Shown here one piece after another: positions 1 to 61,544 of a stretch of 61,544 bases of DNA (position 1 is its first letter; every line of letters begins with the position of its first letter). The translations under genes were made by a program, and so were the position numbers. The notes beneath the pieces were generated by a model that saw only the letters and a program-made list of their open reading frames with translations, had not been told where the DNA came from and searched no databases. The stretch covers positions 1 to 61,544 of the forward strand of contig JASEFU010000001.1 of NCBI GenBank assembly GCA_030018455.1, in the 5' to 3' direction. This DNA comes from Dehalococcoidia bacterium. GTDB lineage: Bacteria; Chloroflexota; Dehalococcoidia; DSTF01; JALHUB01.

Positions 1-12
1 ATGAATCGCATA

Positions 13-34
13 GTGACACCATTCTAGGTGTCAC
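13..34. promoter_or_regulatory. Perfect palindrome, candidate TetR operator
   Basis: Two 8-base arms, GTGACACC and GGTGTCAC, flank a 6-base spacer, forming a perfect inverted repeat about 125 bases before the TetR-type gene. A related half-site, TTGTCACT, lies at 73-80. Palindromes of this size next to a tetR gene are often the operator of that regulator. No T-tract follows, so it is not a terminator. That the neighbouring regulator binds here is inference. Confidence 0.45.
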
Positions 35-158
35 CAATGTTTCTGAACGAGCACAGCCCCTGCCGGGCCCAGTTGTCACTTTATTCGGTATCCGACGAAT
101 TACGCACCGGCCTGCGCCTAAAGTGAGGGGCCTTAGTAGACGATAAGAACAACAGGCG

Positions 159-680
159 GTGTATGGGATGAACGGGGCTGGCTTTTCAAAACGACAACAG
201 TCCCACGAGGGGCGATCGCGGCTCCTGTGGGCAGCGCTCCGCGTCTTCGAACGCGAAGGGTTCGAGGGCGCCACCGTCGATGCTATCTGCAGGGAGGCAG
301 GTTATTCGAAGGGAGGATTCTACTTCCACTTCTGCAGCAAAGACGCCCTTATCGATGAACTATTGAGGAGAACGCCCGCCGATCATCTCTTTGGAACCGG
401 ACGGCGCTCGCTGCTCACCCAACTGTGGGCGGAAACCCGGCGCGAACCCGTCCGCAAGTGGCTTGTGACGCATTACTCGCGGCGGCTCGCCCAGCTTCAA
501 AAGGGAATGAGAACACGGGGGTACCATGACGCGGACGCTCTGGCCCGCCTCCTACTGACGTTGGAGACCGGACTCCAGGTGCAGTGCCAGATGATGGCTT
601 CAGCCCCCGGAAGGAGACAGATACAGCGAGCGCTCAACGACTTGATACCGGAGAAGACAGCCGCAACCGCCGCAGCGTAA
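159..680 (+). CDS. TetR/AcrR-family transcriptional regulator
   Basis: A 173-residue one-domain repressor. Residues about 18-64 form the TetR-type helix-turn-helix: the helical stretch ending in FEGATVDAICREAGYSKGGF followed by YFHFCSKDALIDELL is the classic recognition-helix signature (GxxxxxYxHFxSKxxL). The rest should be the helical ligand-binding and dimer domain, which is divergent and shows no ligand. A second ATG nine bases downstream (168) is equally usable. The gene sits 61 bases before a peptide-type ABC transporter on the same strand and just after a perfect palindrome, so it may control itself and that transporter. Family assignment is secure; target and ligand are unknown. Confidence 0.88.
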   Translation: MYGMNGAGFSKRQQSHEGRSRLLWAALRVFEREGFEGATVDAICREAGYSKGGFYFHFCSKDALIDELLRRTPADHLFGTGRRSLLTQLWAETRREPVRKWLVTHYSRRLAQLQKGMRTRGYHDADALARLLLTLETGLQVQCQMMASAPGRRQIQRALNDLIPEKTAATAAA

Positions 681-741
681 GAGGCCGCGCGACGCCCTGC
701 GGCGCTTTTCGCAGCCCGGGAGACTCCGAAGGAGGAGTAAA

Positions 742-2439
742 GTGGTACAACGCAATCTTGTGAAACGATTATTGCCGGCGGTCCTGCTCGCGGTGGTCGC
801 CGTTCTCGCCTTTGCCTGCAGCAGCGACGAGACCGGCGCGCCGTCGACGCAACTGGCGCCCGTGCAGGAGCTCCGGCTCAATCTCGGCGGCGAACCGCAG
901 ACCATCGACCCCAATCTCGCCGACGACGCCCTGTCGGTCGGTGTCGTCCGTCAGCTTTACAGCGGCCTCCTCGGCTTTGACGAGAACCTCGAACTAACGC
1001 CGGTGCTGGCGAAGGAACTGCCGTCACAGGCCAACGGCGGCATCTCCGAGGACGGCCTGGTCTACACTTTCCGTCTGCGGGAAGACGCCGCCTGGAGCGA
1101 CGGCGAACCGCTGACCGCGGATGACGTCGTCTACAGCGTGAAGCGCCTGCTCGACCCCATGACAGGTTCGCCCTACGCGCCGATGTACTTCGATATCAAG
1201 GGCGCCGCCGAATACGCTATGGCCATGGGCAATCCCGCCGATCCGCAGCCGGTCGACGAAGCCACGCTGGCGCAACTTCGCGACGGTGTGGGCGTGGAGG
1301 CGGTCGATGAGCGCACGGTGCGGATAACGCTTGTCAGCCCCCGCTACACGTTCGCTTATCTGGCCGCTATCTGGCCCATCTACCCGCTGCGTGAGGACAT
1401 CGTCGAAAGCGGCGGCGACTGGACGGAGCCCGGAAGACACGTCAGCAGCGGCCCGTTCATGCTCGATGAATGGACCCACAACGACCACATCACGCTCGTC
1501 CCCAATCCCTACTGGTGCGGAGAAGAGCCCAAGCTGACGAAGATTGTGCTGCGGATGATGGCCGACCCCAACGCGGCTTACGCCGCATATCTGAACAACG
1601 AGCTCGACGTCGTGATCGTCCCGCCTCCCAACGTGAAGGCGGTCGAGGGCGACCCTGAGTTGAGCAAGCAAATTGCGCGCTGGGTCGACATGAGCACGTT
1701 CGCCTATGAGTTCAACGTGAATCAGCCGCCTTTCGATGACCCGCGCGTGCGCCAGGCGTTCGCCATGGCGGTCGACCGCGAAGCGTTCGTCGACAAGGTC
1801 CAGTTCGGCATCGGCGAGGTGGCCTACAGCCTCATTCCCCCGAACATGCCGGGCTATGACGAAGACCTCGGACAGCAGTGGCAGTACAACCCGGAGCGGG
1901 CGAAGGAGCTGCTGGCCGAGGCCGGCTATTCCGGCGAGAATTTCCCGGTAGTGACCATCCATGCGCCGGACGTAGGCGCCAACCGGCTGTGGGCGGAGTT
2001 CGCGCAGGGCCAGTTCGAGCAGAACCTGGGCATCGACGTGGAGCTGGAGCCCCTCGAACCTCACGCGTTTGCAGCCACAGTGATGCAGGGACAGTTCATG
2101 ATCATCCCTGTCGGCTGGGGCGCCGATTACCCGGAGCCGGACAGCATGCTCCCGCAGAACTTCGGCAGCATGGGCGGGAACAACCTCGCCGGGTACAGCA
2201 ACGCTGAATTCGACGCGCTGGTGCAGCAGGCCATGGCCGAGCCCGACCCGCAGAAGCGGCTTGCGCTCTGGAACGAGGCGCAGCGCATCCTCGTCGACGA
2301 CGCGGCCGCCGTATTCGTGAGCTACCACGAGCGCCTGCTGCTCGTGAAGCCGTATGTCAAGAACCTGGTCCTCTCGGGGATGGACGCCGCGCTGGACGGC
2401 GAGCTGTTCCTCACGAAGACATACATCGCCGAACACTAA
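742..2439 (+). CDS. ABC transporter substrate-binding lipoprotein, peptide type (SBP family 5)
   Basis: A 565-residue extracytoplasmic solute-binding protein of the OppA/DppA family. Residues 1-25 are a signal peptide with a lipobox-like end (LAFAC) whose Cys26 would be lipidated and anchor the protein to the membrane. The body has the family hallmarks: GGEPQTIDPNLADD near the N-terminus, SDGEPLTADDVVYSVKRLLD, and DPRVRQAFAMAVDRE. The substrate is probably a peptide or nickel-like cargo, but the family is broad. GTG start at 742 with GGAGG at 731-735. It is followed by a strong hairpin and then two permease genes, the usual way to make more binding protein than permease. Confidence 0.93.
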   Translation: MVQRNLVKRLLPAVLLAVVAVLAFACSSDETGAPSTQLAPVQELRLNLGGEPQTIDPNLADDALSVGVVRQLYSGLLGFDENLELTPVLAKELPSQANGGISEDGLVYTFRLREDAAWSDGEPLTADDVVYSVKRLLDPMTGSPYAPMYFDIKGAAEYAMAMGNPADPQPVDEATLAQLRDGVGVEAVDERTVRITLVSPRYTFAYLAAIWPIYPLREDIVESGGDWTEPGRHVSSGPFMLDEWTHNDHITLVPNPYWCGEEPKLTKIVLRMMADPNAAYAAYLNNELDVVIVPPPNVKAVEGDPELSKQIARWVDMSTFAYEFNVNQPPFDDPRVRQAFAMAVDREAFVDKVQFGIGEVAYSLIPPNMPGYDEDLGQQWQYNPERAKELLAEAGYSGENFPVVTIHAPDVGANRLWAEFAQGQFEQNLGIDVELEPLEPHAFAATVMQGQFMIIPVGWGADYPEPDSMLPQNFGSMGGNNLAGYSNAEFDALVQQAMAEPDPQKRLALWNEAQRILVDDAAAVFVSYHERLLLVKPYVKNLVLSGMDAALDGELFLTKTYIAEH

Positions 2440-2453
2440 CAGCAGTACCGATG

Positions 2454-2490
2454 GGCCGGCCCGGCGCGTTCGAAGTCGGGCCGGCCTTTT
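2454..2490 (+). terminator. Hairpin with T-tract between binding protein and permease genes
   Basis: A 10-bp perfect GC stem (GGCCGGCCCG at 2454-2463 with CGGGCCGGCC at 2477-2486), a 13-base loop and TTTT form an intrinsic-terminator-like structure 14 bases after the lipoprotein stop codon. Because same-strand permeases follow, it more likely acts as a partial terminator or message stabiliser. It also overlaps an upstream in-frame ATG at 2451, arguing that the permease really starts at 2508. Confidence 0.75.
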
Positions 2491-2507
2491 CTCAAAGACA
2501 CTTTCAA

Positions 2508-3425
2508 ATGGTCGGTTACGTTCTGCGGCGCATCCTCACCCTGGGGCCCGTCCTGCTGGCGGTTGCCCTGATTACATTCCTGCTGATGCACGCCGTCCCC
2601 GGCGGCCCGTGGGACACCGAGAAGCCGCTCGACCCGGTTACTGTTGCCGGCCTCAACCGCAAATATGGTCTCGACGAACCGCTCTGGCGGCAGTTCCTGC
2701 TCTTTCTCGCCAACGCGCTGCGCGGCGACCTCGGGGTGTCCTACATGAACCAGGGGCGGCCCGTAACTGAAATCCTTAGCGATGGCCTTTTGACCTCGGC
2801 AACACTGGGCGGGGCCTCGCTGGCCGTCGGCCTCACTTTGGGGCTTGCGCTCGGGCTGGCCGCTGCCCTGCGCAGGAACTCCGCCCTCGACCGCGCGACG
2901 TCGATCGCTTCCGCCTGCGCCGCCAGCACGCCAACGTTCGTTCTCGGCGCCTTCCTCGTCGCTCTCTTCTCGGTGCGGTTGCACTGGCTTCCCGCGAGCG
3001 GCTGGGGGAGCCTTCAGCAGATGGTTATGCCTGTAGCGGTCCTCGCCGCCCTGCCCGCAGCCTACATTGCCCGCGTGAGCCGCGCCGCCCTGCTGGAGGT
3101 ACTCGATGAGGAGTACATACGCACCGCCAGGTCGAAGGGTCTGCCCGAGCGGACCGTTCTACTGCGTCACACCGTCCGCAATGGCCTCGTCCCCGTCATC
3201 ACCGTCGTCGGGCCTGTCGCCGCCGCCCTTGTGACCGGCTCTTTCATCGTCGAGTCCTTCTTCTCGATACCGGGTACGGGGCGTCTCTTCGTTCAGGCCG
3301 TGTTTGCCCGCGACTACGGCCTGATCATGGGCGCCACCCTGTTCTACGCCTCCATCGTGGTAGTTGCGAACCTCATCGTCGACCTGCTGTGCGCGGCCGT
3401 CGACCCGCGGATCCGTTATGAGTAG
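2508..3425 (+). CDS. ABC transporter permease, DppB/OppB type
   Basis: A 305-residue inner-membrane permease with about six hydrophobic helices. The start MVGYVLRRILTLGPVLLAVA and the following LITFLLMHAVPGGPW are typical of DppB/OppB. The EAA loop that docks the ATPase is seen in EEYIRTARSKGLPERTVLLR, followed by HTVRNGLVPVITVVG. I chose ATG 2508 because the upstream ATG at 2451 lies inside the terminator hairpin and would add 19 non-family residues. It overlaps the next permease by 8 bases, so the two are translationally coupled and should form the heterodimeric channel. Confidence 0.93.
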   Translation: MVGYVLRRILTLGPVLLAVALITFLLMHAVPGGPWDTEKPLDPVTVAGLNRKYGLDEPLWRQFLLFLANALRGDLGVSYMNQGRPVTEILSDGLLTSATLGGASLAVGLTLGLALGLAAALRRNSALDRATSIASACAASTPTFVLGAFLVALFSVRLHWLPASGWGSLQQMVMPVAVLAALPAAYIARVSRAALLEVLDEEYIRTARSKGLPERTVLLRHTVRNGLVPVITVVGPVAAALVTGSFIVESFFSIPGTGRLFVQAVFARDYGLIMGATLFYASIVVVANLIVDLLCAAVDPRIRYE

Positions 3426-4320
3426 AAGGGACGTGGCTGGAAGCAGTCTGTTGTTAGGCGGGCAGGCCACGCCGTACCCTGAGGGCCGCGCAGAATCGGG
3501 GGTATGGCGGCGGCTTGGCCGCCAGAAGGGCGCCGTGCTGGGCGCCGCTGCAATCTGCCTGCTTGTCCTCATCGCCGTCATCGGACCCGCCATCACGCCC
3601 TATCACTACGCCCGCCAGAACTACGACGAGATCTACGTGTTGCCCGGCGCCGATCACTGGCTGGGCACCGATGGGCTCGGCCGCGACGTCCTCAGCCGGC
3701 TGGTGCAGGGGGCGCGCACGTCGCTTGCCGTGGGGATTACGTCTCAGCTTGTTGTGCTTTGCATCGGTCTCGCCGTAGGGACGCTCGCGGCGATGGGAGG
3801 GCGCGTTCTCGACGGCATTCTGATGCGCTTCACCGACGTCGTCTTTGCCTTTCCCGATCTGCTGTTCATCCTGCTGCTGCGGGCGGTCTTCGGAGGTGGC
3901 TTGTTCATGATCATCCTGGCGATAGCGCTCGTGCAGTGGGCGACGATTGCCCGTCTCGTCAGGGCACAACTGCTGTCGATGAAGGGGCGCGACTTCGCGC
4001 TGGCGGCAAAAGCCGTGGGCGCGGGCGATGCGAGGATTGTATTTCGCCATCTGCTGCCCAACAGCCTGGGGCCGGTCATCGTCGCGCTGACCTTTGGAGT
4101 GCCTCAGGCCATATTCGCTGAGGCGGCGCTGAGCTTCATTGGCATAGGCGTGGCGCCGCCGCTGCCCAGCTGGGGCTCGATGGTGCAGGACGGCTACCGC
4201 GCGATCTACGCTTACCCGCACCTCGTGCTATCGCCCGCCGCGGCGATAGCGGTGCTCATGCTCGCCTTCACTCTCCTCGGCGACGGCCTGCGCGACGCCC
4301 TCGACCCGCGGCGACGATGA
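3418..4320 (+). CDS. ABC transporter permease, DppC/OppC type
   Basis: A 300-residue partner permease. After a short cytoplasmic segment and the first helix (LGAAAICLLVLIAVIGPAIT), the DppC signature HWLGTDGLGRDVLSRLVQGA is complete. The EAA loop is GRDFALAAKAVGAGDARI followed by FRHLLPNSLGPVIVALTFG. The ATG at 3418 overlaps the end of the preceding gene. No ATPase gene follows: the next gene lies on the opposite strand. The channel must therefore use ATPases encoded elsewhere, or shared ones. Family assignment is secure; substrate is not known. Confidence 0.93.
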   Translation: MSRRDVAGSSLLLGGQATPYPEGRAESGVWRRLGRQKGAVLGAAAICLLVLIAVIGPAITPYHYARQNYDEIYVLPGADHWLGTDGLGRDVLSRLVQGARTSLAVGITSQLVVLCIGLAVGTLAAMGGRVLDGILMRFTDVVFAFPDLLFILLLRAVFGGGLFMIILAIALVQWATIARLVRAQLLSMKGRDFALAAKAVGAGDARIVFRHLLPNSLGPVIVALTFGVPQAIFAEAALSFIGIGVAPPLPSWGSMVQDGYRAIYAYPHLVLSPAAAIAVLMLAFTLLGDGLRDALDPRRR

Positions 4321-4464
4321 CGGTTCGCCATCACGCGAAGTGTTGAGGCGCTCGCGCACGCGGGGTACCCGTTCGTCCCTCGATTCAGGCTGGGCAAGCT
4401 GATGTGATGACAGCGGGCGAGACGTTCCGGTGGAAGTGAGGCTTCTTGAGAACGCGCGTGACGT

Positions 4465-5346
4465 CTAAGCGGGACGGCTGCTCCAGCGCTCGCGGCGGCG
4501 ATCGCGGTCCTCCTTGGCCATCTGGAGATCGCGTCGCGCCTCCGCCAGCAACTCTTCGGGCGACTGCGTTTCGCGGGCGGAGGCAAGGCCCGTGCAGACG
4601 CCTATCCAGAGGTTTACCATCTGGTCCTCCACGCTGACGGTCACCGCCTTGCGCGTGACGTAATGCTCCAGGCGGCGAACGTACTGGACGGCGTCCGGCT
4701 TGTCACACTCGAGCAGGATGAGAGCGAATTCATCGCCGCCCAGGCGGACGGCGATATCGGAGGCGCGCTTCGTCGACTCGATGATGGTGGCGACGTGCTT
4801 GAGGACAGCGTCTCCGCAGGCCTCGCCGTAGGCTTCGTTTACGGACGTGAGGTTGTTGACGTCGATGATCGCGAGGGAGACGGGGATGCCGTAGCGATGG
4901 ACCCGCTTGCATTCCTCGCGAAGACGGAGCCGGAAGTAATGCTCGTCGGGCAGGCCGGTGATGGAATCGCGCGCCGGTGGAGGCGCCGTCCGGATCAGTC
5001 CTTCAGCCACCCGGCGGGCCCTGTATATCGCCAGCAGGCTTGTGGCGACGACGGCGATCATTATGGTCGTCGTGCCGGCTGTCAGATGAGGAACGCCGTA
5101 CGTCTCGTCGACGATGGCGAAAAGCAGGCCGACGCTGATCATTCCCAGCATGACCAGCAGGTACCGTTTCAGCTCCCGCAGCTCCACCGGCTGCTTCGCG
5201 GTGAATGCCACCGGCGCCACCTTGCGCAGCACCGTTTCCCTGGTCTCCCGCCAATGACCGGCGGTTTCAGGCTGGGCTTCCGTCTGCTGGTGTTCAGCTC
5301 GCCCTGGTGTGTCTTCGCCTGACACAGCGAATTCGCCGTCGTCCAT
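4465..5346 (-). CDS. Membrane-anchored GGDEF diguanylate cyclase-like protein
   Basis: A 293-residue protein. About 60 polar residues are followed by two hydrophobic helices (around LLVMLGMISVGLLFAIVDET and TIMIAVVATSLLAIYRARR), then a cytoplasmic GGDEF domain. The active-site loop reads RLGGDEF (GGDEF at 203-207), intact, and the upstream metal-binding segment is SLAIIDVNNLTSVNEAYGEA. This predicts synthesis of cyclic di-GMP at the membrane; no sensor domain is recognisable. Start chosen at 5346 because AGGAGG lies just before it, whereas an upstream ATG (5391) has none. It converges on the permease gene and diverges from the Cys-rich protein gene. Confidence 0.9.
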   Translation of the reverse strand: MDDGEFAVSGEDTPGRAEHQQTEAQPETAGHWRETRETVLRKVAPVAFTAKQPVELRELKRYLLVMLGMISVGLLFAIVDETYGVPHLTAGTTTIMIAVVATSLLAIYRARRVAEGLIRTAPPPARDSITGLPDEHYFRLRLREECKRVHRYGIPVSLAIIDVNNLTSVNEAYGEACGDAVLKHVATIIESTKRASDIAVRLGGDEFALILLECDKPDAVQYVRRLEHYVTRKAVTVSVEDQMVNLWIGVCTGLASARETQSPEELLAEARRDLQMAKEDRDRRRERWSSRPA

Positions 5347-5444
5347 ACGGCTCCTCCTGTCGATTGAATTATCGGACACACGAGACCGCATGTTTATAAC
5401 CTCACACCGCTTTCACGCAGTCTCTCGCGCTCTTCCTCCCGCTG

Positions 5445-5472
5445 TTGACACTCATGCGGGCGATAGTATGAT
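5445..5472 (+). promoter_or_regulatory. Near-consensus housekeeping promoter
   Basis: TTGACA (5445-5450), a 16-base spacer and TATGAT (5467-5472) form an almost perfect sigma-70-type promoter. The predicted transcript start near 5479 leaves a leader of roughly 19 bases before the ATG at 5498, which has GAGG (5489-5492) in front. This promoter therefore also decides the start codon of the downstream gene: upstream in-frame ATGs at 5309 and 5468 would not be transcribed. Confidence 0.72.
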
Positions 5473-5497
5473 TGAAGATGAATGTTGCGAGGCCTTT

Positions 5498-6043
5498 ATG
5501 CAGATCGACTGGGGCAAAACGGTAAACGATATCCTCGATGATAAGGTGTCCTGCCCGCGTTGCGGACGCCTGGAGTCGACGGTCCACGTGGGCTACTCCC
5601 GCTCATCGGCGGCGGCCGAATATGCGCCACGATGTCAGACCTGCAGCCGCAAGGACGGGTGCGAGGCCCGAAAGCTGGTGGTGGTCTGCGAGGACTGCGC
5701 CCGGTACTTCCACATCCGGGCGAGCGCCGTCGACAAGGCGGGGATGATGGCCCTCCTCATGAACGACTGCCGCAAAGACCTTGAGGACTGCCTCGACTAC
5801 CTGGCGGACTACTGGCAGGAAGACCTCGAGATTCCACCGGAGGAGGCGGACGGCACGCTGGAGGGGCTGGCCCCTGACGTCTTCGAGGAAGAGAACGCCT
5901 GGCGCCGCCAACTGGAGGAGGAGTACCTCTCCTACCACCGCTGGTTCCGCGAGCGCGGTCTCCGCGTCCCCAACGCGCACTGGCGCTCCGAGTACGTCGA
6001 AGAAGTGATCGCCCTCGGCTACGCCACCCTGCTTGGCGACTAG
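5498..6043 (+). CDS. Cys-rich hypothetical protein with possible zinc-binding CxxC pairs
   Basis: A 181-residue cytoplasmic protein that I do not recognise. The N-terminal half carries paired cysteines: CPRCG near residue 21, a CQTC pair, a further Cys in the next few residues, and a CEDC pair, spaced as in a zinc ribbon or rubredoxin-like knuckle. The C-terminal half is strongly acidic and helical (EEADGTLEGLAPDVFEEENA), without a recognisable domain. Start ATG 5498 was chosen from the promoter and SD position. It has its own strong promoter and stands between a GGDEF gene and an acyl-CoA ligase gene, neither of which reveals its role. Confidence 0.78.
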   Translation: MQIDWGKTVNDILDDKVSCPRCGRLESTVHVGYSRSSAAAEYAPRCQTCSRKDGCEARKLVVVCEDCARYFHIRASAVDKAGMMALLMNDCRKDLEDCLDYLADYWQEDLEIPPEEADGTLEGLAPDVFEEENAWRRQLEEEYLSYHRWFRERGLRVPNAHWRSEYVEEVIALGYATLLGD

Positions 6044-6140
6044 CCCTTTTCCCCCACGCCAACCCTCGAATCGACATATTCGCCTTCTTCGGCGTATGAT
6101 GCCTAGGCGCGCGACGGGTATGCGGAAGAAAGGGCGTGAC

Positions 6141-7694
6141 ATGTCGATTACCAGTCCGTGGATGAGTCTTGAGCCGTATCCGAGGATGAATCTAGCGCAT
6201 TTCGTGGAGGACCAGGGCAGGCGTTTTGGTGACAAAGCGGCGGCGGTCTCGGCGGAGGGCAAAGAATACTCCTTCCGCCAGATTCATGAATGGTCGAGAC
6301 GGGTCGGCCGCTTCCTTCAGGAGAAGGGCGTTGGGAAAGGAGACCGCGTGGGTCTCTTTTCCACGAATTGCCCCGAATACTTTGTCGCCTTCTTCGGCAT
6401 TCTGCACGCCGGCGGGGTTGTGACGCCCCTTAACTCGATGTACCGGGAACGCGAGGTGCATCACCAGATGGCGGATTCAGGAGCTACCGCTCTTCTTGCG
6501 GGCAGAGCGATGCTGCCGGTGGCGCAGGCGGCCACAACGGAGCTGTCCGACCTGAAGGCCGTCTATTGCCTCGACGACGTCTGGGAGTGGGCGGCAAACA
6601 CGCCGGCCGAGCCTGCGCCGGTTGAGATCGATCCGGTGGAGGACCTCGCGGTCCTGCCGTACTCCAGCGGCACCACCGGACTCCCCAAGGGCGTCATGCT
6701 CACTCACTTCAACATCACCAGCAATCTCCGCCAGTCGCTCACGCTCGGATACACGACCTCCTACTCCGTCTCCGTCGATTTCCTCCCCTTCTATCACATA
6801 TACGGACTCACCGTCCTCATGAACTGCGGCCTCGTCGTAGGCCAGACGCAGGTAGTGATGCCGTCGTTCAGCCCTGAGCTGCTCATGTCGCTGATCGAGA
6901 AGCACAAGGTCACGGACATGTTCGTGGTGCCGCCGGCGTTGCTGATCATGCTTAACCACCCGAGCTTCGGCAAGTACGACACGTCCTCGCTGAAGTTCAT
7001 CTACGCCGGCGCGGCGCCTTTGCCTGCCGAGCTGGGCGAACAGGCGCGGCGCGCGTTCAAATGCGCGCTTGTGGAGGCGTACGGCCTGACGGAGACCAGC
7101 CCCGTCATCAACACGCCGCCGGTCCACATGATCGTCCCCGGCGCCGTCGGGCCGCCAGTATCGGACACCGAGGAGAAGATAGTCGACCTCGACACGGACG
7201 AGGAGCTGCCGACGGGCAAGGCGGGCGAGCTGCTGGTCAGGGGGCCGCAGATAATGAAGGGCTACTGGAACCAGCCGGAGGCGACGGCGGAGGCGCTGAC
7301 GGAGGACGGCTGGCTGCGCACCGGTGACATCGCTTACGCCGACGAGCTCGGGTACATCCGCATCGTCGACCGCAAGAAGGAGATGATCAAGTACAAGGGG
7401 TACCAGATCGCCCCCGCCGAGCTCGAATCGCTCCTCCTCGATCACCCTGCGGTCCTCGATGCCGCCGTCATCCCCAAGCGCCAAGCCGACGGGAGCGAGA
7501 CGCCGAAAGCCTTCGTCGTACTCCGGCCAGGTGCGACATGCACCCCGGAGGAGATTCGGGCCTTCATCGAGGAAAGGGTCGCCCCCTACAAGAAGATCCG
7601 GGACGTGGAGTTCCTGGACGTGATACCGAAAAGCCTCTCCGGGAAGATCCTGCGCCGGGAGCTCATCGAGCGGGAGCGGCAGGGAAGCGGCTAG
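6141..7694 (+). CDS. Long-chain fatty acid--CoA ligase (AMP-binding enzyme)
   Basis: A 517-residue member of the ANL superfamily, which activates a carboxylic acid to an acyl-adenylate and then to an acyl-CoA. The P-loop-like motif YSSGTTGLPKGVMLTH is complete, as are YGLTETSPV, the GWLRTGDIAY hinge aspartate region, and the C-terminal IKYKGYQIAPAELE and PKSLSGKILRREL motif with its catalytic lysine. Length and motif spacing fit FadD-type ligases; chain-length preference cannot be read. Start ATG 6141 follows AAAGGG. The final TAG shares a CTAG palindrome with the stop codon of the convergent hflX gene. Confidence 0.92.
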   Translation: MSITSPWMSLEPYPRMNLAHFVEDQGRRFGDKAAAVSAEGKEYSFRQIHEWSRRVGRFLQEKGVGKGDRVGLFSTNCPEYFVAFFGILHAGGVVTPLNSMYREREVHHQMADSGATALLAGRAMLPVAQAATTELSDLKAVYCLDDVWEWAANTPAEPAPVEIDPVEDLAVLPYSSGTTGLPKGVMLTHFNITSNLRQSLTLGYTTSYSVSVDFLPFYHIYGLTVLMNCGLVVGQTQVVMPSFSPELLMSLIEKHKVTDMFVVPPALLIMLNHPSFGKYDTSSLKFIYAGAAPLPAELGEQARRAFKCALVEAYGLTETSPVINTPPVHMIVPGAVGPPVSDTEEKIVDLDTDEELPTGKAGELLVRGPQIMKGYWNQPEATAEALTEDGWLRTGDIAYADELGYIRIVDRKKEMIKYKGYQIAPAELESLLLDHPAVLDAAVIPKRQADGSETPKAFVVLRPGATCTPEEIRAFIEERVAPYKKIRDVEFLDVIPKSLSGKILRRELIERERQGSG

Positions 7695-8947
7695 CGAACC
7701 GTTGCCTGATGACCTCCCGCTGACGCTCGCGATGGCGCCCAGCGCGAGCCCGGCCTCGCCGGAGCGGCCGCGCCCTCTCGCAGCACCGTTTCGATGCGTT
7801 CGAGGAGCGTGTCCAGCCCCCATCCCTTCTCTGCCGAGATGAGCAGCGCGTCCGGACGGTAGGCCAGCGTCGCCGCCTGCTCGCGCAGCTCGTCGACGCC
7901 GCCCACCGGCGAGCCGTCGCGCCGCAGCAACAAGTCGACCTTGTTCAGCACGCTGATCACAGGCTTCTCCGCAAGGCCAAGCTCCGCGAGCGTCTCCTCC
8001 ACCGTCTGGCTCTGGAGCGCGGCGTCCGGGTGCGTTATGTCGACCACGTGCACAAGGACGTGGGCCGCCTCCAGCTCCTCGAGCGTGGCGCGGAAGGCGG
8101 CGACGAGCTGCGTAGGCAGCTTCTGAATGAAGCCCACCGTGTCGGAGAGGAGGACGGCGCCGCCGCCGGGCAGCGCAATGCGTCTTGTCAGCGGGTCGAG
8201 GGTAGCGAAAAGCTTGTCCTCGGTGAAGACGTCGGCGCCGGAAAGGGCGCGCATCAGCGTGCTCTTGCCCGCGTTCGTGTAGCCGACGAGCGCGATGACC
8301 GGCACTCCCGCTCTCGCCCGCCGTCGACGATAGAGCGCCCGCTGGCGTCGCACCGCCTCGATCTGCCGCTTGAGGCGCGCGATCTTGTTACGCACCAGGC
8401 GTCGGTCGGTCTCGAGCTGCGTCTCGCCGGGGCCGCGCGTCCCGATGGCCCCTTCCAGACGCTCGAGGTGGCTCCACTGGCCGGCGAGGCGCGGCAGGAG
8501 GTACTCGCTCTGGGCAAGCTCCACCTGCAGCGCGCCCTCCCGTGTTCGCGCCCGCTGCGCGAAGATGTCGAGAATCAGCGCCGTGCGGTCGAGCACCTTC
8601 ACGCCGAGGGCGTTCTCCAGGTTGCGTTGCTGCGAGGGGCTGAGCTCGTCGTCGAAGATGACGAGCGAATAGCCGGCCGTGCCCCGCTGCGATTTGATTT
8701 CCGCGAGCTTGCCCTTGCCCACGTAGTGCGCCGGGTGCGGGCTCTCCAGCTTCTGGACGGCGCGTCCGACGACCTGCGCGCCTGCGGTCTCGGCGAGGAG
8801 CGCCAGCTCGTCGAGCGAGCTCTCGCTGCTGAAGGGGGAGCCATTAGCGTGCGACCCCTTCATCTCCACGGCCACGAGGTACGCCCGCTCAATCGGCTCT
8901 GCTGTAGGATACGTTCTTGCCGTCTGTATCAGCCTCCCTGTCTTCAC
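7691..8947 (-). CDS. hflX: Ribosome-associated GTPase HflX
   Basis: A 418-residue GTPase of the HflX family, which binds the large ribosomal subunit and can split stalled or stressed ribosomes. The N-terminal domain has the glycine-rich HYVGKGKLAEI motif and GTRGPGETQLETDRR, both HflX hallmarks, followed by a basic coiled region. The G domain starts with GYTNAGKST (222-230), DTVGFI (switch II) and NKVD. GTG start at 8947; an in-frame stop lies two codons upstream, so no longer N-terminus is possible. The first 59 bases overlap the end of the glycosyltransferase gene, suggesting coupling. Confidence 0.95.
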   Translation of the reverse strand: MKTGRLIQTARTYPTAEPIERAYLVAVEMKGSHANGSPFSSESSLDELALLAETAGAQVVGRAVQKLESPHPAHYVGKGKLAEIKSQRGTAGYSLVIFDDELSPSQQRNLENALGVKVLDRTALILDIFAQRARTREGALQVELAQSEYLLPRLAGQWSHLERLEGAIGTRGPGETQLETDRRLVRNKIARLKRQIEAVRRQRALYRRRRARAGVPVIALVGYTNAGKSTLMRALSGADVFTEDKLFATLDPLTRRIALPGGGAVLLSDTVGFIQKLPTQLVAAFRATLEELEAAHVLVHVVDITHPDAALQSQTVEETLAELGLAEKPVISVLNKVDLLLRRDGSPVGGVDELREQAATLAYRPDALLISAEKGWGLDTLLERIETVLREGAAAPARPGSRWAPSRASAGGHQATVR

Positions 8948-10265
8948 CCTCTATTATATCCGCTGGAACGAAGGCGCGTTGCTCTGCTCTCCGAGGTGAA
9001 AGTTGCGAGATAGCCGCCTCCCAGAGCCAGACGAGCGGGGCCGCAGCCACCGGTATCATGAGCGCCAGCGCGGGCAGGTGATAGCGCGGCTCGCCGAAGA
9101 AGACGATATGCGTCGCCGTCCACAGGACGACAAGGGCGGCCAGCAGAGAGAGCTGCGGCGCGAAGGCCCGAGCTCGCACGAACGCGCAGCCTACAAGCCA
9201 CAGCAATACGGCGTAGCTGCCGTCGACCAGCCAGCGGAGCGGCCCGACAGCACCCGCGGGCAGAGGCGTGCGACCGTAGCTCTCCACCCAGTCGAGGGCG
9301 TCGGAGTCGGGTGCCCACAACCATAGCGTCTTCCGCACCGCAAGCTCCGCCTCTTCAAGCGGATGTCCCAGCGCGTACTCCGTTGCCCGCTCGAGGCCAA
9401 GATCGTTGAATACGGGCTCCAGTTCCCGAAAGGTCGTCCTCTCGGACCGAGAGTTCCACAAGTCGTCAGGCAGGATGTAACGTCCGGTCGAGTACGGGGC
9501 GTGCCCGACCCGAAGGTTGTAGCCCACGTTCGCCGAAAGAAGAATCGGCGAACCCATCGCGGCGGTGTTGCGGACGCTCCACGGCACGACGACGGCTGCG
9601 GCCAGCGCCAGGCAGGCGCCTCCCGAGAGGAGGCACTTCGCAGGTTTCGCGCCGGCAACGGCCCAGTACACCGCGACCACCGGCACCAGCACCAGGGCCT
9701 GCCCCCGCACCAGCATCGCCAGCCCAAGGACGACCCCACCAGCGGCGAGCAACGCAAGGCTGAATGTCCCGTCTTGCCGCAGCGCATGGAGCAGGAGCGC
9801 GGCGACCATCGCGAAGAGGAGCGTGAAGAGCGTGTCCGAGAACAGCACGGGGACCCAGTAGACGAGGCTCGGGAGCAGGGCGGCGGCGGCGGCGGCGACC
9901 AGGGCGATCCTTCGTCCGAAGAGTCGCAGCCCGATGAAATAGATGGGCACGACGACGAGCGCTCCGGCGACGACGTTTGCCGCCTGCGCCACTTCATCGC
10001 CTTTGCCGAAGAGCCAGTAGAAGGTCGCCAGGTATGCCGAGTAGCCCGGCGGCCAGAACGCCGTTTCCTCGCCGCCGGGAAGGAAGCCAACGTCCCTGTG
10101 AAAGGTTACGCTGTACCCCTCGCCGCGGGCGAGACTGAGCGCGGTCGCGTTGTAGTACTGGGGATCGGAGAGCTCGGGCGGCGTCGGATCGGTCCACCAC
10201 GTCCACGCGAGACGGGCCACCAGGGCGGCTGCAAGAATGACGGCCAGGGTGACAGCCCATCGCAC
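8889..10265 (-). CDS. Glycosyltransferase family 39-like integral membrane protein
   Basis: A 458-residue membrane protein with about ten hydrophobic segments. The first extracytoplasmic loop holds the motif PPELSDPQYYNATALSLARG followed by GYS; its acidic residue corresponds to the catalytic Asp of the PMT/ArnT fold, which uses a polyprenyl-phosphate sugar as donor. EPRYHLPALAL near the C-terminus is also typical of these families. It probably glycosylates a lipid or protein at the outer face of the membrane; donor and acceptor are unknown. GTG start 10265 with GGGAG upstream. It follows dapL by 28 bases in the long leftward run. Confidence 0.82.
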   Translation of the reverse strand: MRWAVTLAVILAAALVARLAWTWWTDPTPPELSDPQYYNATALSLARGEGYSVTFHRDVGFLPGGEETAFWPPGYSAYLATFYWLFGKGDEVAQAANVVAGALVVVPIYFIGLRLFGRRIALVAAAAAALLPSLVYWVPVLFSDTLFTLLFAMVAALLLHALRQDGTFSLALLAAGGVVLGLAMLVRGQALVLVPVVAVYWAVAGAKPAKCLLSGGACLALAAAVVVPWSVRNTAAMGSPILLSANVGYNLRVGHAPYSTGRYILPDDLWNSRSERTTFRELEPVFNDLGLERATEYALGHPLEEAELAVRKTLWLWAPDSDALDWVESYGRTPLPAGAVGPLRWLVDGSYAVLLWLVGCAFVRARAFAPQLSLLAALVVLWTATHIVFFGEPRYHLPALALMIPVAAAPLVWLWEAAISQLSPRRAEQRAFVPADIIEGEDREADTDGKNVSYSRAD

Positions 10266-10293
10266 GTGGTCACGCTCCCATGGTAGACCGGGC

Positions 10294-11472
10294 CTACTGT
10301 GAAGTCTGGCGCGTCCCTTGCCACGACGCCAGGCGGCGGAGGGCTTCGTCCAGACTCTCGTCCGGTATCGTCAGCGAGAGGCGCACATACCCCTCGCCGT
10401 GCTCGCCGTAGCCCGAACCCGGGGTTACCACAATCGATAGTTCGTCCAGCAGCCGCTCCGCGAAGGACGCCGACGTGAACTCCGGCGGCACCCGCGCCCA
10501 CACATAGAGGCTTGCTTTCGGCGGCTGCACGCGCAACCCCAGCGACTGCAGCGCCGCGACCAGCCGGTCGCGCCGCCGCTGGTACACCGCGTTGTGCTCC
10601 GCGATGCAGTCCTGCGGGCCCCGCAGCGCCGCGATCGCCATGCGCTGTATCGCCTGGGGTATGCCGGAGTCGAGGTTCGACTTCACCCGCCGGAGGGCGT
10701 CGATCATGCGCGCGTTGCCGACGGCCATGCCGATGCGCCAGCCGGTCATGTTGTAGGTCTTGGAGAATGAGTGGAACTCGATTGCAACCTCGCGCGCGCC
10801 TTCCGCTTCGAGAAAACTGACCGGTCGGTATCCGTCAAACGCGACTTCGCTGTAGGGGCCGTCGTGGCAGATGGCGATGTCGTGGCGGCGAGCGAAAGCG
10901 ACCGCCTCTTCGAAGAACGAGCGCTCGGCGACCGCGCCGGTCGGGTTGTTGGGGTAGTTGAGCCACAGCAGCTTTGCCCGCCGGGCGACCTCCCCCGGGA
11001 CGGCGCTGAAGTCGGGGAGGAAGTCGTTCTCCTCCAGGAGAGGCATGAAGTGGCACTCGCCGCCCGCGAACATGGTGCCGACCGAGTACACCGGATAGCC
11101 CGGGTCGGGTACGAGGGCAACGTCGCCGGGGTCGATGAAGCAGAGCGGGACGTGGCCTATCCCTTCCTTCGAGCCGATAAGCGCTACGACCTCTGTATCC
11201 GGGTCGAACGATAGGCCGAAGCGCCGCTCGTACCATTCGGCGATGGCCTGTCGAAGCTCCGGCATCCCTTCCGACTCCGGATAGCGGTGGTTCGCGGGGT
11301 CGCGCGCGGCGTCGATGAGGGCGTCGATTACGTGCGGCGGAGTGGGGATATCGGGGTCGCCGATGGCGAAAGTGATGATGTCTGCGCCCTCGGCCCGTTT
11401 CTGCGCCATCTTGCGCGAGATCTCGGCAAAGAGGTAGGGCTTCAGTTCCCGGACACGCCTTGCCAGCTCCAT
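10294..11472 (-). CDS. dapL: LL-diaminopimelate aminotransferase
   Basis: A 392-residue class I/II PLP aminotransferase. The stretch IGSKEGIGHVPLCFIDPGDV and then PDPGYPVYSVGTMFAGGE is characteristic of DapL, which converts tetrahydrodipicolinate to LL-diaminopimelate in one step. The PLP lysine is in HSFSKTYNMTGWRIGMAVG and the cofactor-binding NYPNNPTGA is intact. Start ATG 11472 has GAGGGCGAG upstream; a longer reading from 11541 would run back into the GNAT gene. dapF lies two genes upstream in the same run, so together they supply meso-DAP for lysine and possibly peptidoglycan. Other aminotransferase activities cannot be excluded from sequence alone. Confidence 0.9.
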   Translation of the reverse strand: MELARRVRELKPYLFAEISRKMAQKRAEGADIITFAIGDPDIPTPPHVIDALIDAARDPANHRYPESEGMPELRQAIAEWYERRFGLSFDPDTEVVALIGSKEGIGHVPLCFIDPGDVALVPDPGYPVYSVGTMFAGGECHFMPLLEENDFLPDFSAVPGEVARRAKLLWLNYPNNPTGAVAERSFFEEAVAFARRHDIAICHDGPYSEVAFDGYRPVSFLEAEGAREVAIEFHSFSKTYNMTGWRIGMAVGNARMIDALRRVKSNLDSGIPQAIQRMAIAALRGPQDCIAEHNAVYQRRRDRLVAALQSLGLRVQPPKASLYVWARVPPEFTSASFAERLLDELSIVVTPGSGYGEHGEGYVRLSLTIPDESLDEALRRLASWQGTRQTSQ

Positions 11473-11482
11473 CTCGCCCTCG

Positions 11483-12403
11483 CTATCGCCAGTCGCCGAA
11501 TTTGACGTACGTCCCCTTGCGTTTCTGCGCCATCTCGGCAAGCTCGCGCTCGTCCGTGGGGCGGCGGTACGTCAGCCCCGAGCGGTGGTGGGTGAACCCG
11601 AGCTTGCGGTAGAGCGCAATCGCAGCGGCGTTGTCCGTGTGCACCGTTAGCCGCGCGCGCCGCATGCCCTGCCCGCGGAACCATGCGAGGCTCCAGCGCA
11701 GCATCGTCTCCGCCAGGCCACGACGACGGAAGTCGGGATGCACGCCCAGCAGATCGATCTTCCCGACGCGGCCCTCCTCGAGCCAGAGACCGATGTATCC
11801 GACGATGCGCGCGCCGTCGCGCTCCTCGAGAACCCTGAACTCGGACGCCTCGCGAGCGGCATCGACGAAGTCCGCGACCTGCCATGCCTCGTCGGCGAAA
11901 GCGGCCACGTCGATAGCGCCCGCGGCCTCCTGTTCGGCGGGAGAGGCCCGTCGGAGGACAAACCCCGGCGCAATCTCATCGGTGGGGGCAGTGTCTTCGG
12001 GCAGGCGGGCAAGGCCCATCTCCATCCATTCGTGCCGCAGCTCGAAGAAGCAGTCGACCAGGACCGGCTCGACGTACGGGCGGTTCGGGTGGTCGGCAAA
12101 CCAGAGGAAGATGCCCCTTGTCGCCTCGCCCGTCTTCAGGGCGGCTACCAGTTTCTCGAACACCGGCTTGAACTCTCTGCGCAGAGCGTCGAGGTTGCTG
12201 AAGCCGTAGCAGAGCCAGGCGCGGTTGCGCTTCGGCTGGAGGAGCATTACCCCGTCGTCCCTCGACACGACCAGCTCCGGCCGCTCCGTTTGCACGCGCC
12301 GCACCTCCTCGCGCGTCACCTCGAAAGCGCGTACAAGGCTCCTGCTGCCCCGCTCGAAAACGTCCTTCTCCGGCGGTACCTCAAGCCGCCGCATGTCCTT
12401 CAT
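11483..12403 (-). CDS. GNAT-family N-acetyltransferase
   Basis: A 306-residue protein. Residues about 1-130 match no domain I know. The C-terminal half is a GNAT domain with acetyl-CoA motif A: KIDLLGVHPDFRRRGLAETM (R/Q-x-x-G-x-G/A type), and a later NAAAIALYRKLGFTHHRSG. The substrate is unknown. Start ATG 12403 is preceded by GAGGGGG at a good distance; a TTG at 12421 is a weaker option that would overlap the dapF stop. It lies between dapF and dapL with about 10 bases to dapL, so it is co-transcribed, but nothing links it directly to lysine synthesis. Confidence 0.85.
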   Translation of the reverse strand: MKDMRRLEVPPEKDVFERGSRSLVRAFEVTREEVRRVQTERPELVVSRDDGVMLLQPKRNRAWLCYGFSNLDALRREFKPVFEKLVAALKTGEATRGIFLWFADHPNRPYVEPVLVDCFFELRHEWMEMGLARLPEDTAPTDEIAPGFVLRRASPAEQEAAGAIDVAAFADEAWQVADFVDAAREASEFRVLEERDGARIVGYIGLWLEEGRVGKIDLLGVHPDFRRRGLAETMLRWSLAWFRGQGMRRARLTVHTDNAAAIALYRKLGFTHHRSGLTYRRPTDERELAEMAQKRKGTYVKFGDWR

Positions 12404-12417
12404 CTGCTTCAACCCCC

Positions 12418-13344
12418 TCAATCAGGCCATTCGCCTTCGAATACCATCGCCGCCGGCCCGCTCAAGAACACCTGCCCTGCCCCGTCCCATTCCGCCCTCA
12501 GCGTGCCGCCCGGCAGCGTTATGTCTACTACATCGTCCACCAGCCCCTGCAGCCGCGCCGCCACCATCGCCGCGCACGTGCCCGACCCGCAGGCGAGCGT
12601 GATCCCGACGCCCCGCTCCCACACCCGCGCCTCCATCCGCCCGCGATCGATGACTGACGCGACGGTGAAGTTCGTCCGGCTGGGGAACAGCGGATGCCGC
12701 TCCACTCGCGGCCCCATCTCCGCCAGCGGATACCCGGCAACCGGGCCGGGCAGGAAGTAGACGGCGTGCGGATTCCCCATCGACAGGCAGGTCAGGGGGA
12801 TGATGAGGCGGTCGCTGCGCTCGGCGCTCGCCGGTCCGCGCGCGATATCCAGTAAACGCTCCATGCTCAGCGGCGCCTCGCTTCCCGCAGCTCCCAAGTC
12901 GATCTCCACCGGTGCGTTGACTAGCGGCGGTTGGGCGTCGATTAGCGTGGGCACTTCCTCCGGGCGGAACCGGGGCGCCCCCATCCCAACGCGCGCCCTT
13001 TCGACCTTGCCGCCTTCTCCCATCACCTGCACGGGCAGGATGCCGGCCACCGTCCCGACGCTCAGCTTGCCCTCTTTCGGCCGCACGAGGCCGCGCTCGA
13101 CGGCGTATTTCGCCAGACAGCGGACCGCGTTGCCGCACATCTCCGCCTCTGAGCCGTCGGCGTTGAATATGCGCATGCCCACGTCCGCCTCCGCCGACGG
13201 CAGCACTAGGACCAGGCCGTCGGCGCCGATTCCGAAGTGGCGGTCGCACATTCGCAGCGCGAGGTGTGGCCAGTGCCGCTCGTCCCCCTTCGCCTCCACG
13301 AGGACGAAGTCGTTGCCCGCCCCCTGCATCTTCGCGAACTTCAT
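12418..13344 (-). CDS. dapF: Diaminopimelate epimerase
   Basis: A 308-residue cofactor-free epimerase that turns LL-DAP into meso-DAP. Both catalytic cysteines are in place: Cys70 in EMCGNAVRC and Cys252 in ACGSGTCA. The N-terminal MKFAKMQGAGNDFVLVEA and the HFGIGADGL segment are standard. It begins two bases after miaA ends and is followed by the GNAT gene and dapL. The gene order therefore encodes two sequential steps of the aminotransferase variant of the DAP pathway. Confidence 0.96.
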   Translation of the reverse strand: MKFAKMQGAGNDFVLVEAKGDERHWPHLALRMCDRHFGIGADGLVLVLPSAEADVGMRIFNADGSEAEMCGNAVRCLAKYAVERGLVRPKEGKLSVGTVAGILPVQVMGEGGKVERARVGMGAPRFRPEEVPTLIDAQPPLVNAPVEIDLGAAGSEAPLSMERLLDIARGPASAERSDRLIIPLTCLSMGNPHAVYFLPGPVAGYPLAEMGPRVERHPLFPSRTNFTVASVIDRGRMEARVWERGVGITLACGSGTCAAMVAARLQGLVDDVVDITLPGGTLRAEWDGAGQVFLSGPAAMVFEGEWPD

Positions 13345-13345
13345 G

Positions 13346-14293
13346 CTACCTTCGTTTCTCGCTCAACCATCCGGCCACGAGACGCGCCCCCTCGTCCCGA
13401 AGGCCCTCTCCGCCTTCCACCCAGCGGATCCGTGGGTCGTCGCGCCGGAACCATGCCGACTGCATGCGGGCGAGCCGGTGGTTTTCCGTCTTCATCTCCG
13501 CCGCCGCCTCAGCGAGCGTCATCTCACCCCGGAGGTGCCGGCAGATTTGCCTGTACCCGATGCCCGACATCGAGGGCAGCTCCGGGCTGTACCCGCGTTC
13601 GAGCAGCCCTCTTACCTCATCGACGAAGCCGGCCGCCAGCATCCGCTCCACGCGCTCGTCGATGCGCTGGTAGAGCTCGGCCCGCGGCCAGGCAATACCA
13701 AGGATAAGCGCTTCGAAGGCAGGTCGCAACTTGTCCTGAAGCGATGAGATAGGGCGGCCGGTCATTCTGTACACTTCCAGCGCCCTTATTACCCGCCGTA
13801 CGTTTCGCGGGTCGGCTCGCTGCGCCGCTTGCGGGTCGACCTCCGCCAGCTCGCGGTGCAGCGAGTCCGCGCCCTCCCGTCGGGCCCGTTCTTCGAGGCT
13901 CCGCCGGAGCTTCCAGTCCGGCGGCACCCGCGGCACTTGCCAGCCTTCGAGCAGCGCCCACACGTACTGCCCCGTCCCTCCGACCAGGAACGCCGTCTTC
14001 CCCCGCGACCAGATGTCCCTCAGGGCCGTCAGCGCATCCTCCTGGTAGCGCGCGAGGCTGTACTCCTCGTCGGGCTCGATGACGTCGATGAGCCAGTGGC
14101 GCACTGCCGCGCGCTCTTGCGGCGTGGGCTTCGCCGTGCCGATGTCCATGTGGCGGTACACCTGGCGCGAATCGGCGTTGACGATCTCGCCGTTAAAGCG
14201 GGACGCCAGCTCAAGGGACAGCGACGTCTTGCCGGAGGCCGTCGCGCCGACTATGGCGACGAGGGGGCCCGACGCAGGGGAATCCGGGGTCAT
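13346..14293 (-). CDS. miaA: tRNA dimethylallyltransferase MiaA
   Basis: A 315-residue enzyme that transfers an isoprenyl group from dimethylallyl diphosphate to N6 of A37 in tRNAs reading UNN codons. The P-loop GATASGKT is at 16-23, followed by NADSRQVYRHMDIGTAKPT, LVGGTGQY and RNVRRVIRALEVY. Length is normal. It lies 3 bases after tpiA and 1 base before dapF. The same leftward run also contains tsaC, which acts on A37 of ANN-reading tRNAs. Confidence 0.96.
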   Translation of the reverse strand: MTPDSPASGPLVAIVGATASGKTSLSLELASRFNGEIVNADSRQVYRHMDIGTAKPTPQERAAVRHWLIDVIEPDEEYSLARYQEDALTALRDIWSRGKTAFLVGGTGQYVWALLEGWQVPRVPPDWKLRRSLEERARREGADSLHRELAEVDPQAAQRADPRNVRRVIRALEVYRMTGRPISSLQDKLRPAFEALILGIAWPRAELYQRIDERVERMLAAGFVDEVRGLLERGYSPELPSMSGIGYRQICRHLRGEMTLAEAAAEMKTENHRLARMQSAWFRRDDPRIRWVEGGEGLRDEGARLVAGWLSEKRR

Positions 14294-14296
14294 TGG

Positions 14297-15064
14297 CTAC
14301 TTGCTTGCGGCGGTCCGCGCTGACTGCTCGATGATGGCGGAAAAAGAATCGACGTTGAGGCAGGCGCCGCCGACGAGCGCGCCGTCTATCTCCGGCTCGC
14401 GCATGAACTCGACGATGTTGTCGGGCGTGACGCTGCCGCCGTAGAGGACGCGCAGGGAGTCGCCGCGCGGCGCGTCGAAGAGACGCGTCACCTCGGCGCG
14501 GATGAGCCCTATCGCCTCGTTGGCCATGGCGCCGGTGGCCGCCTTGCCCGTTCCGATTGCCCATACCGGCTCGTAGGCGATAGCGAAGCTCTCCGGCAGG
14601 TCTACTCCGTCGAGGCCGCCGCGGACCTGACGCAGCAGCACCTCTTCCGTCTGCCCGGCCTGGCGTTCCGACTCCGTCTCCCCCACGCACATGATGGGCC
14701 GCAGGCCCGCCGCGAGCACCGCTTTGACCTTCTTGTTCACCGTTTCGTCCGTCTCGCAGAAGTAGGCGCGTCTCTCCGAGTGGCCGATTATGACGAAATC
14801 GACGATTCCCTTGAGCATCGGCGGCGACACTTCGCCGGTGAAAGCGCCTTTCTCCTCCCAGTAGACGTTCTGGGCGCCGGCCTTTATCGAACTCCCCTTC
14901 AGGCACTCGGCCACGAGCATGAGGAAAGGGAACGGCGGGCACATCACCTTCTCGACGCCGCTGACGCCGTCGACGCGCTGTCTGACGCCCTCGCACAGCT
15001 CTCTGGCGCCCTCCGCGTCCTTGTTCATCTTCCAGTTGCCGGCGATGATCGGCGTTCGCTTCAT
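14297..15064 (-). CDS. tpiA: Triosephosphate isomerase
   Basis: A 255-residue TIM-barrel enzyme that interconverts dihydroxyacetone phosphate and glyceraldehyde 3-phosphate. The active-site lysine is in AGNWKMN, the histidine in IGHSERR and the glutamate in AYEPVWAIGTG; the phosphate-gripping GGSVTPDN is present. Start ATG 15064 follows GGAG, two bases after the apgM stop codon; a TTG at 15070 is less likely. Together with pgk and apgM it forms a lower-glycolysis cluster. Confidence 0.96.
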   Translation of the reverse strand: MKRTPIIAGNWKMNKDAEGARELCEGVRQRVDGVSGVEKVMCPPFPFLMLVAECLKGSSIKAGAQNVYWEEKGAFTGEVSPPMLKGIVDFVIIGHSERRAYFCETDETVNKKVKAVLAAGLRPIMCVGETESERQAGQTEEVLLRQVRGGLDGVDLPESFAIAYEPVWAIGTGKAATGAMANEAIGLIRAEVTRLFDAPRGDSLRVLYGGSVTPDNIVEFMREPEIDGALVGGACLNVDSFSAIIEQSARTAASK

Positions 15065-15066
15065 TA

Positions 15067-16269
15067 TCAAGCTCCGAACTTTGTCAGCCGAAGAGCGTTG
15101 GCCAGCGCCAGCGGCATAGCCTCCTTTGCCGGGAAGACGCCCAGTCCGCCGTGCCGGCAGCGCGCCTCATCGAACGTCTCGATTTCATCAGGGCGGCACC
15201 AGCGCGAGTGCATAATAAAGGGTACCGGGTGCCAGCTATGTGCGCCCAGCAACGACGGCGTCGAGTGGTCGCCGCCCACCATGAATACGTCCGGGCCGAG
15301 TTCGCGTATAGCTGGAACGACCGAGTCGACCTCCTCAAGGGCAGCCACCTTGCCCTCAAAATCGCCGTCCTCGCCGCGCGAATCGGTCGCCTTGTAGTGC
15401 ACGAAGAAGAAGTCGAACTCGTTCCAGTTCGCCTTCAGCGTTTCGATCTCGTCGGCGATGCCCGAGCCGGCCGGCAGGACTGTCATGCCCACCAGCTTCG
15501 CGAGTCCCCGGTACATGGGGTAGACCGCTATCGCCGCCGCCCGCAGACCGAAGACGTCGCTCACCTGGGGAATATCCGGCCACTTCGAGAACCCGCGCAG
15601 AAGGAGCATGTTTGCGGGATGCTTGTCGTGGAGGCGCTCGCGGGCGCGGGCGATGAACTCGTTCGCCAGCCGCGCCGTCTCCTCTGCTTCCGGGCGTTCC
15701 GCCTGCGCCGGCAGCGGCGGCGCTTCAAGGCGCTGCGGGTCGGTGTCCGAGACGCCCTCGGCGAGGTGGCCGCCGCGCAGCACGAGCAGGAAGCGGTGCT
15801 CGCGCACAGGCTCGACGAAAAGCTCGACGCCGGGTAGGGAGATTGTCCGCAGCTCGGCGCACAGCTCAGCGTTGCGATCGGTGCTGATGCGTCCCGCCCG
15901 CCGGTCCGTGACGGCGCCTTGGGAATCGACGGTGCAAAAGTTGCCGCGCGCCGCGACGTCCTCGCGTCTGAGATCGAAGTCGATCCCGAGGGCTTCGAGG
16001 ACGCCGCGCCCCACCTGGTACCTGAGCGGATCGTACCCGAAGAGAGCGAGGTGGCCGGGGCCGCTGCCGGGGGTGATGCCGAGTCCGACGGGGACGGTCA
16101 GCCCGCAGACACCGTCGGCGGCGAGGCGGTCGAGATGCACAGTATTCGCCGCCTCCAGCTCCGAGCGCCCTGTCTCGTTGTGAGGCAGGCCTCCCAGGCC
16201 ATCGATCACGAGGAGAACGATCTTCGTATCGTTCTTGACTACAAGCTCGCGGATGATATCGAGGTCCAT
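15067..16269 (-). CDS. apgM: Cofactor-independent phosphoglycerate mutase, archaeal type
   Basis: A 400-residue enzyme of the alkaline phosphatase superfamily that interconverts 3- and 2-phosphoglycerate without 2,3-bisphosphoglycerate. It is of the archaeal ApgM type rather than the longer GpmI type: LLVIDGLGGLPHNETGRSE holds the first metal-binding Asp, followed by LGITPGSGPGHLALFGYDP, FFVHYKATDSRGEDGDFEGK and VGGDHSTPS with the second metal ligands. Start ATG 16269 (a TTG directly precedes it). It lies between pgk and tpiA, which fits its role. Confidence 0.93.
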   Translation of the reverse strand: MDLDIIRELVVKNDTKIVLLVIDGLGGLPHNETGRSELEAANTVHLDRLAADGVCGLTVPVGLGITPGSGPGHLALFGYDPLRYQVGRGVLEALGIDFDLRREDVAARGNFCTVDSQGAVTDRRAGRISTDRNAELCAELRTISLPGVELFVEPVREHRFLLVLRGGHLAEGVSDTDPQRLEAPPLPAQAERPEAEETARLANEFIARARERLHDKHPANMLLLRGFSKWPDIPQVSDVFGLRAAAIAVYPMYRGLAKLVGMTVLPAGSGIADEIETLKANWNEFDFFFVHYKATDSRGEDGDFEGKVAALEEVDSVVPAIRELGPDVFMVGGDHSTPSLLGAHSWHPVPFIMHSRWCRPDEIETFDEARCRHGGLGVFPAKEAMPLALANALRLTKFGA

Positions 16270-16299
16270 CAACGCATCCCGGCGTATGGTCTGCTGCCG

Positions 16300-17493
16300 C
16301 TACCGGTCCATCAAGGCAGCCACTCCCGGCAGCGTCTTCCCCTCCAGGAACTCGAGGGAGGCGCCGCCGCCAGTGGAGACGTGAGTAAACTTGTCTTGCA
16401 GCCCCGCGTCCTCGATCAGCGCCACCGTCTCGCCCCCGCCGACGATGGTAACAGCGTCGAGGGCGGCGAGGGTCTTGGCCATCGCCAGCGAGCCCTGGGC
16501 GAACTGCGGGAACTCCGCTACCCCCAGGGGGCCGTTCCAGACCACCGTTTTGCAGTCCTCCACCGCCTCCTGAAAGGTCGCAACGCTGTCGGGGCCTATG
16601 TCCATGATACGCATTTCAGGCGGTATGTTCTGCACCTCCACTGTCTCGGCGTTGGCGTCGGCAGCGAAGCGGTCGGCAACGACAGCATCCGAGGGGAGCA
16701 GGAGCGGGACGCCGCGCTCGTCGGCCTGGCGCATGAGATCGCGCGCCACGTCGATCTGATCGTCCTCGACCAGCGATTGCCCCACGTTCATGCCGTTAGC
16801 CTTGAGCAGAGTGGATGCCATGCCGCCGCCGACGATGAGGCAATCGAGCCGCGACAGGAGGTTGCGGAGCACCCCGATCTTGGTGCTTATCTTCGCCCCG
16901 CCGATTATGGCGGCGAAGGGCCGTTGCGGGTTCGTGAGCGCCTTGCTTAGATAGTCCACTTCTCTCTCCATCAGGAAGCCGGCGACGGCGGGAAGCTCGC
17001 CGGCTATGCCGACGGTGGAGGCGTGCGCCCGATGGGCCGACCCGAAGGCGTCGTCGACATACACGTCCGCGAGTTGCGCCAGGGCGTGCGACATCTTGGG
17101 GTCGTTCGCCTCCTCTTCGGGGAAAAAGCGGACGTTTTCCAGGAGGAGGACCTCGCCGGGCTTCAACTGCCGCGTGGCTTCCTCAGCCTTCGGCCCGATA
17201 ACGTGGTGAAGGGTGCGCACGGGCACCCCCAGCAGTTCGGAGAGCCGCTCACCAATTCCTGCCCGTGACATCCGCAGCTCCTCAACGACCTTGCCCTTTG
17301 GGCGGCCGAGGTGCGAACAGAGAACGACGCGCGCCCCCTTGTCCATCAGGTATCGGATGGTGGGCAGCGAGGCCCGAAGCCGGCTGTCATCGGAGATCTT
17401 GCCCGTTTCCTTGTCGAGCGGGACGTTGAAATCGACCCGCACGAGCGCGCGCTTCCCCGCGACGTCGATATCGCGGACGGTCTTCTTGTTCAT
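16300..17493 (-). CDS. pgk: Phosphoglycerate kinase
   Basis: A 397-residue kinase that makes ATP from 1,3-bisphosphoglycerate. The substrate-binding RALVRVDFNVPLDKETG, the HLGRPKG histidine motif, AIIGGAKISTKIGVL and the C-terminal THVSTGGGASLEFLEGK are intact. Length is normal. It sits 30 bases before apgM and 32 bases after the polyprenyl synthase gene in the same transcript direction. No gap gene is in the window. Confidence 0.97.
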   Translation of the reverse strand: MNKKTVRDIDVAGKRALVRVDFNVPLDKETGKISDDSRLRASLPTIRYLMDKGARVVLCSHLGRPKGKVVEELRMSRAGIGERLSELLGVPVRTLHHVIGPKAEEATRQLKPGEVLLLENVRFFPEEEANDPKMSHALAQLADVYVDDAFGSAHRAHASTVGIAGELPAVAGFLMEREVDYLSKALTNPQRPFAAIIGGAKISTKIGVLRNLLSRLDCLIVGGGMASTLLKANGMNVGQSLVEDDQIDVARDLMRQADERGVPLLLPSDAVVADRFAADANAETVEVQNIPPEMRIMDIGPDSVATFQEAVEDCKTVVWNGPLGVAEFPQFAQGSLAMAKTLAALDAVTIVGGGETVALIEDAGLQDKFTHVSTGGGASLEFLEGKTLPGVAALMDR

Positions 17494-17525
17494 GGTTCCC
17501 TCCTATCAGGACGCGAGGGAAAGGC

Positions 17526-18569
17526 TCAGGCCTCCCGATCAACGAAATAGTCCGCCAAGGCCTTCAGGTTGCGCCTGCTTTCGGCGGGCATCTTCACGCC
17601 TCGCAACCGGCCGAGAGCGCGAGACGCGTACCGCATAGCGGCGTTCTGGCTCTCTTCCCGCGACGAGACGCTTTGGAGCGCCGCCAGGACGTCCTCGACA
17701 TCGGCTGCTGTCAGTTCCGGCTTCTCGTACAGCGCTTGCAGCTTTGTCCTGTCAGCGCCGCGCGACCGCTCCAGGGCAAAGACGACGGGGAAGGATTTCT
17801 TCCGCGCGTAGATGTCTTCCCCTGTGGGCTTCCCCATCTCGGTCGACTTCCCCCAGATGCCAAGGATATCATCCCTTATCTGGAAGGCAAAACCCAGGTT
17901 CCTGCCGAATTCCTGAAAGAGGCCGACTATATCGGGCGTCGCGCCGCCGATGACGGCTCCCCCGGCGGAGGCCGCGGACATCAGGGCGGCCGTCTTGCCT
18001 GCGGCCATGTCCAGGTAATGCTTGCAGGTGACGTCGAGCCGCCTCTCGTACTCAAGGTCGAGGTACTGACCTTCGCAAAGTTCCAGGGAGGCGATGTCGA
18101 GCAAGCGCCGTATCTCCAGCGCCTTTTCGGGCGGCAGTCCCGTCTCGCCGAGTCTCTGGAGCGTCACGTGGGCGAGCGCGAACATGCCGTCGCCGGCATT
18201 TACGGCCAGGGGGACGCCCCATATCTTCCACAGTGTCTCGCGGCCATGCCTTTCGGGGGAGCAGTCCTCAATGTCGTCATGGATGAGGCTGAAGTTGTGC
18301 AGGAACTCCAGCGCCGCCGCTGCCGGCAGGGCGCTTTCCGCTTTGCCGCCCACAGCTTCGCAGCTCAGGAGGCAGAGAAGAGGGCGCAGCATCTTGCCGC
18401 GGAACCAGTGCTCGGGCCTGCCCTCGCGGTCCTCCCACCCGAGGTGGTAGCGCATGAGGCCGTAGTGAACGAGCCGCCTGTCCTGGAGGGCCCGCTTCAT
18501 CTCCCCCTCGATGAGCGGAACGTACCGCTCCTGCAAGTCGAGAAGGCGTTCCGGCCCCAATAGCGTCAC
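17526..18569 (-). CDS. Polyprenyl diphosphate synthase (trans-isoprenyl transferase)
   Basis: A 347-residue enzyme that condenses isopentenyl diphosphate onto an allylic diphosphate. The first Asp-rich motif is DDIED (98-102) within NFSLIHDDIEDCSPERHG; the second is RDDILG (D233, D234). GKMLRPLLCLLSCEAVGG supplies the usual substrate-binding region. Chain length cannot be set from sequence; Phe and Leu before the first motif are compatible with a C20 or longer product. GTG start 18569 overlaps the rpiB stop as GTGA; a TTG at 18560 is an alternative with better SD spacing. A farther upstream start would run through rpiB. Confidence 0.9.
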   Translation of the reverse strand: MTLLGPERLLDLQERYVPLIEGEMKRALQDRRLVHYGLMRYHLGWEDREGRPEHWFRGKMLRPLLCLLSCEAVGGKAESALPAAAALEFLHNFSLIHDDIEDCSPERHGRETLWKIWGVPLAVNAGDGMFALAHVTLQRLGETGLPPEKALEIRRLLDIASLELCEGQYLDLEYERRLDVTCKHYLDMAAGKTAALMSAASAGGAVIGGATPDIVGLFQEFGRNLGFAFQIRDDILGIWGKSTEMGKPTGEDIYARKKSFPVVFALERSRGADRTKLQALYEKPELTAADVEDVLAALQSVSSREESQNAAMRYASRALGRLRGVKMPAESRRNLKALADYFVDREA

Positions 18570-19012
18570 CTCTCCTGGTTCTCGAGCGCCTTTACTTTTT
18601 CCAGCCGTCGGACGTGACGCCCACCCTCGAAGCCGGCGGCGAGGAATGCCTCGACCACCTCTCTCGCTACCCCTTCGCCGATGCACCAGGAGCCGAGGCA
18701 GAGGACGTTAGCGTCGGTGTGCTGTCGGGCGCGGCGTGAACTGAAGGGGTCGTGACAGAGCGCGGCGCGTACCCCCTTCACCTTGTTCGCGCAGATGCAC
18801 ATGCCGACGCCATTGCTGCAGACGAGGATTCCGAGGTCGTGCTCGCCGCTGACGACCGCCTTCGAAAGCGGCACAGCGATGTCGGGGTAGTCGACGGAGC
18901 TTGTATCCGGGCAGCCGAAATCCGTAACGCTATGACCGAGCGACCCGACGTGTTGGGCAAGCACCTGCTTGAGAGCAAACCCCGCGTGATCACTGCCGAT
19001 GGCAATGCGCAT
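18566..19012 (-). CDS. rpiB: Ribose 5-phosphate isomerase B
   Basis: A 148-residue RpiB/LacA-type isomerase linking ribose and ribulose 5-phosphates in the pentose phosphate pathway. MRIAIGSDHAGFALKQVL, the SVDYPDIA segment, the catalytic-Cys region LVCSNGVGMCICANK and the DANVLCLG stretch are all present. Start ATG 19012 has GAGGGG five bases upstream; a GTG at 19018 overlaps the tsaC stop. It is coupled to the polyprenyl synthase by a GTGA overlap. Confidence 0.95.
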   Translation of the reverse strand: MRIAIGSDHAGFALKQVLAQHVGSLGHSVTDFGCPDTSSVDYPDIAVPLSKAVVSGEHDLGILVCSNGVGMCICANKVKGVRAALCHDPFSSRRARQHTDANVLCLGSWCIGEGVAREVVEAFLAAGFEGGRHVRRLEKVKALENQER

Positions 19013-19014
19013 TC

Positions 19015-19662
19015 TCACCCCTCGCTTGCGTCTACGTGTCCGACGACGGCTTCGATCTGAGCGCGGGTGAGCGCGCCCTCTCGCAGCAGCCGCGGCGTCT
19101 CTCCTACTAAGTCTATCACGGTTGACTCTACGCCGATCGGCGTGCGGCCCCCGTCGATGATGATGTCGACGCTGTCGCCAAGCTGTTTCGCCACGTCTCG
19201 AGCCGTCGTCGTGGGAGGCAGCCCAGAAATGTTGGCGCTGGTACCGGTGATGGGTTCGCCCAGCGTCTCGATCAGCAAACGCGGCACCTCGTGGGCAGGG
19301 ACACGGACGGCCACATCGTCGCGCCCGGCGAGGGCAAGCGAGTGAAAGGCAGGGTTGCGGGGCAAGACAAGGGTGAGAGGGCCCGGCCAGAAGCGAGAGG
19401 CTAACTTCAACGCCAAATCAGGCACTCTCAGGGTTACCTGCCGTGCGTCATGGGGATGAGAAAGAAGCATGGGAAGCGGATCGTCCGCGGGGCGGTTCTT
19501 GGCTTTGTATAGCCTCTTCACCGCTTCGTCGTTGGCGGCGGCGGCAGCCAGACCGTACAATGTGTCGGTTGGGAAGGCGACGAGGCCGCCATTGCGCAAA
19601 CACTCGACGACAACGGAGAGTTCGCGCGCAAAAAGGGCTTCACAAGTGATTATCCGCATATT
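19015..19662 (-). CDS. tsaC: L-threonylcarbamoyladenylate synthase (TsaC/Sua5 family)
   Basis: A 215-residue YrdC-domain enzyme that makes threonylcarbamoyl-AMP for the t6A37 tRNA modification. The active site reads GGLVAFPTDTLYGLAAAA, followed by KNRPADDPLPMLL, the nucleotide-binding GTSANISG, and IIDGGRTPIGVESTVIDL. It is the short form without the C-terminal Sua5 domain. Start ATG 19662 was chosen because upstream in-frame codons run through the divergent promoter region and the guaA 5' end. It is the first gene of the long leftward run. Confidence 0.94.
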   Translation of the reverse strand, partial: NMRIITCEALFARELSVVVECLRNGGLVAFPTDTLYGLAAAAANDEAVKRLYKAKNRPADDPLPMLLSHPHDARQVTLRVPDLALKLASRFWPGPLTLVLPRNPAFHSLALAGRDDVAVRVPAHEVPRLLIETLGEPITGTSANISGLPPTTTARDVAKQLGDSVDIIIDGGRTPIGVESTVIDLVGETPRLLREGALTRAQIEAVVGHVDASEG

Positions 19663-19682
19663 CTCAAGAGCAGAAGCGCCGG

Positions 19683-19712
19683 TTGACGGTAGTATAACAC
19701 GGGTGCTATTCT
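19683..19712 (+). promoter_or_regulatory. Divergent tsaC-guaA promoter region
   Basis: On the plus strand TTGACG (19683-19688), an 18-base spacer and TATTCT (19707-19712) with an extended -10 TG at 19704-19705 point toward guaA. On the minus strand TATACT (complement of 19691-19696), with TCGACC 18 bases upstream (19715-19720), can serve tsaC. The two would overlap, so they may compete. Confidence 0.5.
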
Positions 19713-19721
19713 GAGGTCGAC

Positions 19722-19805
19722 ATGGACGCTGCTGAGCAAGAGGCCTGGGCACGAGAACCCGGGCCTTGCTGCTTAGCTCGGCAGCGCAGCTTCGAGTCCC
19801 GGTAG
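19722..19805 (+). CDS. Possible 27-codon upstream reading frame of guaA
   Basis: An ATG at 19722, with GAGG five bases before it but only about 10 bases after the -10 box, opens a 27-residue frame ([20 protein letters not shown] and seven more) that ends at TAG 19803-19805, four bases before the guaA ATG and in a different frame. It spans the guaA leader hairpin. guaA itself lacks a clear SD at 19810, so re-initiation after this frame is an attractive but unproven way to translate it. It may also be chance. Confidence 0.3.
19741..19766 (+). promoter_or_regulatory. Hairpin in the guaA leader
   Basis: AGGCCTGGG (19741-19749) pairs with CCCGGGCCT (19758-19766) as a 9-bp stem with one G-T pair and an 8-base loop, followed by TGCTGCTT. 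It lies between the promoter and guaA, where an attenuator would be. The T-run is poor, so it is not a standard intrinsic terminator. Confidence 0.45.
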
Positions 19806-19809
19806 CGCC

Positions 19810-21483
19810 ATGGACAGCTCTGAGGACGCCCCCGACCGGCGGTTCCGCACAAGCGACGACATCGAGGTGTCGACGTACCTGGAGATTGCGCGCGAAAAGG
19901 GCGGCGAGCGTCCGGTCGCGGCGGAGCCGGGACGCGAGGTAAAGCCGGAAGCGGTAGTGGTCCTCGATTTCGGCTCGCAGACGAGCCTGCTCATCGCGCG
20001 GCGCATCCGCGAGTGTCATGTCTACTGCGAGCTCGTCCCCTACTATGCCCCCTGGGAGGAAATCGCCGGCCTCAACATCAAGGGCTTCGTCCTGTCAGGC
20101 GGACCGGCAAGCGTTTATGCGGAGGGAGCGCCCCTCACCCCATCATACGTGTTCGAAGCGGGAGTCCCTGTGCTCGGCATCTGCTACGGGATGCAGCTGC
20201 TCGCTCACCAGCTCGGCGGGCGCGTGTCCCCCGGCGAGAAGCACGAGTACGGCCACACCATGCTGCATCAGGCGGAGCAGTCGGACCTGTTCGCCGACCT
20301 GCCGCCCTCGATGCCGGTCTGGATGAGCCACGGCGATCACATTGTCGAGCCGCCGCCCGGCTTCCGATCCCTCGCCTACTCCGACAATTCGCCCATCGCC
20401 GTCATGGGCAACGAGCGCGGGCTCCTCGGCTTGCAGTTCCATCCGGAGGTCGTCCACACGCCGCAGGGCAAGAAGATCATGGAGAACTTCCTGTACCGGG
20501 TGTGTGGCTGCCGCGGCGATTGGACCCCGGAGAACTTCGCGGCGGAAAGTGTGAAGCGCATAAGGTCGCAGGTCGGCGACGGGCGGGTAATCTGCGCCCT
20601 TTCAGGCGGCGTCGACTCTGCGGTGGCCGCCACGCTTGTGCACCGGGCCGTTGGCGACCAGTTAACGTGCATATTCGTGAACAACGGTCTGCTGCGGCGC
20701 GAGGAGCCCGAACGCGTGCTGCAGACGTTCCGTCGCAACATGAAGATGAACCTGATTGACGTCGACGCCACCGACCGCTTCCTCAAGGTGCTGGCCGGCG
20801 TCACTGACCCCGAGGAGAAGCGGCACCGCGTCGGGGAGGAGTTCATCCGCGTCTTTGAGGAGGAGGCGGACAAGCTGGGCCGGGTCGACTTCATCGTGCA
20901 GGGGACCACGTACCCCGATGTCATCGAGAGCGCGTCCTCGCCCACGGGCGACGGCTCCGCCGCGAAGATCAAGAGCCATCACAACGTCGGCGGGCTGCCC
21001 AAAGAGATGACGCTACAACTCATCGAGCCTTTGCGCTATCTGTTCAAGGACGAGGTGCGACAGGTGGGCCTGGAAGTTGGCCTTCCGGAGGAGATGGTCT
21101 TCCGCCAGCCTTTCCCCGGGCCCGGGCTTGCGATCCGCATTATCGGCGAGGTGACGCCGGGGAAGCTGGAGACGCTTCGCGCCTGCGACTGGATAGTTAT
21201 GAACGAGATCAAGAACGCGCGCCTCTATCGCGAACTGTGGCAGGCTTTCGCGGTGCTGACGGACAGTCGCAGCGTTGGTGTCATGGGTGACTTCCGCACC
21301 TACGGGCACGTCGTCGCATTGCGCGTCGTCACGGCCGAGGACGCGATGACTGCCGACTGGGCGCGGCTCCCCTACGACCTGCTGGCGCGGATCGCGAGCC
21401 GCATCGTCAACGAGGTGCCGGCGGTGAACCGCGTAGTTTACGACATCACGTCGAAGCCACCCGGCACAATTGAGTGGGAGTAG
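19810..21483 (+). CDS. guaA: GMP synthase (glutamine-hydrolysing)
   Basis: A 557-residue two-domain enzyme that aminates XMP to GMP. The class I glutamine amidotransferase domain (about 49-240) has the nucleophile Cys in GICYGMQL and His/Glu in FHPEV. The ATP-pyrophosphatase domain has [12 protein letters not shown], and the C-terminal dimer domain ends GTIEWE as usual. The first 48 residues are an acidic extension not found in most GuaA proteins; a GTG at 19957 with GGAAG upstream would give the standard N-terminus (VVLDFGSQ). I keep 19810 because the frame is open and codon use looks coding, but the start is uncertain. Confidence 0.95.
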
Positions 21484-21700
21484 TTTCCCGCCCACCGGCA
21501 AGCGCGCGATCATTTTCCCACACGGTCCCACCCCAGAACTGTCAGACCGCAATCGAAATGTCCGCGTTCCCACCCCGCCCCTTCCCCACACGCAAGCGGC
21601 GCGCAGTTTTTCCCACGTCCCACCCCAGAAACGTCTCGCGGCAAGCGAGGCGCCGGTACTCCCACCCCACCCTTCCCCAGCACCTTTCCCGCCCTTAGCA
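21484..21700. repeat. C-rich intergenic stretch with imperfect direct repeats
   Basis: The longest gene-free stretch in the window (21484-21794) starts with a low-complexity, C-rich segment. GCAAGCG occurs at 21498, 21592 and 21641. A block TTTTCCCAC..GTCCCACCCCAGAA appears near 21513-21537 and again near 21607-21630. A block CCCACCCC(G/A)CCC..TTCCCCA appears near 21570-21589 and 21661-21680. The order looks like about two diverged copies of a unit near 95 bases. I see no coding potential and no intrinsic terminator for guaA in it. Confidence 0.6.
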
Positions 21701-21745
21701 GCTTCTACCTAAGTGGGAGCAGTGGTATCTTTCAGCTACCTCGGA

Positions 21746-21766
21746 GCGTCCCGACCGGGGGGACGC
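21746..21766 (+). promoter_or_regulatory. Leader hairpin before the ALDH-ADH fusion gene
   Basis: GCGTCCC (21746-21752) pairs with GGGACGC (21760-21766). It is followed by an AAGGTCGCAGCCTGCAGG stretch and GGAGGAG, the ribosome site of the fusion gene. The hairpin could influence initiation. I could not match it to a known riboswitch class. Confidence 0.3.
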
Positions 21767-21794
21767 AAGGTCGCAGCCTGCAGGGAGGAGTTCA

Positions 21795-24455
21795 ATGGAG
21801 CAGTACAAGCTCTTCATCAACGGCGAGTTCGTCGACGCCCGCGACGGGAAGACATTCGAGTCCATTGACCCGGGGACGGAGCAACCTATCGCCACCATCG
21901 CCCAGGCGGGGACCGCCGATGCCGAGGCCGCCATTGCTGCCGCGCGCAGAGCGTTTGACAGCGGGGTATGGAGCGGCCTTTCGCCGAAAGCGCGCATGGC
22001 CAAGATCCAGGACTTCGCCGACCAGGTGGCGCGGCAGGCCCTTCGGCTGGCCGCAACGGAGTCGATGGACTCAGGGCAGGTCATATCACTCGCCAAGTTC
22101 TTCCCCCTGCTGGGGGTCGGTTTTCTTCGCAACATAAGCCTCTACGCCGCGACGAAGTTTCCCTGGGAAGAGGAGATACCCGTCTCGGGCAACGTCTTTG
22201 CCCCCGGGCGCGACTTCATCCGTCGCGAGCCGATCGGCGTCTGCGTGGGCATCATCCCCTGGAACTACCCGATGACGATGGCGTTCTGGAAGATCGCACC
22301 CGCGCTCGCGACCGGTAACACCGTCGTGCTCAAGCCTGCCTCCTACACCTCGCTGAGCGCCCTCATCATCGCCGAGGCAGCGCAAGCGGCCGGGCTTCCC
22401 GCGGGCGTCTTGAACGTCATTCCCGGGCCGGGCGGCTCGTTGGGCAAGACCCTTTGCACCCATCCCGACGTCGACAAGATCGCCTTTACCGGCAGCACCG
22501 AGGTGGGACGCGAGATCATGCGAATGGCCTCCGACACGGTGAAGAAAGTGACCCTCGAACTTGGCGGCAAGTCGGCCAACATCATCCTCGACGACTGCGA
22601 CATGGAGCTTGCCGTTGAAGGCGCGTGCTTCGGCACGTTCTTCCACCAGGGTCAGGTGTGCGAATCGGGCACGCGCGTGCTCGTCCAGTCGAAGATCTAC
22701 GACGAGTTCCTGGGGAAGATGAAGAAGCGCGCCGAAGCCCTCCGCGTCGGCTACCAGCTCGATCCCACCTCTCACCTCGGGCCGCTTGTCAGCAAGGAGC
22801 AGCTCGCTACCGTCGAGCGCTACGTGGCGCTGGGCAAGGAAGAGGGCGCGACGCTTATAACGGGCGGGCAGCGCGTGGAGGTCCCCGGCATCGCCGGCGG
22901 CTACTACTACCCCCCCACGATCTTCGCCGACGTCGACAACAAGATGCGCATCGCCCAGGAGGAGATCTTCGGCCCTGTCGTCTGCGTCATCAAGTTCCAC
23001 GACGACGATGAGGCGGTTGCCATCGCCAACGACTCCATATACGGACTCGGCGGCGGCGTCTTCTCCTCCAACACGGCGAGAGCGGAGCGCATCGCCCGCG
23101 GCGTGCGCACCGGCACGATGTGGATCAACAACTACCACATTTTCGCCGACTTCGCCCCCTTCGGCGGCTACAAGCAGTCGGGCGTCGGGCGCGAGCTGGG
23201 CGGTGCCGGACTGCACGAGTACGTGGAAATCAAGCGCGTGCACGTGCCTGCCCTCGCCGACAAGAACTCCAACATGACCTTCCAGATACTATCCGACAAC
23301 AAACGAGTCGAAGGCTTCTCTTACTCCTGCCCCACAAACGTCATCGTTGGCCACGGGTCGCTCAGCGGCATTTACAAGGCGATCGCCGACCTCGGCTGCC
23401 GGAGGGCGCTGATCCTCACCGACCCCGGCGTCCGGAAAGCGGGGCTCGCCGACCTGACGAAGAACGCGCTCGTTGATTTCTGCGTCGGCATCTACGACAG
23501 CATCCCGGCCGACCCCGACCTCGAATCCGTTGACGCCGCCGTCGAAGCCGCGCGCGAACTAAACGCCGATTGCATCGTCAGCGTGGGCGGCGGCAGCGTG
23601 CTCGACACGGGCAAATCCGTTTGCGTCACGCTGAAGAACGGCGGCAAGGCCAACGACTACCTCAACATGCAGGTGCTCACCGAGCCGCAGACGCCCCACA
23701 TCGCCATCCCCACGACCGCGGGCACGGGCAGCGAGGTGACGACCATCGCCGTGCTCACGAGCAAGGGCGCCGGCCGCAAGCTCTTCATCGTCGACCCGCG
23801 CATCCTGCCGAACGTCGCCATCCTCGACCCCCGCTTCACGATGACCCTGCCCAAGGACATGACGGCCTGCACCGCCATGGACGCCCTCACGCACGCTGTC
23901 GAGGCGCTGACGAGCACGATGGCCAACCCGATGTGCGACGGCCACGCCCTGCAGGCAATACGCCTGATAACCGAGAACCTGCCGCTCGTCATCGCCGACG
24001 GGAGCAACGAGAAGGCGCGGCTCAACATGCAGATCGCGGCCACGGCGGCCGGGCTGGCCTTCACCACCGCCCAGGTCGGGCTGGCGCACGGCATGGCGCA
24101 CACCCTGGGCACGCTGCACCACGTTTCGCACGGCGCGGCCTGCGGCATCGTCCTCCCCAAAGTGATGCGCTACAACGTCGACTATGCAGCGCCCAAGCTG
24201 GCCCTTGTCGCGCAGGCTATGGGGGTCGACACCCGCGGCATGGACGAGCGCGAAGCGGCGCTGGCCGCCGCCGAGGCGGTCGAAGCCCTCATGGTGAAGG
24301 CGCAGCACCCGCTAAAGCTGCGCGACGTGGGCGTGCCCGAAGACAACCTGCCTATGTGCGCGTTCCACGCCATCGCCGACACAGCCGTGATCTTCAACGC
24401 CCGCCCCGTCAATGACCCGAACGAAATCCTGGCACTCTATCAGCAGGCCTACTAG
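21795..24455 (+). CDS. Fused aldehyde dehydrogenase / iron-type alcohol dehydrogenase
   Basis: An 886-residue bifunctional protein. Residues 1-490 are a complete classical NAD(P)-dependent aldehyde dehydrogenase: IIPWNYP (N157), LK180, ELGGKS (general base E255), QGQVCES (nucleophile C289) and FGGYKQSGVGRELGG. Residues about 500-886 are an iron-type alcohol dehydrogenase: nucleotide-binding GGGSVLDTGKS (598-608), IPTTAGTGSE, and metal ligands D696, H700 (MDALTH), H765 and H779, with the usual 14-residue gap. The layout recalls AdhE, but the front half is of the acid-forming ALDH type, not the CoA-acylating type. ATG 21795 has GGAGGAG upstream. Substrate is unknown; it may oxidise or dismute aldehydes. 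Confidence 0.93.
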   Translation: MEQYKLFINGEFVDARDGKTFESIDPGTEQPIATIAQAGTADAEAAIAAARRAFDSGVWSGLSPKARMAKIQDFADQVARQALRLAATESMDSGQVISLAKFFPLLGVGFLRNISLYAATKFPWEEEIPVSGNVFAPGRDFIRREPIGVCVGIIPWNYPMTMAFWKIAPALATGNTVVLKPASYTSLSALIIAEAAQAAGLPAGVLNVIPGPGGSLGKTLCTHPDVDKIAFTGSTEVGREIMRMASDTVKKVTLELGGKSANIILDDCDMELAVEGACFGTFFHQGQVCESGTRVLVQSKIYDEFLGKMKKRAEALRVGYQLDPTSHLGPLVSKEQLATVERYVALGKEEGATLITGGQRVEVPGIAGGYYYPPTIFADVDNKMRIAQEEIFGPVVCVIKFHDDDEAVAIANDSIYGLGGGVFSSNTARAERIARGVRTGTMWINNYHIFADFAPFGGYKQSGVGRELGGAGLHEYVEIKRVHVPALADKNSNMTFQILSDNKRVEGFSYSCPTNVIVGHGSLSGIYKAIADLGCRRALILTDPGVRKAGLADLTKNALVDFCVGIYDSIPADPDLESVDAAVEAARELNADCIVSVGGGSVLDTGKSVCVTLKNGGKANDYLNMQVLTEPQTPHIAIPTTAGTGSEVTTIAVLTSKGAGRKLFIVDPRILPNVAILDPRFTMTLPKDMTACTAMDALTHAVEALTSTMANPMCDGHALQAIRLITENLPLVIADGSNEKARLNMQIAATAAGLAFTTAQVGLAHGMAHTLGTLHHVSHGAACGIVLPKVMRYNVDYAAPKLALVAQAMGVDTRGMDEREAALAAAEAVEALMVKAQHPLKLRDVGVPEDNLPMCAFHAIADTAVIFNARPVNDPNEILALYQQAY

Positions 24456-24461
24456 CGACGG

Positions 24462-24830
24462 GTGGACCACCGCGCGGGGTGGATAGGCAAGGAGCAGACC
24501 ATAGCGGCGATCACGGCGGACGCGGCGGCCATCGCGGCCATTAAATCGTTCCTGGCTGAGGCGGGCGCGCGGGGCGCCGTGCGCGTCGAGCTCGCTTCCA
24601 GCGGCTGTTGCGACGCCGCGCTCGCACTGCGAGTGGACGCCGCCCGCGAGTCCGACCACGTGGAAGAGGTCGACGGCCTGACGTTCGTCATCGACAGGGA
24701 GACGCTGGAAATCGTGGGCGAGGTGCGTATCTCTCACGCCGACGAGCGGGGGCGAAAGGGCTTCGTCGTCACTTCCAGCAACCCCGTCAGCGAATGGGAC
24801 GGCTTCGCGCCTACAGGCATCACAACATGA
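24462..24830 (+). CDS. HesB/IscA-like small protein
   Basis: A 122-residue protein starting at GTG 24462, six bases after the fusion gene, so in the same transcript. Its pattern follows the HesB/IscA fold: ITADAAAIAAIKSFLAEAGA, then VRVELASSGCCDAALALRVD, EVDGLTFVIDRETLEIV, and KGFVVTSSNPVS. IscA proteins bind iron or an Fe-S cluster through three cysteines; here only the first Cys position (a CC pair) remains and the C-terminal CxC is missing. It may be a divergent relative with another role, perhaps metal handling for the neighbouring iron-dependent alcohol dehydrogenase domain. A DUF779-like identity was considered. Function is inference. Confidence 0.6.
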   Translation: MDHRAGWIGKEQTIAAITADAAAIAAIKSFLAEAGARGAVRVELASSGCCDAALALRVDAARESDHVEEVDGLTFVIDRETLEIVGEVRISHADERGRKGFVVTSSNPVSEWDGFAPTGITT

Positions 24831-24841
24831 GATGCTCCCTC

Positions 24842-24862
24842 GTCGGGCATCTTGCCCGCCCG
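24842..24862. repeat. Dispersed GGGC palindrome, copy 1
   Basis: CGGGCATCTTGCCCG (24844-24858), extended to GCCCGCCCGC on the right. It shares the GGGCATCTTGCCCGC core exactly with the copies at 41723 and 57869 (complement). It lies in the 166-base gap between the HesB-like gene and purD. Confidence 0.6.
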
Positions 24863-24996
24863 CTTCGGCGCCGTGACGTCCCCGCATATCCGTTTATCCG
24901 TTATCCATCCGCTGACAGGTCTCATCTTGCCCCTGCCGCCGTCACCGGATACCATCATAGCGGCCGTCTCGCTCACACCCACCGCAGAGGAAGCGT

Positions 24997-26289
24997 TTGC
25001 GAGTTCTCATCGTCGGCTCCGGTGGCCGTGAACACGCCCTCGCCTGGAAGATAAGGCAGTCTTCCCGGCTCGACGCCCTCTACGTCTCCCCGGGCAACGC
25101 CGGCACCGCGGCAATCGCCGATAACCTGCCCGTCAAGGCCAACGATATCGAAGGCATCGTCCGCGTGGCCCGCGAGCAGCGCATCGACCTCGTCGTTGTC
25201 GGACCGGAGGAGCCGCTAACCCTGGGCCTCGTCGACGCCCTCGCTGCCGCCGGGATCGCCGCCTTCGGCCCCACGAAAGCGGCCGCTGAGCTGGAGGCAA
25301 GCAAGGTCTTCGCCAAGGAGCTGATGGTCCGCCACGGCATCCCGACAGCGCGACACCAGAGCTTCGACTCCATGTGGGAGGCAGGCCTCTACATCGCCGA
25401 GCATAAGGAGCCGCTTGTCATCAAGGCCGACGGGCTCACCGCCGGCAAGGGCGCGATCGTCACCCGGGATGCGGCGGAAGCCCTGGAGGCCGCCGACGCC
25501 ATACTCTGCGACCGCGTCTTCGGCGCGGCGGGCGCCCGCATCGTCGTCGAGGAGCGGCTGAGCGGCCGCGAAACGTCGGCGCAGGCGTTCACCGACGGGC
25601 GTACCGTTGTGTCCATGCCTCTCTCTTGCGATCACAAGCCCGTCTTCGACTACGACGAGGGGCCGAACACCGGCGGCATGGGCGCCTACAGCCCGCCCGG
25701 GTGGATCCGGCCGGAGCTGGTGCCCTGGATCCACGAACACGTCACCCAGGCCACCGTGCGGGCCATGGCGGAAGAGGGCCGCCCTTACTGTGGCGTCCTC
25801 TACCCCGGCCTGCTGGTCACCGAGAACGGGCCGAATGTGCTCGAGTTCAACTGCCGCTTCGGCGACCCCGAGACGCAGGCGATCCTGCCGCGCCTCAAGA
25901 GCGACCTGCTCGAAATACTGTGGGCGGTGGCGAACGGACGCCTGCACGAGGCGCAGGTGGAGTGGCGCGACGAGCCGTGCGTCGCCGTGGTGCTGGCGTC
26001 CGGCGGCTACCCCGGCAAGTACGACACCGGCTTCCCGATACGGGGGCTGGACGAGCTTGACGAAGACGCTATAGTGTTCCATGCGGGTACGCGCCGCGAG
26101 AATGACGGACAACTCGTCACGTCGGGGGGGCGGGTGATGGCAGTGACGGCGCTGGGCGCGACACTCGAGGAGGCGCGGCGCAAGGCGTACACCAACGTCG
26201 AGCGCATCCGCTTCGAGGGGATGCACTACCGTCGCGACATCGGCGGGCGGCGCTTCCGCCCCCGCCCCGAATGGCTAGAGATACCGTAG
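24997..26289 (+). CDS. purD: Phosphoribosylamine--glycine ligase
   Basis: A 430-residue ATP-grasp enzyme for the second step of purine synthesis (GAR synthetase). The N-terminal [18 protein letters not shown], the ATP-grasp lysine region [16 protein letters not shown], and [11 protein letters not shown], plus [12 protein letters not shown] near the metal site, are all present. It starts with TTG at 24997, with AGAGGAAG upstream; no ATG or GTG fits the conserved N-terminus. It is the first gene of the purine cluster. Confidence 0.96.
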
Positions 26290-26325
26290 CGCGCATCAAC
26301 AGATCGGGTCTCGCAGAAGAGTAAT

Positions 26326-26350
26326 GGGTCGGGCATTTTGCCCGACGCCC
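26326..26350. repeat. Dispersed GGGC palindrome, copy 2
   Basis: GTCGGGCATTTTGCCCGAC (26328-26346) forms a 7-bp stem with a 5-base loop between purD and purE. The core differs from copy 1 by one base in the loop. No T-run follows on the plus strand, so it is not an intrinsic terminator. Confidence 0.55.
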
Positions 26351-26364
26351 AAAAGGAACTTGCC

Positions 26365-26829
26365 ATGCCAGAGGCAATCGTCGCCGTTGTGATGGGGTCG
26401 AAGTCAGACGCTCCGCTCGTCCAGGAGTGCCTCGACACCCTGAACGCCCTCGGCATCCCCCACGAGACGCACGTCCTCTCCGCCCACCGCACCCCCGACA
26501 AGGTGCGCGAGTTCGCCCAATCGGCGGAGCAGCGGGGGATACGCGTCGTCATCGCCGCCGCCGGCGGCTCCGCTGCTCTTCCGGGCGCCATCAAGGCCTA
26601 CACCGCCGTGCCGGTCATCGGCGTCCCCCTCGCCTCCAGCGACCTCAAGGGCGTCGACGCCCTCCTCGCCATCGCCCAGATGCCGCCGGGCGTTCCGGTC
26701 GCCACCGTTGCCGTCGGCAAGTGGGGGGCGCGCAACGCCGCCCTTCTCGCCGCCGAGATCCTCGCCCTCAGCGACGCGCGGATAAGACAGGCGTACGGGG
26801 CCTATCGCGAGAAGCAGGCGTCGAGGTAA
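26365..26829 (+). CDS. purE: N5-carboxyaminoimidazole ribonucleotide mutase
   Basis: A 154-residue class I PurE, which moves the carboxyl group of N5-CAIR to C4. VAVVMGSKSDAPLVQ, the catalytic His in VLSAHRTPDKV, and AAAGGSAALPGAIKAYT are typical. Start ATG 26365 has AAGGAA seven bases upstream; an ATG nine codons earlier overlaps the palindrome and lacks an SD. Class I PurE normally needs PurK, which is not in the window. Confidence 0.95.
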   Translation: MPEAIVAVVMGSKSDAPLVQECLDTLNALGIPHETHVLSAHRTPDKVREFAQSAEQRGIRVVIAAAGGSAALPGAIKAYTAVPVIGVPLASSDLKGVDALLAIAQMPPGVPVATVAVGKWGARNAALLAAEILALSDARIRQAYGAYREKQASR

Positions 26830-26837
26830 ACTGAAGA

Positions 26838-27191
26838 GTGGCCGTGCCGGAGAAATCGAATCCCGCGTTCAAAGCCAACTCTGAATGCAGACCCGTTGAG
26901 ATGTCGGCGGGCGTGGTGCGCCGCACTCTCGTCAGCGGCGAACGCGTCACCATCTGCGAGTTCACGCTGACGAAGGGGGCAGTGATTGCCCCGCACAACC
27001 ACGAGCACGAGCAGGCGGGGTACGTCGCGCGTGGCCGGCTGTCATTCGTCATCGGCGGCGAAGGCCGGGAGCTGTGCGCCGGCGACGGCTACGTCGTCCC
27101 GGCCAACGTGACCCATGCCGTGACGGCGCTCGAGGACAGCATCGCTATCGACGCCTTCTCACCGCCTCGATTGGAGTACATGGACTCATGA
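26838..27191 (+). CDS. Small cupin-domain protein
   Basis: A 117-residue single-domain cupin. Motif 1, APHNHEHEQAGYVARG, carries the His/His/Glu metal ligands and motif 2, GDGYVVPANVTHAVTALED, the last His. Such small cupins bind a metal and may be enzymes, sensors or sugar-acid binders; no substrate can be read. GTG start at 26838, eight bases after purE. Its last codon overlaps the purB ATG as ATGA, so it is translated together with the purine enzymes, although no purine step is known to need it. Confidence 0.85.
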   Translation: MAVPEKSNPAFKANSECRPVEMSAGVVRRTLVSGERVTICEFTLTKGAVIAPHNHEHEQAGYVARGRLSFVIGGEGRELCAGDGYVVPANVTHAVTALEDSIAIDAFSPPRLEYMDS

Positions 27192-28480
27192 TCCCGAAAT
27201 ACTCACGACCCGAAATGGCCGCCATCTGGTCGGACAAAGGGAAGTACGACCGCTGGCTTCAGGTGGAGATCGCCGTGTGCGACGCCTGGGCGCAGCGCGG
27301 CGACATCCCCGAAGAGGCGGCGGAAAAGATCCGCCACGCCTCCTACGACCTGGAGGCGATGGAGCGCTACCTCGCGGAGACGCACCACGACGTCATCTCC
27401 TTCCTCCGCACCGTCGCCGACAGCCTCGGCGAGGAGGGGCGCTACGTCCACATGGGCCTCACCTCGTATGACGTCGTCGATACCGCCCTCGGCATCGCCC
27501 TGCGCGATTCGTCCGACATCCTCCTGCGCGATCTCGCCGCCCTCATCGAGGCGGTGGAAGAGAAGGCGCGCGAGCATAAGTACACGCTCATGATGGGGCG
27601 CACGCACGGCGTCCACGCCGAGCCCATAACCTTCGGGCTGAAGCTGGCGTCGTGGGTGGACGAGCTGCGCCGCAATGAGCGCCGCCTCGCGGAGGCGAAG
27701 GCGGAGGTCGCTGTGGGCAAGATAAGCGGGCCCGTGGGCAGCCACGCCACCGTCCCGCCCGACATCGAGGAGGCGGTCTGCAAGCGGCTCGGCCTGGGAA
27801 TCGAAGCGATAAGCACGCAGATCGTCCACCGCGACCGGCACGCCCGCTTCCTGACCACGCTTGCCGTCCTCGCCTCGTCGCTCGACAAGTTCGCCACCGA
27901 CCTGCGCAACATGCAGCGCACGGAGATCCTCGAGGTGGAGGAGCCGTTCGAGGCGGGACAGACGGGGTCGAGCGCCATGCCCCACAAGCGCAACCCCGAG
28001 AAGTGCGAGCGCATATCCGGCCTCGCCCGCGTCGTCCGTGGCTATGCCGTCGCCGCGCTGGAGAACGTCGCTCTCTGGCACGAGCGCGACCTCACGGACT
28101 CCGCGCCCGAACGCATCATCCTCCCCGACGCATGCCTGCTCGTCGACTACATGCTGGACCTCTTCACTTACGTCGTGCGCGGCCTCCAGGTCTACCCCGA
28201 CCGCATGCGCGAAAACGTCGAGCTCACGCAGGGCCTTGTCTTCTCGCAGCGAGTGCTGATTGCCCTCATAGAGAAGGGGCTGAGCCGCGACAAGGCCTAC
28301 AAGACCGTGCAGGCCAGCTCGATGCGCGCTTGGAAGGAGCGGCGGCCCCTACGAGGCCTGCTCGAGGAAGACCCGGAGGTCACCAGCCGGCTCAGCGCAC
28401 AGGAGATGGACGCCATATTCGACTACGGCGTGTACACCCGCTACGTCGACCACTCCTTCGAAAGACTGGGCCTGTCCTGA
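27188..28480 (+). CDS. purB: Adenylosuccinate lyase
   Basis: A 430-residue member of the fumarase/aspartase superfamily that acts twice in purine synthesis (SAICAR to AICAR, adenylosuccinate to AMP). The signature GSSAMPHKRNP is at 260-270, and TSYDVVDTALG plus MMGRTHGVHAEPITFG hold further active-site residues. Start ATG 27188 overlaps the cupin stop; an upstream in-frame ATG at 27074 would run inside the cupin gene. Confidence 0.97.
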   Translation: MIPKYSRPEMAAIWSDKGKYDRWLQVEIAVCDAWAQRGDIPEEAAEKIRHASYDLEAMERYLAETHHDVISFLRTVADSLGEEGRYVHMGLTSYDVVDTALGIALRDSSDILLRDLAALIEAVEEKAREHKYTLMMGRTHGVHAEPITFGLKLASWVDELRRNERRLAEAKAEVAVGKISGPVGSHATVPPDIEEAVCKRLGLGIEAISTQIVHRDRHARFLTTLAVLASSLDKFATDLRNMQRTEILEVEEPFEAGQTGSSAMPHKRNPEKCERISGLARVVRGYAVAALENVALWHERDLTDSAPERIILPDACLLVDYMLDLFTYVVRGLQVYPDRMRENVELTQGLVFSQRVLIALIEKGLSRDKAYKTVQASSMRAWKERRPLRGLLEEDPEVTSRLSAQEMDAIFDYGVYTRYVDHSFERLGLS

Positions 28481-28502
28481 GCGCTGCCGCAGGGAGGCGT
28501 GA

Positions 28503-29234
28503 ATGACGAATAACGGCGGCGAGCCCGACCTGCTCCGCCGGCGCATGGAGCTGGGACAGATAATCGACCGCTCCCTCACCCTGTACCGGTTGAACTTCCC
28601 CGAACTCGTGGCGATGGCCGCCATCACTCTCCCCGTCGACATCGTCAGCGCGCTGGCCGCCGCTGCAATCACCGACGCAATCGTCCTGACAATCGCAAGC
28701 ATCCCTCTTTACGTGGTGAGCATCGCCGTCACCGTCATCGCGACTGCCGCCATCGCCCGCGCCGTCGACGACATCGCCGACGGGCTTCCGGCGGATTTCA
28801 ATCGCAGTTATCGCTACGTGGCGGAGCGCCTTCGCACGCTCATGCTGGCTGCGCTGCGGGTCTTCCTCCCCGTCGTCCTCGCCGCCGTCACCGTGGTAGG
28901 AATCCCGCTCGCCGTTTACCTGCTCGTCCGCTGGATATTCTTCCCGCAGGCGGTCGCAATCGATGGCCAATCATCAGACGACGCCGTCGCCTTGAGCGCG
29001 CGCATAGTCAAGGGACAGTGGTGGCGTACTTTTGGTATACTCCTGGTGGTGTGGCTGCTCGCCAGTTTTCCGGCCGTTGCGGTCGCCATATTGTTCGCGC
29101 CCGCGGCGGTGATTGCGTCCGGGCTGGCGAGCGCAGCCATCGCAGTCATCATCCTGCCGTTTGTAGCGGTGGCTTCCACCCTCCTCTACTACGATTTGAG
29201 AAGCAGGGAGCGCGAGCGTGCCGGTACTACTTGA
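28503..29234 (+). CDS. Polytopic membrane protein of unknown function
   Basis: A 243-residue membrane protein with about five to six hydrophobic segments and a charged N-terminus (LGQIIDRSLTLYRLNFPEL). This start, together with alternating glycine- and alanine-rich helices, recalls the DUF975/YciC or glycerophosphodiesterase membrane-domain type proteins, but I cannot assign it firmly. ATG 28503 follows GGGAGG. Its 3' end overlaps purC by 17 bases, so it is translationally linked to the purine genes. A transport role is possible but unsupported. Confidence 0.75.
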   Translation: MTNNGGEPDLLRRRMELGQIIDRSLTLYRLNFPELVAMAAITLPVDIVSALAAAAITDAIVLTIASIPLYVVSIAVTVIATAAIARAVDDIADGLPADFNRSYRYVAERLRTLMLAALRVFLPVVLAAVTVVGIPLAVYLLVRWIFFPQAVAIDGQSSDDAVALSARIVKGQWWRTFGILLVVWLLASFPAVAVAILFAPAAVIASGLASAAIAVIILPFVAVASTLLYYDLRSRERERAGTT

Positions 29235-30111
29235 GACCCAATTGCCCAACCTCTACGCCCGCGGCAAGGTGCGCGACACGTACGACGTCGGCGACGGGCG
29301 CCTGCTCATGGTCACCACCGACCGCATCTCGGCGTTCGATGTGGTGCTACCCAACGGCATCCCCGACAAGGGCGCCGTCCTGACGCAACTCTCCGGCTTC
29401 TGGTTCGGGAAGACGGCCGGAATTGTCCCCAACCACCTTCTGCGCATCATCGAAGACACGAAAGCGCCCGACTTGCCGCTGGCCGTGCCGCCTGAGCTCG
29501 TCGGACGCTCGATGCTGGTGAAGAAGGCGGAGCGCATCGACATCGAATGCGTCGCGCGGGGCTACCTGTCCGGCTCGGCGTGGGTCGAGTACCAGGAAAC
29601 GGGTCGCGTGTGCGGCGTGGCGCTGCCGGAAGGGTTGCGAGAGAGCGACCAGCTTCCGCAACCGATATTCACGCCGGCAACGAAGGCGGAAAGCGGCCAC
29701 GATATTAACATCAGCTACGACGAGGTGGCTGCGAAGGTCGGGCCGGACCTGGCCGAGCAGTTGAGAGACACAACGCTGGCGGTTTACCGTTACGCCGCCG
29801 GCTACGCCCGTCGCCGCGGGATCATAATCGCCGACACGAAGATGGAGTTCGGGCGCGCGGACGGCCAACTGATCCTCATCGACGAGCTGCTGACGCCAGA
29901 CTCAAGCCGCTTCTGGTCGCTCGACACGTACGAGCCGGGCAAGCCGCAGCCCAGCTTTGACAAGCAGCCTGTGCGCGACTGGCTGATCCGCTCCGGCTGG
30001 AACCGCGAGCCGCCGGCGCCCGAGCTGCCGCCGAAGATCGTCGCCGAGACGTCGGAGCGCTACAAAGAGGCGTTTCGCCGCCTCACCGGACGCGAGATCC
30101 GCCACCGCTAG
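29218..30111 (+). CDS. purC: SAICAR synthase
   Basis: A 297-residue enzyme that joins aspartate to CAIR using ATP. YARGKVRDTYDVGD is the nucleotide-binding start, followed by TTDRISAFDVVLPNGIPDKG, CVARGYLSGSAW and ADTKMEFGRADGQLILIDE. It is of the longer, single-domain type. GTG start 29218, inside the end of the preceding membrane protein gene. Confidence 0.96.
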   Translation: MPVLLETQLPNLYARGKVRDTYDVGDGRLLMVTTDRISAFDVVLPNGIPDKGAVLTQLSGFWFGKTAGIVPNHLLRIIEDTKAPDLPLAVPPELVGRSMLVKKAERIDIECVARGYLSGSAWVEYQETGRVCGVALPEGLRESDQLPQPIFTPATKAESGHDINISYDEVAAKVGPDLAEQLRDTTLAVYRYAAGYARRRGIIIADTKMEFGRADGQLILIDELLTPDSSRFWSLDTYEPGKPQPSFDKQPVRDWLIRSGWNREPPAPELPPKIVAETSERYKEAFRRLTGREIRHR

Positions 30112-30129
30112 CGCTGCAAGGAGAGAGCC

Positions 30130-30384
30130 GTGTATCTGGCGAAGGTGTACGTGACCCTCAAGCCGACGGTGAACGACCCACAGGGGCTGACGATACGAGG
30201 AGGTCTGCACTCGCTCGGCTTCGGCGAGGTGGAGAGCGTGCGGGCGGGGAAGTACCTGGAGATACGTCTGGACGAGGAGCAGCGGTCGGAGGCAGAGGCG
30301 CGCGTGCACGACATGTGCCGCAAGCTGCTGGCGAACCCCGTCATCGAAGACTACCGCTTCGAACTCGAGGAGTTGCCGCGTTAG
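30130..30384 (+). CDS. purS: Phosphoribosylformylglycinamidine synthase subunit PurS
   Basis: An 84-residue subunit that bridges PurL and PurQ in the three-part FGAM synthase. AKVYVTLKPTVNDPQGLTI, the GGLHSLGF glycine stretch and VRAGKYLEIRLD are typical. GTG start 30130. purQ and purL would be expected next but the cluster ends here, facing the his operon; they must lie elsewhere. Confidence 0.93.
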   Translation: MYLAKVYVTLKPTVNDPQGLTIRGGLHSLGFGEVESVRAGKYLEIRLDEEQRSEAEARVHDMCRKLLANPVIEDYRFELEELPR

Positions 30385-30433
30385 CGGCCGATGGACATAC
30401 GGTATGCGGGTGAGAGACGGCCCGGAGCCCAGG

Positions 30434-30459
30434 TAGGGGCGGGCCTCTGTGCCCGCCCA
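30434..30459. repeat. Dispersed GGGC palindrome, copy 3
   Basis: GGGCGGGC (30437-30444) and GCCCGCCC (30451-30458) form a perfect 8-bp stem with loop CTCTGT between the convergent purS and hisB genes. The loop differs from the other copies. No T-run is present on either side, so termination here would not be the standard intrinsic kind. Confidence 0.5.
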
Positions 30460-30465
30460 GTCAGA

Positions 30466-31062
30466 TCAAAGCTGCCCCTTCGTGCTGGGTACTTCGCTGC
30501 CCAGGCGCGGGTCCCGGCGCACCGCCTCACCCAGCGCGCGCGCGAGCGCCTTGAACACCGCCTCGGCCTTGTGATGGTCGCTCGCGCCCGCAAGCGTGCG
30601 CGCGTGCAGCGTCAGCCGCCCCTCCGTCGCGATCGACCACAACAGATGGCTGACAAGCTCCGTCGGCAGCTCGCCCACGCGCTCCCCTGTCCACGAAAGC
30701 TCCGTCGAGGCGTACCCGCGCCCGCTGACGTCCACGGACACGAGCGCCAGCGCCTCGTCCAGCGGCACGACCGCATGCCCGAAGCGAACGATCCCCTTTC
30801 GCTCGCCCAGCGCCTTGCGCAGCGCCCGCCCCAGGCAGATCGCCACGTCCTCCGCCGTGTGGTGCGGGTCGACCTCGAGGTCGCCTTTCGCTTCGACAGT
30901 TATGTCAATCAGGCTATGCCGCGATAGCTGCTGCAGCAGGTGGTCCAGCATCCCGATGCCGGTCTCCACCTCGGCGCGTCCGCGTCCGTCGAGGTTGACC
31001 TCAACGCGGACGGTCGTCTCCTTCGTCTCGCGCTCTTCCTTGCCGCGACGTTCACCGGCCAA
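30466..31062 (-). CDS. hisB: Imidazoleglycerol-phosphate dehydratase
   Basis: A 198-residue single-function HisB (no phosphatase domain). The two His-rich manganese motifs are VDPHHTAEDVAICLG and SDHHKAEAVFKALARA; GIGMLDHLLQQLSRH is also standard. Start TTG 31062 has AGGAGG at ideal distance, and overlaps the hisC end by 11 bases. It is the last gene of the his operon. A separate histidinol-phosphate phosphatase must be encoded elsewhere. Confidence 0.96.
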   Translation of the reverse strand: MAGERRGKEERETKETTVRVEVNLDGRGRAEVETGIGMLDHLLQQLSRHSLIDITVEAKGDLEVDPHHTAEDVAICLGRALRKALGERKGIVRFGHAVVPLDEALALVSVDVSGRGYASTELSWTGERVGELPTELVSHLLWSIATEGRLTLHARTLAGASDHHKAEAVFKALARALGEAVRRDPRLGSEVPSTKGQL

Positions 31063-32170
31063 TCTCGCCTCCTATCTCTTGCAGCGCCGCAATCAGCGCC
31101 TCCGTTTGCTCGGGCAGCCCCACGCTTATGCGCAGGCAGTCGCGCAGGCGCGGCGCTTCGAAGTAGCGCACCATTATCCCGCGCTCGCGCAGCCTTCGCC
31201 ACACGTCCTTCGCGTCCGCTCCGATAACGCGGCAGAGGACGAAGTTCGCCTGCGAGGGCAGCGGCCGCAGGAACGGAACGCCGCTCAGGAGTTCGAACAG
31301 ACGCTCCCTTTCGCCGAGCAGGCGCCGCACTCGCTCCTCGAGCAGCGCCGCGTCCTCCAGCGAGGCGATGAGCGCCGCCTGCGCCGCCGCGTTCAGGTTA
31401 TACGGCTGCTTGATCTTCATCAGCGTCCGCGCTACGGCCGGCGTCATCACACCGTACCCCGCGCGCAGCCCGGCCAGGCCCGCCCACTTGCTGAACGTCC
31501 GCAGCACGATGAGATTGTCGCGCGACGGCACGAGCGAGGCGAAGCTTCCGCCCGAAAACTCGACATACGCCTCATCGACAACGACGATGAGCCCCGTCGC
31601 CAGCAGCGCGTCCAGCTCGTCGCGGCCGGTCACATTCCCCGTCGGGTTGTTCGGCGAGGCGACGAACAGCATTTTCGCGTCGCGGGCGGCCGCGCGCACC
31701 GACGCCACGTCCAGCGAATAGTCGTCGCTGCGCGGCGCCTCGATGACGCGTCCGCCCGCCACACTCGTCAGGAACGAGTACATCCCGAACGTGGGCGGAC
31801 AATCGATGACCGCTTCGCCGGGCGAAAGGAACGCCTTGATCAGCAGCTCGATCAGCTCGTCGCTGCCGCTCCCCGCGACGATGTGCTCCTCGCTCAGCGA
31901 AAGATAAGCGGCAATCGCCCGCCTCGCCTCCCGCTGCACGGGGTCGGGGTAGATGTGGTAACTGGGGTAACTCGCCAGCGCCTCCAGCGCCCGCGGCGAT
32001 GGCCCGTAGGGGTTCTCGTTGCCGTCGAGCTTGACGATCTGCTCCGGTTTCACCCCCAGCCGCTGCGCGAGCTGGTCCACTGGCTCAATGGGCTCGTAGC
32101 CCTCCAGCGCAGAGAGATCAGGCCGCAACAGGCGCTGCACGTCGATATCCAGACTGCTCTTCTCGCTCAT
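31052..32170 (-). CDS. hisC: Histidinol-phosphate aminotransferase
   Basis: A 372-residue class I/II PLP aminotransferase. KLDGNENPYGPSP, ASPNNPTGNVT, VVDEAYVEFSG and the PLP-lysine motif RTFSKWAGLAGLRAGYG are complete. ATG 32170 overlaps the hisD stop as ATGA. Position between hisD and hisB supports the histidine role over related aromatic aminotransferases. Confidence 0.96.
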   Translation of the reverse strand: MSEKSSLDIDVQRLLRPDLSALEGYEPIEPVDQLAQRLGVKPEQIVKLDGNENPYGPSPRALEALASYPSYHIYPDPVQREARRAIAAYLSLSEEHIVAGSGSDELIELLIKAFLSPGEAVIDCPPTFGMYSFLTSVAGGRVIEAPRSDDYSLDVASVRAAARDAKMLFVASPNNPTGNVTGRDELDALLATGLIVVVDEAYVEFSGGSFASLVPSRDNLIVLRTFSKWAGLAGLRAGYGVMTPAVARTLMKIKQPYNLNAAAQAALIASLEDAALLEERVRRLLGERERLFELLSGVPFLRPLPSQANFVLCRVIGADAKDVWRRLRERGIMVRYFEAPRLRDCLRISVGLPEQTEALIAALQEIGGEIGR

Positions 32171-33507
32171 CCGTCAGAGCCCCCGTCGAGGCCGAGCCGC
32201 ATCTCGATGGCGCGGGCGTGCGCCGTCAGTCCCTCCGCGCGCGCTATAGCCGCCGCCGCCGGCCCCCACTCGCGCAGCGACTCCTCGCCGACGCCCACGA
32301 CGTTGGTGATCTTCAGGAAGTCGAGCACGTTCAGCGGCGACGAGAAGCGGGCGCTCCCCGCCGTGGGCATGACGTGGCTGGGGCCGGCCGTGTAGTCGCC
32401 CATCGCCTCGGGCGAAGACTCTCCAATGAAGACGCCGCCCGCGTTGCGCACCCGTCGCGACCACGGACGCGGGTTGCGGACGAGCAGACAGAGGTGCTCC
32501 GGCGCGTACTCGTTGGCGAGGGCGATCGCCTCGTCCAGCGTGCGGACGATGACGGCGCCGCCCCGCGCCTCCATCGACGCCCGCGCGACCCGTTCGCGTT
32601 CGAGGCCGGTAAGCTGCCGTTCCACCTCGCGCTCAACGTCCGCGGCAAACCTGCGGGAGGTCGTGATCAGTAAGGCCGTCGCCAGCTCGTCGTGCTCCGC
32701 CTGCGCCAGGAGATCGGCCGCGCACAGGGCGGGATCGGCGCTGCCGTCAGCGATGATCACGGTCTCCGTCGGCCCGTAAACGGAATCGATCCCGACGACA
32801 CCGTAGAGCTGCTGCTTCGCTAGGGTGACGAAGATGTTCCCGGGACCGCAGATCTTGTCGACGCGCGGCACCGTTTCCGTCCCGAAAGCAAAGGCCGCGA
32901 TGGCCTGCGCGCCGCTGCCGCAGAACACGCTGTCGATGCCGGCGATATCGGCGGCGACAAGCTTCAGCGGGGAGACGCGGCCCGCCCTATCGACCGGCGA
33001 GATCATGAACATCTCTTCGACGCACGCGACCTTGGCCGGCAGCGCGGTCATGAGAACGGAGGAGGGGTAGACGGCGTCGGTGCCCAGCGCGTACACGCCC
33101 ACGCGCTGGAGAGCCCGGACGCGCATCCCCAGGCCGTCCTTCGTGAAGCTGGACATGGTCCGGTCGTACTGCATCTCGTGGAACAGCCGGATACGCTCGG
33201 CGGCGAACCGCAGCGCGGCCGCGATTCTCGGCTCGACCTGCTCGTACGCGGCCTTCACCTCTTCGGGAGAGACGGTCAGGGACGGGTACGGCACGCCGTC
33301 AAACGCTTCGCTGTAGCGCCTGAGGGCGGCGTCGCCCTCGTTTCGCACGTCGCGTATGATGCGCGCCACCGCCTCCGCCGGCGAAAGCTCCCGACCGAAC
33401 ACCGCCCGCGTCCTCTCGTGAATGTGGGGCGGCACGTCCATCTGCGTCAGGGGCCGGCGGCGTAGCAGCGAGCGGCGCGCCTCGTCCGCGCCGAGAACGA
33501 TCCTCAT
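32167..33507 (-). CDS. hisD: Histidinol dehydrogenase
   Basis: A 446-residue zinc enzyme that carries out the last two oxidations of histidine synthesis. KICGPGNIFVTLAKQQLYG, GIDSVYGPTETVIIAD, the zinc-ligand region AQAEHDE, and EYAPEHLCLLV are present. It starts at ATG 33507 overlapping the stop of the phospholipase-like gene (ATGA) and overlaps hisC in the same way. Confidence 0.97.
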   Translation of the reverse strand: MRIVLGADEARRSLLRRRPLTQMDVPPHIHERTRAVFGRELSPAEAVARIIRDVRNEGDAALRRYSEAFDGVPYPSLTVSPEEVKAAYEQVEPRIAAALRFAAERIRLFHEMQYDRTMSSFTKDGLGMRVRALQRVGVYALGTDAVYPSSVLMTALPAKVACVEEMFMISPVDRAGRVSPLKLVAADIAGIDSVFCGSGAQAIAAFAFGTETVPRVDKICGPGNIFVTLAKQQLYGVVGIDSVYGPTETVIIADGSADPALCAADLLAQAEHDELATALLITTSRRFAADVEREVERQLTGLERERVARASMEARGGAVIVRTLDEAIALANEYAPEHLCLLVRNPRPWSRRVRNAGGVFIGESSPEAMGDYTAGPSHVMPTAGSARFSSPLNVLDFLKITNVVGVGEESLREWGPAAAAIARAEGLTAHARAIEMRLGLDGGSDG

Positions 33508-34256
33508 TTCAGGTACCTTCGCAAAGCAGCCAGGGAACCGGTTGTGACAGCATGGAGGAACTCCGTCATGCGGTGCTCCGTTACGTGCTCCTTTGCCTCC
33601 CTGAGCAGGTCGGGGACGGTTGACAGGAACTCGTCGAGCTTCTCTTCGGTATCGATTCCGGCGTTAAGAAGAAAACGTCCCGCCAGATAGCGGAAGCGGT
33701 CCCAGCTCGGCGGGCGTTCGAGCATTTCGACGGCAACGTCCCGCCAGCGCCGCAGCGACGCGCTGTCAACGAAGGCGATGTCAAGGTCCAGGTCGCTCCC
33801 CAGAAGCACGGCTCTGATCTCGCGCGTGATCTCCGCGCGGCGACGGCGCTCCAAGTCCATATCGTACTGCAGCACCCGGTCCATTATGTTGGCGCGGGCG
33901 TCGCCGCCGAGGGGCGAGTCGGGCCCGAAGACAGGACGGTATATCTCGGTTATCCAGAGCTCGTCGATTACCAGGTGTGAGATGTACCCTGCGACAAACG
34001 CCGGCGCGCCGCCTCTAAGCTCGTCGGGGCAACGAAGTTCGGGATGCGCCTCGAAAAACGTCGCCACGCTGTTCTGCTCGTGCAGCTCGTCGAGCTCGAA
34101 GTAGTGAGAAAGGCTCCTCTTCCGCCCGTCAAGGATGTGCATGTCGGGGCCCGTCGAGCCCATATAATAGGCGCCTCGGTAGGCGTCGAGCGTGGGATGT
34201 GAGAGGGTATCGGCCAGCTCTCTCGCGACGGACATGTGAAAGACGAGATGCGGCAT
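33504..34256 (-). CDS. Zinc-dependent phospholipase C-like protein in the his operon
   Basis: A 250-residue protein that starts MPHLVFHMSVARELADTL and has YMGSTGPDMHILDG, LSHYFELDELHEQ and VAGYISHLVIDELW. These His/Asp positions follow the zinc-dependent phospholipase C/S1-P1-like fold (PF00882 type). No signal peptide is visible, unlike secreted phospholipases, so the true substrate is probably intracellular and unknown. ATG 34256 is two bases after hisG; its stop overlaps the hisD ATG (ATGA). The tight coupling to histidine genes is unusual. It could fill in for the missing histidinol-phosphate phosphatase, but this is speculation. Confidence 0.72.
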   Translation of the reverse strand: MPHLVFHMSVARELADTLSHPTLDAYRGAYYMGSTGPDMHILDGRKRSLSHYFELDELHEQNSVATFFEAHPELRCPDELRGGAPAFVAGYISHLVIDELWITEIYRPVFGPDSPLGGDARANIMDRVLQYDMDLERRRRAEITREIRAVLLGSDLDLDIAFVDSASLRRWRDVAVEMLERPPSWDRFRYLAGRFLLNAGIDTEEKLDEFLSTVPDLLREAKEHVTEHRMTEFLHAVTTGSLAALRRYLK

Positions 34257-34258
34257 CG

Positions 34259-35671
34259 CTACCCCTTGAGCGCCACGTTGCTCAGGAACATGCCCGTCAG
34301 CTCCTTGACGAGGCGTTCTCGTTCGCCCGGCGGCTCTTGCGTAGACGCAATCAGGCAGGTGGTCGATTGGAAGAGCCGCTCGATTACCTTCAGACGGTTG
34401 GCGGCGAGCGTAGCGCCGGTCTCCGTCCCTTCGATCAGAAGCTCGGCGTCCTCAGGAACAAACCCTTCCGAGGCGCCACTTATCGGCACCACTTTGTAGC
34501 GGCCCAGGTGACGGCCGCGGGCGAAATGGTCGGCGACGTTTACGTACTCGGAGGCGACCCGAATGAAGGCGCGTCCTTCCGCCCGCCACGCTTTCAACGC
34601 CTCGTCGAGACCCGCCGCCGGCAGCTCCTCGCTCACCACGGCAGCGATGCTGTAGCTCCCGAGATGCAGGTCCGCCGCTTCCCTGACGGGGCTAAGGGGA
34701 AAGCGGTACAGGTGATCGAGCAGCCAGTCGCGGCCGGTGATCGCCAGGTCGAAATTGCCCAGCGCGACCTGCTGCGGCATATCCTGCGGGCGGATCACCT
34801 TCACTTCGACCCCGTCCATACTGCAGCCGGGTCGCCGCGCTGCCGTCTCCTCGTCATAGCCCGACAGCTGGATGCCGGCTTCCCTCAGTGCAGCGACAGC
34901 GTGGCGTTGCTGGTGGCCGTCCGGCAGCGCCAGGCGCACCGCGTTGTCGCGCCGCTTCCACGGGACATCCTGTCTCCTTCCGGGTGCGCGCGCAAGCGGC
35001 GGAGGCGGCGTCAGCGGCGGGCGGCCGTTTGTCACGCCCTTCAGCGATAGCAGGGGCTTAATGAGGCGGCCCAGGTCCTTCGAACGCAGGCTCTGCTCGT
35101 TGGCGACAAGCCACACTGAGCTCTCCAGCAGCCGGTGAACGGGGCGCAAGCCGTTTCTCGAAAGGTCGTCCTCGTCCTTTGTCGCCACGAGCGCCAGCTC
35201 GGCGTCCTCCGGCGGGTACGCCTCGGCGGCGCCCCACACGGGAAATATGCGATACGAAGGCAGCCGGGCGGCGCGCGCGAAGGCCTCCGCTAGGCCGGGG
35301 TACTCGCTTACGAGACGCACGACGGGCGTCTCCCACCAGGGGGCGTTTTCGCCCGACGCAGCGGCCGCGACGTATATCGAGCGCTTCCCGAGCCCAAGGT
35401 CGCACAGGGGGACAATCGCCTCGCTCGAGTAACGGCCGAGCAGCTCTTCGACCCACGCCGCATCGCAGATACCGAGGTCGTAGTTGCCGAGGGCGATCTG
35501 GATCGGTATGTCCCGCTCGCGGAAGACGCGGACCCGAAGGCCGTTCTCCCGCGAGGCGGCGACGTAGGCACGCGAGCCCCGCGCGTACTCCTCGAGCGGC
35601 AGTCCCACCTCCGTGAGCAGCCGTCCGAGGGCCGGTCTGACGTCGCCGGCGGGGAGGGCGAGCCTTATCAT
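34259..35671 (-). CDS. hisG: Tandem HisG-HisG ATP phosphoribosyltransferase
   Basis: A 470-residue chain with two short-form HisG units. Unit 1 (1-212) begins MIRLALPAGDVRPALGRLL and has RERDIPIQIALGNYDLGICD, CDLGLGKRSIYVAA and NGLRPVHRLLESSVWLVAN. A proline-rich linker follows (213-243, with TPPPPLARAP). Unit 2 (244-470) repeats the plan: AVRLALPDGHQQRH, RPQDMPQQVALGNFDLAITG, and IEGTETGATLAANRLKVI. The PRPP-binding TGxTL loop is intact only in unit 2 (418-422); in unit 1 it reads ATKDEDDL. The N-terminal KGRL motif is altered in both. Start ATG 35671 overlaps the hisZ stop (ATGA) and has GGAGGAG upstream. First enzyme of histidine synthesis, expected to work with HisZ. Confidence 0.9.
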   Translation of the reverse strand: MIRLALPAGDVRPALGRLLTEVGLPLEEYARGSRAYVAASRENGLRVRVFRERDIPIQIALGNYDLGICDAAWVEELLGRYSSEAIVPLCDLGLGKRSIYVAAAASGENAPWWETPVVRLVSEYPGLAEAFARAARLPSYRIFPVWGAAEAYPPEDAELALVATKDEDDLSRNGLRPVHRLLESSVWLVANEQSLRSKDLGRLIKPLLSLKGVTNGRPPLTPPPPLARAPGRRQDVPWKRRDNAVRLALPDGHQQRHAVAALREAGIQLSGYDEETAARRPGCSMDGVEVKVIRPQDMPQQVALGNFDLAITGRDWLLDHLYRFPLSPVREAADLHLGSYSIAAVVSEELPAAGLDEALKAWRAEGRAFIRVASEYVNVADHFARGRHLGRYKVVPISGASEGFVPEDAELLIEGTETGATLAANRLKVIERLFQSTTCLIASTQEPPGERERLVKELTGMFLSNVALKG

Positions 35672-36927
35672 CGCCGCTCCTCCTGCCAGCGCAGCGCATC
35701 TTCGAGAGCGCCGTACCGCGCCTCGCTGCCGCTCTTCGTGTCCCGCAGCTCGTAGACGAGAGGCCCGGCCGGCTGCGATATTGCCAGCTCCCAGCGCGCG
35801 GGTTCCTGCTCGCCGGAGGGCGCCCCTACCACCGCCCGGCGCCCCTCCTGCCGCAGCCGCTCGACGGCGGCGAAGACGGCGGCCAGCACCTCCGGGCCAT
35901 CGCTGTCCGCCTTCACGACCCATGCCTCGCTTTGCTCAGTCCTTACGGGCCCATCGATTCTGGCGGCGACTGCGTCGAGGCCGAGGGCGAAGCCGGAGGC
36001 GGGCACCGATCTGCCGCCGACGAGGGCGATGAGATCGTCGTAGCGGCCGCCGCCGCCGATGCGCTTTCCGTCCACCCTGAACTCGAAGACCGGGCCCGTA
36101 TAGTACTCGAAGCTCCGTACAAGCGTCGTCTCGATCTCGTACTCACAGCCGGCGCGCTCCAGCACATCGGTTATCTTCGCCAGGTCATCGAGCGGCCTTT
36201 CGAGGCCAGGCAACGCGGAGAGGAACGCTGCCCGCAGATTGGCGAGGTAGGGGGCCTTGCCGCCCTCCACGTCAAACAGGAGATGCAGGGGCGCCTTCAG
36301 GTCGGGCAGCCTCGCCTCTATCTCTTCCAACACCGTCAAGTCGCCGTCGAGGAGGCGGTCGTAGCAGGCCACCTGCTGTTCCGGTGATAGCGATGCCGCT
36401 GCCAGCACTGTCCTGACGAGACCCGCGTGCGAAAGCCCCACCTGCGCCCGCTTCAGCCCCATTTCGGCGAGCGCGGCCCGTCCGAGAAGCACCAACTCGA
36501 TATCGCCCGCCAGCCCCAGATCGCCGATAAGCTCCACTCCGCACTGCCAGTCCTCGCGGCTCTCGTCCCCTGTGGAGAAGCGGAAGACGCTCTGGCTGTA
36601 GAAGAAGCGGGCAACGTCGCCGGGAGAAAGGTTCTCTACGTAGAGGCGGGCCGCCGGGATCGTCGCGTCCGGCCTGAGGACCACGCGCTCACCGCTCCAG
36701 CCGTCCCAGTCGAGGAACGAGTAGGTGCGTTCGAGCATCTGCGGCGAGAGGGTGCCGGCGGCGGTGAAGAGGTGCAGGAATTCGATGGTAGGGGTCCGTA
36801 TCTCCGAGTAGCCCCACGCCCGGCAGACGCGGCCGAAGGCCTCTTCGGCACGGCGGTAGCGCGCCATCTCATCCGGCAGAAGGTCTCGCATACCCCGGCA
36901 ACGCAATGATTTGTCTCCATCGGACAT
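35668..36927 (-). CDS. hisZ: ATP phosphoribosyltransferase regulatory subunit HisZ
   Basis: A 419-residue relative of the histidyl-tRNA synthetase catalytic core. It shows class II features RGMRDLLPDEMARYRRAEEA, VLRPDATIPAARLY (motif 2), FRFSTGDESREDWQCGVELI, and the histidine-site segments RSFEYYTGPVFEF and IGGGGRYDDL. Its place directly before hisG, overlapping by ATGA, argues for HisZ, the partner needed by short-form HisG for activity and feedback, rather than a tRNA synthetase. The start ATG 36927 is chosen because codons upstream (to 37134) cross the promoter; its SD is weak. Confidence 0.88.
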   Translation of the reverse strand: MSDGDKSLRCRGMRDLLPDEMARYRRAEEAFGRVCRAWGYSEIRTPTIEFLHLFTAAGTLSPQMLERTYSFLDWDGWSGERVVLRPDATIPAARLYVENLSPGDVARFFYSQSVFRFSTGDESREDWQCGVELIGDLGLAGDIELVLLGRAALAEMGLKRAQVGLSHAGLVRTVLAAASLSPEQQVACYDRLLDGDLTVLEEIEARLPDLKAPLHLLFDVEGGKAPYLANLRAAFLSALPGLERPLDDLAKITDVLERAGCEYEIETTLVRSFEYYTGPVFEFRVDGKRIGGGGRYDDLIALVGGRSVPASGFALGLDAVAARIDGPVRTEQSEAWVVKADSDGPEVLAAVFAAVERLRQEGRRAVVGAPSGEQEPARWELAISQPAGPLVYELRDTKSGSEARYGALEDALRWQEERR

Positions 36928-37000
36928 CAAACGCTCTCTCGCCCGGCTCCGCTCAGGGGAACGCCTCAATCGAAACGCTTTCCTCGGTGAGGGCAGCAAC

Positions 37001-37029
37001 ATTCTACAATAGCCCTGTTCCGCTTTCAA
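37001..37029 (-). promoter_or_regulatory. Promoter of the his operon
   Basis: Read on the minus strand: TTGAAA (37024-37029), a 17-base spacer and TAGAAT (37001-37006). The transcript would start near 36994, giving a leader of about 67 bases before hisZ. No T-box or leader peptide rich in His codons is visible in that leader. Confidence 0.68.
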
Positions 37030-37087
37030 CCGAAATGCGCCTTCGCGTGGCCGGTTGCTCGTTCGAGAAACGACATTGCGAATCGGG

Positions 37088-37093
37088 TATAAT
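37088..37093 (+). promoter_or_regulatory. Consensus -10 box immediately before nfeD
   Basis: GGGTATAATG contains a perfect TATAAT ending 13 bases before the nfeD ATG. No good -35 is seen at 17 bases. The predicted start near 37100 would leave only about six bases of leader, and there is no Shine-Dalgarno sequence, so the nfeD message is probably leaderless. Confidence 0.55.
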
Positions 37094-37106
37094 GACTTGA
37101 CACAGC

Positions 37107-38438
37107 ATGAAGAAGCGAAGACGCAAGTTTGCACGCTCTGTGCGCCTTCTCGCCGCCGGCGCGCTCATGGCGGTAGCTCTCCTCGGCTTTGCTTGCGCCT
37201 CGTCCGTCGATACGCGGGGCGCAGTCAACGTCCTGACAGCGGAAGGGACGGTCAACCCGATCATGGCGCGCTACATCGACCGCGGCATCGACGCCGCCGA
37301 GGACGCCGACGCTACCGCCGTTGTCGTCCGGCTCGACACTCCTGGGGGGCTGGACACTTCAATGCGGGACATCGTCAAGCGCTTCAACGAGGCGGAGGTC
37401 CCCGTCATCGTCTACGTCTGGCCCTCCGGCGCGCGGGCGGCCTCCGCGGGCACCTTCATTACGATGGCAGCGCACGTTGCAGCGATGGCCCCGAACACCA
37501 CCATCGGCGCTGCCCATCCTGTCGGCGCGGGCGGCGAGGACATCGAAGGGACGCTTGGCGACAAGGTGACAAACGAGGCGGCGGAGTACATCCGCGGCAT
37601 CGCGCAACTGCGCGGCCGCAACGCCGACTGGGCGGAGGACGCCGTTCGCCGCAGTATCGCCGCCAACGAGAACGAGGCGCTGGAGGAGAATGTGATCGAC
37701 ATCGTCGCCGACAACCTGGACGATCTCCTCGAGCAAGCAGACGGCCTGACGGTGCGGCCGGCATCGGGAGAGACGACGGTGCGCACGGTCGGCGTTCCCG
37801 TCGTCCACAACGACATGACCCTGATCGAGCGCTTCCTTTCCATCATCAGCGACCCGAACATTGCCTTCATACTGCTGAGTCTGGGCATGTTGGGCGTCTT
37901 CTTCGAGCTGCTGAACCCCGGCGCCCTCTTTCCGGGCGTCCTGGGCGCCATCGCCCTCCTCCTCGGCTTCTTCTCGCTGGGGACGCTGCCCATCAACTGG
38001 GCGGGCGTCTTCCTCATCGTCCTCGCGTTCGTCCTCTTCGTCGCCGAGATCGCCGTCGCGGGCTTCGGGATACTCGGCGTCGGGGGCGTCATCTCGCTGA
38101 TTCTCGGCGGTCTCCTCCTGACCAGCACGAGTAACCCCGAGTTCCAGGTCTCGCGCTGGCTCATCTTCGGGATGGCCGCGGTGATCGGCGTCTTCTTCCT
38201 GACGACGATCGGCGCCCTCGTGCGCGCGCGGCGGCAACCGGTCGCTCTCGGCCCGCAGACGCTTGTCGGCAGGCAGGCGGTGGCGCGCTCGCCCCTTGAC
38301 CCCAGTGGTATCGTCTTCCTGGAAGGCGAGCGCTGGACGGCCGTAAGCGTAGGCGGGCGGGTCGAAGAGGGAGAGACGGTGGAGGTCGTCGGCATGGAGG
38401 GCATCAGGCTGAGAGTGCGCCCCGTCCAAAAGGAGTAG
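37107..38438 (+). CDS. nfeD: NfeD-type membrane serine protease
   Basis: A 443-residue protein of the full-length NfeD (1510-N) type. Residues 1-30 form a signal sequence ending LLGFAC, possibly lipidated. The ClpP-like protease domain has the nucleophile Ser113 in [10 protein letters not shown] and the general-base Lys153 in GDKVTNE, spaced as in the archaeal homologue. Four or so membrane helices follow (about 240-370), then a C-terminal OB-fold ([15 protein letters not shown]). It is believed to cut the hydrophobic tail of stomatin-like partners, and the next gene is exactly such a protein. Confidence 0.93.
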
Positions 38439-38461
38439 TCCCGATTGAAGAGGAGGGGAAA

Positions 38462-39334
38462 ATGACAACTGTATCCGTTGACACGGCGGCTGTCCAGGAA
38501 AGGACGGTGACCAACTGGTGGGCGCGCTGGTTCCTTCTGCCGCTTGCCATCCTGGGTTCGCTGCGCATCGTGCAGGAGTATGAGCGCGGAGTGTTGTTCC
38601 GCCTAGGACGCGCCATGGGCGTCTGCCCGCCCGGGCCGTTCCTGATTATTCCCGGCGTCGAGCGCCTGGTGAAGACCGACCTTCGCATCGTGACGATGGA
38701 CGTGCCCAGCCAGGAGGCGATCACCAAAGACAACGTCACTGTGAAGGTCAACGCGGTGGTCTACTTCCGCATCGTGCGGCCCTGGGACGCCGTCCTCAAG
38801 GTGCTCGACCACATACGCGCCACCTTCCAGATAGCGCAGACCACGCTGCGAAGCGTCCTCGGCCAGTCATCGCTGGACGAGCTGCTTTCCGAACGAGAGC
38901 AGATCAACCAGCGCCTGCAGCAGATCATCGACGAGCAGACCGAGCCCTGGGGGGTGAAAGTCAGCACTGTCGAGGTGAAGGACGTCGAGCTGCCGCAGGG
39001 GATGCAGCGTGCGATGGCCCGTCAGGCGGAAGCAGAGAGGGAGCGGCGGGCGAAGATCATCAACGCGGAAGGCGAGTTCCAGGCGGCGGAACGCCTGGCG
39101 CAAGCGGGACGCATAATCGCCGGCACGCCGACGACGCTGCAACTGCGCTTCCTGCAAACGCTCAGCGAGGTGGCTTCGGAGCGGAACAGCACGATCGTCT
39201 TCCCGGTGCCGATAGACGTGCTGCGCGCCTTCATGGGGGACCGCGCGCCGGAAATCCAGTCACCGCCCGCAGCGCCGAAGAGCTCGGAAGAGACAGGGCC
39301 CGCGGAACTTGAAGGCGGCGGCGAGACGCAGTAA
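38462..39334 (+). CDS. Slipin (stomatin/prohibitin, SPFH domain) membrane protein
   Basis: A 290-residue stomatin-like scaffold. A single membrane helix ([16 protein letters not shown]) is followed by the SPFH domain: [58 protein letters not shown] and [20 protein letters not shown], then a coiled segment. The C-terminal tail is proline- and glutamate-rich. ATG 38462 has GAGGAGGGG upstream. With nfeD it forms the widespread membrane protease/scaffold pair, thought to organise membrane microdomains. Confidence 0.95.
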
Positions 39335-39356
39335 CCTCAAGCGTCTCCGGCAGCTT

Positions 39357-40136
39357 TCACGCCTCGAGTGTGACGTCGCCGGCGGCAAGTGGGATGACGC
39401 TGCCGTCCGGGCGGCGTAGCAGCAGGTTGCCGTTGGCGTCCACGTCCTCCGCCATCCCCTCCTCGACGCGATCGCCAATGCGCACCGTAACGCGGCGCCC
39501 GAGCGTCTCCAGCCGTTCTTTCCAGGAGCCGGCTGCGCTTTCGCCCCGTCGCGCCGCCACGTACAGGCTCTCAAGCCGCTCCAGGAAGGTGGCTAGCACC
39601 GCTTCCCGCGACACTTCGCGGCCCGTTTCCCGCTTCAGGCTGGTAGCCGATGCCGCGATCTCCTCGTAGCGCTCGGGATCGAAGTTGACGTTGATACCGA
39701 CGCCCAGCAGCGCGTAGTCCAATTCATCGCCGGCAAACCGGAGGTCGATGAGAACGCCTGCGACCTTCCTCCCGCCGATAAGCACGTCGTTGGGCCACTT
39801 GATGGCGCTGCGCGTCCCCGCGACCGCGTCCGCCGCCTCGCATATGGCGAGCGCGACGGTCATCGCCAGCGAGCGCGCCGTGGCCGCATCCGGCCGCAGC
39901 ACGACCGTGACGTACACGTTGCTGCGCGGCGGCGACACCCAGGAGCGTCCTCCGCGGCCCTTGCCATGTGTCTGCTCGTCGGCGACGACGATCATGCCGT
40001 CCGGGGCGCCGCCTTCCGCCTCCTCGTGCGCGACATCCATAGTCGACCCGATGCGTTCCTGGTAGACGGCGGTCCGCCCTATGAACTCCGTCGTCAGCTT
40101 CGCCTGCAGCGCCGCCAGCGAGAACGCTTCGCTCAT
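39357..40136 (-). CDS. birA: Biotin--[acetyl-CoA-carboxylase] ligase
   Basis: A 259-residue biotin protein ligase that makes biotinyl-AMP and attaches it to carboxylase subunits. IGSTMDVAHEEAEGGAPDG, the biotinyl-AMP loop GKGRGGRSWVSPP, IKWPNDVLIGGRKVAGVL and GVGINVNF are intact. There is no N-terminal helix-turn-helix domain, so it is a class I ligase that cannot repress biotin genes directly. ATG 40136 overlaps the murE stop (ATGA). It converges on the slipin gene. Confidence 0.95.
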   Translation of the reverse strand: MSEAFSLAALQAKLTTEFIGRTAVYQERIGSTMDVAHEEAEGGAPDGMIVVADEQTHGKGRGGRSWVSPPRSNVYVTVVLRPDAATARSLAMTVALAICEAADAVAGTRSAIKWPNDVLIGGRKVAGVLIDLRFAGDELDYALLGVGINVNFDPERYEEIAASATSLKRETGREVSREAVLATFLERLESLYVAARRGESAAGSWKERLETLGRRVTVRIGDRVEEGMAEDVDANGNLLLRRPDGSVIPLAAGDVTLEA

Positions 40137-41677
40137 CGCGCTCGCCAGCCCATCTCGGCAAGCAGCTCCCGCGCCACGACCCGCTCGTCCCACGGGATAT
40201 GCTCGTGCCCCACGACGATGGACTGCTCGCTGCCCTTCCCCGCCAGCAGCACGAGGTCGCCCGCTCTTGCCTGCCCGAATGCGTACGCCAGTGCCTCCCG
40301 CCGGTCAAGGACGCGCACGAAATCGGCGCCCTCTCGCCGTCCTGTCTCAGTCAGCCCCCGCGCGATATCGTCGGTTATCGCCAGCGGGTCTTCGCTGCGG
40401 GGGTCCTCGTTCGTCAGCACAACGAAGTCGGCCAGCTCGCCGGCGGCGCGGCCCATGCCGTCGCGGCGTCCGGGATCGCGCTCGCCTGCGCACCCGAACA
40501 CCGCGATCAGCCGCCCCTTCGTCTGCGGGCGCAGCACCGTCAGCAACCGCCGCAGGGCGTCGGGCGTCGATGCGATATCGACGACGACCGCGAACGGCTG
40601 CCCGCAGTCGACAGCCTCCATGCGGCCGGGGACACCTCGGAATTCAGACAGACCGCCGGCTGCGGCATCGAGTGGGAGGCTGAGGGCGTGAGCGACGGCG
40701 ATGGCGGCGAGCGCGTTGTAGACGTTGTGCCGCCCCGCGAGCGGAAGGCGAACGGGAACGCGCTGCTGCTCGCAGGTCGCCGTAAAGACAGAGGACAGCC
40801 CTTCGGAGCGAACGTCGCTTGCGGTGACGTCCGCCGCGTTTTCCAGGCCGTACGTGAGCGCGCGTGCCCGCGTCCGCGACCGCAGGTACTCCGAAGCAAA
40901 GTCGTCCGCATTGAGGACGGCTGTCTTTGGCACGCCCTTGTCGACCGCCTCATCGAGCATAGCGAAGAGGCGCCCCTTTGCCGCGAGGTACTCGTCGACG
41001 GAGCGATGGAAGTCGAGGTGGTCGCTACTGAGCATCGTGAAGACGGCGACATCGAACTCGCAGCAGTCGACTCGGTTCAGCGCCAGCCCGTGTGAGGACG
41101 CTTCGATCACCGCCGTCCGGCAGCCCGCCGCCGCCATCTGCGACAGCAGCGACTGCACCTCCGGCGACTCTGCGGTTGTCATGTGCGTCGCGTTGAGCCG
41201 GGGGGCGCCCGTCGTCTTGAACTCGACGCTGCTCAGATAGCCCGTGGGCATGCCGGCGGCTTCCAGCAGCGATGCGATCAGATGGATAGTGGTCGTCTTG
41301 CCGTCGGTGCCGGTCACGCCGACGGTGGTGAGATGGCGCGCGGGGCGCCCGTAGTACTCGGCGGCGACTTCGGCGAGGGCGCGTCGGCTATCGGGGACGG
41401 CCACGAAGGCCGCGCGCCCGGCCATCGCGATTCGTTCCCATTTCGGGCGGTGGTCGGCCTGGACGACGATGACGGCCGCCCCGCGGTCGAGGGCGTCCCC
41501 AATGAAGTCATGGCCGTCGCGGCTGCGGGGTGGCATTGCCCCCGGCACGGCGACGAAGACGCACCCGGGGACGCCGCTGCGCGAATCGTAGTGGATGCCG
41601 CTCACGGTCGGCGTCGGCGCGCCGATGATCTCCGCGGAAGGGAAGAGACGCCGCCAGTCGATAGGATTGCCGTCCAT
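40133..41677 (-). CDS. murE: MurE-type UDP-MurNAc-tripeptide synthetase
   Basis: A 514-residue Mur ligase that adds the third amino acid of the peptidoglycan stem peptide. TGTDGKTTT (122-130) binds ATP; MTTAESPEVQSLLSQM, the carbamylated-lysine region LAAKGRLF (K234) and GRHNVYNALAA are standard. Two motifs differ from the well-studied enzymes: DIASTPDAL (367-375) replaces DYAHTPDAL, and the amino-acid selecting motif reads EDPR (424-427) instead of DNPR. The Arg fits a DAP-type ligase, and dapL and dapF are in the window, but ornithine or lysine cannot be ruled out. Confidence 0.9.
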   Translation of the reverse strand: MDGNPIDWRRLFPSAEIIGAPTPTVSGIHYDSRSGVPGCVFVAVPGAMPPRSRDGHDFIGDALDRGAAVIVVQADHRPKWERIAMAGRAAFVAVPDSRRALAEVAAEYYGRPARHLTTVGVTGTDGKTTTIHLIASLLEAAGMPTGYLSSVEFKTTGAPRLNATHMTTAESPEVQSLLSQMAAAGCRTAVIEASSHGLALNRVDCCEFDVAVFTMLSSDHLDFHRSVDEYLAAKGRLFAMLDEAVDKGVPKTAVLNADDFASEYLRSRTRARALTYGLENAADVTASDVRSEGLSSVFTATCEQQRVPVRLPLAGRHNVYNALAAIAVAHALSLPLDAAAGGLSEFRGVPGRMEAVDCGQPFAVVVDIASTPDALRRLLTVLRPQTKGRLIAVFGCAGERDPGRRDGMGRAAGELADFVVLTNEDPRSEDPLAITDDIARGLTETGRREGADFVRVLDRREALAYAFGQARAGDLVLLAGKGSEQSIVVGHEHIPWDERVVARELLAEMGWRAR

Positions 41678-41722
41678 ACAGGCAATTTACGGCACGGGGA
41701 TGGCGCAGTCCAGTCCAAAGAA

Positions 41723-41747
41723 TAGGGCGGGCATCTTGCCCGCCGCG
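41723..41747. repeat. Dispersed GGGC palindrome, copy 4
   Basis: GGCGGGCATCTTGCCCGCC (41726-41744) in the gap between ftsK and murE, preceded by ATA and followed by GCGT. Its 25-base neighbourhood is nearly identical to the complement of copy 5 at 57869-57893. Confidence 0.65.
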
Positions 41748-41785
41748 TAATTGCAGTACGGCTTTCTGCCCACTGCCGGGTTGTG

Positions 41786-44212
41786 CTAACCGTCGGCGTC
41801 GTCTTCTGCGCGGGCGAGGACCTTGCGCGAGCTGCCGCCCTCGGCCTCGCCGACGATCCCCTTCTCCTCCAGCATGTCCATCAGCCGCGCCGCCCGCGGA
41901 TAACCGATGCGCAGCCGGCGTTGCAGCAGGGACGTCGATATCCGCGTGTGCTCCATCGCCAGGTCCTTCGCCCTCTCGTAGAGCGGGTCGTCGGCGCCGA
42001 ACAGCTCATCGACCTCCGGCCGCGCTTCCTCGATCAGGTGGTCGTACATCTGGCGCTGGAGCTCCCGAAAGCGCTCTTGCGTCCAGAACTTCACCAGCCG
42101 CTCGATCTCCTGGTCGGAGACGTAGACGCCCTGCAACCGCTTGGGCTTGGCGGCGTCCGTGGGCTGATAGAGCATGTCACCGCGGCCAAGCAGCTTCTCG
42201 GCGCCGGCGCCGTCGAGGATTGTGCGCGAGTCCACCTGCGATGACACGGCGAAGGCGATGCGCGTGGGAAAGTTGGCCTTGATAAGGCCGGTCACGACGT
42301 CCACCGACGGCCGCTGCGTGGCGACGATGAGGTGGATGCCCGTCGCGCGGGCAAGCTGCGCCAGCCGACAGATCTGACGCTCCACTTCGTAAGGGGCGGC
42401 CATCATGAGGTCGGCCAGCTCGTCGATAATCACCACCCAGTACGGCAGCCTTCCCGGGCAGCGCGGGTGACGGTTGTACGCTTCGATGTTGCGCACCGCC
42501 AGGGACGCGAAGCGGCGGTAGCGGCTCTCCATCTCGTGGATTACCGCCTGCAACGTCCCCACCACCTTGTCGAGATCGACGACGATGGACGAGAAGGCGA
42601 GATGCGGTATGTGCGCGAAAGCCGCCAGCTCTACCCGCTTGGGGTCGATCATCACCAGCCGCACCTCATCAGGCGTGGAATGCATCAGCAGGCAGGTGAT
42701 GAGGGAGTTGATGCAGACGCTCTTGCCGCTGCCCGTCGCTCCCGCGATGAGAAGGTGCGGCATCTTGCTGAGGTCGGCGACGACAGGCTCACCCGAGACG
42801 CTCTTCCCCAACGCTATGGCCAGCTTCGAGCGCCCCGCCAGCCGCTGGAACGCCGTGCTTTCGATCACGCTCCGCAGGCTGACCAACGACGTCGTGATGT
42901 TCGGTACCTCGATGCCGACCACAGGCTGCCCCGGCACCGGCGCCTCAATGCGGATCGACGGGCTGGCCAGCGCGAGCGCCAGGTCGTTGGCGAGGGAAGT
43001 AATCTGACTCACCCGCACCCGCGTCCGCGATACCTCCTCCGTCTTCATCTTCGGCTGACCGTTCCGGTCGAAGACGGGGCGGCCCTGAGCGTCGCGCTCC
43101 TGCACCGTCCGCGTCTTGACCTCCCATCCGGGCTCGACGCCGAACTGAGTGACGGCAGGCCCCTCGTTTATCTGGACGACTTCCGCATCGACGCCAAAGC
43201 TGGCCAACGTCTCGACGATGAGGCGCGCGCGGGCGGCGTTGTCCGGCTTTTCCCCCGTGTCCGGCCCAGCCACAGCGAGGACGTCGATGGGCGGGAGTTG
43301 CCAGCCTTCACCTCCTGGCCCCCACGCCGGCTGCGCTTTCTCTTCGACCGCCGGCTCCACGTCGAGCGGCAGCGACGGTTGCCAGGGCTGCTGGGCCGCC
43401 GCTTCCTCCTGGGCCGGCGTGCCTTCTCCGGCCGCGGGCGCTGGGGCAGCGGCTTCCTCCAGGGGCGGCGCCGCCGTCCGCGCCCACATCAACGTCTCCA
43501 TCGAAAGGGGCGCCGGCGGCTCCGGCTCCGGCTTCGTGGGGAACAGCATGTCGACGATTGCCCGCGAAGCCCCCCACATCCGCTGCGGGATACGCCATCG
43601 CCAGACGATGACCGCCAGACGAGGGCTGTTCCGCAGGCCGCGCGCCACCGTGTGCGGCATGACCGTCGATACGGCTGCGAACCCCAGCCCCAGCCACACC
43701 AGGATGCCGAGCCAGTCGCCGGCGAGGATGTGCCCCAGATCGCCGCCGGCCGTCTTTTCCGAAAGCGATGTGCCGCCCAGCTGCCAGTCGGGACGCCAGA
43801 AGCCGAGCAGCCCAATGGCGAACGCGGCGATGAGAGCGGCGGCCAGCCACACGCGCCAATAGTACCGGAACGATGTGAAGAGGGCCCCGCGAATGATAAG
43901 CCAGCCGAGCAGCGCCAGAAGCGCTATCAGAAGAAAGACGTGCAGCCCCAGCGCCTCGACCACACCGTCGCGGAGTTCGGAAAGGCTGGTGGTGATTGGG
44001 ACCAGCCAGGGGATGGCGACGATGGCGGTAACGAGAAAGGCGACCCCCAGGGTCTCGCGCCGGAAGACGATGCTCGCGACCGTTCTCGGGAAGGATGAGC
44101 GCTGGCGGCGGCGCCCCACGGGACGCAACCGCGCGCCTCCTCCCCTGGGCAGGGCCGCTCCCGTCCTGGCCCGTGCGCCTCCCGTCTGCGGTTTCGTGCT
44201 CGCCTTCGCCAT
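41786..44212 (-). CDS. ftsK: DNA translocase FtsK/SpoIIIE
   Basis: An 808-residue septal DNA pump. A basic, Gly/Arg-rich N-terminus is followed by four or so membrane helices (to about residue 190), a Pro/Ala/Glu-rich linker, the alpha-beta motor domain with Walker A GATGSGKS (491-498) and Walker B IIDELADLM (D597), and the C-terminal gamma winged helix (LLQRRLRIGYPRAARLMDML) that reads polar KOPS-like sites. ATG 44212. It moves chromosomes apart at division; a XerCD partner is not in the window. Confidence 0.96.
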   Translation of the reverse strand: MAKASTKPQTGGARARTGAALPRGGGARLRPVGRRRQRSSFPRTVASIVFRRETLGVAFLVTAIVAIPWLVPITTSLSELRDGVVEALGLHVFLLIALLALLGWLIIRGALFTSFRYYWRVWLAAALIAAFAIGLLGFWRPDWQLGGTSLSEKTAGGDLGHILAGDWLGILVWLGLGFAAVSTVMPHTVARGLRNSPRLAVIVWRWRIPQRMWGASRAIVDMLFPTKPEPEPPAPLSMETLMWARTAAPPLEEAAAPAPAAGEGTPAQEEAAAQQPWQPSLPLDVEPAVEEKAQPAWGPGGEGWQLPPIDVLAVAGPDTGEKPDNAARARLIVETLASFGVDAEVVQINEGPAVTQFGVEPGWEVKTRTVQERDAQGRPVFDRNGQPKMKTEEVSRTRVRVSQITSLANDLALALASPSIRIEAPVPGQPVVGIEVPNITTSLVSLRSVIESTAFQRLAGRSKLAIALGKSVSGEPVVADLSKMPHLLIAGATGSGKSVCINSLITCLLMHSTPDEVRLVMIDPKRVELAAFAHIPHLAFSSIVVDLDKVVGTLQAVIHEMESRYRRFASLAVRNIEAYNRHPRCPGRLPYWVVIIDELADLMMAAPYEVERQICRLAQLARATGIHLIVATQRPSVDVVTGLIKANFPTRIAFAVSSQVDSRTILDGAGAEKLLGRGDMLYQPTDAAKPKRLQGVYVSDQEIERLVKFWTQERFRELQRQMYDHLIEEARPEVDELFGADDPLYERAKDLAMEHTRISTSLLQRRLRIGYPRAARLMDMLEEKGIVGEAEGGSSRKVLARAEDDADG

Positions 44213-44241
44213 CGCCTCGTCCTCACCTCATCCGCTCGCCG

Positions 44242-44850
44242 CTAAAACAGCGACATCTGCTTGCTCTCGACCGCCTCCGCCGGCGCTTCCTCCTGCGTCG
44301 CCGCCTTCAGGAAGCCCGGCAGCCTCCGAAAGTCCTCCTCAATCGTCCTGCGCAGACTGCCCTGGTGCAGCGCTGCCGCGGGATGGTACATGGGAACGAC
44401 GACAAGCTCGCCTACCCGGCGCGCCTGGCCGTGAATGCGGCTTATCGACTGTCCGGGGAAGAACCGCGCCAGAGAGTAGCGCCCCAGGGTGACGACCATG
44501 CGAGGACCTATCAGTTCAAGCTGTGAGGTCAACCACTTATCGCAGGCCCTGATCTGATGGGGAAGCGGGTCCTGGTTTTGGGGCGGCCGGCACTTAACAA
44601 CGTTGCAGATGTAGACATCCTGGCGCCGCAGGCCGATAGAGCCGAGGAGCTGGTCGAGAAACTGGCCGGCAGGCCCGACGAAAGGGCGCCCCTGCTGGTC
44701 CTCATAGTACCCGGGCGCCTCGCCGATGAATACGATCTCCGCGTCCGGGCGTCCCTCTCCCGGCACCGTTCGCGTTCGCGTCTCCGCCAGGTCGCATTCC
44801 CGGCAGCCTGCGATCTGCGCGTACAGCTCTCTCAGGTTGTCTCCGGCCAA
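44242..44850 (-). CDS. udg: Uracil-DNA glycosylase, family 4, with clamp-binding tail
   Basis: A 202-residue Fe-S uracil-DNA glycosylase. Motif A is FIGEAPGYYEDQQGRPFVG, motif B is MYHPAA, and the four cluster cysteines are C16, C19, C87 and C103. The last five residues, QMSLF (198-202), match the beta sliding-clamp binding pentapeptide QL(S/D)LF. TTG start 44850 with GGAGG in front. It is expressed behind a strong promoter and a long structured leader. The motif suggests it is tethered to replication forks to remove uracil; the tail function is inference. Confidence 0.93.
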   Translation of the reverse strand: MAGDNLRELYAQIAGCRECDLAETRTRTVPGEGRPDAEIVFIGEAPGYYEDQQGRPFVGPAGQFLDQLLGSIGLRRQDVYICNVVKCRPPQNQDPLPHQIRACDKWLTSQLELIGPRMVVTLGRYSLARFFPGQSISRIHGQARRVGELVVVPMYHPAAALHQGSLRRTIEEDFRRLPGFLKAATQEEAPAEAVESKQMSLF

Positions 44851-45041
44851 TCCCTGCCTCCGCTGTTCGCTCCCTGTTACAGCGGTCTATAAGACAATAG
44901 CGAAGGGAAGTCTACGGCCCGGGAGGGACTCAAGATCAGAGCAACGGTCATCCCTGCCGCCGGGCCTGAGGTCGCCTGTGCGCTCCGTCCGTCGCTTTCC
45001 AAGCTCGTTTCGCGACCTCAGACTGCCACCTCGCCACCTTG
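44851..45041 (-). ncRNA. Structured leader or small RNA before the uracil-DNA glycosylase gene
   Basis: About 190 transcribed bases lie between a strong minus-strand promoter and the glycosylase start. They contain a perfect 10-bp helix (44966-44975 with 45012-45021, CTGAGGTCGC and its complement), a 7-bp helix (44916-44922 with 44960-44966) and a short CGCC/GGCG hairpin near the 5' end. No coding frame with a ribosome site is evident. I tried T-box, SRP, 6S and tmRNA patterns and found no match. It may be a regulatory leader or an independent small RNA. Confidence 0.42.
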
Positions 45042-45047
45042 CGGCGA

Positions 45048-45077
45048 ATGATAGCACAGGCCGAAACGGGATGTCAA
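45048..45077 (-). promoter_or_regulatory. Strong promoter of the glycosylase leader
   Basis: On the minus strand TTGACA (45072-45077), an 18-base spacer and TATCAT (45048-45053), with TGC before the -10 making an extended -10. The transcript would start near 45041, some 190 bases before the glycosylase start, and just after the end of tatC. Confidence 0.68.
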
Positions 45078-45097
45078 TGAGAAAGCGATAAGACTTA

Positions 45098-45871
45098 TTA
45101 GCTGTTGTTTCGCCCTCTCTCCACCACCTTGGCGAGGATGATGCCGGTGAAGTAGAGGACAATGATGGGGCCGGCGACGAGCGACTGCGTGACGGGATCG
45201 ATGGACGGGGTGACGACGGCAGCGGCGACAAAGGCGAGGACGATGGCGTACCGCCACCAGGAGATAAGCTTGCGCGACGACACGACGTGCAACTTCGCCA
45301 GCGCCATGATCACGAGGGGCATCTCGAAGACGATGCCGGTGACGAGCATCAGCCGCGTGATGAAGTCGATGTAGCTTGTGACGTTGATGAACGGCTCGAT
45401 TCCGCCGCCGGAGTTCAGCAGGAAGCGGAGGGCAGGCGGCAGCTCGATGTAGTAGGCGAAAGCCCCGCCGGCGACGAACGCCAGAGAAGCTCCGATGACC
45501 AGTGGGTACACCCAACGCCTCTCCTGTCGGGTGAGCCCCGGCCCGACGAAAGCCAGCACCTCGTAAACGATCACCGGCATAGCAATCGTGACACCGGAAA
45601 GGAGGGCAACCCGGAAATACGCTCCCCAGTAGCCCAGCGGGTCGGTGAAGATGATTCTGACGTCCTCCACCGAGTTGCGCGCCGGCGCTGTGAGCCATCC
45701 GAGCAGCCAGTTCGTGAGGACAAGGGAACCGACTGTGGCAAGTATCAGAGCGCCGGCGGCAATCATGAGCCGCTGCCGAAGCTCCTGCAAATGTTCGAGG
45801 ATGGTGAGTTCTTTGCCCTCGCTCTCCGCTTTAGGAGGGGCAGCCACTGCTGGATTGCTGTCTGCGCTCAT
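45098..45871 (-). CDS. tatC: Sec-independent protein translocase TatC
   Basis: A 257-residue six-helix membrane protein that recognises twin-arginine signals. ELTILEHLQELRQRLMIAAG, FTDPLGYWGAYFRVALLSG, VLAFVGPGLTRQERRWVYPL and FEMPLVIMALA are hallmark segments with the conserved Glu and Pro. It follows tatB by 45 bases in the same transcript and should form the Tat receptor with it. Confidence 0.96.
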   Translation of the reverse strand: MSADSNPAVAAPPKAESEGKELTILEHLQELRQRLMIAAGALILATVGSLVLTNWLLGWLTAPARNSVEDVRIIFTDPLGYWGAYFRVALLSGVTIAMPVIVYEVLAFVGPGLTRQERRWVYPLVIGASLAFVAGGAFAYYIELPPALRFLLNSGGGIEPFINVTSYIDFITRLMLVTGIVFEMPLVIMALAKLHVVSSRKLISWWRYAIVLAFVAAAVVTPSIDPVTQSLVAGPIIVLYFTGIILAKVVERGRNNS

Positions 45872-45916
45872 CGGTTGAGGGGTCGTTTCTTAACGGAGAT
45901 TCTGGGCAGCGCGTGG

Positions 45917-46300
45917 TCAAGGCTCTTCACTCTTGAGCTCACTCGCTGATGTATTGAGAGGGGCGCCGTCTTTCTCGCCGCGGGCATCTGCAACCGACTG
46001 CCGCAGCGTTCGCTCCGCCTCTTCGGTGGCCGCGGTCAGCTCGCCGCCGACCGACTGCGTCTCTCGCCGGATCTCCTCCCTCGCCTCTTTGAGCTCGCCT
46101 TTCAGCTCTTCGTACTCCCGCTCCAGCTCTTTGACCGCGTCGTTGAGTTCGCGCGTCACGCCGGTGCTGTACTGGCGAATCTGGCGGATGGTACGGGCGA
46201 CCTGGGCCGCTGTTTCAGGCAATCGCCGGGGGCCTACGACTATCAGGGTGAGGACGAGTATGACGATCAGCTCAGGCAGGCCAATCCCCAGGAAATCCAT
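45917..46300 (-). CDS. tatB: Twin-arginine translocase subunit TatA/TatB
   Basis: A 127-residue protein. MDFLGIGLPELIVILVLTLI is the single N-terminal helix, followed by the hinge VVGPRRLPETA and an amphipathic helix, then a long Glu/Lys-rich coiled region. The GPRRLP hinge and the long tail favour TatB over TatA, but these paralogues are hard to separate. It is the first gene before tatC and has its own promoter. Confidence 0.9.
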   Translation of the reverse strand: MDFLGIGLPELIVILVLTLIVVGPRRLPETAAQVARTIRQIRQYSTGVTRELNDAVKELEREYEELKGELKEAREEIRRETQSVGGELTAATEEAERTLRQSVADARGEKDGAPLNTSASELKSEEP

Positions 46301-46337
46301 CGAGCATATTCACTCTGAAAACAGACTTTCTCTACCA

Positions 46338-46367
46338 ATTATGCTCTTTTGGAGGGGCTTATGCCAA
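46338..46367 (-). promoter_or_regulatory. Promoter of tatB-tatC
   Basis: On the minus strand TTGGCA (46362-46367), an 18-base spacer and CATAAT (46338-46343), five of six matches in each box. The predicted start near 46331 gives a leader of about 30 bases before the tatB ATG. Confidence 0.6.
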
Positions 46368-46398
46368 CCCGTGCGGATACAGGGGCGAGTCCAAGAGT

Positions 46399-46662
46399 CT
46401 AGGGTTGATCCTCTATTCCCAGGTCCTTCAGGTAATCGATCGCGTCCTGGACGGTGACGATCTTCTCGGCGTCCTCGTCGGATATCTCCAAAGGCTTGCC
46501 GTCTTTGCTGAACTCCTCCTCCATCGACATGATGAGCTCGACGAGGTCGAGGGAGTCGGCGTTCAGATCGTCGACAAAGGAAGCGCTGGGTACTACCTGT
46601 TCCTCATCAACTCCCAATTGCTCAACAATGATCTTTCGTACCCGTTCGAAGACTGTCGCCAA
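46399..46662 (-). CDS. acpP: Acyl carrier protein
   Basis: An 87-residue carrier for fatty-acid intermediates. The phosphopantetheine serine is Ser37 in [21 protein letters not shown] start it at TTG 46662, which gives the usual [18 protein letters not shown] opening and has AAGGGGG six bases before; a GTG at 46686 would add eight atypical residues. It is the last gene of the yceD-rpmF-fabD-nusB run and pairs functionally with fabD. Confidence 0.96.
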
Positions 46663-46699
46663 ACTGACACCCCCTTCTTCTGGCACTGGCGCAGCGCCC

Positions 46700-47107
46700 T
46701 CAGCCTTTCATTAAGCTGACAGAACCAAGGACGCCATTAACGAATTTCGCGGAGTTGTCGCTGCCGAAGGTCTTGGCAAGTTCAACTGCCTCGTTTATGG
46801 CAGCTCTCAACGGCGTTCTATTATTCAGCAAAATCTCCAGGATTGCAAGCCGCAGGATGTTGCGATCGACGGCCGCCATTTGTTCCAGCGGCCACGCCGG
46901 CGCCACCTTCGCTATCACGGAATCAATGTACTCACGGTGCTCCGTTGCGCCGCCGACAAGCTCACGCGCGAATTCAGCAATCTCCTCCGGCGCGAGCGCG
47001 TCCTGCAGCAGACGCTCCAGGATGCCCATCGCTTCGTGGCCCGTTGTGTCGGCCTCGTATAGCGTTTGAAGGGCAATGATCCGCGCCCGCCGTCGCCTGC
47101 TCGGCAT
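46700..47107 (-). CDS. nusB: Transcription antitermination factor NusB
   Basis: A 135-residue all-helical RNA-binding protein that joins NusE (S10) on boxA RNA during rRNA synthesis. [56 protein letters not shown] and FVNGVLGSV are standard. ATG 47107. It lies 37 bases before acpP. Confidence 0.95.
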
Positions 47108-47195
47108 CGTCTTACCGTCTACCGCGCGACTATCGTCTGACTATGATGACGACAAGGTGAGTGCCCGTCAAGACGCGCCGGGACGGATTCTGAAG

Positions 47196-48104
47196 TCATC
47201 CTTCGACCGGAACGACAGGGCGGCTGACATTCAGCGTCCGGACAGAGGGAGCGGTCCGGCGGACCAGGCCCGTCAGCACTTCCCCCGGCCCGATCTCAAT
47301 GAACAACGACACACCGTTGTCCGCCATAAGCTCCACCGATCTCTGCCAGAGAACAGGGTGCGTGAGCTGGTACAGCAGCTCGCTTCGAAGCTCCTCGCCG
47401 CTGGTGATCACCCCCGCCGTCCCGTTGGCCACCAGCGGGATAGCGGGATCGCGGATTTCCACCGCGGCCAACGCCGCCCTCATCCCCTCGACAGCGGGGG
47501 ACATGAGGCTGGTGTGGAACGCGCCGCTCACGTTCAGGGGCACTGCCCGCTTGGCGCCGTAGGAGCGGCACGTCTCGACCGCCTCCGCCACGCACTCGAG
47601 CCGCCCGCCGATGACGATCTGGCCGGGCGCATTCAGATTGCAGAGCTCGGCGCCGACACAACGGCAAAGCTCCGTCGCCTGCTCCTGAGTCAGCCCCAGC
47701 ACGGCAGCCAGCGTCCCGGGGTTCTCCTCGCCGGCCTGCTGCATCAGGCGGCCGCGCTCCTGCACGAGGCGCAGCCCGTCGGCGAAGGACAAGGCGCCGC
47801 TCGCGACCGCGGCCGTGTACTCGCCGAGGCTGTGCCCCGCGACGAACGCCGGCGGCGAGGGAAGATATCCCGACTCTTTCGCGAAGGCGAGACAGGCCAG
47901 ACTCACGACCATGATCGCAGGCTGCGCGTTCTCCGTCCGGCGCAGGACGTCCTCCGGACCCTCGAAGCAAATTTCGCTCAGCGGCCGTCCGAGGATGCGA
48001 TCGGCGTCTTCAAAGACGCGGCGGGCGGCGGGTGACGATTCGAAGAGATCGCGTCCCATCCCGACTTGCTGCGATCCCTGCCCGGGAAAGAGCCAGGCCG
48101 CCAT
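47196..48104 (-). CDS. fabD: Malonyl-CoA:ACP transacylase
   Basis: A 302-residue alpha/beta hydrolase-like enzyme that loads malonyl groups onto ACP. AAWLFPGQGSQQVGMG begins the fold, the nucleophile is Ser92 in VAGHSLGEY, and the partner His is in NVSGAFHTSLM. Start ATG 48104 has AGGG just upstream and gives the usual short N-terminus; a TTG at 48182 would add 26 residues and overlap rpmF. Confidence 0.95.
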   Translation of the reverse strand: MAAWLFPGQGSQQVGMGRDLFESSPAARRVFEDADRILGRPLSEICFEGPEDVLRRTENAQPAIMVVSLACLAFAKESGYLPSPPAFVAGHSLGEYTAAVASGALSFADGLRLVQERGRLMQQAGEENPGTLAAVLGLTQEQATELCRCVGAELCNLNAPGQIVIGGRLECVAEAVETCRSYGAKRAVPLNVSGAFHTSLMSPAVEGMRAALAAVEIRDPAIPLVANGTAGVITSGEELRSELLYQLTHPVLWQRSVELMADNGVSLFIEIGPGEVLTGLVRRTAPSVRTLNVSRPVVPVEG

Positions 48105-48171
48105 CTCGCCCTGAATGGGAGACGCCGGCCCGGATGATATCGCGTCGTTTGCCGGATCAGCGGGCACAGGA

Positions 48172-48369
48172 TTACGGGCCAAGGGCGGGGCTCTCGATCT
48201 TGATAGCCTCGCGCCCGCGGTAATTGCCGCACACGGGGCACGGATGATGCGGAAGCCGCGGACTGTGGCACTGCGGACACTCGACCAGTTGGCGGACGCT
48301 CAGCTTGATGTGGCTGCGGCGTTTCCCCTGGCGCGATTTCGGGTACTTTCTCTTCGGTACGGGAGGCAA
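48172..48369 (-). CDS. rpmF: 50S ribosomal protein L32
   Basis: A 65-residue ribosomal protein. PVPKRKYPKSRQGKRRSHIK is the standard opening, followed by a four-Cys zinc ribbon CPQC...CPVCGNYRG. It starts two bases after the yceD gene, the usual order, and is followed by fabD. Confidence 0.96.
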   Translation of the reverse strand: MPPVPKRKYPKSRQGKRRSHIKLSVRQLVECPQCHSPRLPHHPCPVCGNYRGREAIKIESPALGP

Positions 48370-48372
48370 GCC

Positions 48373-48906
48373 TTATTCACCCCCTCTCCCCTCGCCCGTC
48401 TTCAGCCGGCTGAGGACGCTAAGACGCGTATCGGTTGTTTCCTTCGGGCAGTCGCAAGGACCCAGGTTCAGGTTCTTGCCACACGTCGGGCAGAGTCCTT
48501 TGCAGTCGGGGCGGCACAGGTTTTGCAGCGGCTGCGCCGCGAAATGGTACTGCCGTATCGCCTCGCCGAGCTCCAGCGTCTGGCGCTCGTCGATGAGGAA
48601 CGCTTCGTCATCGTCCGGCGGCTCGATCGGCATGCCTGTGCCGGCGTCGACTGTTGCGTAGTACTCTTCTTCGAAGTCAAGCTCTACCGGCACGTCCAGG
48701 GGCTCCAGACAGCGGCTGCAGCGATCAGCCGTTATCGACCGCAGGCGCGCCCTCACCAGTATCCCTCGGCCCGCCTTGGAGAGCGACACCCGGCCCGAGA
48801 TCTCGTCGTACGGTTCCTCTTCGTCGCCGGGCTCACTCAGCTGGTACGTCTTCGTCGCGCCGGCTGGCCCGCGCAGCAAAGGCGCAACGTCAAAATCGAT
48901 TCTCAT
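48373..48906 (-). CDS. yceD: YceD/DUF177 family protein
   Basis: A 177-residue protein of the DUF177 family, usually encoded just before rpmF and linked to ribosomal RNA metabolism in some bacteria. A beta-rich N-terminal part leads to DRCSRCLEPLDVPVELDFEE and a C-terminal Cys cluster CRPDCKGLCPTCGKNL followed by CDC. ATG 48906 was chosen from the promoter position; codons upstream to 49032 lie in the divergent promoter region. Confidence 0.9.
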   Translation of the reverse strand: MRIDFDVAPLLRGPAGATKTYQLSEPGDEEEPYDEISGRVSLSKAGRGILVRARLRSITADRCSRCLEPLDVPVELDFEEEYYATVDAGTGMPIEPPDDDEAFLIDERQTLELGEAIRQYHFAAQPLQNLCRPDCKGLCPTCGKNLNLGPCDCPKETTDTRLSVLSRLKTGEGRGGE

Positions 48907-48927
48907 GGCAAGTCTATTCCCAAAGCC

Positions 48928-48956
48928 ATCATAACAATCGGTCTGACCCCCGTCAA
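48928..48956 (-). promoter_or_regulatory. Promoter of the yceD-rpmF-fabD run
   Basis: On the minus strand TTGACG (48951-48956), a 17-base spacer and TATGAT (48928-48933). The predicted start is near 48921, about 15 bases before the yceD ATG. Confidence 0.68.
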
Positions 48957-49071
48957 ACCAGCGCCGCCCACGCTCCGCCCGCCTTGCCGCTCTCCCGCCG
49001 CAGGCATATAATCCTGGCGTCGGTGGCGACAACTCCTCCGAACCATTCCGCCTTGAACGCCGCAGCGAGCA

Positions 49072-49100
49072 TTAACCGGAACGGCTCCATGCACTAAAAT
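49072..49100 (+). promoter_or_regulatory. Promoter of the zinc-ribbon/recombinase/RNase H genes
   Basis: TTAACC (49072-49077), 17 bases, TAAAAT (49095-49100). The ATG at 49110 follows the -10 by nine bases and has no Shine-Dalgarno sequence, so the transcript likely starts two to four bases before the codon and is leaderless. Confidence 0.5.
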
Positions 49101-49109
49101 GAATCTGAT

Positions 49110-49814
49110 ATGAGCAGGGTATCGGAGTTGTACCAGCTTCAGGAGACCGACCTGGAGATCGACGCGAAGCGCGCCGCCCTGGCCGAGACCGAAGAACAGA
49201 TCGGCGAGACCGAGGAGATGCTTTCGGCGAGAGAAGCGGTCGACCGGTTGCAGGAGACAGTGGCGGAGTTGCGGAAGCGCCTGCGCGCCGCCGAGTACCA
49301 GGTCGACGACGTGGACGGCAAGATCCAGCCGCTGAATAAGAAGCTCTACGGCGGCACTATCCGGAATCCCAAAGAGCTTTCCAGCATCGAGGACGACGTG
49401 AAGGCGCTGCTTTCGCATAAGCGCAAGCTGGAAGACCAGGTGCTGGAGGTAATGGCGGAACTGGAAGAGGCGGAAGCCACCCTGGCGGCGGCCCGCAAGA
49501 ACGCCGCCTCAATTCAAGCAGCGTGGGAGGCCGAGCAAGAGCGCCTGAAACGGCAAAAGGCGACCCTCGAGGAAGAGATCGCGCGGCTGGACGAACAGCG
49601 GCGGGCGCAGAGCGAGCGGTTCGACGCCGCCACCCTCGCCGTTTACGATTCGCTGCGCGTTAAACACCAGGGACGCGCCGTCGCCAAAGTCGAGCGCGGC
49701 ATGTGCCAGGGGTGCCGCATATCGTTGCCCATGACGCTGCTTCAGAAGGCCCGCAGCAGCGGCGACGGCCTCGTCCACTGCAGTAGCTGCGAGCGCATTC
49801 TCTACGTGAGCTGA
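49110..49814 (+). CDS. C4-type zinc-ribbon coiled-coil protein
   Basis: A 234-residue protein. Residues about 5-175 are a long coiled-coil hairpin rich in Glu, Arg and Ala (LYQLQETDLEIDAKRAALAE; the conserved turn KKLYGGTIRNPKELSSIEDD). The C-terminal 50 residues form a zinc ribbon, GMCQGCRISLP...HCSSCERILYV. The architecture matches the CT398/DUF164 family, found in many bacteria and suggested to bind nucleic acid or act as a chaperone. It is two bases from the recombinase-like gene. Role is unproven. Confidence 0.9.
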   Translation: MSRVSELYQLQETDLEIDAKRAALAETEEQIGETEEMLSAREAVDRLQETVAELRKRLRAAEYQVDDVDGKIQPLNKKLYGGTIRNPKELSSIEDDVKALLSHKRKLEDQVLEVMAELEEAEATLAAARKNAASIQAAWEAEQERLKRQKATLEEEIARLDEQRRAQSERFDAATLAVYDSLRVKHQGRAVAKVERGMCQGCRISLPMTLLQKARSSGDGLVHCSSCERILYVS

Positions 49815-49816
49815 CG

Positions 49817-51232
49817 GTGAAAGCGGTAGGATACTTCCGAGAGCTACCCGGCAAGCAGGCCCTCACCCTGGCCGACCAGAGCAAGGCGTTCCTCGAGCTG
49901 TGCAAGGAACAAGGGTACGAGGTCGTCGCGTCGTTCGTCGACGGCCTGAGCGCGGAGGAAGACGGCCGGCCAGGGTTCCGCCAGCTCATCGAGTTCCTGC
50001 GGCGCCCCGAGAAGGGCTTTATCGCCGTCATAACCCCTTCCATGGCGACTCTGGGGCATGACCTGCGGGAGGCGGCGCGAAGCTGCTTCGAGCTGGAAAG
50101 CCTGGGCGCGCAGGTCCTATTGATCGACGGCTTCGAGGAGGCAAGCAACCGCCTGCTCGCCGACTGGGCCAAGAGCGCCGAAGGCCGGCTTGCCGACCGC
50201 GTGCGCTCCGCCATGCGCCGCAAGGCGGTGAAGGGAGAGGTGCTGGGCCGCCCGCCTTACGGATATCGCGTCGGAAACCGGCGGCGGCTGGAGCTCGTCC
50301 CCGAGGAAGCCGTGGTCGTGCGCTACATCTTCCGTCTCTACCTCCAGGAAGGGCTCGGCATACGACGTATCGCCCGCTGCCTGAACGAGGAGGGGATAAA
50401 GACGCGGCGCGGCGGAAACTGGAGCATGGTCAGTATCCGCGACATCCTGCGCAACCGCGCTTACCTCGGGACCTACAGCCGCTTTGGCGTGCGCGTGCCG
50501 GGGAGCCATCCCGCCCTCATCTCGCCGGAGGACTTTCGTCGCGCGCAGGACTGCCTCATCGCCCGCCGCAGCAGCTACTCGCCGCGCCAGGTGACGCCCT
50601 TTCTGCTGTCGGGAATCGCGTTTTGTGGCTACTGCGGCAACAAGATGATAGGCGTCTCCCGCAGGCAGACTTGGAAGCGCCAGAAAGACGGCACGAAAGC
50701 GGAGGCCTCCTATCGCTACTACCAGTGCGAGTCCCGCACCAACCACAGCCTTTGCGATTATCACACGCGGCGGGCCGACGATCTCGAGGAGGAGGTCCGG
50801 CAGAAGCTGGCCGGCCTCGATGCCGAGTCCGTGCGCGCGTTCCCGAAGACGGGCGACGAAGCGGGCGTCCTGGCAGAGGCCCAGGAGCAGTGCCGGCAGC
50901 TCCGGCGCCGGCTGGCGCAGCTCGACAAGCGCCTTGAGCAGTGCGTCGACGCCGGGGCCCGCGGACGCCTCAGCCGCGACAAGATGCGCGCGCTCAGCCT
51001 CGACCTGGCAGCGCAGCGACTGGAGACGGAGGAGCGTCTCCAGCAGGCGGAGCGGCGCGCGCAGGAGCAGGCGTCGCTGGCGGCCCACGAGCGCGCGCAG
51101 GCGCAGGCGCTCGACCGGCTCATCGCCACATGGGACTCCCTCGACTTCAACAGCCGCCGGTCGCTGCTTCGGGAGGTGGTCGACCGCCTAATCGTGCGTG
51201 ACGACGAGGTCAGGGTGCTATTGAGGCCGTGA
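49817..51232 (+). CDS. Large serine recombinase-like protein lacking catalytic residues
   Basis: A 471-residue protein with the plan of large serine recombinases: an N-terminal resolvase-like domain (1-135), the recombinase domain starting LGRPPYGYRVGN (143-154) through LRNRAYLGTYSRFG, a zinc ribbon (C270, C273, C304, C313), and a long coiled coil (about 345-445). The catalytic motif YxRxS is altered: YFREL puts Leu10 where the nucleophilic Ser belongs. The conserved Arg pair of the DRLSR loop is also gone; the region reads TPSMATLGHD (73-82). GTG start 49817; the 3' end overlaps the RNase H gene (GTGA). It is probably a DNA-binding protein without recombinase activity. Confidence 0.88.
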   Translation: MKAVGYFRELPGKQALTLADQSKAFLELCKEQGYEVVASFVDGLSAEEDGRPGFRQLIEFLRRPEKGFIAVITPSMATLGHDLREAARSCFELESLGAQVLLIDGFEEASNRLLADWAKSAEGRLADRVRSAMRRKAVKGEVLGRPPYGYRVGNRRRLELVPEEAVVVRYIFRLYLQEGLGIRRIARCLNEEGIKTRRGGNWSMVSIRDILRNRAYLGTYSRFGVRVPGSHPALISPEDFRRAQDCLIARRSSYSPRQVTPFLLSGIAFCGYCGNKMIGVSRRQTWKRQKDGTKAEASYRYYQCESRTNHSLCDYHTRRADDLEEEVRQKLAGLDAESVRAFPKTGDEAGVLAEAQEQCRQLRRRLAQLDKRLEQCVDAGARGRLSRDKMRALSLDLAAQRLETEERLQQAERRAQEQASLAAHERAQAQALDRLIATWDSLDFNSRRSLLREVVDRLIVRDDEVRVLLRP

Positions 51233-51696
51233 CCGGCAAATCTGCTTCCGGGACCTACGCCGTCTACGCCGATGGCGCTTCGCGGGGCAACCCCGGCCCG
51301 GCTGCTATCGGCGTCGTGGTATACGACCCGGCAGGGAACGAGGTCTACGCGACGTCGAAGGCGCTGGGACGGACCACCAACAATCAGGCCGAGTACAAGG
51401 CAGCGATCGCCGGCCTGGAGGCGGCGCTCGGTCTGGGCGCGCGGCAGGTCGAGCTGCGGATGGACTCGGAGCTCGTGACGCGGCAGCTCAGCGGCCGCTA
51501 CCGCGTGCGCAATCCGCGCCTCATCCCCCTCCACAAGAGGCTGCTCGACCTCCGCACTCGCTTCGATAAAGTGAGCATCCGGCACGTTCCACGCGGCGAA
51601 AACGTCCTCGCCGATAAGCTGGCGAACCAGGCGCTCGACAACGTGTCGCGTCAGGAGCCGTGGCCGCGGCAGCAGCGGTTTGACTTCCCTCGTTGA
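51229..51696 (+). CDS. rnhA: Ribonuclease HI-family protein
   Basis: A 155-residue RNase H that cuts RNA in RNA-DNA hybrids. The four acidic catalytic residues are D15 (YADGASRGNPGP), E55 (NNQAEYKAAI), D79 (LRMDSELV) and D129 (NVLADKLAN). It lacks the basic protrusion of the E. coli enzyme and is of the compact bacterial/archaeal type. GTG 51229 overlaps the recombinase-like stop. The promoter of rnpB lies inside its last codons. Confidence 0.93.
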   Translation: MTGKSASGTYAVYADGASRGNPGPAAIGVVVYDPAGNEVYATSKALGRTTNNQAEYKAAIAGLEAALGLGARQVELRMDSELVTRQLSGRYRVRNPRLIPLHKRLLDLRTRFDKVSIRHVPRGENVLADKLANQALDNVSRQEPWPRQQRFDFPR

Positions 51697-51708
51697 TGAA
51701 GATATACT
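51680..51708 (+). promoter_or_regulatory. Promoter of rnpB
   Basis: TTGACT (51680-51685), 17 bases, TATACT (51703-51708). The -35 box is within the last codons of the RNase H gene. The expected start near 51715 agrees with the 5' end of the RNase P RNA deduced from helix P1. Confidence 0.75.
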
Positions 51709-51716
51709 GACACTGT

Positions 51717-52121
51717 CAGCAGACCGGGTGGCCGCTCTTCCGAGCGGTTCGCTTTTGCGGGCCGAACGGAGGGGAGGAAAGTCCGAGCTCCAGCGGACGA
51801 GGGTGCTGGGTAACCCCCAGGAGGGGCGACCCTACGGATAGCGCCACAGAAACTACACCGTCCTTCCGGGAGCTGTCCGGGAAGGACAAGGGTGAAAAGG
51901 TGAGGTAAGAGCTCACCAGCGGTCGGGTGACCGGCCGGCTGGGCAAGCCCCACCCGGAGCAAGACCGAATAGGAGGGCTAAGGGACGTCCGCCCTGCCGT
52001 GGCTTTCGGGCTGCGGGTGTCCTCGGGTTGGTCGCTAGAGGTGGCGGGTAACCGTCATCCCAGATAGATGGCCACCGTCCTTCGCAGGAAGGAAACAGAA
52101 CTCGGCTTACAGGTCTACTGA
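51717..52121 (+). ncRNA. rnpB: RNase P RNA
   Basis: About 405 bases carrying the conserved core of bacterial RNase P RNA, the ribozyme that trims tRNA 5' leaders. Helix P1 pairs CAG.AGACC at the 5' end with GGTCT.CTG at the 3' end. The conserved GAGGAAAGTCCGAGCTCC, the GGTGAAAAGGTGAGGTAAGAG stretch and its CACCAG, AAGACCGAATAG, and the 3' ACAGAACTCGGCTTACAGG of helix P4 are all present. The exact ends are inferred from P1 and the flanking promoter and terminator. It follows the RNase H gene and has its own promoter. Confidence 0.95.
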
Positions 52122-52128
52122 CGCACGT

Positions 52129-52163
52129 GGCCCGCATCGCAAAGATGCGGGCCGACCTTTTCT
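52129..52163 (+). terminator. Terminator of rnpB
   Basis: GGCCCGCATC (52129-52138) pairs perfectly with GATGCGGGCC (52144-52153) over a five-base loop, then GACC and TTTTCTCT. It lies eight bases after the end of the RNase P RNA. Confidence 0.85.
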
Positions 52164-52189
52164 CTATTCAGGACATCGGACAGACGCCG

Positions 52190-52218
52190 TTGACGCTGCG
52201 GCAGCAACCCACTACGCT
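52190..52218 (+). promoter_or_regulatory. Possible promoter of the protease gene
   Basis: TTGACG (52190-52195), 17 bases, TACGCT (52213-52218). The -10 is weak. The protease ATG at 52261 has GGGAGG at a good distance, so a leader of about 35 bases is expected. Confidence 0.42.
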
Positions 52219-52260
52219 TATTCCCAAATTGCTGACTTTGGAAGAAGAAGGGAGGCGAAG

Positions 52261-54738
52261 ATGGGAAGTCGGCTGCCGCTGCGGATTCTTCTGGGAACCA
52301 CGCTGGTATCGATAGCCGCCTGCTTGGGCGGCGTTTTCGTGGCCGGGCCGGCGGGCGCAGACCGATCGGGCGCCCCGTCCGCATTCGGCCCAACGCCGTC
52401 ACCCCCTCAGCGGACCGAAGCTGTGCTATCGCTGCCCGCTCAGCCAGCGCTCAGGAAGGCGCACCCCAAGCTGGACACCGCGCTGACGGAATTGAGCGAC
52501 GCCTACGCGCGCGGCGGGATCGGCGAGGCGCGAGCGGCCGCCGCCACACTCGCCCTCGACCTGCCGCAGGACAGAGCGCGGGTCATCATCGAAACAGTCG
52601 AGGGACGGGAGTCGGCGCTGCGCGGGCCCGTCCGTGGCCTGGGCGCGACGATCGAAAAAGAGAGCGGGAGTCTGGCGCAGGCGCTCGTACCCGTGCAGGC
52701 ACTGAGAGGCCTGGCGGCGCTCGACTCCGTCGCGCTCGTGCGCAGACCGCTTGTCGCCCTCCCCGCCGCCGTCGGTGAAGGAGTGGCGCTCGTCAATGCC
52801 GACGACTGGCACGCCGCCGGAGTTACGGGCAGCGGCATGAAAGTCGCGATCGTCGACCTCGGGTTCCAGGGGTACTCCTCGCTGCTGGGAACGGAACTGC
52901 CGTCGTCGGTGGTTACGCACTCCTGCCGTACCGACGGCGACATTACGGGCGGAGGCGAAAAGCACGGCACGGGCGTCGCCGAGATCGTCCACGAGATGGC
53001 GCCGGACGCCGAACTGTACCTCGTCAATTTCGAGACGGAGGTCGACCTGGCAACGTGCATCGACTGGATGGCGGCGCAGGGAGTGACCGTGGCCAACCAC
53101 TCGGTGATCTGGTTCGGCACCGGCCCCGGCGACGGCACGGGCATAATCAACGATATTGTGAACGATGCTATCTTGACGCACGGCATTTTCTGGGCGAACG
53201 CGGCCGGCAATCACGCTCTAATGCACTGGATGGGCAACTGGTCGGACCCGGAGGAAAACGGTTTTCACAACTTCACGGCGCTGGATGAGGGAAATACCAT
53301 TTCCGTAGGGGCCGGCGAGTCCGTCCTCGCGGTCCTGAAGTGGGATGACCCCTTCGGAGGCTCCTCGAACGACTACGATATTGGGCTGTATTCTCCTGAG
53401 CTTGAAAGCTTCGTCTGTTGGTCGGGCAACTGGCAAGACGGCGACGATGATCCGGTCGATTTCTTCGTCTGCCAGCCTGGAGCTGGGACGTATGAACTGG
53501 CTATCGCGCTCTATAGCGCCGACGGAACGGCTAATTTCCACCTGTACACCGGCAGCCATCCCCTCGAGTACTACGACGTACAGAGCAGTATCCTCGAGCC
53601 CGCCGATAATCCCAACGTTCTGACAACGGGGGCCGTGTTCTGGGGCACGCCCACCGTGATCGAATACTTTAGCTCCCAGGGGCCGACCGAGGACGTGCGC
53701 ATAAAGCCCGACATCGTCGCGCCCGACGGCGTTACGAACGCGACGTATCCCGGCGGCTTTTTCGGCACGTCCGCCGCCTCGCCTCACAGCGCCGGCGCTG
53801 CCGCCCTCGTCAGACAGACGTATCCGTCATACACGCCAGCGCAGGTCGCCGCGTTTCTTACCGGCCCGCGCTGCATCGACCTCGGCGCGGGCGGTGACGA
53901 CAACGTGTTCGGCTGCGGCAGGCTGAACCTTGGCTCTCCGCCCGACACCGACACAGACGGCGTGATTGACGCCTTCGACAACTGCCCGCTGGTCGCCAAC
54001 CCGCCTGTCCCCAACGGCCTCGACGATGACACAGACGGCACGGTCGACGAGGCGGGCGAGCAGGTCAACACCGATAACGCCGCCATCCCCAACGGCCCCG
54101 TCGTGGCCCTCGACGATGTCACCGTCCCCAACGGCGACCCCCTTGGCGACGCCTGCGACGACGACGACGATAACGACGGCCTAACAGACGCCGAGGAGGC
54201 ATCCGCGGGCACCAACCCCCTGCTCCGCGACACCGACGGCGACCGCGTCATCGATGGCGCCGAGGTGCTTCTCGGCTCCGATCCCCTGAACCCCGGAAGC
54301 AAGCCCGGTTGCACGGGGATCATCGACGTCGACAAGGACTGCCTGTCGGCCAATATCGAGGCCCTGCTGGGAACGAGCGACAAGATCAAGGACACCGACG
54401 GCGACGGCATAAACGACGGCGTCGAGGTGATGGGCTGGGGTACCTCCCCCACCAGCGTCGACACCGACGGCGACGGCTGCAACGACGACAAGGAGATCGC
54501 AGACGTGAACGGCGACCGCATCAGCGGCGTCCTCGACTATGTCAGGGTGGCCCAGCGGGCCTTCAGCGCCCAGGACGACGACCCCGATGACGGCGACCCT
54601 GTTCCCGACATGTCGATGGTCGTCGACCCGTCATTCGACGTGAACAAGGACAGAGTGATGACTGCGCTCGACGTGACTCTGACAGGGCTGAACTCCAGCC
54701 TGGTGGAGCCGGTGGAGGACTGCAACTGCAATTTCTGA
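52261..54738 (+). CDS. Secreted subtilisin-like protease with calcium-binding repeats
   Basis: An 825-residue exported protease. Residues 1-33 are a signal peptide. The S8 catalytic residues are Asp199 (VAIVDLGF), His235 (EKHGTGVAE), oxyanion Asn317 (NAAGNHA) and Ser504 (FGTSAASPHSAGAA). A beta-rich insert lies between Asn317 and Ser504. The C-terminus (560-825) has thrombospondin type 3-like repeats (DTDTDGVIDAFDNCP; LRDTDGDRVIDGAEV; DTDGDGINDG) and ends with two dockerin-like Ca loops (DVNGDRISGVLDYV; DVNKDRVMTALDV). It may be bound to surface proteins or act on extracellular proteins. Two Cys near the C-terminus. Confidence 0.93.
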   Translation: MGSRLPLRILLGTTLVSIAACLGGVFVAGPAGADRSGAPSAFGPTPSPPQRTEAVLSLPAQPALRKAHPKLDTALTELSDAYARGGIGEARAAAATLALDLPQDRARVIIETVEGRESALRGPVRGLGATIEKESGSLAQALVPVQALRGLAALDSVALVRRPLVALPAAVGEGVALVNADDWHAAGVTGSGMKVAIVDLGFQGYSSLLGTELPSSVVTHSCRTDGDITGGGEKHGTGVAEIVHEMAPDAELYLVNFETEVDLATCIDWMAAQGVTVANHSVIWFGTGPGDGTGIINDIVNDAILTHGIFWANAAGNHALMHWMGNWSDPEENGFHNFTALDEGNTISVGAGESVLAVLKWDDPFGGSSNDYDIGLYSPELESFVCWSGNWQDGDDDPVDFFVCQPGAGTYELAIALYSADGTANFHLYTGSHPLEYYDVQSSILEPADNPNVLTTGAVFWGTPTVIEYFSSQGPTEDVRIKPDIVAPDGVTNATYPGGFFGTSAASPHSAGAAALVRQTYPSYTPAQVAAFLTGPRCIDLGAGGDDNVFGCGRLNLGSPPDTDTDGVIDAFDNCPLVANPPVPNGLDDDTDGTVDEAGEQVNTDNAAIPNGPVVALDDVTVPNGDPLGDACDDDDDNDGLTDAEEASAGTNPLLRDTDGDRVIDGAEVLLGSDPLNPGSKPGCTGIIDVDKDCLSANIEALLGTSDKIKDTDGDGINDGVEVMGWGTSPTSVDTDGDGCNDDKEIADVNGDRISGVLDYVRVAQRAFSAQDDDPDDGDPVPDMSMVVDPSFDVNKDRVMTALDVTLTGLNSSLVEPVEDCNCNF

Positions 54739-54748
54739 CCGGACAGGG

Positions 54749-55459
54749 CTAGCTCCGCCAGACCACCTCGTACAGCCGGTAGCGGCCGGGGAAGCCGCGC
54801 AGGCGGAAGCTGCCGCAGGGGGCGTATTCGAAGCCGGGGTACGGTCCCGCGAGGCCCTTGACCAGCTCTGACATCAGGATCTGGCCGCCCTTCGCCTTCT
54901 CCGCTATTCGCGCCGCCATGTTGACTGCCGCCCCGAAGAAATCGTCCTCTTCGCGCAGCACGTCGCCGGCGTTGAGCCCCATGCGCAGCACCAGCGGCCG
55001 CGTCGGGTACTCGCGGTTGTACTCCGCCATCTTCTTCTGGATGTCGACGGCGCAGAGGACCGCCCGGCGCGCCGTGCGAAAAGCGACCATGAACCCGTCG
55101 CCCTGGTACTTCACCTCGAACCCCCCGTGGTCCTGGATCTGCGTGCGCACGATCTGATTGTGACGCTTGAGGACATCGAGCGCTTCTTCGTCGCCAACGG
55201 ACGACATGAGCTGCGAGAAGCCCGCCATGTCGGTGAAAAGGATTGTCGTCGTGCTCTCGACGGCCGGACGCTCGCTTGAGCTGCTCAGAGGGTAGCCGCA
55301 GTGGCCGCAAAAACGGAACTCCTGCGGCATGGGAGAACTGCAACTGGGGCATATGCGCGTGTCGGGGCCCGAGGGCGCGTAGGCCACCGGCATGAGCGAT
55401 TCGACGTGCGGGTCAAGCTCTCGAGCCGGCGGGAGCTTCTCTACTTCCCGTTCATGCAA
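54749..55459 (-). CDS. Zinc-ribbon class III adenylate/guanylate cyclase-like protein
   Basis: A 236-residue cytoplasmic protein. A zinc ribbon (C37, C40, C51, C54; CPSC and CGHC) precedes a class III nucleotide cyclase domain. Metal-binding Asp77 (LFTDMAGFS) and Asp121 (KYQGDGFM), Lys117, Asp173 and the transition-state Asn180/Arg184 (NMAARIAEK) are all present, so it should be active. Asp173 and Lys117 favour ATP as substrate. No membrane or sensor domain is present except the ribbon. ATG 55459 with GGAGAGG upstream. It converges on the protease gene. Cyclic AMP synthesis is inference from residues. Confidence 0.88.
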   Translation of the reverse strand: MHEREVEKLPPARELDPHVESLMPVAYAPSGPDTRICPSCSSPMPQEFRFCGHCGYPLSSSSERPAVESTTTILFTDMAGFSQLMSSVGDEEALDVLKRHNQIVRTQIQDHGGFEVKYQGDGFMVAFRTARRAVLCAVDIQKKMAEYNREYPTRPLVLRMGLNAGDVLREEDDFFGAAVNMAARIAEKAKGGQILMSELVKGLAGPYPGFEYAPCGSFRLRGFPGRYRLYEVVWRS

Positions 55460-55485
55460 GTCCGGCCTCTCCCTTCAACATACGA

Positions 55486-55514
55486 AGGCCCGCTCAAGAC
55501 TATCGAGCAGGCCT
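55486..55514 (-). other. Hairpin between uvrB and the cyclase gene
   Basis: AGGCCTGCTC and GAGCGGGCCT (minus strand; 55486-55495 and 55505-55514 on the map) form a 10-bp stem with one G-T pair and a 9-base loop, followed by TTCG. It may end the uvrB message or be the 5' leader of the cyclase gene; the T-run is too poor for a firm call. Confidence 0.4.
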
Positions 55515-55607
55515 CCGCCGTATAGTCATCGGGCTTGCGCCTCTGTGCCTCATAGAAAAGTCTAGCACTACGAACAGGAGCGGGTCAACGAAAGAATCCC
55601 CGCGGCG

Positions 55608-57686
55608 CTAGCGGTAGGGGTGGCGGCGGCCGCGACGCCCCCTATCGTTGAAACTCGGGGCGGGCCGCGCAGGCTTGCTCGCCGCCTCAGCGAACTCGTG
55701 CAGCACGTCCTGGTCGCTCACAAGCTGCTTGCGGAACTCGCTTATCTGGTCGCGCAGGAGCGCCGCCTTCTCGAACTCGAGGTTCTTCGCCGCCTGCTTC
55801 ATCTGCCCTTCGAGGTCGCGCACCAGCCGCGCCAGCTCGTCCTTCGGGATGGCGCCCGCTGGATAGTACGCCGCCTGCTCCTCCGCCACCTTCTTCACGC
55901 GGTCCGTTATGTCACGTATCGCCTTGCGTATCCCCTGCGGCGTGATCCCGCGCTCCTCGTTGTACGCGATCTGGATGCGACGGCGGCGGTACGTCTCATC
56001 GATTGCCCGCCGCATCGAATCCGTCATGGTGTCGGCGTACATGATGACGTGCCCCTCGATGTGGCGCGACGCGCGCCCTATCGTCTGGATGAGCGAATCG
56101 CGCGACCTCAGGTACCCCTCCTTGTCGGCGTCGAGGATGGCGATGAGGCTCACCTCCGGCAGGTCGAGCCCTTCGCGCAGCAGGTTTATGCCCACCACGA
56201 CGTCATATACGCCCATGCGGAGGTCGCGCAATATCTCCACCCGCTCCAGCGTGTCGATCTCCGAGTGCAGGTAGTGGGTGCGGATGCCCATCTCGACCAG
56301 GTAGTCGGCAAGGTCTTCCGCCATCTTCTTCGTCAGCGTGGTCACCAGCGCGCGCTCTCCCCGCTCGACGCGGACGCGTATCTGTTCCAGGAGGTCGTCG
56401 ATCTGCCCGGCCGTCGGCTTCACCTCCACCGATGGATCGATCAGCCCCGTGGGCCGCACGATTTGCTCCACCACCTGTTCGCTGTGCTCGTACTCGAACG
56501 GGCCGGGCGTCGCCGACACGTATATCACCTGGTTGAGGTGGTCCAGAAACTCGTTAAAGTTCAGCGGGCGGTTGTCGAGCGCCGACGGCAGGCGAAAGCC
56601 GAAGTCGACAAGCGTCTGCTTGCGCGAGACGTCGCCGTGGTACATGCCGCGCACCTGGGGGATGCTGATGTGCGACTCGTCGATGAACATCAGAAAGTCG
56701 TCTGGAAAGTAGTCGAGCAGCGTCCAGGGGGTGCTGCCCGCCGGACGCCGCGCCAGGTGACGGGCGTAGTTCTCGATGCCGGCGCAGTAGCCCGCCTCCC
56801 GCAGGCTCTCGATGTCGTACTTAGTGCGTTCCTCCAGCCGCGCCGCCTCCAGCAACTTTCCCTGTGAGCGCAGCTCCGCGACCCGCTCCTCCAGTTCCGC
56901 TTCGATATCCAGGATCGCTTCGTCGAGCTTCTCGCGCGATGTCACGAAGTGCTTCGCCGGATAGATATCGATCCGGTCGCGCTCCGCCAGCAGCTCGCCG
57001 GTCAGGGGGTCGATCTCGATGATACGCTCGACCTCGTCGCCCATGAAGTCGATGCGCGCGGCGAGTTCCTCGTATGCGGGCATGATCGTGAGGCTATCGC
57101 CGCGCAGACGGAAGTGGCCGCGGGTGAGCGTCATGTCGTTGCGGTCGTACTGCATGTCGACCAGGCGGCGGACGGCGCGTCCGCGGTTGAACGGCTGCCC
57201 CTTGCGGAAGGTGAGGGTGAAGCTATGGTACTCTTCCGGCTCGCCGAGACCGTAGATGCAGGAGACGGACGCCACGATGAGCACGTCGCGGCGCTCGAAG
57301 AGGGCGCGCGTGGCAGCGTGGCGCAGCTTGTCGATCTCGTCGTTGATGTCGGCGTCCTTCGCGATGTAGGTATCGCTCCGGGGGATGTAGGCCTCCGGCT
57401 GGTAGTAGTCGTAGTAGCTCACGAAGTACTCGACGGCGTTCTCGGGAAAGAACTCCTTGAACTCGGAGGCGAGTTGCGCGGCGAGCGTGCGGTTGGGCGC
57501 GAGGACGAGCGTCGGACGCTGCGCGCGCTCGACGACGCTTGCCATCGTGAACGTCTTGCCGCTACCGGTCACGCCGAGGAGCGTCTGGTGCTTGTAGCCC
57601 CTGCGGAGCCCATCGACGAGCTGGTCGATAGCCTGGGGCTGATCGCCCGTGGGCTTGAAATCAGAAACGAGCTTAAACTCTGCCAT
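55608..57686 (-). CDS. uvrB: Excinuclease ABC subunit B
   Basis: A 692-residue helicase-like protein of nucleotide-excision repair. Walker A GVTGSGKT (38-45), the beta-hairpin region [33 protein letters not shown] (DEAD-like), and [13 protein letters not shown] plus [12 protein letters not shown] (motifs V and VI) are complete; the UVR motif near the C-terminus ([20 protein letters not shown]) binds UvrC. ATG 57686. uvrA and uvrC are not in the window. I found no clear SOS operator in the 222 bases upstream. Confidence 0.97.
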
Positions 57687-57868
57687 TGCATGATCCAGTT
57701 TACCGTATTCTCGCGGGATTCCCTAGTGCTCGCCTGTCGTTTCCACGCTGCGCCGCTGCCGCCAGCCCTAACATGGACGTCTATCTCCCCCCACCCACCC
57801 CAGGGCTGTTTGGAGGAAATCGCGGCGGCACCCCCTGTAACCCCCGGCCTGCGGGCGGCTGGTTTCAC

Positions 57869-57893
57869 GCAGCGGGCAAGATGCCCGCCCTAT
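57869..57893. repeat. Dispersed GGGC palindrome, copy 5
   Basis: Read on the minus strand, ATAGGGCGGGCATCTTGCCC followed by GCTGCGT; nearly the same as copy 4. It sits in the gap between ruvA and uvrB. Confidence 0.65.
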
Positions 57894-57908
57894 CGGTTCG
57901 TGGAGCCG

Positions 57909-58502
57909 CTATTCCGAGGTGAAGGAGGAGAGGGCGATGCGGATCTTCTCTTCGAGGGTGAGGGACTCGTCCCTCGGAACGCGCGATGCTGCGGCGGAAG
58001 CCTCCGCCTGGCTGTACCCGAGCGCGACAAGCGCCGCCACCACGTCGTCGTCGTCCGAACGCGGGGCCACGCCGCCCGCCGCGACGGGGATGTGCTCCGG
58101 CAACCGCCCCTTCAGATCAAGCACGATGCGGCTCGCCGTCTTCGCGCCGATCCCCGGCACCCGCCGTATCCGCTCGACGTCGCCGCCTGCTATCGCCTCC
58201 CACAGCTCGTCGCCCGGCAGCCCGGAGAGAAGCGCCAGCGCCCCCTTCGGCCCGAGGCCCGACACGCCGATGAGCATGCGGAACAGCCGCAGCTCCTCCG
58301 CCGTCGCGAAGCCGAACAGCGCGACGTCGTTCTCGCGCGCCTGAAGATGCGTGTACAGCGACACCTCGCGCCCGGCCACGCCCAGCGCGTCCCGCGTGTG
58401 TCCCGCGACCTGCACCAGCAGCCCGAGACCCACGCCTTCCGGCCGTATCACCAGGCCGTCCGGGGTCGCTTCTTCGACCGTGCCCCGGATGCGGGCGATC
58501 AC
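57909..58502 (-). CDS. ruvA: Holliday junction branch migration protein RuvA
   Basis: A 197-residue DNA-binding subunit that holds four-way junctions for RuvB. MIARIRGTVEEATPDGLVIR, LYTHLQARENDVALFGFAT, two helix-hairpin-helix motifs (LIGVSGLGPKGALALL; VPGIGAKTASRIVLDLKGRL) and the C-terminal RuvB-binding domain are present. GTG 58502 overlaps the ruvC stop (GTGA) with AAGGGA upstream. RuvB is not in the window; uvrB follows instead. Confidence 0.95.
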   Translation of the reverse strand: MIARIRGTVEEATPDGLVIRPEGVGLGLLVQVAGHTRDALGVAGREVSLYTHLQARENDVALFGFATAEELRLFRMLIGVSGLGPKGALALLSGLPGDELWEAIAGGDVERIRRVPGIGAKTASRIVLDLKGRLPEHIPVAAGGVAPRSDDDDVVAALVALGYSQAEASAAASRVPRDESLTLEEKIRIALSSFTSE

Positions 58503-59002
58503 GTCTGCGTCCCTTCGCGGAGCATATCGTTCGTTCGGCAGCGCGCGAGGTGGCACAGGGCAACGGCGAGGGCGTCGGCGGCGTCCTGCGGCTCCGGCGC
58601 CTCCGTCATCCCCAGTTGCAGCCGCACCATCTCCTGCACCTGCCCTTTCGAGCCACGGCCGTACCCGGTCACGCTCTGCTTCACCTCCGCCGGCGAGTAG
58701 CGGCATACCGGCACGCCCGCCTGCGCCGCCGCCAGCAACGCCAGCGCGCGCGCCTCGCCTATCGCCATCGCCGAACGGACGTTAGCGGCGACGAACGGCT
58801 CCTCCACCGCCACCTCCGACGGCTGGCAGCGCTCGATCAGCGTCCGCAGGCCGTCGTAGAGATAAGCCAGGCGCTCGGCGAGGGGCAGCCTGGCGTTGAC
58901 GCGCAGCGCGCCGCAATCGATAAGAGACGGCTCGCTGCCCGGTGTCTGACAGAGCACGCCGAAACCGGTGACTCGCAGACCGGGGTCGATGCCGAGGACG
59001 AT
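58499..59002 (-). CDS. ruvC: Crossover junction endodeoxyribonuclease RuvC, no standard start codon
   Basis: A Holliday junction resolvase. The frame holds the catalytic LGIDPGLRVTGFG (first Asp), VEEPFVAANVRSAM (Glu), VTGYGRGSKGQVQEMV and the PQDAADALAVALCH acidic pair. No ATG, GTG or TTG occurs in frame between the conserved N-terminus and 59137; the first GTG (58957) would remove the first catalytic Asp. Starting at ATC 59002 gives 167 residues, the normal family length, with VLGIDPG at the front. Either a rare start codon is used, or the sequence has an error. It lies 49 bases after yebC. Confidence 0.85.
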   Translation of the reverse strand: MVLGIDPGLRVTGFGVLCQTPGSEPSLIDCGALRVNARLPLAERLAYLYDGLRTLIERCQPSEVAVEEPFVAANVRSAMAIGEARALALLAAAQAGVPVCRYSPAEVKQSVTGYGRGSKGQVQEMVRLQLGMTEAPEPQDAADALAVALCHLARCRTNDMLREGTQT

Positions 59003-59051
59003 TAGACGTTCGCCGGACGCGACCGGCGCGGCCCCCTCGACCGCGCGGCGC

Positions 59052-59801
59052 CTAGCCGCTGTACGTCGCCAGGACTTCGTCGGGGAACTCCGCGTTGGAA
59101 TAGACTCGCTGGACGTCGTCGAGCTCCTCCAGCTTATCGAGCAGCTTGAGTGACTGCACGGCCTGCTTCTCGTCGAGGCTTATCGTGCTTTTCGGCAGTT
59201 TCGCCAGCTCAGCCGACTCGATATGCACTCCCTGCTCTTCCAGGGCTCGCCGCACCTTCTCCAGGTCCTCGGCGGCGGTGCGGACCTGCACGCGGCCGTC
59301 ATCGATGTCCACATCTTCGGCGCCGGCGTCGATTGCCATCAGGGCCAGGTCCTCGCTGTTCTGCTCGTCTGCGCCGACCATGATCAGCCCCCTGGTGTCG
59401 AAGAGCCAGGCAACCGATCCTGCCTCGCTGAGACTGCCGCCGTGGCGCGAGAAGGTGGCGCGGATATCAGCGACGGAGCGGTTGCGGTTGTCGGTCAGCA
59501 CCTCCACCAGCACGGCGGTGCCGCCGGGGCCGTAGCCCTCATAAGTGGCCTCTATGAGCTCGCTGGCGCCCTCGCCGCCGGCGCCGCGGCGTATCGCCCG
59601 CTCGATGGTGTCATTGGGCATGTTGGCGTCGCGCGCCCGCTGGACGGCGAGACGCAGGCGGAAGTTCGATGCCGGATCGGGCCCTCCCTGGCGGGCCGCG
59701 ACCGTTATCTCACGGCCGAGTTTGGTGAAGATCTGACCCCTGCGGGCGTCGGCGGCGCCCTTCTGCCGCTTGATCTGAGTCCAGTGTGAGTGTCCACCCA
59801 T
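59052..59801 (-). CDS. yebC: YebC/PmpR-family transcriptional regulator or translation factor
   Basis: A 249-residue YebC protein. GGHSHWTQIKRQKGAADARR, FTKLGREITVAARQGGPDP, NMPNDTIERAIRRGAGG and YEGYGPGGTAVLVEVLTDNR are near-invariant family segments. YebC proteins occur beside ruvC in many genomes; they bind DNA, and members related to TACO1 assist ribosomes on difficult stretches. ATG 59801. It is the first gene of the yebC-ruvC-ruvA set. Confidence 0.95.
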   Translation of the reverse strand: MGGHSHWTQIKRQKGAADARRGQIFTKLGREITVAARQGGPDPASNFRLRLAVQRARDANMPNDTIERAIRRGAGGEGASELIEATYEGYGPGGTAVLVEVLTDNRNRSVADIRATFSRHGGSLSEAGSVAWLFDTRGLIMVGADEQNSEDLALMAIDAGAEDVDIDDGRVQVRTAAEDLEKVRRALEEQGVHIESAELAKLPKSTISLDEKQAVQSLKLLDKLEELDDVQRVYSNAEFPDEVLATYSG

Positions 59802-59834
59802 ACGCGTCTAGGTTACTTTTCAGGATGCGGCATC

Positions 59835-59842
59835 ATTCTAGC
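59835..59842 (-). promoter_or_regulatory. Possible extended -10 promoter for yebC
   Basis: On the minus strand TGCTAGAAT gives a TAGAAT box with the extended -10 TGC. The -35 region is weak (TTTCGT at the right distance). The predicted start is near 59828, about 27 bases before yebC. Confidence 0.42.
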
Positions 59843-59860
59843 ATTTCGGAGCAGGCGACG

Positions 59861-59896
59861 AAAAGCCTCAGGGCGCCCGTCGAGGACGCCCTGAGA
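59861..59896 (-). terminator. Terminator after panC
   Basis: CTCAGGGCG (59887-59895 read on the minus strand) pairs perfectly with CGCCCTGAG (59867-59875), loop 11 bases, followed by GCTTTTCG. It separates panBC from yebC-ruvCA. Confidence 0.75.
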
Positions 59897-59918
59897 CCGG
59901 TGTGTTGCGAAGCGCCGG

Positions 59919-60827
59919 CTATTTGGCGCCCAGGTCGGCGTAGCGGGAAACGCGCTTCTCGCCTACCGTTACGTTGTCGATGAGCCTCGTCTCGCCGATG
60001 CGGATCGCCAGCGATATCAACGCCGGCCCCTCGATCACCTCCAGCTCCTGGAGCGTCTCCGGGTCGGCGATGCTGATGTAGTCGATCCTCGCCAGCGGCT
60101 CCCGCTTGATGAGTCCTTCCAGCCTGTCGCGCAGCCTGCCGGCGTCTCGTTCTCCCGTGCGGTGAAGGCGCTCGGAGAGGCTGAGCGCGCGGAACAGGAT
60201 GAGAGCGGCCCGCCGCTCGTCGGGCGACAGGAAGACGTTGCGGCTGCTCATCGCCAGACCGCCCGTTTCGCGGACGGTGGGGCAGGGCACTATCTCAACG
60301 TTCAGGTTCAGGTCCCGCACCATTTTGCGAATCACGACGAGCTGCTGGGCATCCTTCTGTCCGAAATAGGCCCGGTGCGGCTGGACGATGTTCAGAAGCT
60401 TGAGGACAACGCTCGCGACGCCTCGGAAATGCCCAGGACGACAGGCGCCCTCGAGGACTTCCGTTACGCCTCCCACCTCGACAGTCGTGCCGAACCCCTC
60501 CGGGTACATCTCGATCGCCGGCGGCATGAAGACGACATCCACGCGCTCCTGCTGCAGGAGCGTCAAGTCGCGCTGCGGGTCGCGGGGGTACTTCTCAAAG
60601 TCTTCGTTGGGTCCGAACTGAGTGGGGTTGACGAAGATGCTGGTGACGACCACATCGTTTTCGGCGCGGGCGCGGCGCACGAGCGAGAGGTGTCCCTCGT
60701 GCAGGTAGCCCATCGTGGGCACAAACCCGACGCTTCCCGAGGCCTGCGACCGCAAGCGCCGCATTCCATCGATTGTCGCCACCACTTGAAGTACGGGGAG
60801 GGCACGGATGGTTTCGGAGAGAGCCAT
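59919..60827 (-). CDS. panC: Pantothenate synthetase
   Basis: A 302-residue ligase that joins pantoate and beta-alanine. VGFVPTMGYLHEGHLSLV holds the HxGH nucleotide motif, and FVNPTQFGPNEDF, FGQKDAQQLVVIRKMV and AMSSRNVFLSPDER are standard. ATG 60827, one base after panB. It is followed by a strong terminator. Confidence 0.96.
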   Translation of the reverse strand: MALSETIRALPVLQVVATIDGMRRLRSQASGSVGFVPTMGYLHEGHLSLVRRARAENDVVVTSIFVNPTQFGPNEDFEKYPRDPQRDLTLLQQERVDVVFMPPAIEMYPEGFGTTVEVGGVTEVLEGACRPGHFRGVASVVLKLLNIVQPHRAYFGQKDAQQLVVIRKMVRDLNLNVEIVPCPTVRETGGLAMSSRNVFLSPDERRAALILFRALSLSERLHRTGERDAGRLRDRLEGLIKREPLARIDYISIADPETLQELEVIEGPALISLAIRIGETRLIDNVTVGEKRVSRYADLGAK

Positions 60828-60828
60828 G

Positions 60829-61544
60829 TTACACCGCCATCTTTGAGAGCTCCGCCAGGACGCTCTCGTCCATCAGAAAGCTCTCCTTGTCGGTCGGGAA
60901 AGCCCCCGACCGCACCTCTTCCAGATAACGAAGCACCGCCTCCCGTATCTCCTCGTGAAGACGGAGGTACTGTTTGGCGTGCTTGGGTACGAAATCGGAA
61001 AGGAGACCGAGGAAGTCGTGGATCACCTGCACCTGGCCGTCGCACTGGGGGCCGGCGCCGATGCCGATGGTAGGGATGTCGAGCCGCTCGGAGATGATCC
61101 TGCCGAGAGGAGCGGGTATGGTCTCGAGGACGATGGCGAACGCGCCCGCTTCCTGCAATGCGAGCGCATCCTGGAGCGTCTTGACGGCGGCTTCCGGCGT
61201 CTTGCCCTGTACCTTGTGGCCGCCGATCTGGCTGACCGACTGCGGCGTCAGCCCGATGTGCCCCATGACGGGAATACCTATCGAGACAAGCCGCCGGACC
61301 GTCTCCGCCATGTGGACGCCGCCCTCCAGCTTCACGGCGGTGGCGCCCGCCTCCTGCAAGAAACGACCGGCGTTTCGGAGCGCGTCCTCAATGCCGGTCT
61401 GGTAGCTCATGAAGGGCATGTCGCCTACTACGATCGCCCTCTTCGTCCCCCTCACCACCGCCCTCGTGTGATGGAGCATCTCCTCCATCGTGACGGGTAT
61501 CGTCGAGTCATAGCCGAGGACGACCATGCCGAGGCTGTCGCCGA
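60829..61544 (-). CDS. panB: Ketopantoate hydroxymethyltransferase, cut off at the window edge
   Basis: The C-terminal 238 or so residues of PanB, which makes ketopantoate from ketoisovalerate. [14 protein letters not shown] opens the visible part, followed by [38 protein letters not shown] and [14 protein letters not shown]. The first GDSL-containing residues and the N-terminus lie beyond base 61544; the ATG at 61527 is internal. It is the first gene of a panB-panC pair for vitamin B5 synthesis. Confidence 0.95.

What the first reader, a model, noticed from the sequence alone, without database searches (positions are those of the whole stretch)
34259..36927. Two HisG units fused in one chain beside hisZ, with the PRPP loop kept in only one
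Seen: a 470-residue frame holds two successive short-form HisG plans (1-212 and 244-470) joined by a proline-rich linker, directly coupled to hisZ. The TGxTL phosphoribosyl-binding loop is intact in unit 2 (418-422) but is ATKDEDDL in unit 1. Unit 1 instead keeps DLGLGK (91-96), which in unit 2 reads DLHLGS. Known: short-form HisG works as HisG4-HisZ4. Inference: one unit may have become a structural or allosteric partner, changing the stoichiometry with HisZ, or the two units share work. I know of no described HisG duplication fused in this way.
Basis: partly seen in the sequence, partly recalled or inferred. Interest (0 to 1): 0.78.

Follow-up and report, generated by a model that had tools for sequence, protein, structure and literature searches.

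The report
Split-active-site double HisG enzyme
The first enzyme of histidine synthesis in this Chloroflexota bacterium, and in most of its class, is two HisG copies fused head to tail, each of which has lost the half of the active site that the other keeps, so that the pair probably works as one asymmetric unit instead of two identical ones.

Summary
Confirmed. Window 35671..34259 (-) encodes a 470-aa protein with two complete HisG units. Both exceed the Pfam cut-off and both fold as HisG (Z about 23). It overlaps hisZ by ATGA and is the genome's only HisG. The fusion is not private. It recurs across class Dehalococcoidia: by my count about 240 of 393 species genomes searched, including closed genomes rich in reductive dehalogenases. 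It was not found in other Chloroflexota classes sampled. It arose from one duplication, lies beside hisZ, and both units are under strong purifying selection.

In 63 distinct pairs the losses are complementary. Unit 1 lost the PRPP loop (loop Gly in 2/63) but keeps the arginine equivalent to P. arcticus HisG Arg56 (58/63). Unit 2 keeps the loop (63/63) but lost that arginine (1/63). In P. arcticus, Arg56 reaches across the dimer interface into the partner's site. What serves the unit-2 site is kept; what serves the unit-1 site is lost. Best reading: an intramolecular pseudo-heterodimer with one composite active site, under HisZ control. No description was found in the literature searched.

The parts
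34259..35671 (-). hisG1-hisG2: 470-aa fused double HisG
   Evidence: open frame; two PF01634 matches; AF2 pLDDT 91.7, pTM 0.89
35036..35671 (-). unit 1 (residues 1-212): degenerate HisG; keeps R34 (P. arcticus R56 equivalent), lacks the PRPP loop (residues 165-170 KDEDDL)
   Evidence: PF01634 69.8 bits; HisG fold Z 23.4; residue table
34943..35035 (-). linker, residues 213-243, proline-rich here, variable in relatives
   Evidence: low AF2 confidence in part
34262..34942 (-). unit 2 (residues 244-470): substrate-binding HisG; T418-L422 loop, E402, R294, invariant H253; A277 where P. arcticus has R56
   Evidence: PF01634 96.5 bits; HisG fold Z 23.5
35668..36927 (-). hisZ, ATP phosphoribosyltransferase regulatory subunit, 419 aa, ATGA overlap with hisG
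   Evidence: PF13393 202 bits; TIGR00443 203 bits, below cut-off; separate HisS elsewhere
33504..34256 (-). 250-aa frame, zinc-dependent phospholipase C-like, inside the his operon
   Evidence: PF00882 28.9 bits, just over cut-off 26.8
32167..33507 (-). hisD, histidinol dehydrogenase
   Evidence: PF00815 494.9 bits
31052..32170 (-). class I/II aminotransferase, hisC by context
   Evidence: PF00155 215.6 bits
30532..30963 (-). hisB (IGPD domain match)
   Evidence: PF00475 198.3 bits

Best explanation
The gene encodes the catalytic subunit of ATP phosphoribosyltransferase as an intramolecular pseudo-heterodimer. Ordinary short-form HisG is a homodimer with two equal active sites, each completed by an arginine (P. 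arcticus Arg56) reaching over from the partner. Here one HisG was duplicated and fused, and the two halves specialised. Unit 2 binds PRPP and ATP (TGxTL loop T418-L422, E402, R294). Unit 1 has lost its own PRPP site and serves as the partner that supplies the cross-interface arginine (R34) to the unit-2 site. One fused chain then has one working site, and HisZ, translationally coupled upstream, activates it and mediates histidine inhibition as in other short-form enzymes. Shown: two HisG folds, class-wide conservation, the complementary residue losses, constant pairing with hisZ, purifying selection on both units, a sole HisG in a genome that has the other his genes sought. Inferred: HisG-dimer-like packing of the units, the trans contact of R34, one site per chain, the HisZ function.
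For: 63 distinct pairs: R56 equivalent is R in 58 and K in 4 of unit 1, but R in 1 of 63 unit 2; loop Thr and Gly 63/63 in unit 2, Gly 2/63 in unit 1; R73 equivalent 63/63 in unit 2, 19/63 in unit 1. In 38 single long-form HisGs of the phylum both features stay together (R56 36/38, loop Gly 37/38). Arg56 reaches across the HisG dimer interface to the PRPP pyrophosphate of the other subunit, and R56A costs 42-fold (PMC9734150). Gapless alignment to intact 11te puts A277 at its SSRKL arginine, and the unit-1 profile aligns R34 with the SRKL arginine of intact A. baumannii HisG. AF2 of the whole chain: pTM 0.89; each unit HisG fold, Z about 23. One duplication: unit 1 is one side of a branch (SH-aLRT 100), unit 2 likewise (95), both together 99. 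dN/dS mostly 0.02-0.15 in both units. hisZ directly upstream in every tandem locus with enough DNA. In two genomes the units are separate overlapping genes, both kept. Sole HisG in a genome with HisZ, HisD, HisC-like, HisB, HisI and two HisA/HisF-type genes.
Against: No coordinates of the model were available, so the HisG-dimer-like packing and the R34 contact were not measured. The organohalide-respiring genus g26 has Lys in place of Arg56 in unit 1, and R56K was damaging in P. arcticus HisG (PMC9734150). Unit 2 replaces the other pyrophosphate-contacting arginine, R32, by an invariant His (63/63), and unit 1 of the window has Asp there; the passages read do not say in which subunit R32 acts. 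Unit 2 keeps arginines three positions on (R280, 60/63), which might take over the role of R56 in cis.
Confidence: 0.6

Rival explanations
1. Unit 1 is a structural or allosteric scaffold only: it holds unit 2 and HisZ in place and relays the histidine signal, but gives no residue to the active site.
For: Unit 1 is more diverged than unit 2 (stem 0.9 against 0.35; mean identity 43.8 against 53.0%), and its Arg56 equivalent is Lys or Ser in 5 of 63. Always beside hisZ.
Against: R34 is among the few near-invariant unit-1 positions, while the same arginine is lost from unit 2, where it could only serve the dead unit-1 site. A pure scaffold does not predict that asymmetry.
Confidence: 0.2
2. The former substrate pocket of unit 1 has become a sensor site for another ligand (for example AMP, ADP, ppGpp or histidine), so the fusion adds a second layer of control besides HisZ.
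For: Unit 1 keeps a HisG cleft fold (Z 23.4), conserves its own set of residues (Y29, E52, D54, Q58, N63, Y64, R136, Y152) and has the E163 equivalent (E150) in 53/63.
Against: No ligand is indicated; conserved residues may equally form the interface with unit 2 or HisZ. The unit-1 loop sequence is variable among relatives.
Confidence: 0.1
3. Both units are catalytically active; unit 1 binds PRPP with a different loop.
For: Unit 1 is under strong purifying selection (dN/dS 0.02-0.15 in most near pairs) and keeps E150 in most members.
Against: Loop Thr, Gly and both acidic residues lost in nearly all members and not replaced by a fixed motif; the R73 equivalent kept in only 19/63; the arginine unit 2 would have to lend is missing (1/63).
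Confidence: 0.05
4. Artefact of assembly or of a recent accidental tandem duplication.
For: The window comes from a draft genome of 26 contigs.
Against: Same layout in hundreds of species, including closed single-contig genomes; the units diverged before the class radiated and are only 32% identical in the window.
Confidence: 0.01

Closest known systems
Short-form ATP phosphoribosyltransferase HisGS-HisZ (Psychrobacter arcticus, Acinetobacter baumannii, Lactococcus lactis, Thermotoga maritima)
   Same: HisG core without the C-terminal regulatory domain; HisZ partner (here the gene is directly adjacent); same fold (Z about 23).
   Different: The known enzymes use identical HisG chains with equal active sites; here two unlike HisG units lie in one chain and only one has the PRPP loop.
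Long-form HisG (PF01634 + PF08029)
   Same: Same catalytic fold; found instead of the double form in other members of the same class and phylum.
   Different: The double form has no HisG_C domain, and the long-form singles keep both Arg56 and the PRPP loop in one unit.
Catalytic/degenerate paralogue pairs such as F1-ATPase beta/alpha, serine palmitoyltransferase LCB2/LCB1, trypanosome AdoMetDC/prozyme (from general knowledge, not tested here)
   Same: A degenerate copy without its own working site completes or activates the site of its catalytic sister.
   Different: Not related in sequence; there the two copies are typically separate chains, here they are fused.

Membership tests
HisG fold family (PF01634 / TIGR00070) | profile match over the curated cut-off in each unit | tested here: met
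   96.5 and 69.8 bits, cut-off 25.5; TIGR00070 192.9 bits, two stretches
HisG fold family (PF01634 / TIGR00070) | predicted fold of each unit is HisG | tested here: met
   unit 2 Z 23.5 over 213 residues; unit 1 folded alone Z 23.4 over 201 residues; next non-HisG rows Z about 11
Short-form HisGS-HisZ ATPPRT | no C-terminal HisG_C domain | tested here: met
   PF08029 absent from P0001, present in the single long forms tested
Short-form HisGS-HisZ ATPPRT | HisZ partner gene distinct from HisS | tested here: met
   hisZ overlaps hisG; HisS elsewhere; HisZ scores below the NCBIfam cut-off
Short-form HisGS-HisZ ATPPRT | catalytic subunit is a dimer of identical HisG chains with two equal sites | tested here: not met
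   two unlike units in one chain, PRPP loop intact only in unit 2
Short-form HisGS-HisZ ATPPRT | PRPP loop and Arg56 both present in the same unit | tested here: not met
   unit 1 Arg56 without loop; unit 2 loop without Arg56
Short-form HisGS-HisZ ATPPRT | ATP + PRPP to PRATP activity, HisZ activation, histidine inhibition | not testable with these tools
   needs purified protein
Short-form HisGS-HisZ ATPPRT | hetero-octamer of four HisG and four HisZ | not testable with these tools
   no complex prediction offered
Long-form HisG | HisG_C regulatory domain (PF08029) | tested here: not met
   no PF08029 match in P0001

The most novel reading that the evidence does not exclude
An obligate pseudo-heterodimeric ATP phosphoribosyltransferase, fixed across most of a bacterial class, in which a degenerate HisG supplies the catalytic arginine in trans, an invariant histidine (H253) in the catalytic unit has replaced the usual Arg32, and the emptied unit-1 pocket has become a second allosteric site besides HisZ.
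Probability: 0.12. Interest if true: 0.78.

Novelty: new variant of a known kind. Interest (0 to 1): 0.6.

Why it matters
In ordinary HisG the two sites of the dimer are identical, so one cannot mutate the trans arginine of one site without touching the other. Here the two roles are separated into two halves of one chain. That makes the trans-arginine model of HisG catalysis, and how HisZ activates it, directly testable with single mutations. It also points to an unusual first enzyme of histidine synthesis in organohalide-respiring bacteria and much of Dehalococcoidia, which general family models score simply as HisG, and gives a clear case of how an enzyme dimer becomes a catalytic unit plus a helper.

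Tried and rejected
Artefact or private fusion: rejected by hundreds of relatives and closed genomes. Unit 1 not a HisG fold: rejected by folding it alone. Neighbour is HisS rather than HisZ: rejected, a separate HisS scores 476.6 bits. A second, ordinary HisG elsewhere in the genome: none found. Genomes with only one of the two units: the single-unit cases examined all lie at contig ends. The DLGLGK/DLHLGS contrast as a functional signature: rejected, not conserved. Distribution beyond Chloroflexota: the genome-contig scan returned only Dehalococcoidia/Chloroflexi records, but it uses patterns of the query itself and cannot exclude distant double forms elsewhere; not settled. Two family scans failed on wrong coordinates and were repeated. 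Literature: nine full-text searches found no description; many subscription papers are not covered.

Full report
What is there. The gene at 35671..34259 (-) is an open 470-aa frame. Its ATG overlaps the hisZ stop as ATGA, and it lies second, behind hisZ, in a tight minus-strand cluster: hisZ, hisG, a 250-aa zinc-phospholipase-like frame, hisD, a hisC-like aminotransferase, hisB. Two PF01634 matches cover it, 69.8 bits for unit 1 and 96.5 for unit 2, and no other HisG is in the genome. HisI and two genes of the HisA/HisF family lie elsewhere in the genome. HisH and HisE were not sought. The gene must therefore supply the first step if the pathway runs. The neighbour is HisZ rather than HisS, because a clear HisS lies on another contig.

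Fold. AlphaFold2 on the whole chain with 47 rows gave pLDDT 91.7 and pTM 0.89. Unit 2 matches solved HisG chains with Z up to 23.5 over 213 residues, rmsd 2.2. Unit 1, folded alone with 61 unit-1 sequences (pLDDT 91.7), matches P. arcticus short-form HisG with Z 23.4 over 201 residues, rmsd 2.1. Non-HisG folds stand at about Z 11 in both lists. The high pTM suggests a confident relative placement of the two units, but the coordinates could not be read, so dimer-like packing is an inference.

Distribution. In 60 relatives, genomes with a HisG have either one long-form HisG or the two-unit form. A profile of the double protein run over 400 genomes of the phylum gave full-length matches only in the same class; listed matches in other classes cover the unit-2 part alone. 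Over 393 genomes of the class, 351 have a match; by my own count from that table about 108 are long-form singles and about 240 are of the double type, most of them full length. I looked again at 25 genomes with incomplete, doubled or weak matches. Single-unit cases lie at contig ends. Two genomes, G057 and G450, carry the units as two overlapping genes, and both keep both units.

History. A tree of 29 pairs, 38 singles and three PDB sequences puts unit 1 on one side of a branch (SH-aLRT 100), unit 2 likewise (95), and both together apart from all others (99). The simplest reading is one duplication before the class diversified. The root is not fixed by the method. Unit 1 changed more (stem 0.9 against 0.35), yet both are under strong purifying selection; dN/dS in near pairs is mostly 0.02 to 0.15 in both units.

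Active site. I mapped residues to P. arcticus HisG, whose catalytic residues are reported in PMC9734150. That paper states that Arg56 of one subunit reaches across the dimer interface to the PRPP pyrophosphate in the other subunit, that R32A costs 25-fold and R56A 42-fold, and proposes that either arginine can partly stand in for the other when HisZ is bound. The P. arcticus sequence used came from the alignment to the R56A chain 7z6r, with arginine put back at 56 and its first residue typed as M; the position is confirmed by intact sequences, 11te for unit 2 and A. baumannii 23fh for unit 1. Over 63 distinct pairs, unit 1 has R56 in 58 and K in 4, but the loop Gly in 2; unit 2 has R56 in 1, the loop Thr and Gly in 63, R73 in 63, E163 in 63. 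Single long-form HisGs of the phylum keep both features (R56 36/38, loop Gly 37/38). In the window these are R34 in unit 1; A277, R294, E402 and T418-L422 in unit 2. The unit-1 numbers printed are two too high for the window protein; the values here are corrected by counting in the sequence.

Mechanism. In a HisG dimer the loop of one unit and Arg56 of the other belong to the same site. Unit 1 has lost the loop (its own site) and kept Arg56 (serving the unit-2 site). Unit 2 has kept the loop (its own site) and lost Arg56 (which could serve only the unit-1 site). For these two features, what serves the unit-1 site has decayed and what serves the unit-2 site is kept. A composite single active site predicts this; a pure scaffold does not. 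I put 0.6 on it.

What does not fit smoothly. Genus g26 has Lys instead of Arg56 in unit 1, and R56K was poor in P. arcticus (PMC9734150). Unit 2 has His instead of Arg32 in all 63; Arg32 is not general in Chloroflexota long forms either (3 of 38), so this alone does not argue for loss of function. A tandem-specific arginine at position 59 is kept in unit 2 (60/63) and unit 1 (54/63) and is not explained.

Novelty. Nine full-text searches of an open-access library found no description of a double HisG. The pieces are known (HisG, HisZ, trans arginine), and the arrangement is a new variant of a known enzyme. Whether double forms exist outside Chloroflexota was not settled.

Noticed in passing
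L006, L010, L011, L012, L014, L017-L020, L022, L119, L123 (other Dehalococcoidia and relatives): A single HisG, with the HisG_C regulatory domain where tested (L006), lies directly downstream of a HisZ-like gene (the L010 one scores best with the HisZ model), although HisZ is normally the partner of short-form HisG that lacks that domain.
   Followed up: partly
L076/L145 (G057) and L148 (G450): The two HisG units are separate overlapping genes instead of one fused gene; natural cases for testing whether the fusion itself matters.
   Followed up: partly
window 33504..34256 (-): A zinc-dependent phospholipase C-like frame (PF00882, 28.9 bits) sits inside the his operon between hisG and hisD.
   Followed up: no
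unit 2 residue 253 in the window; all 63 unit-2 sequences: Invariant His where P. arcticus HisG has the catalytic Arg32, in the unit that keeps the PRPP loop.
   Followed up: partly
L146 (G666), between the units: The linker is about 100 residues long and unit 2 has an internal insert with a repeated GNGTI-type stretch, unlike other members.
   Followed up: no
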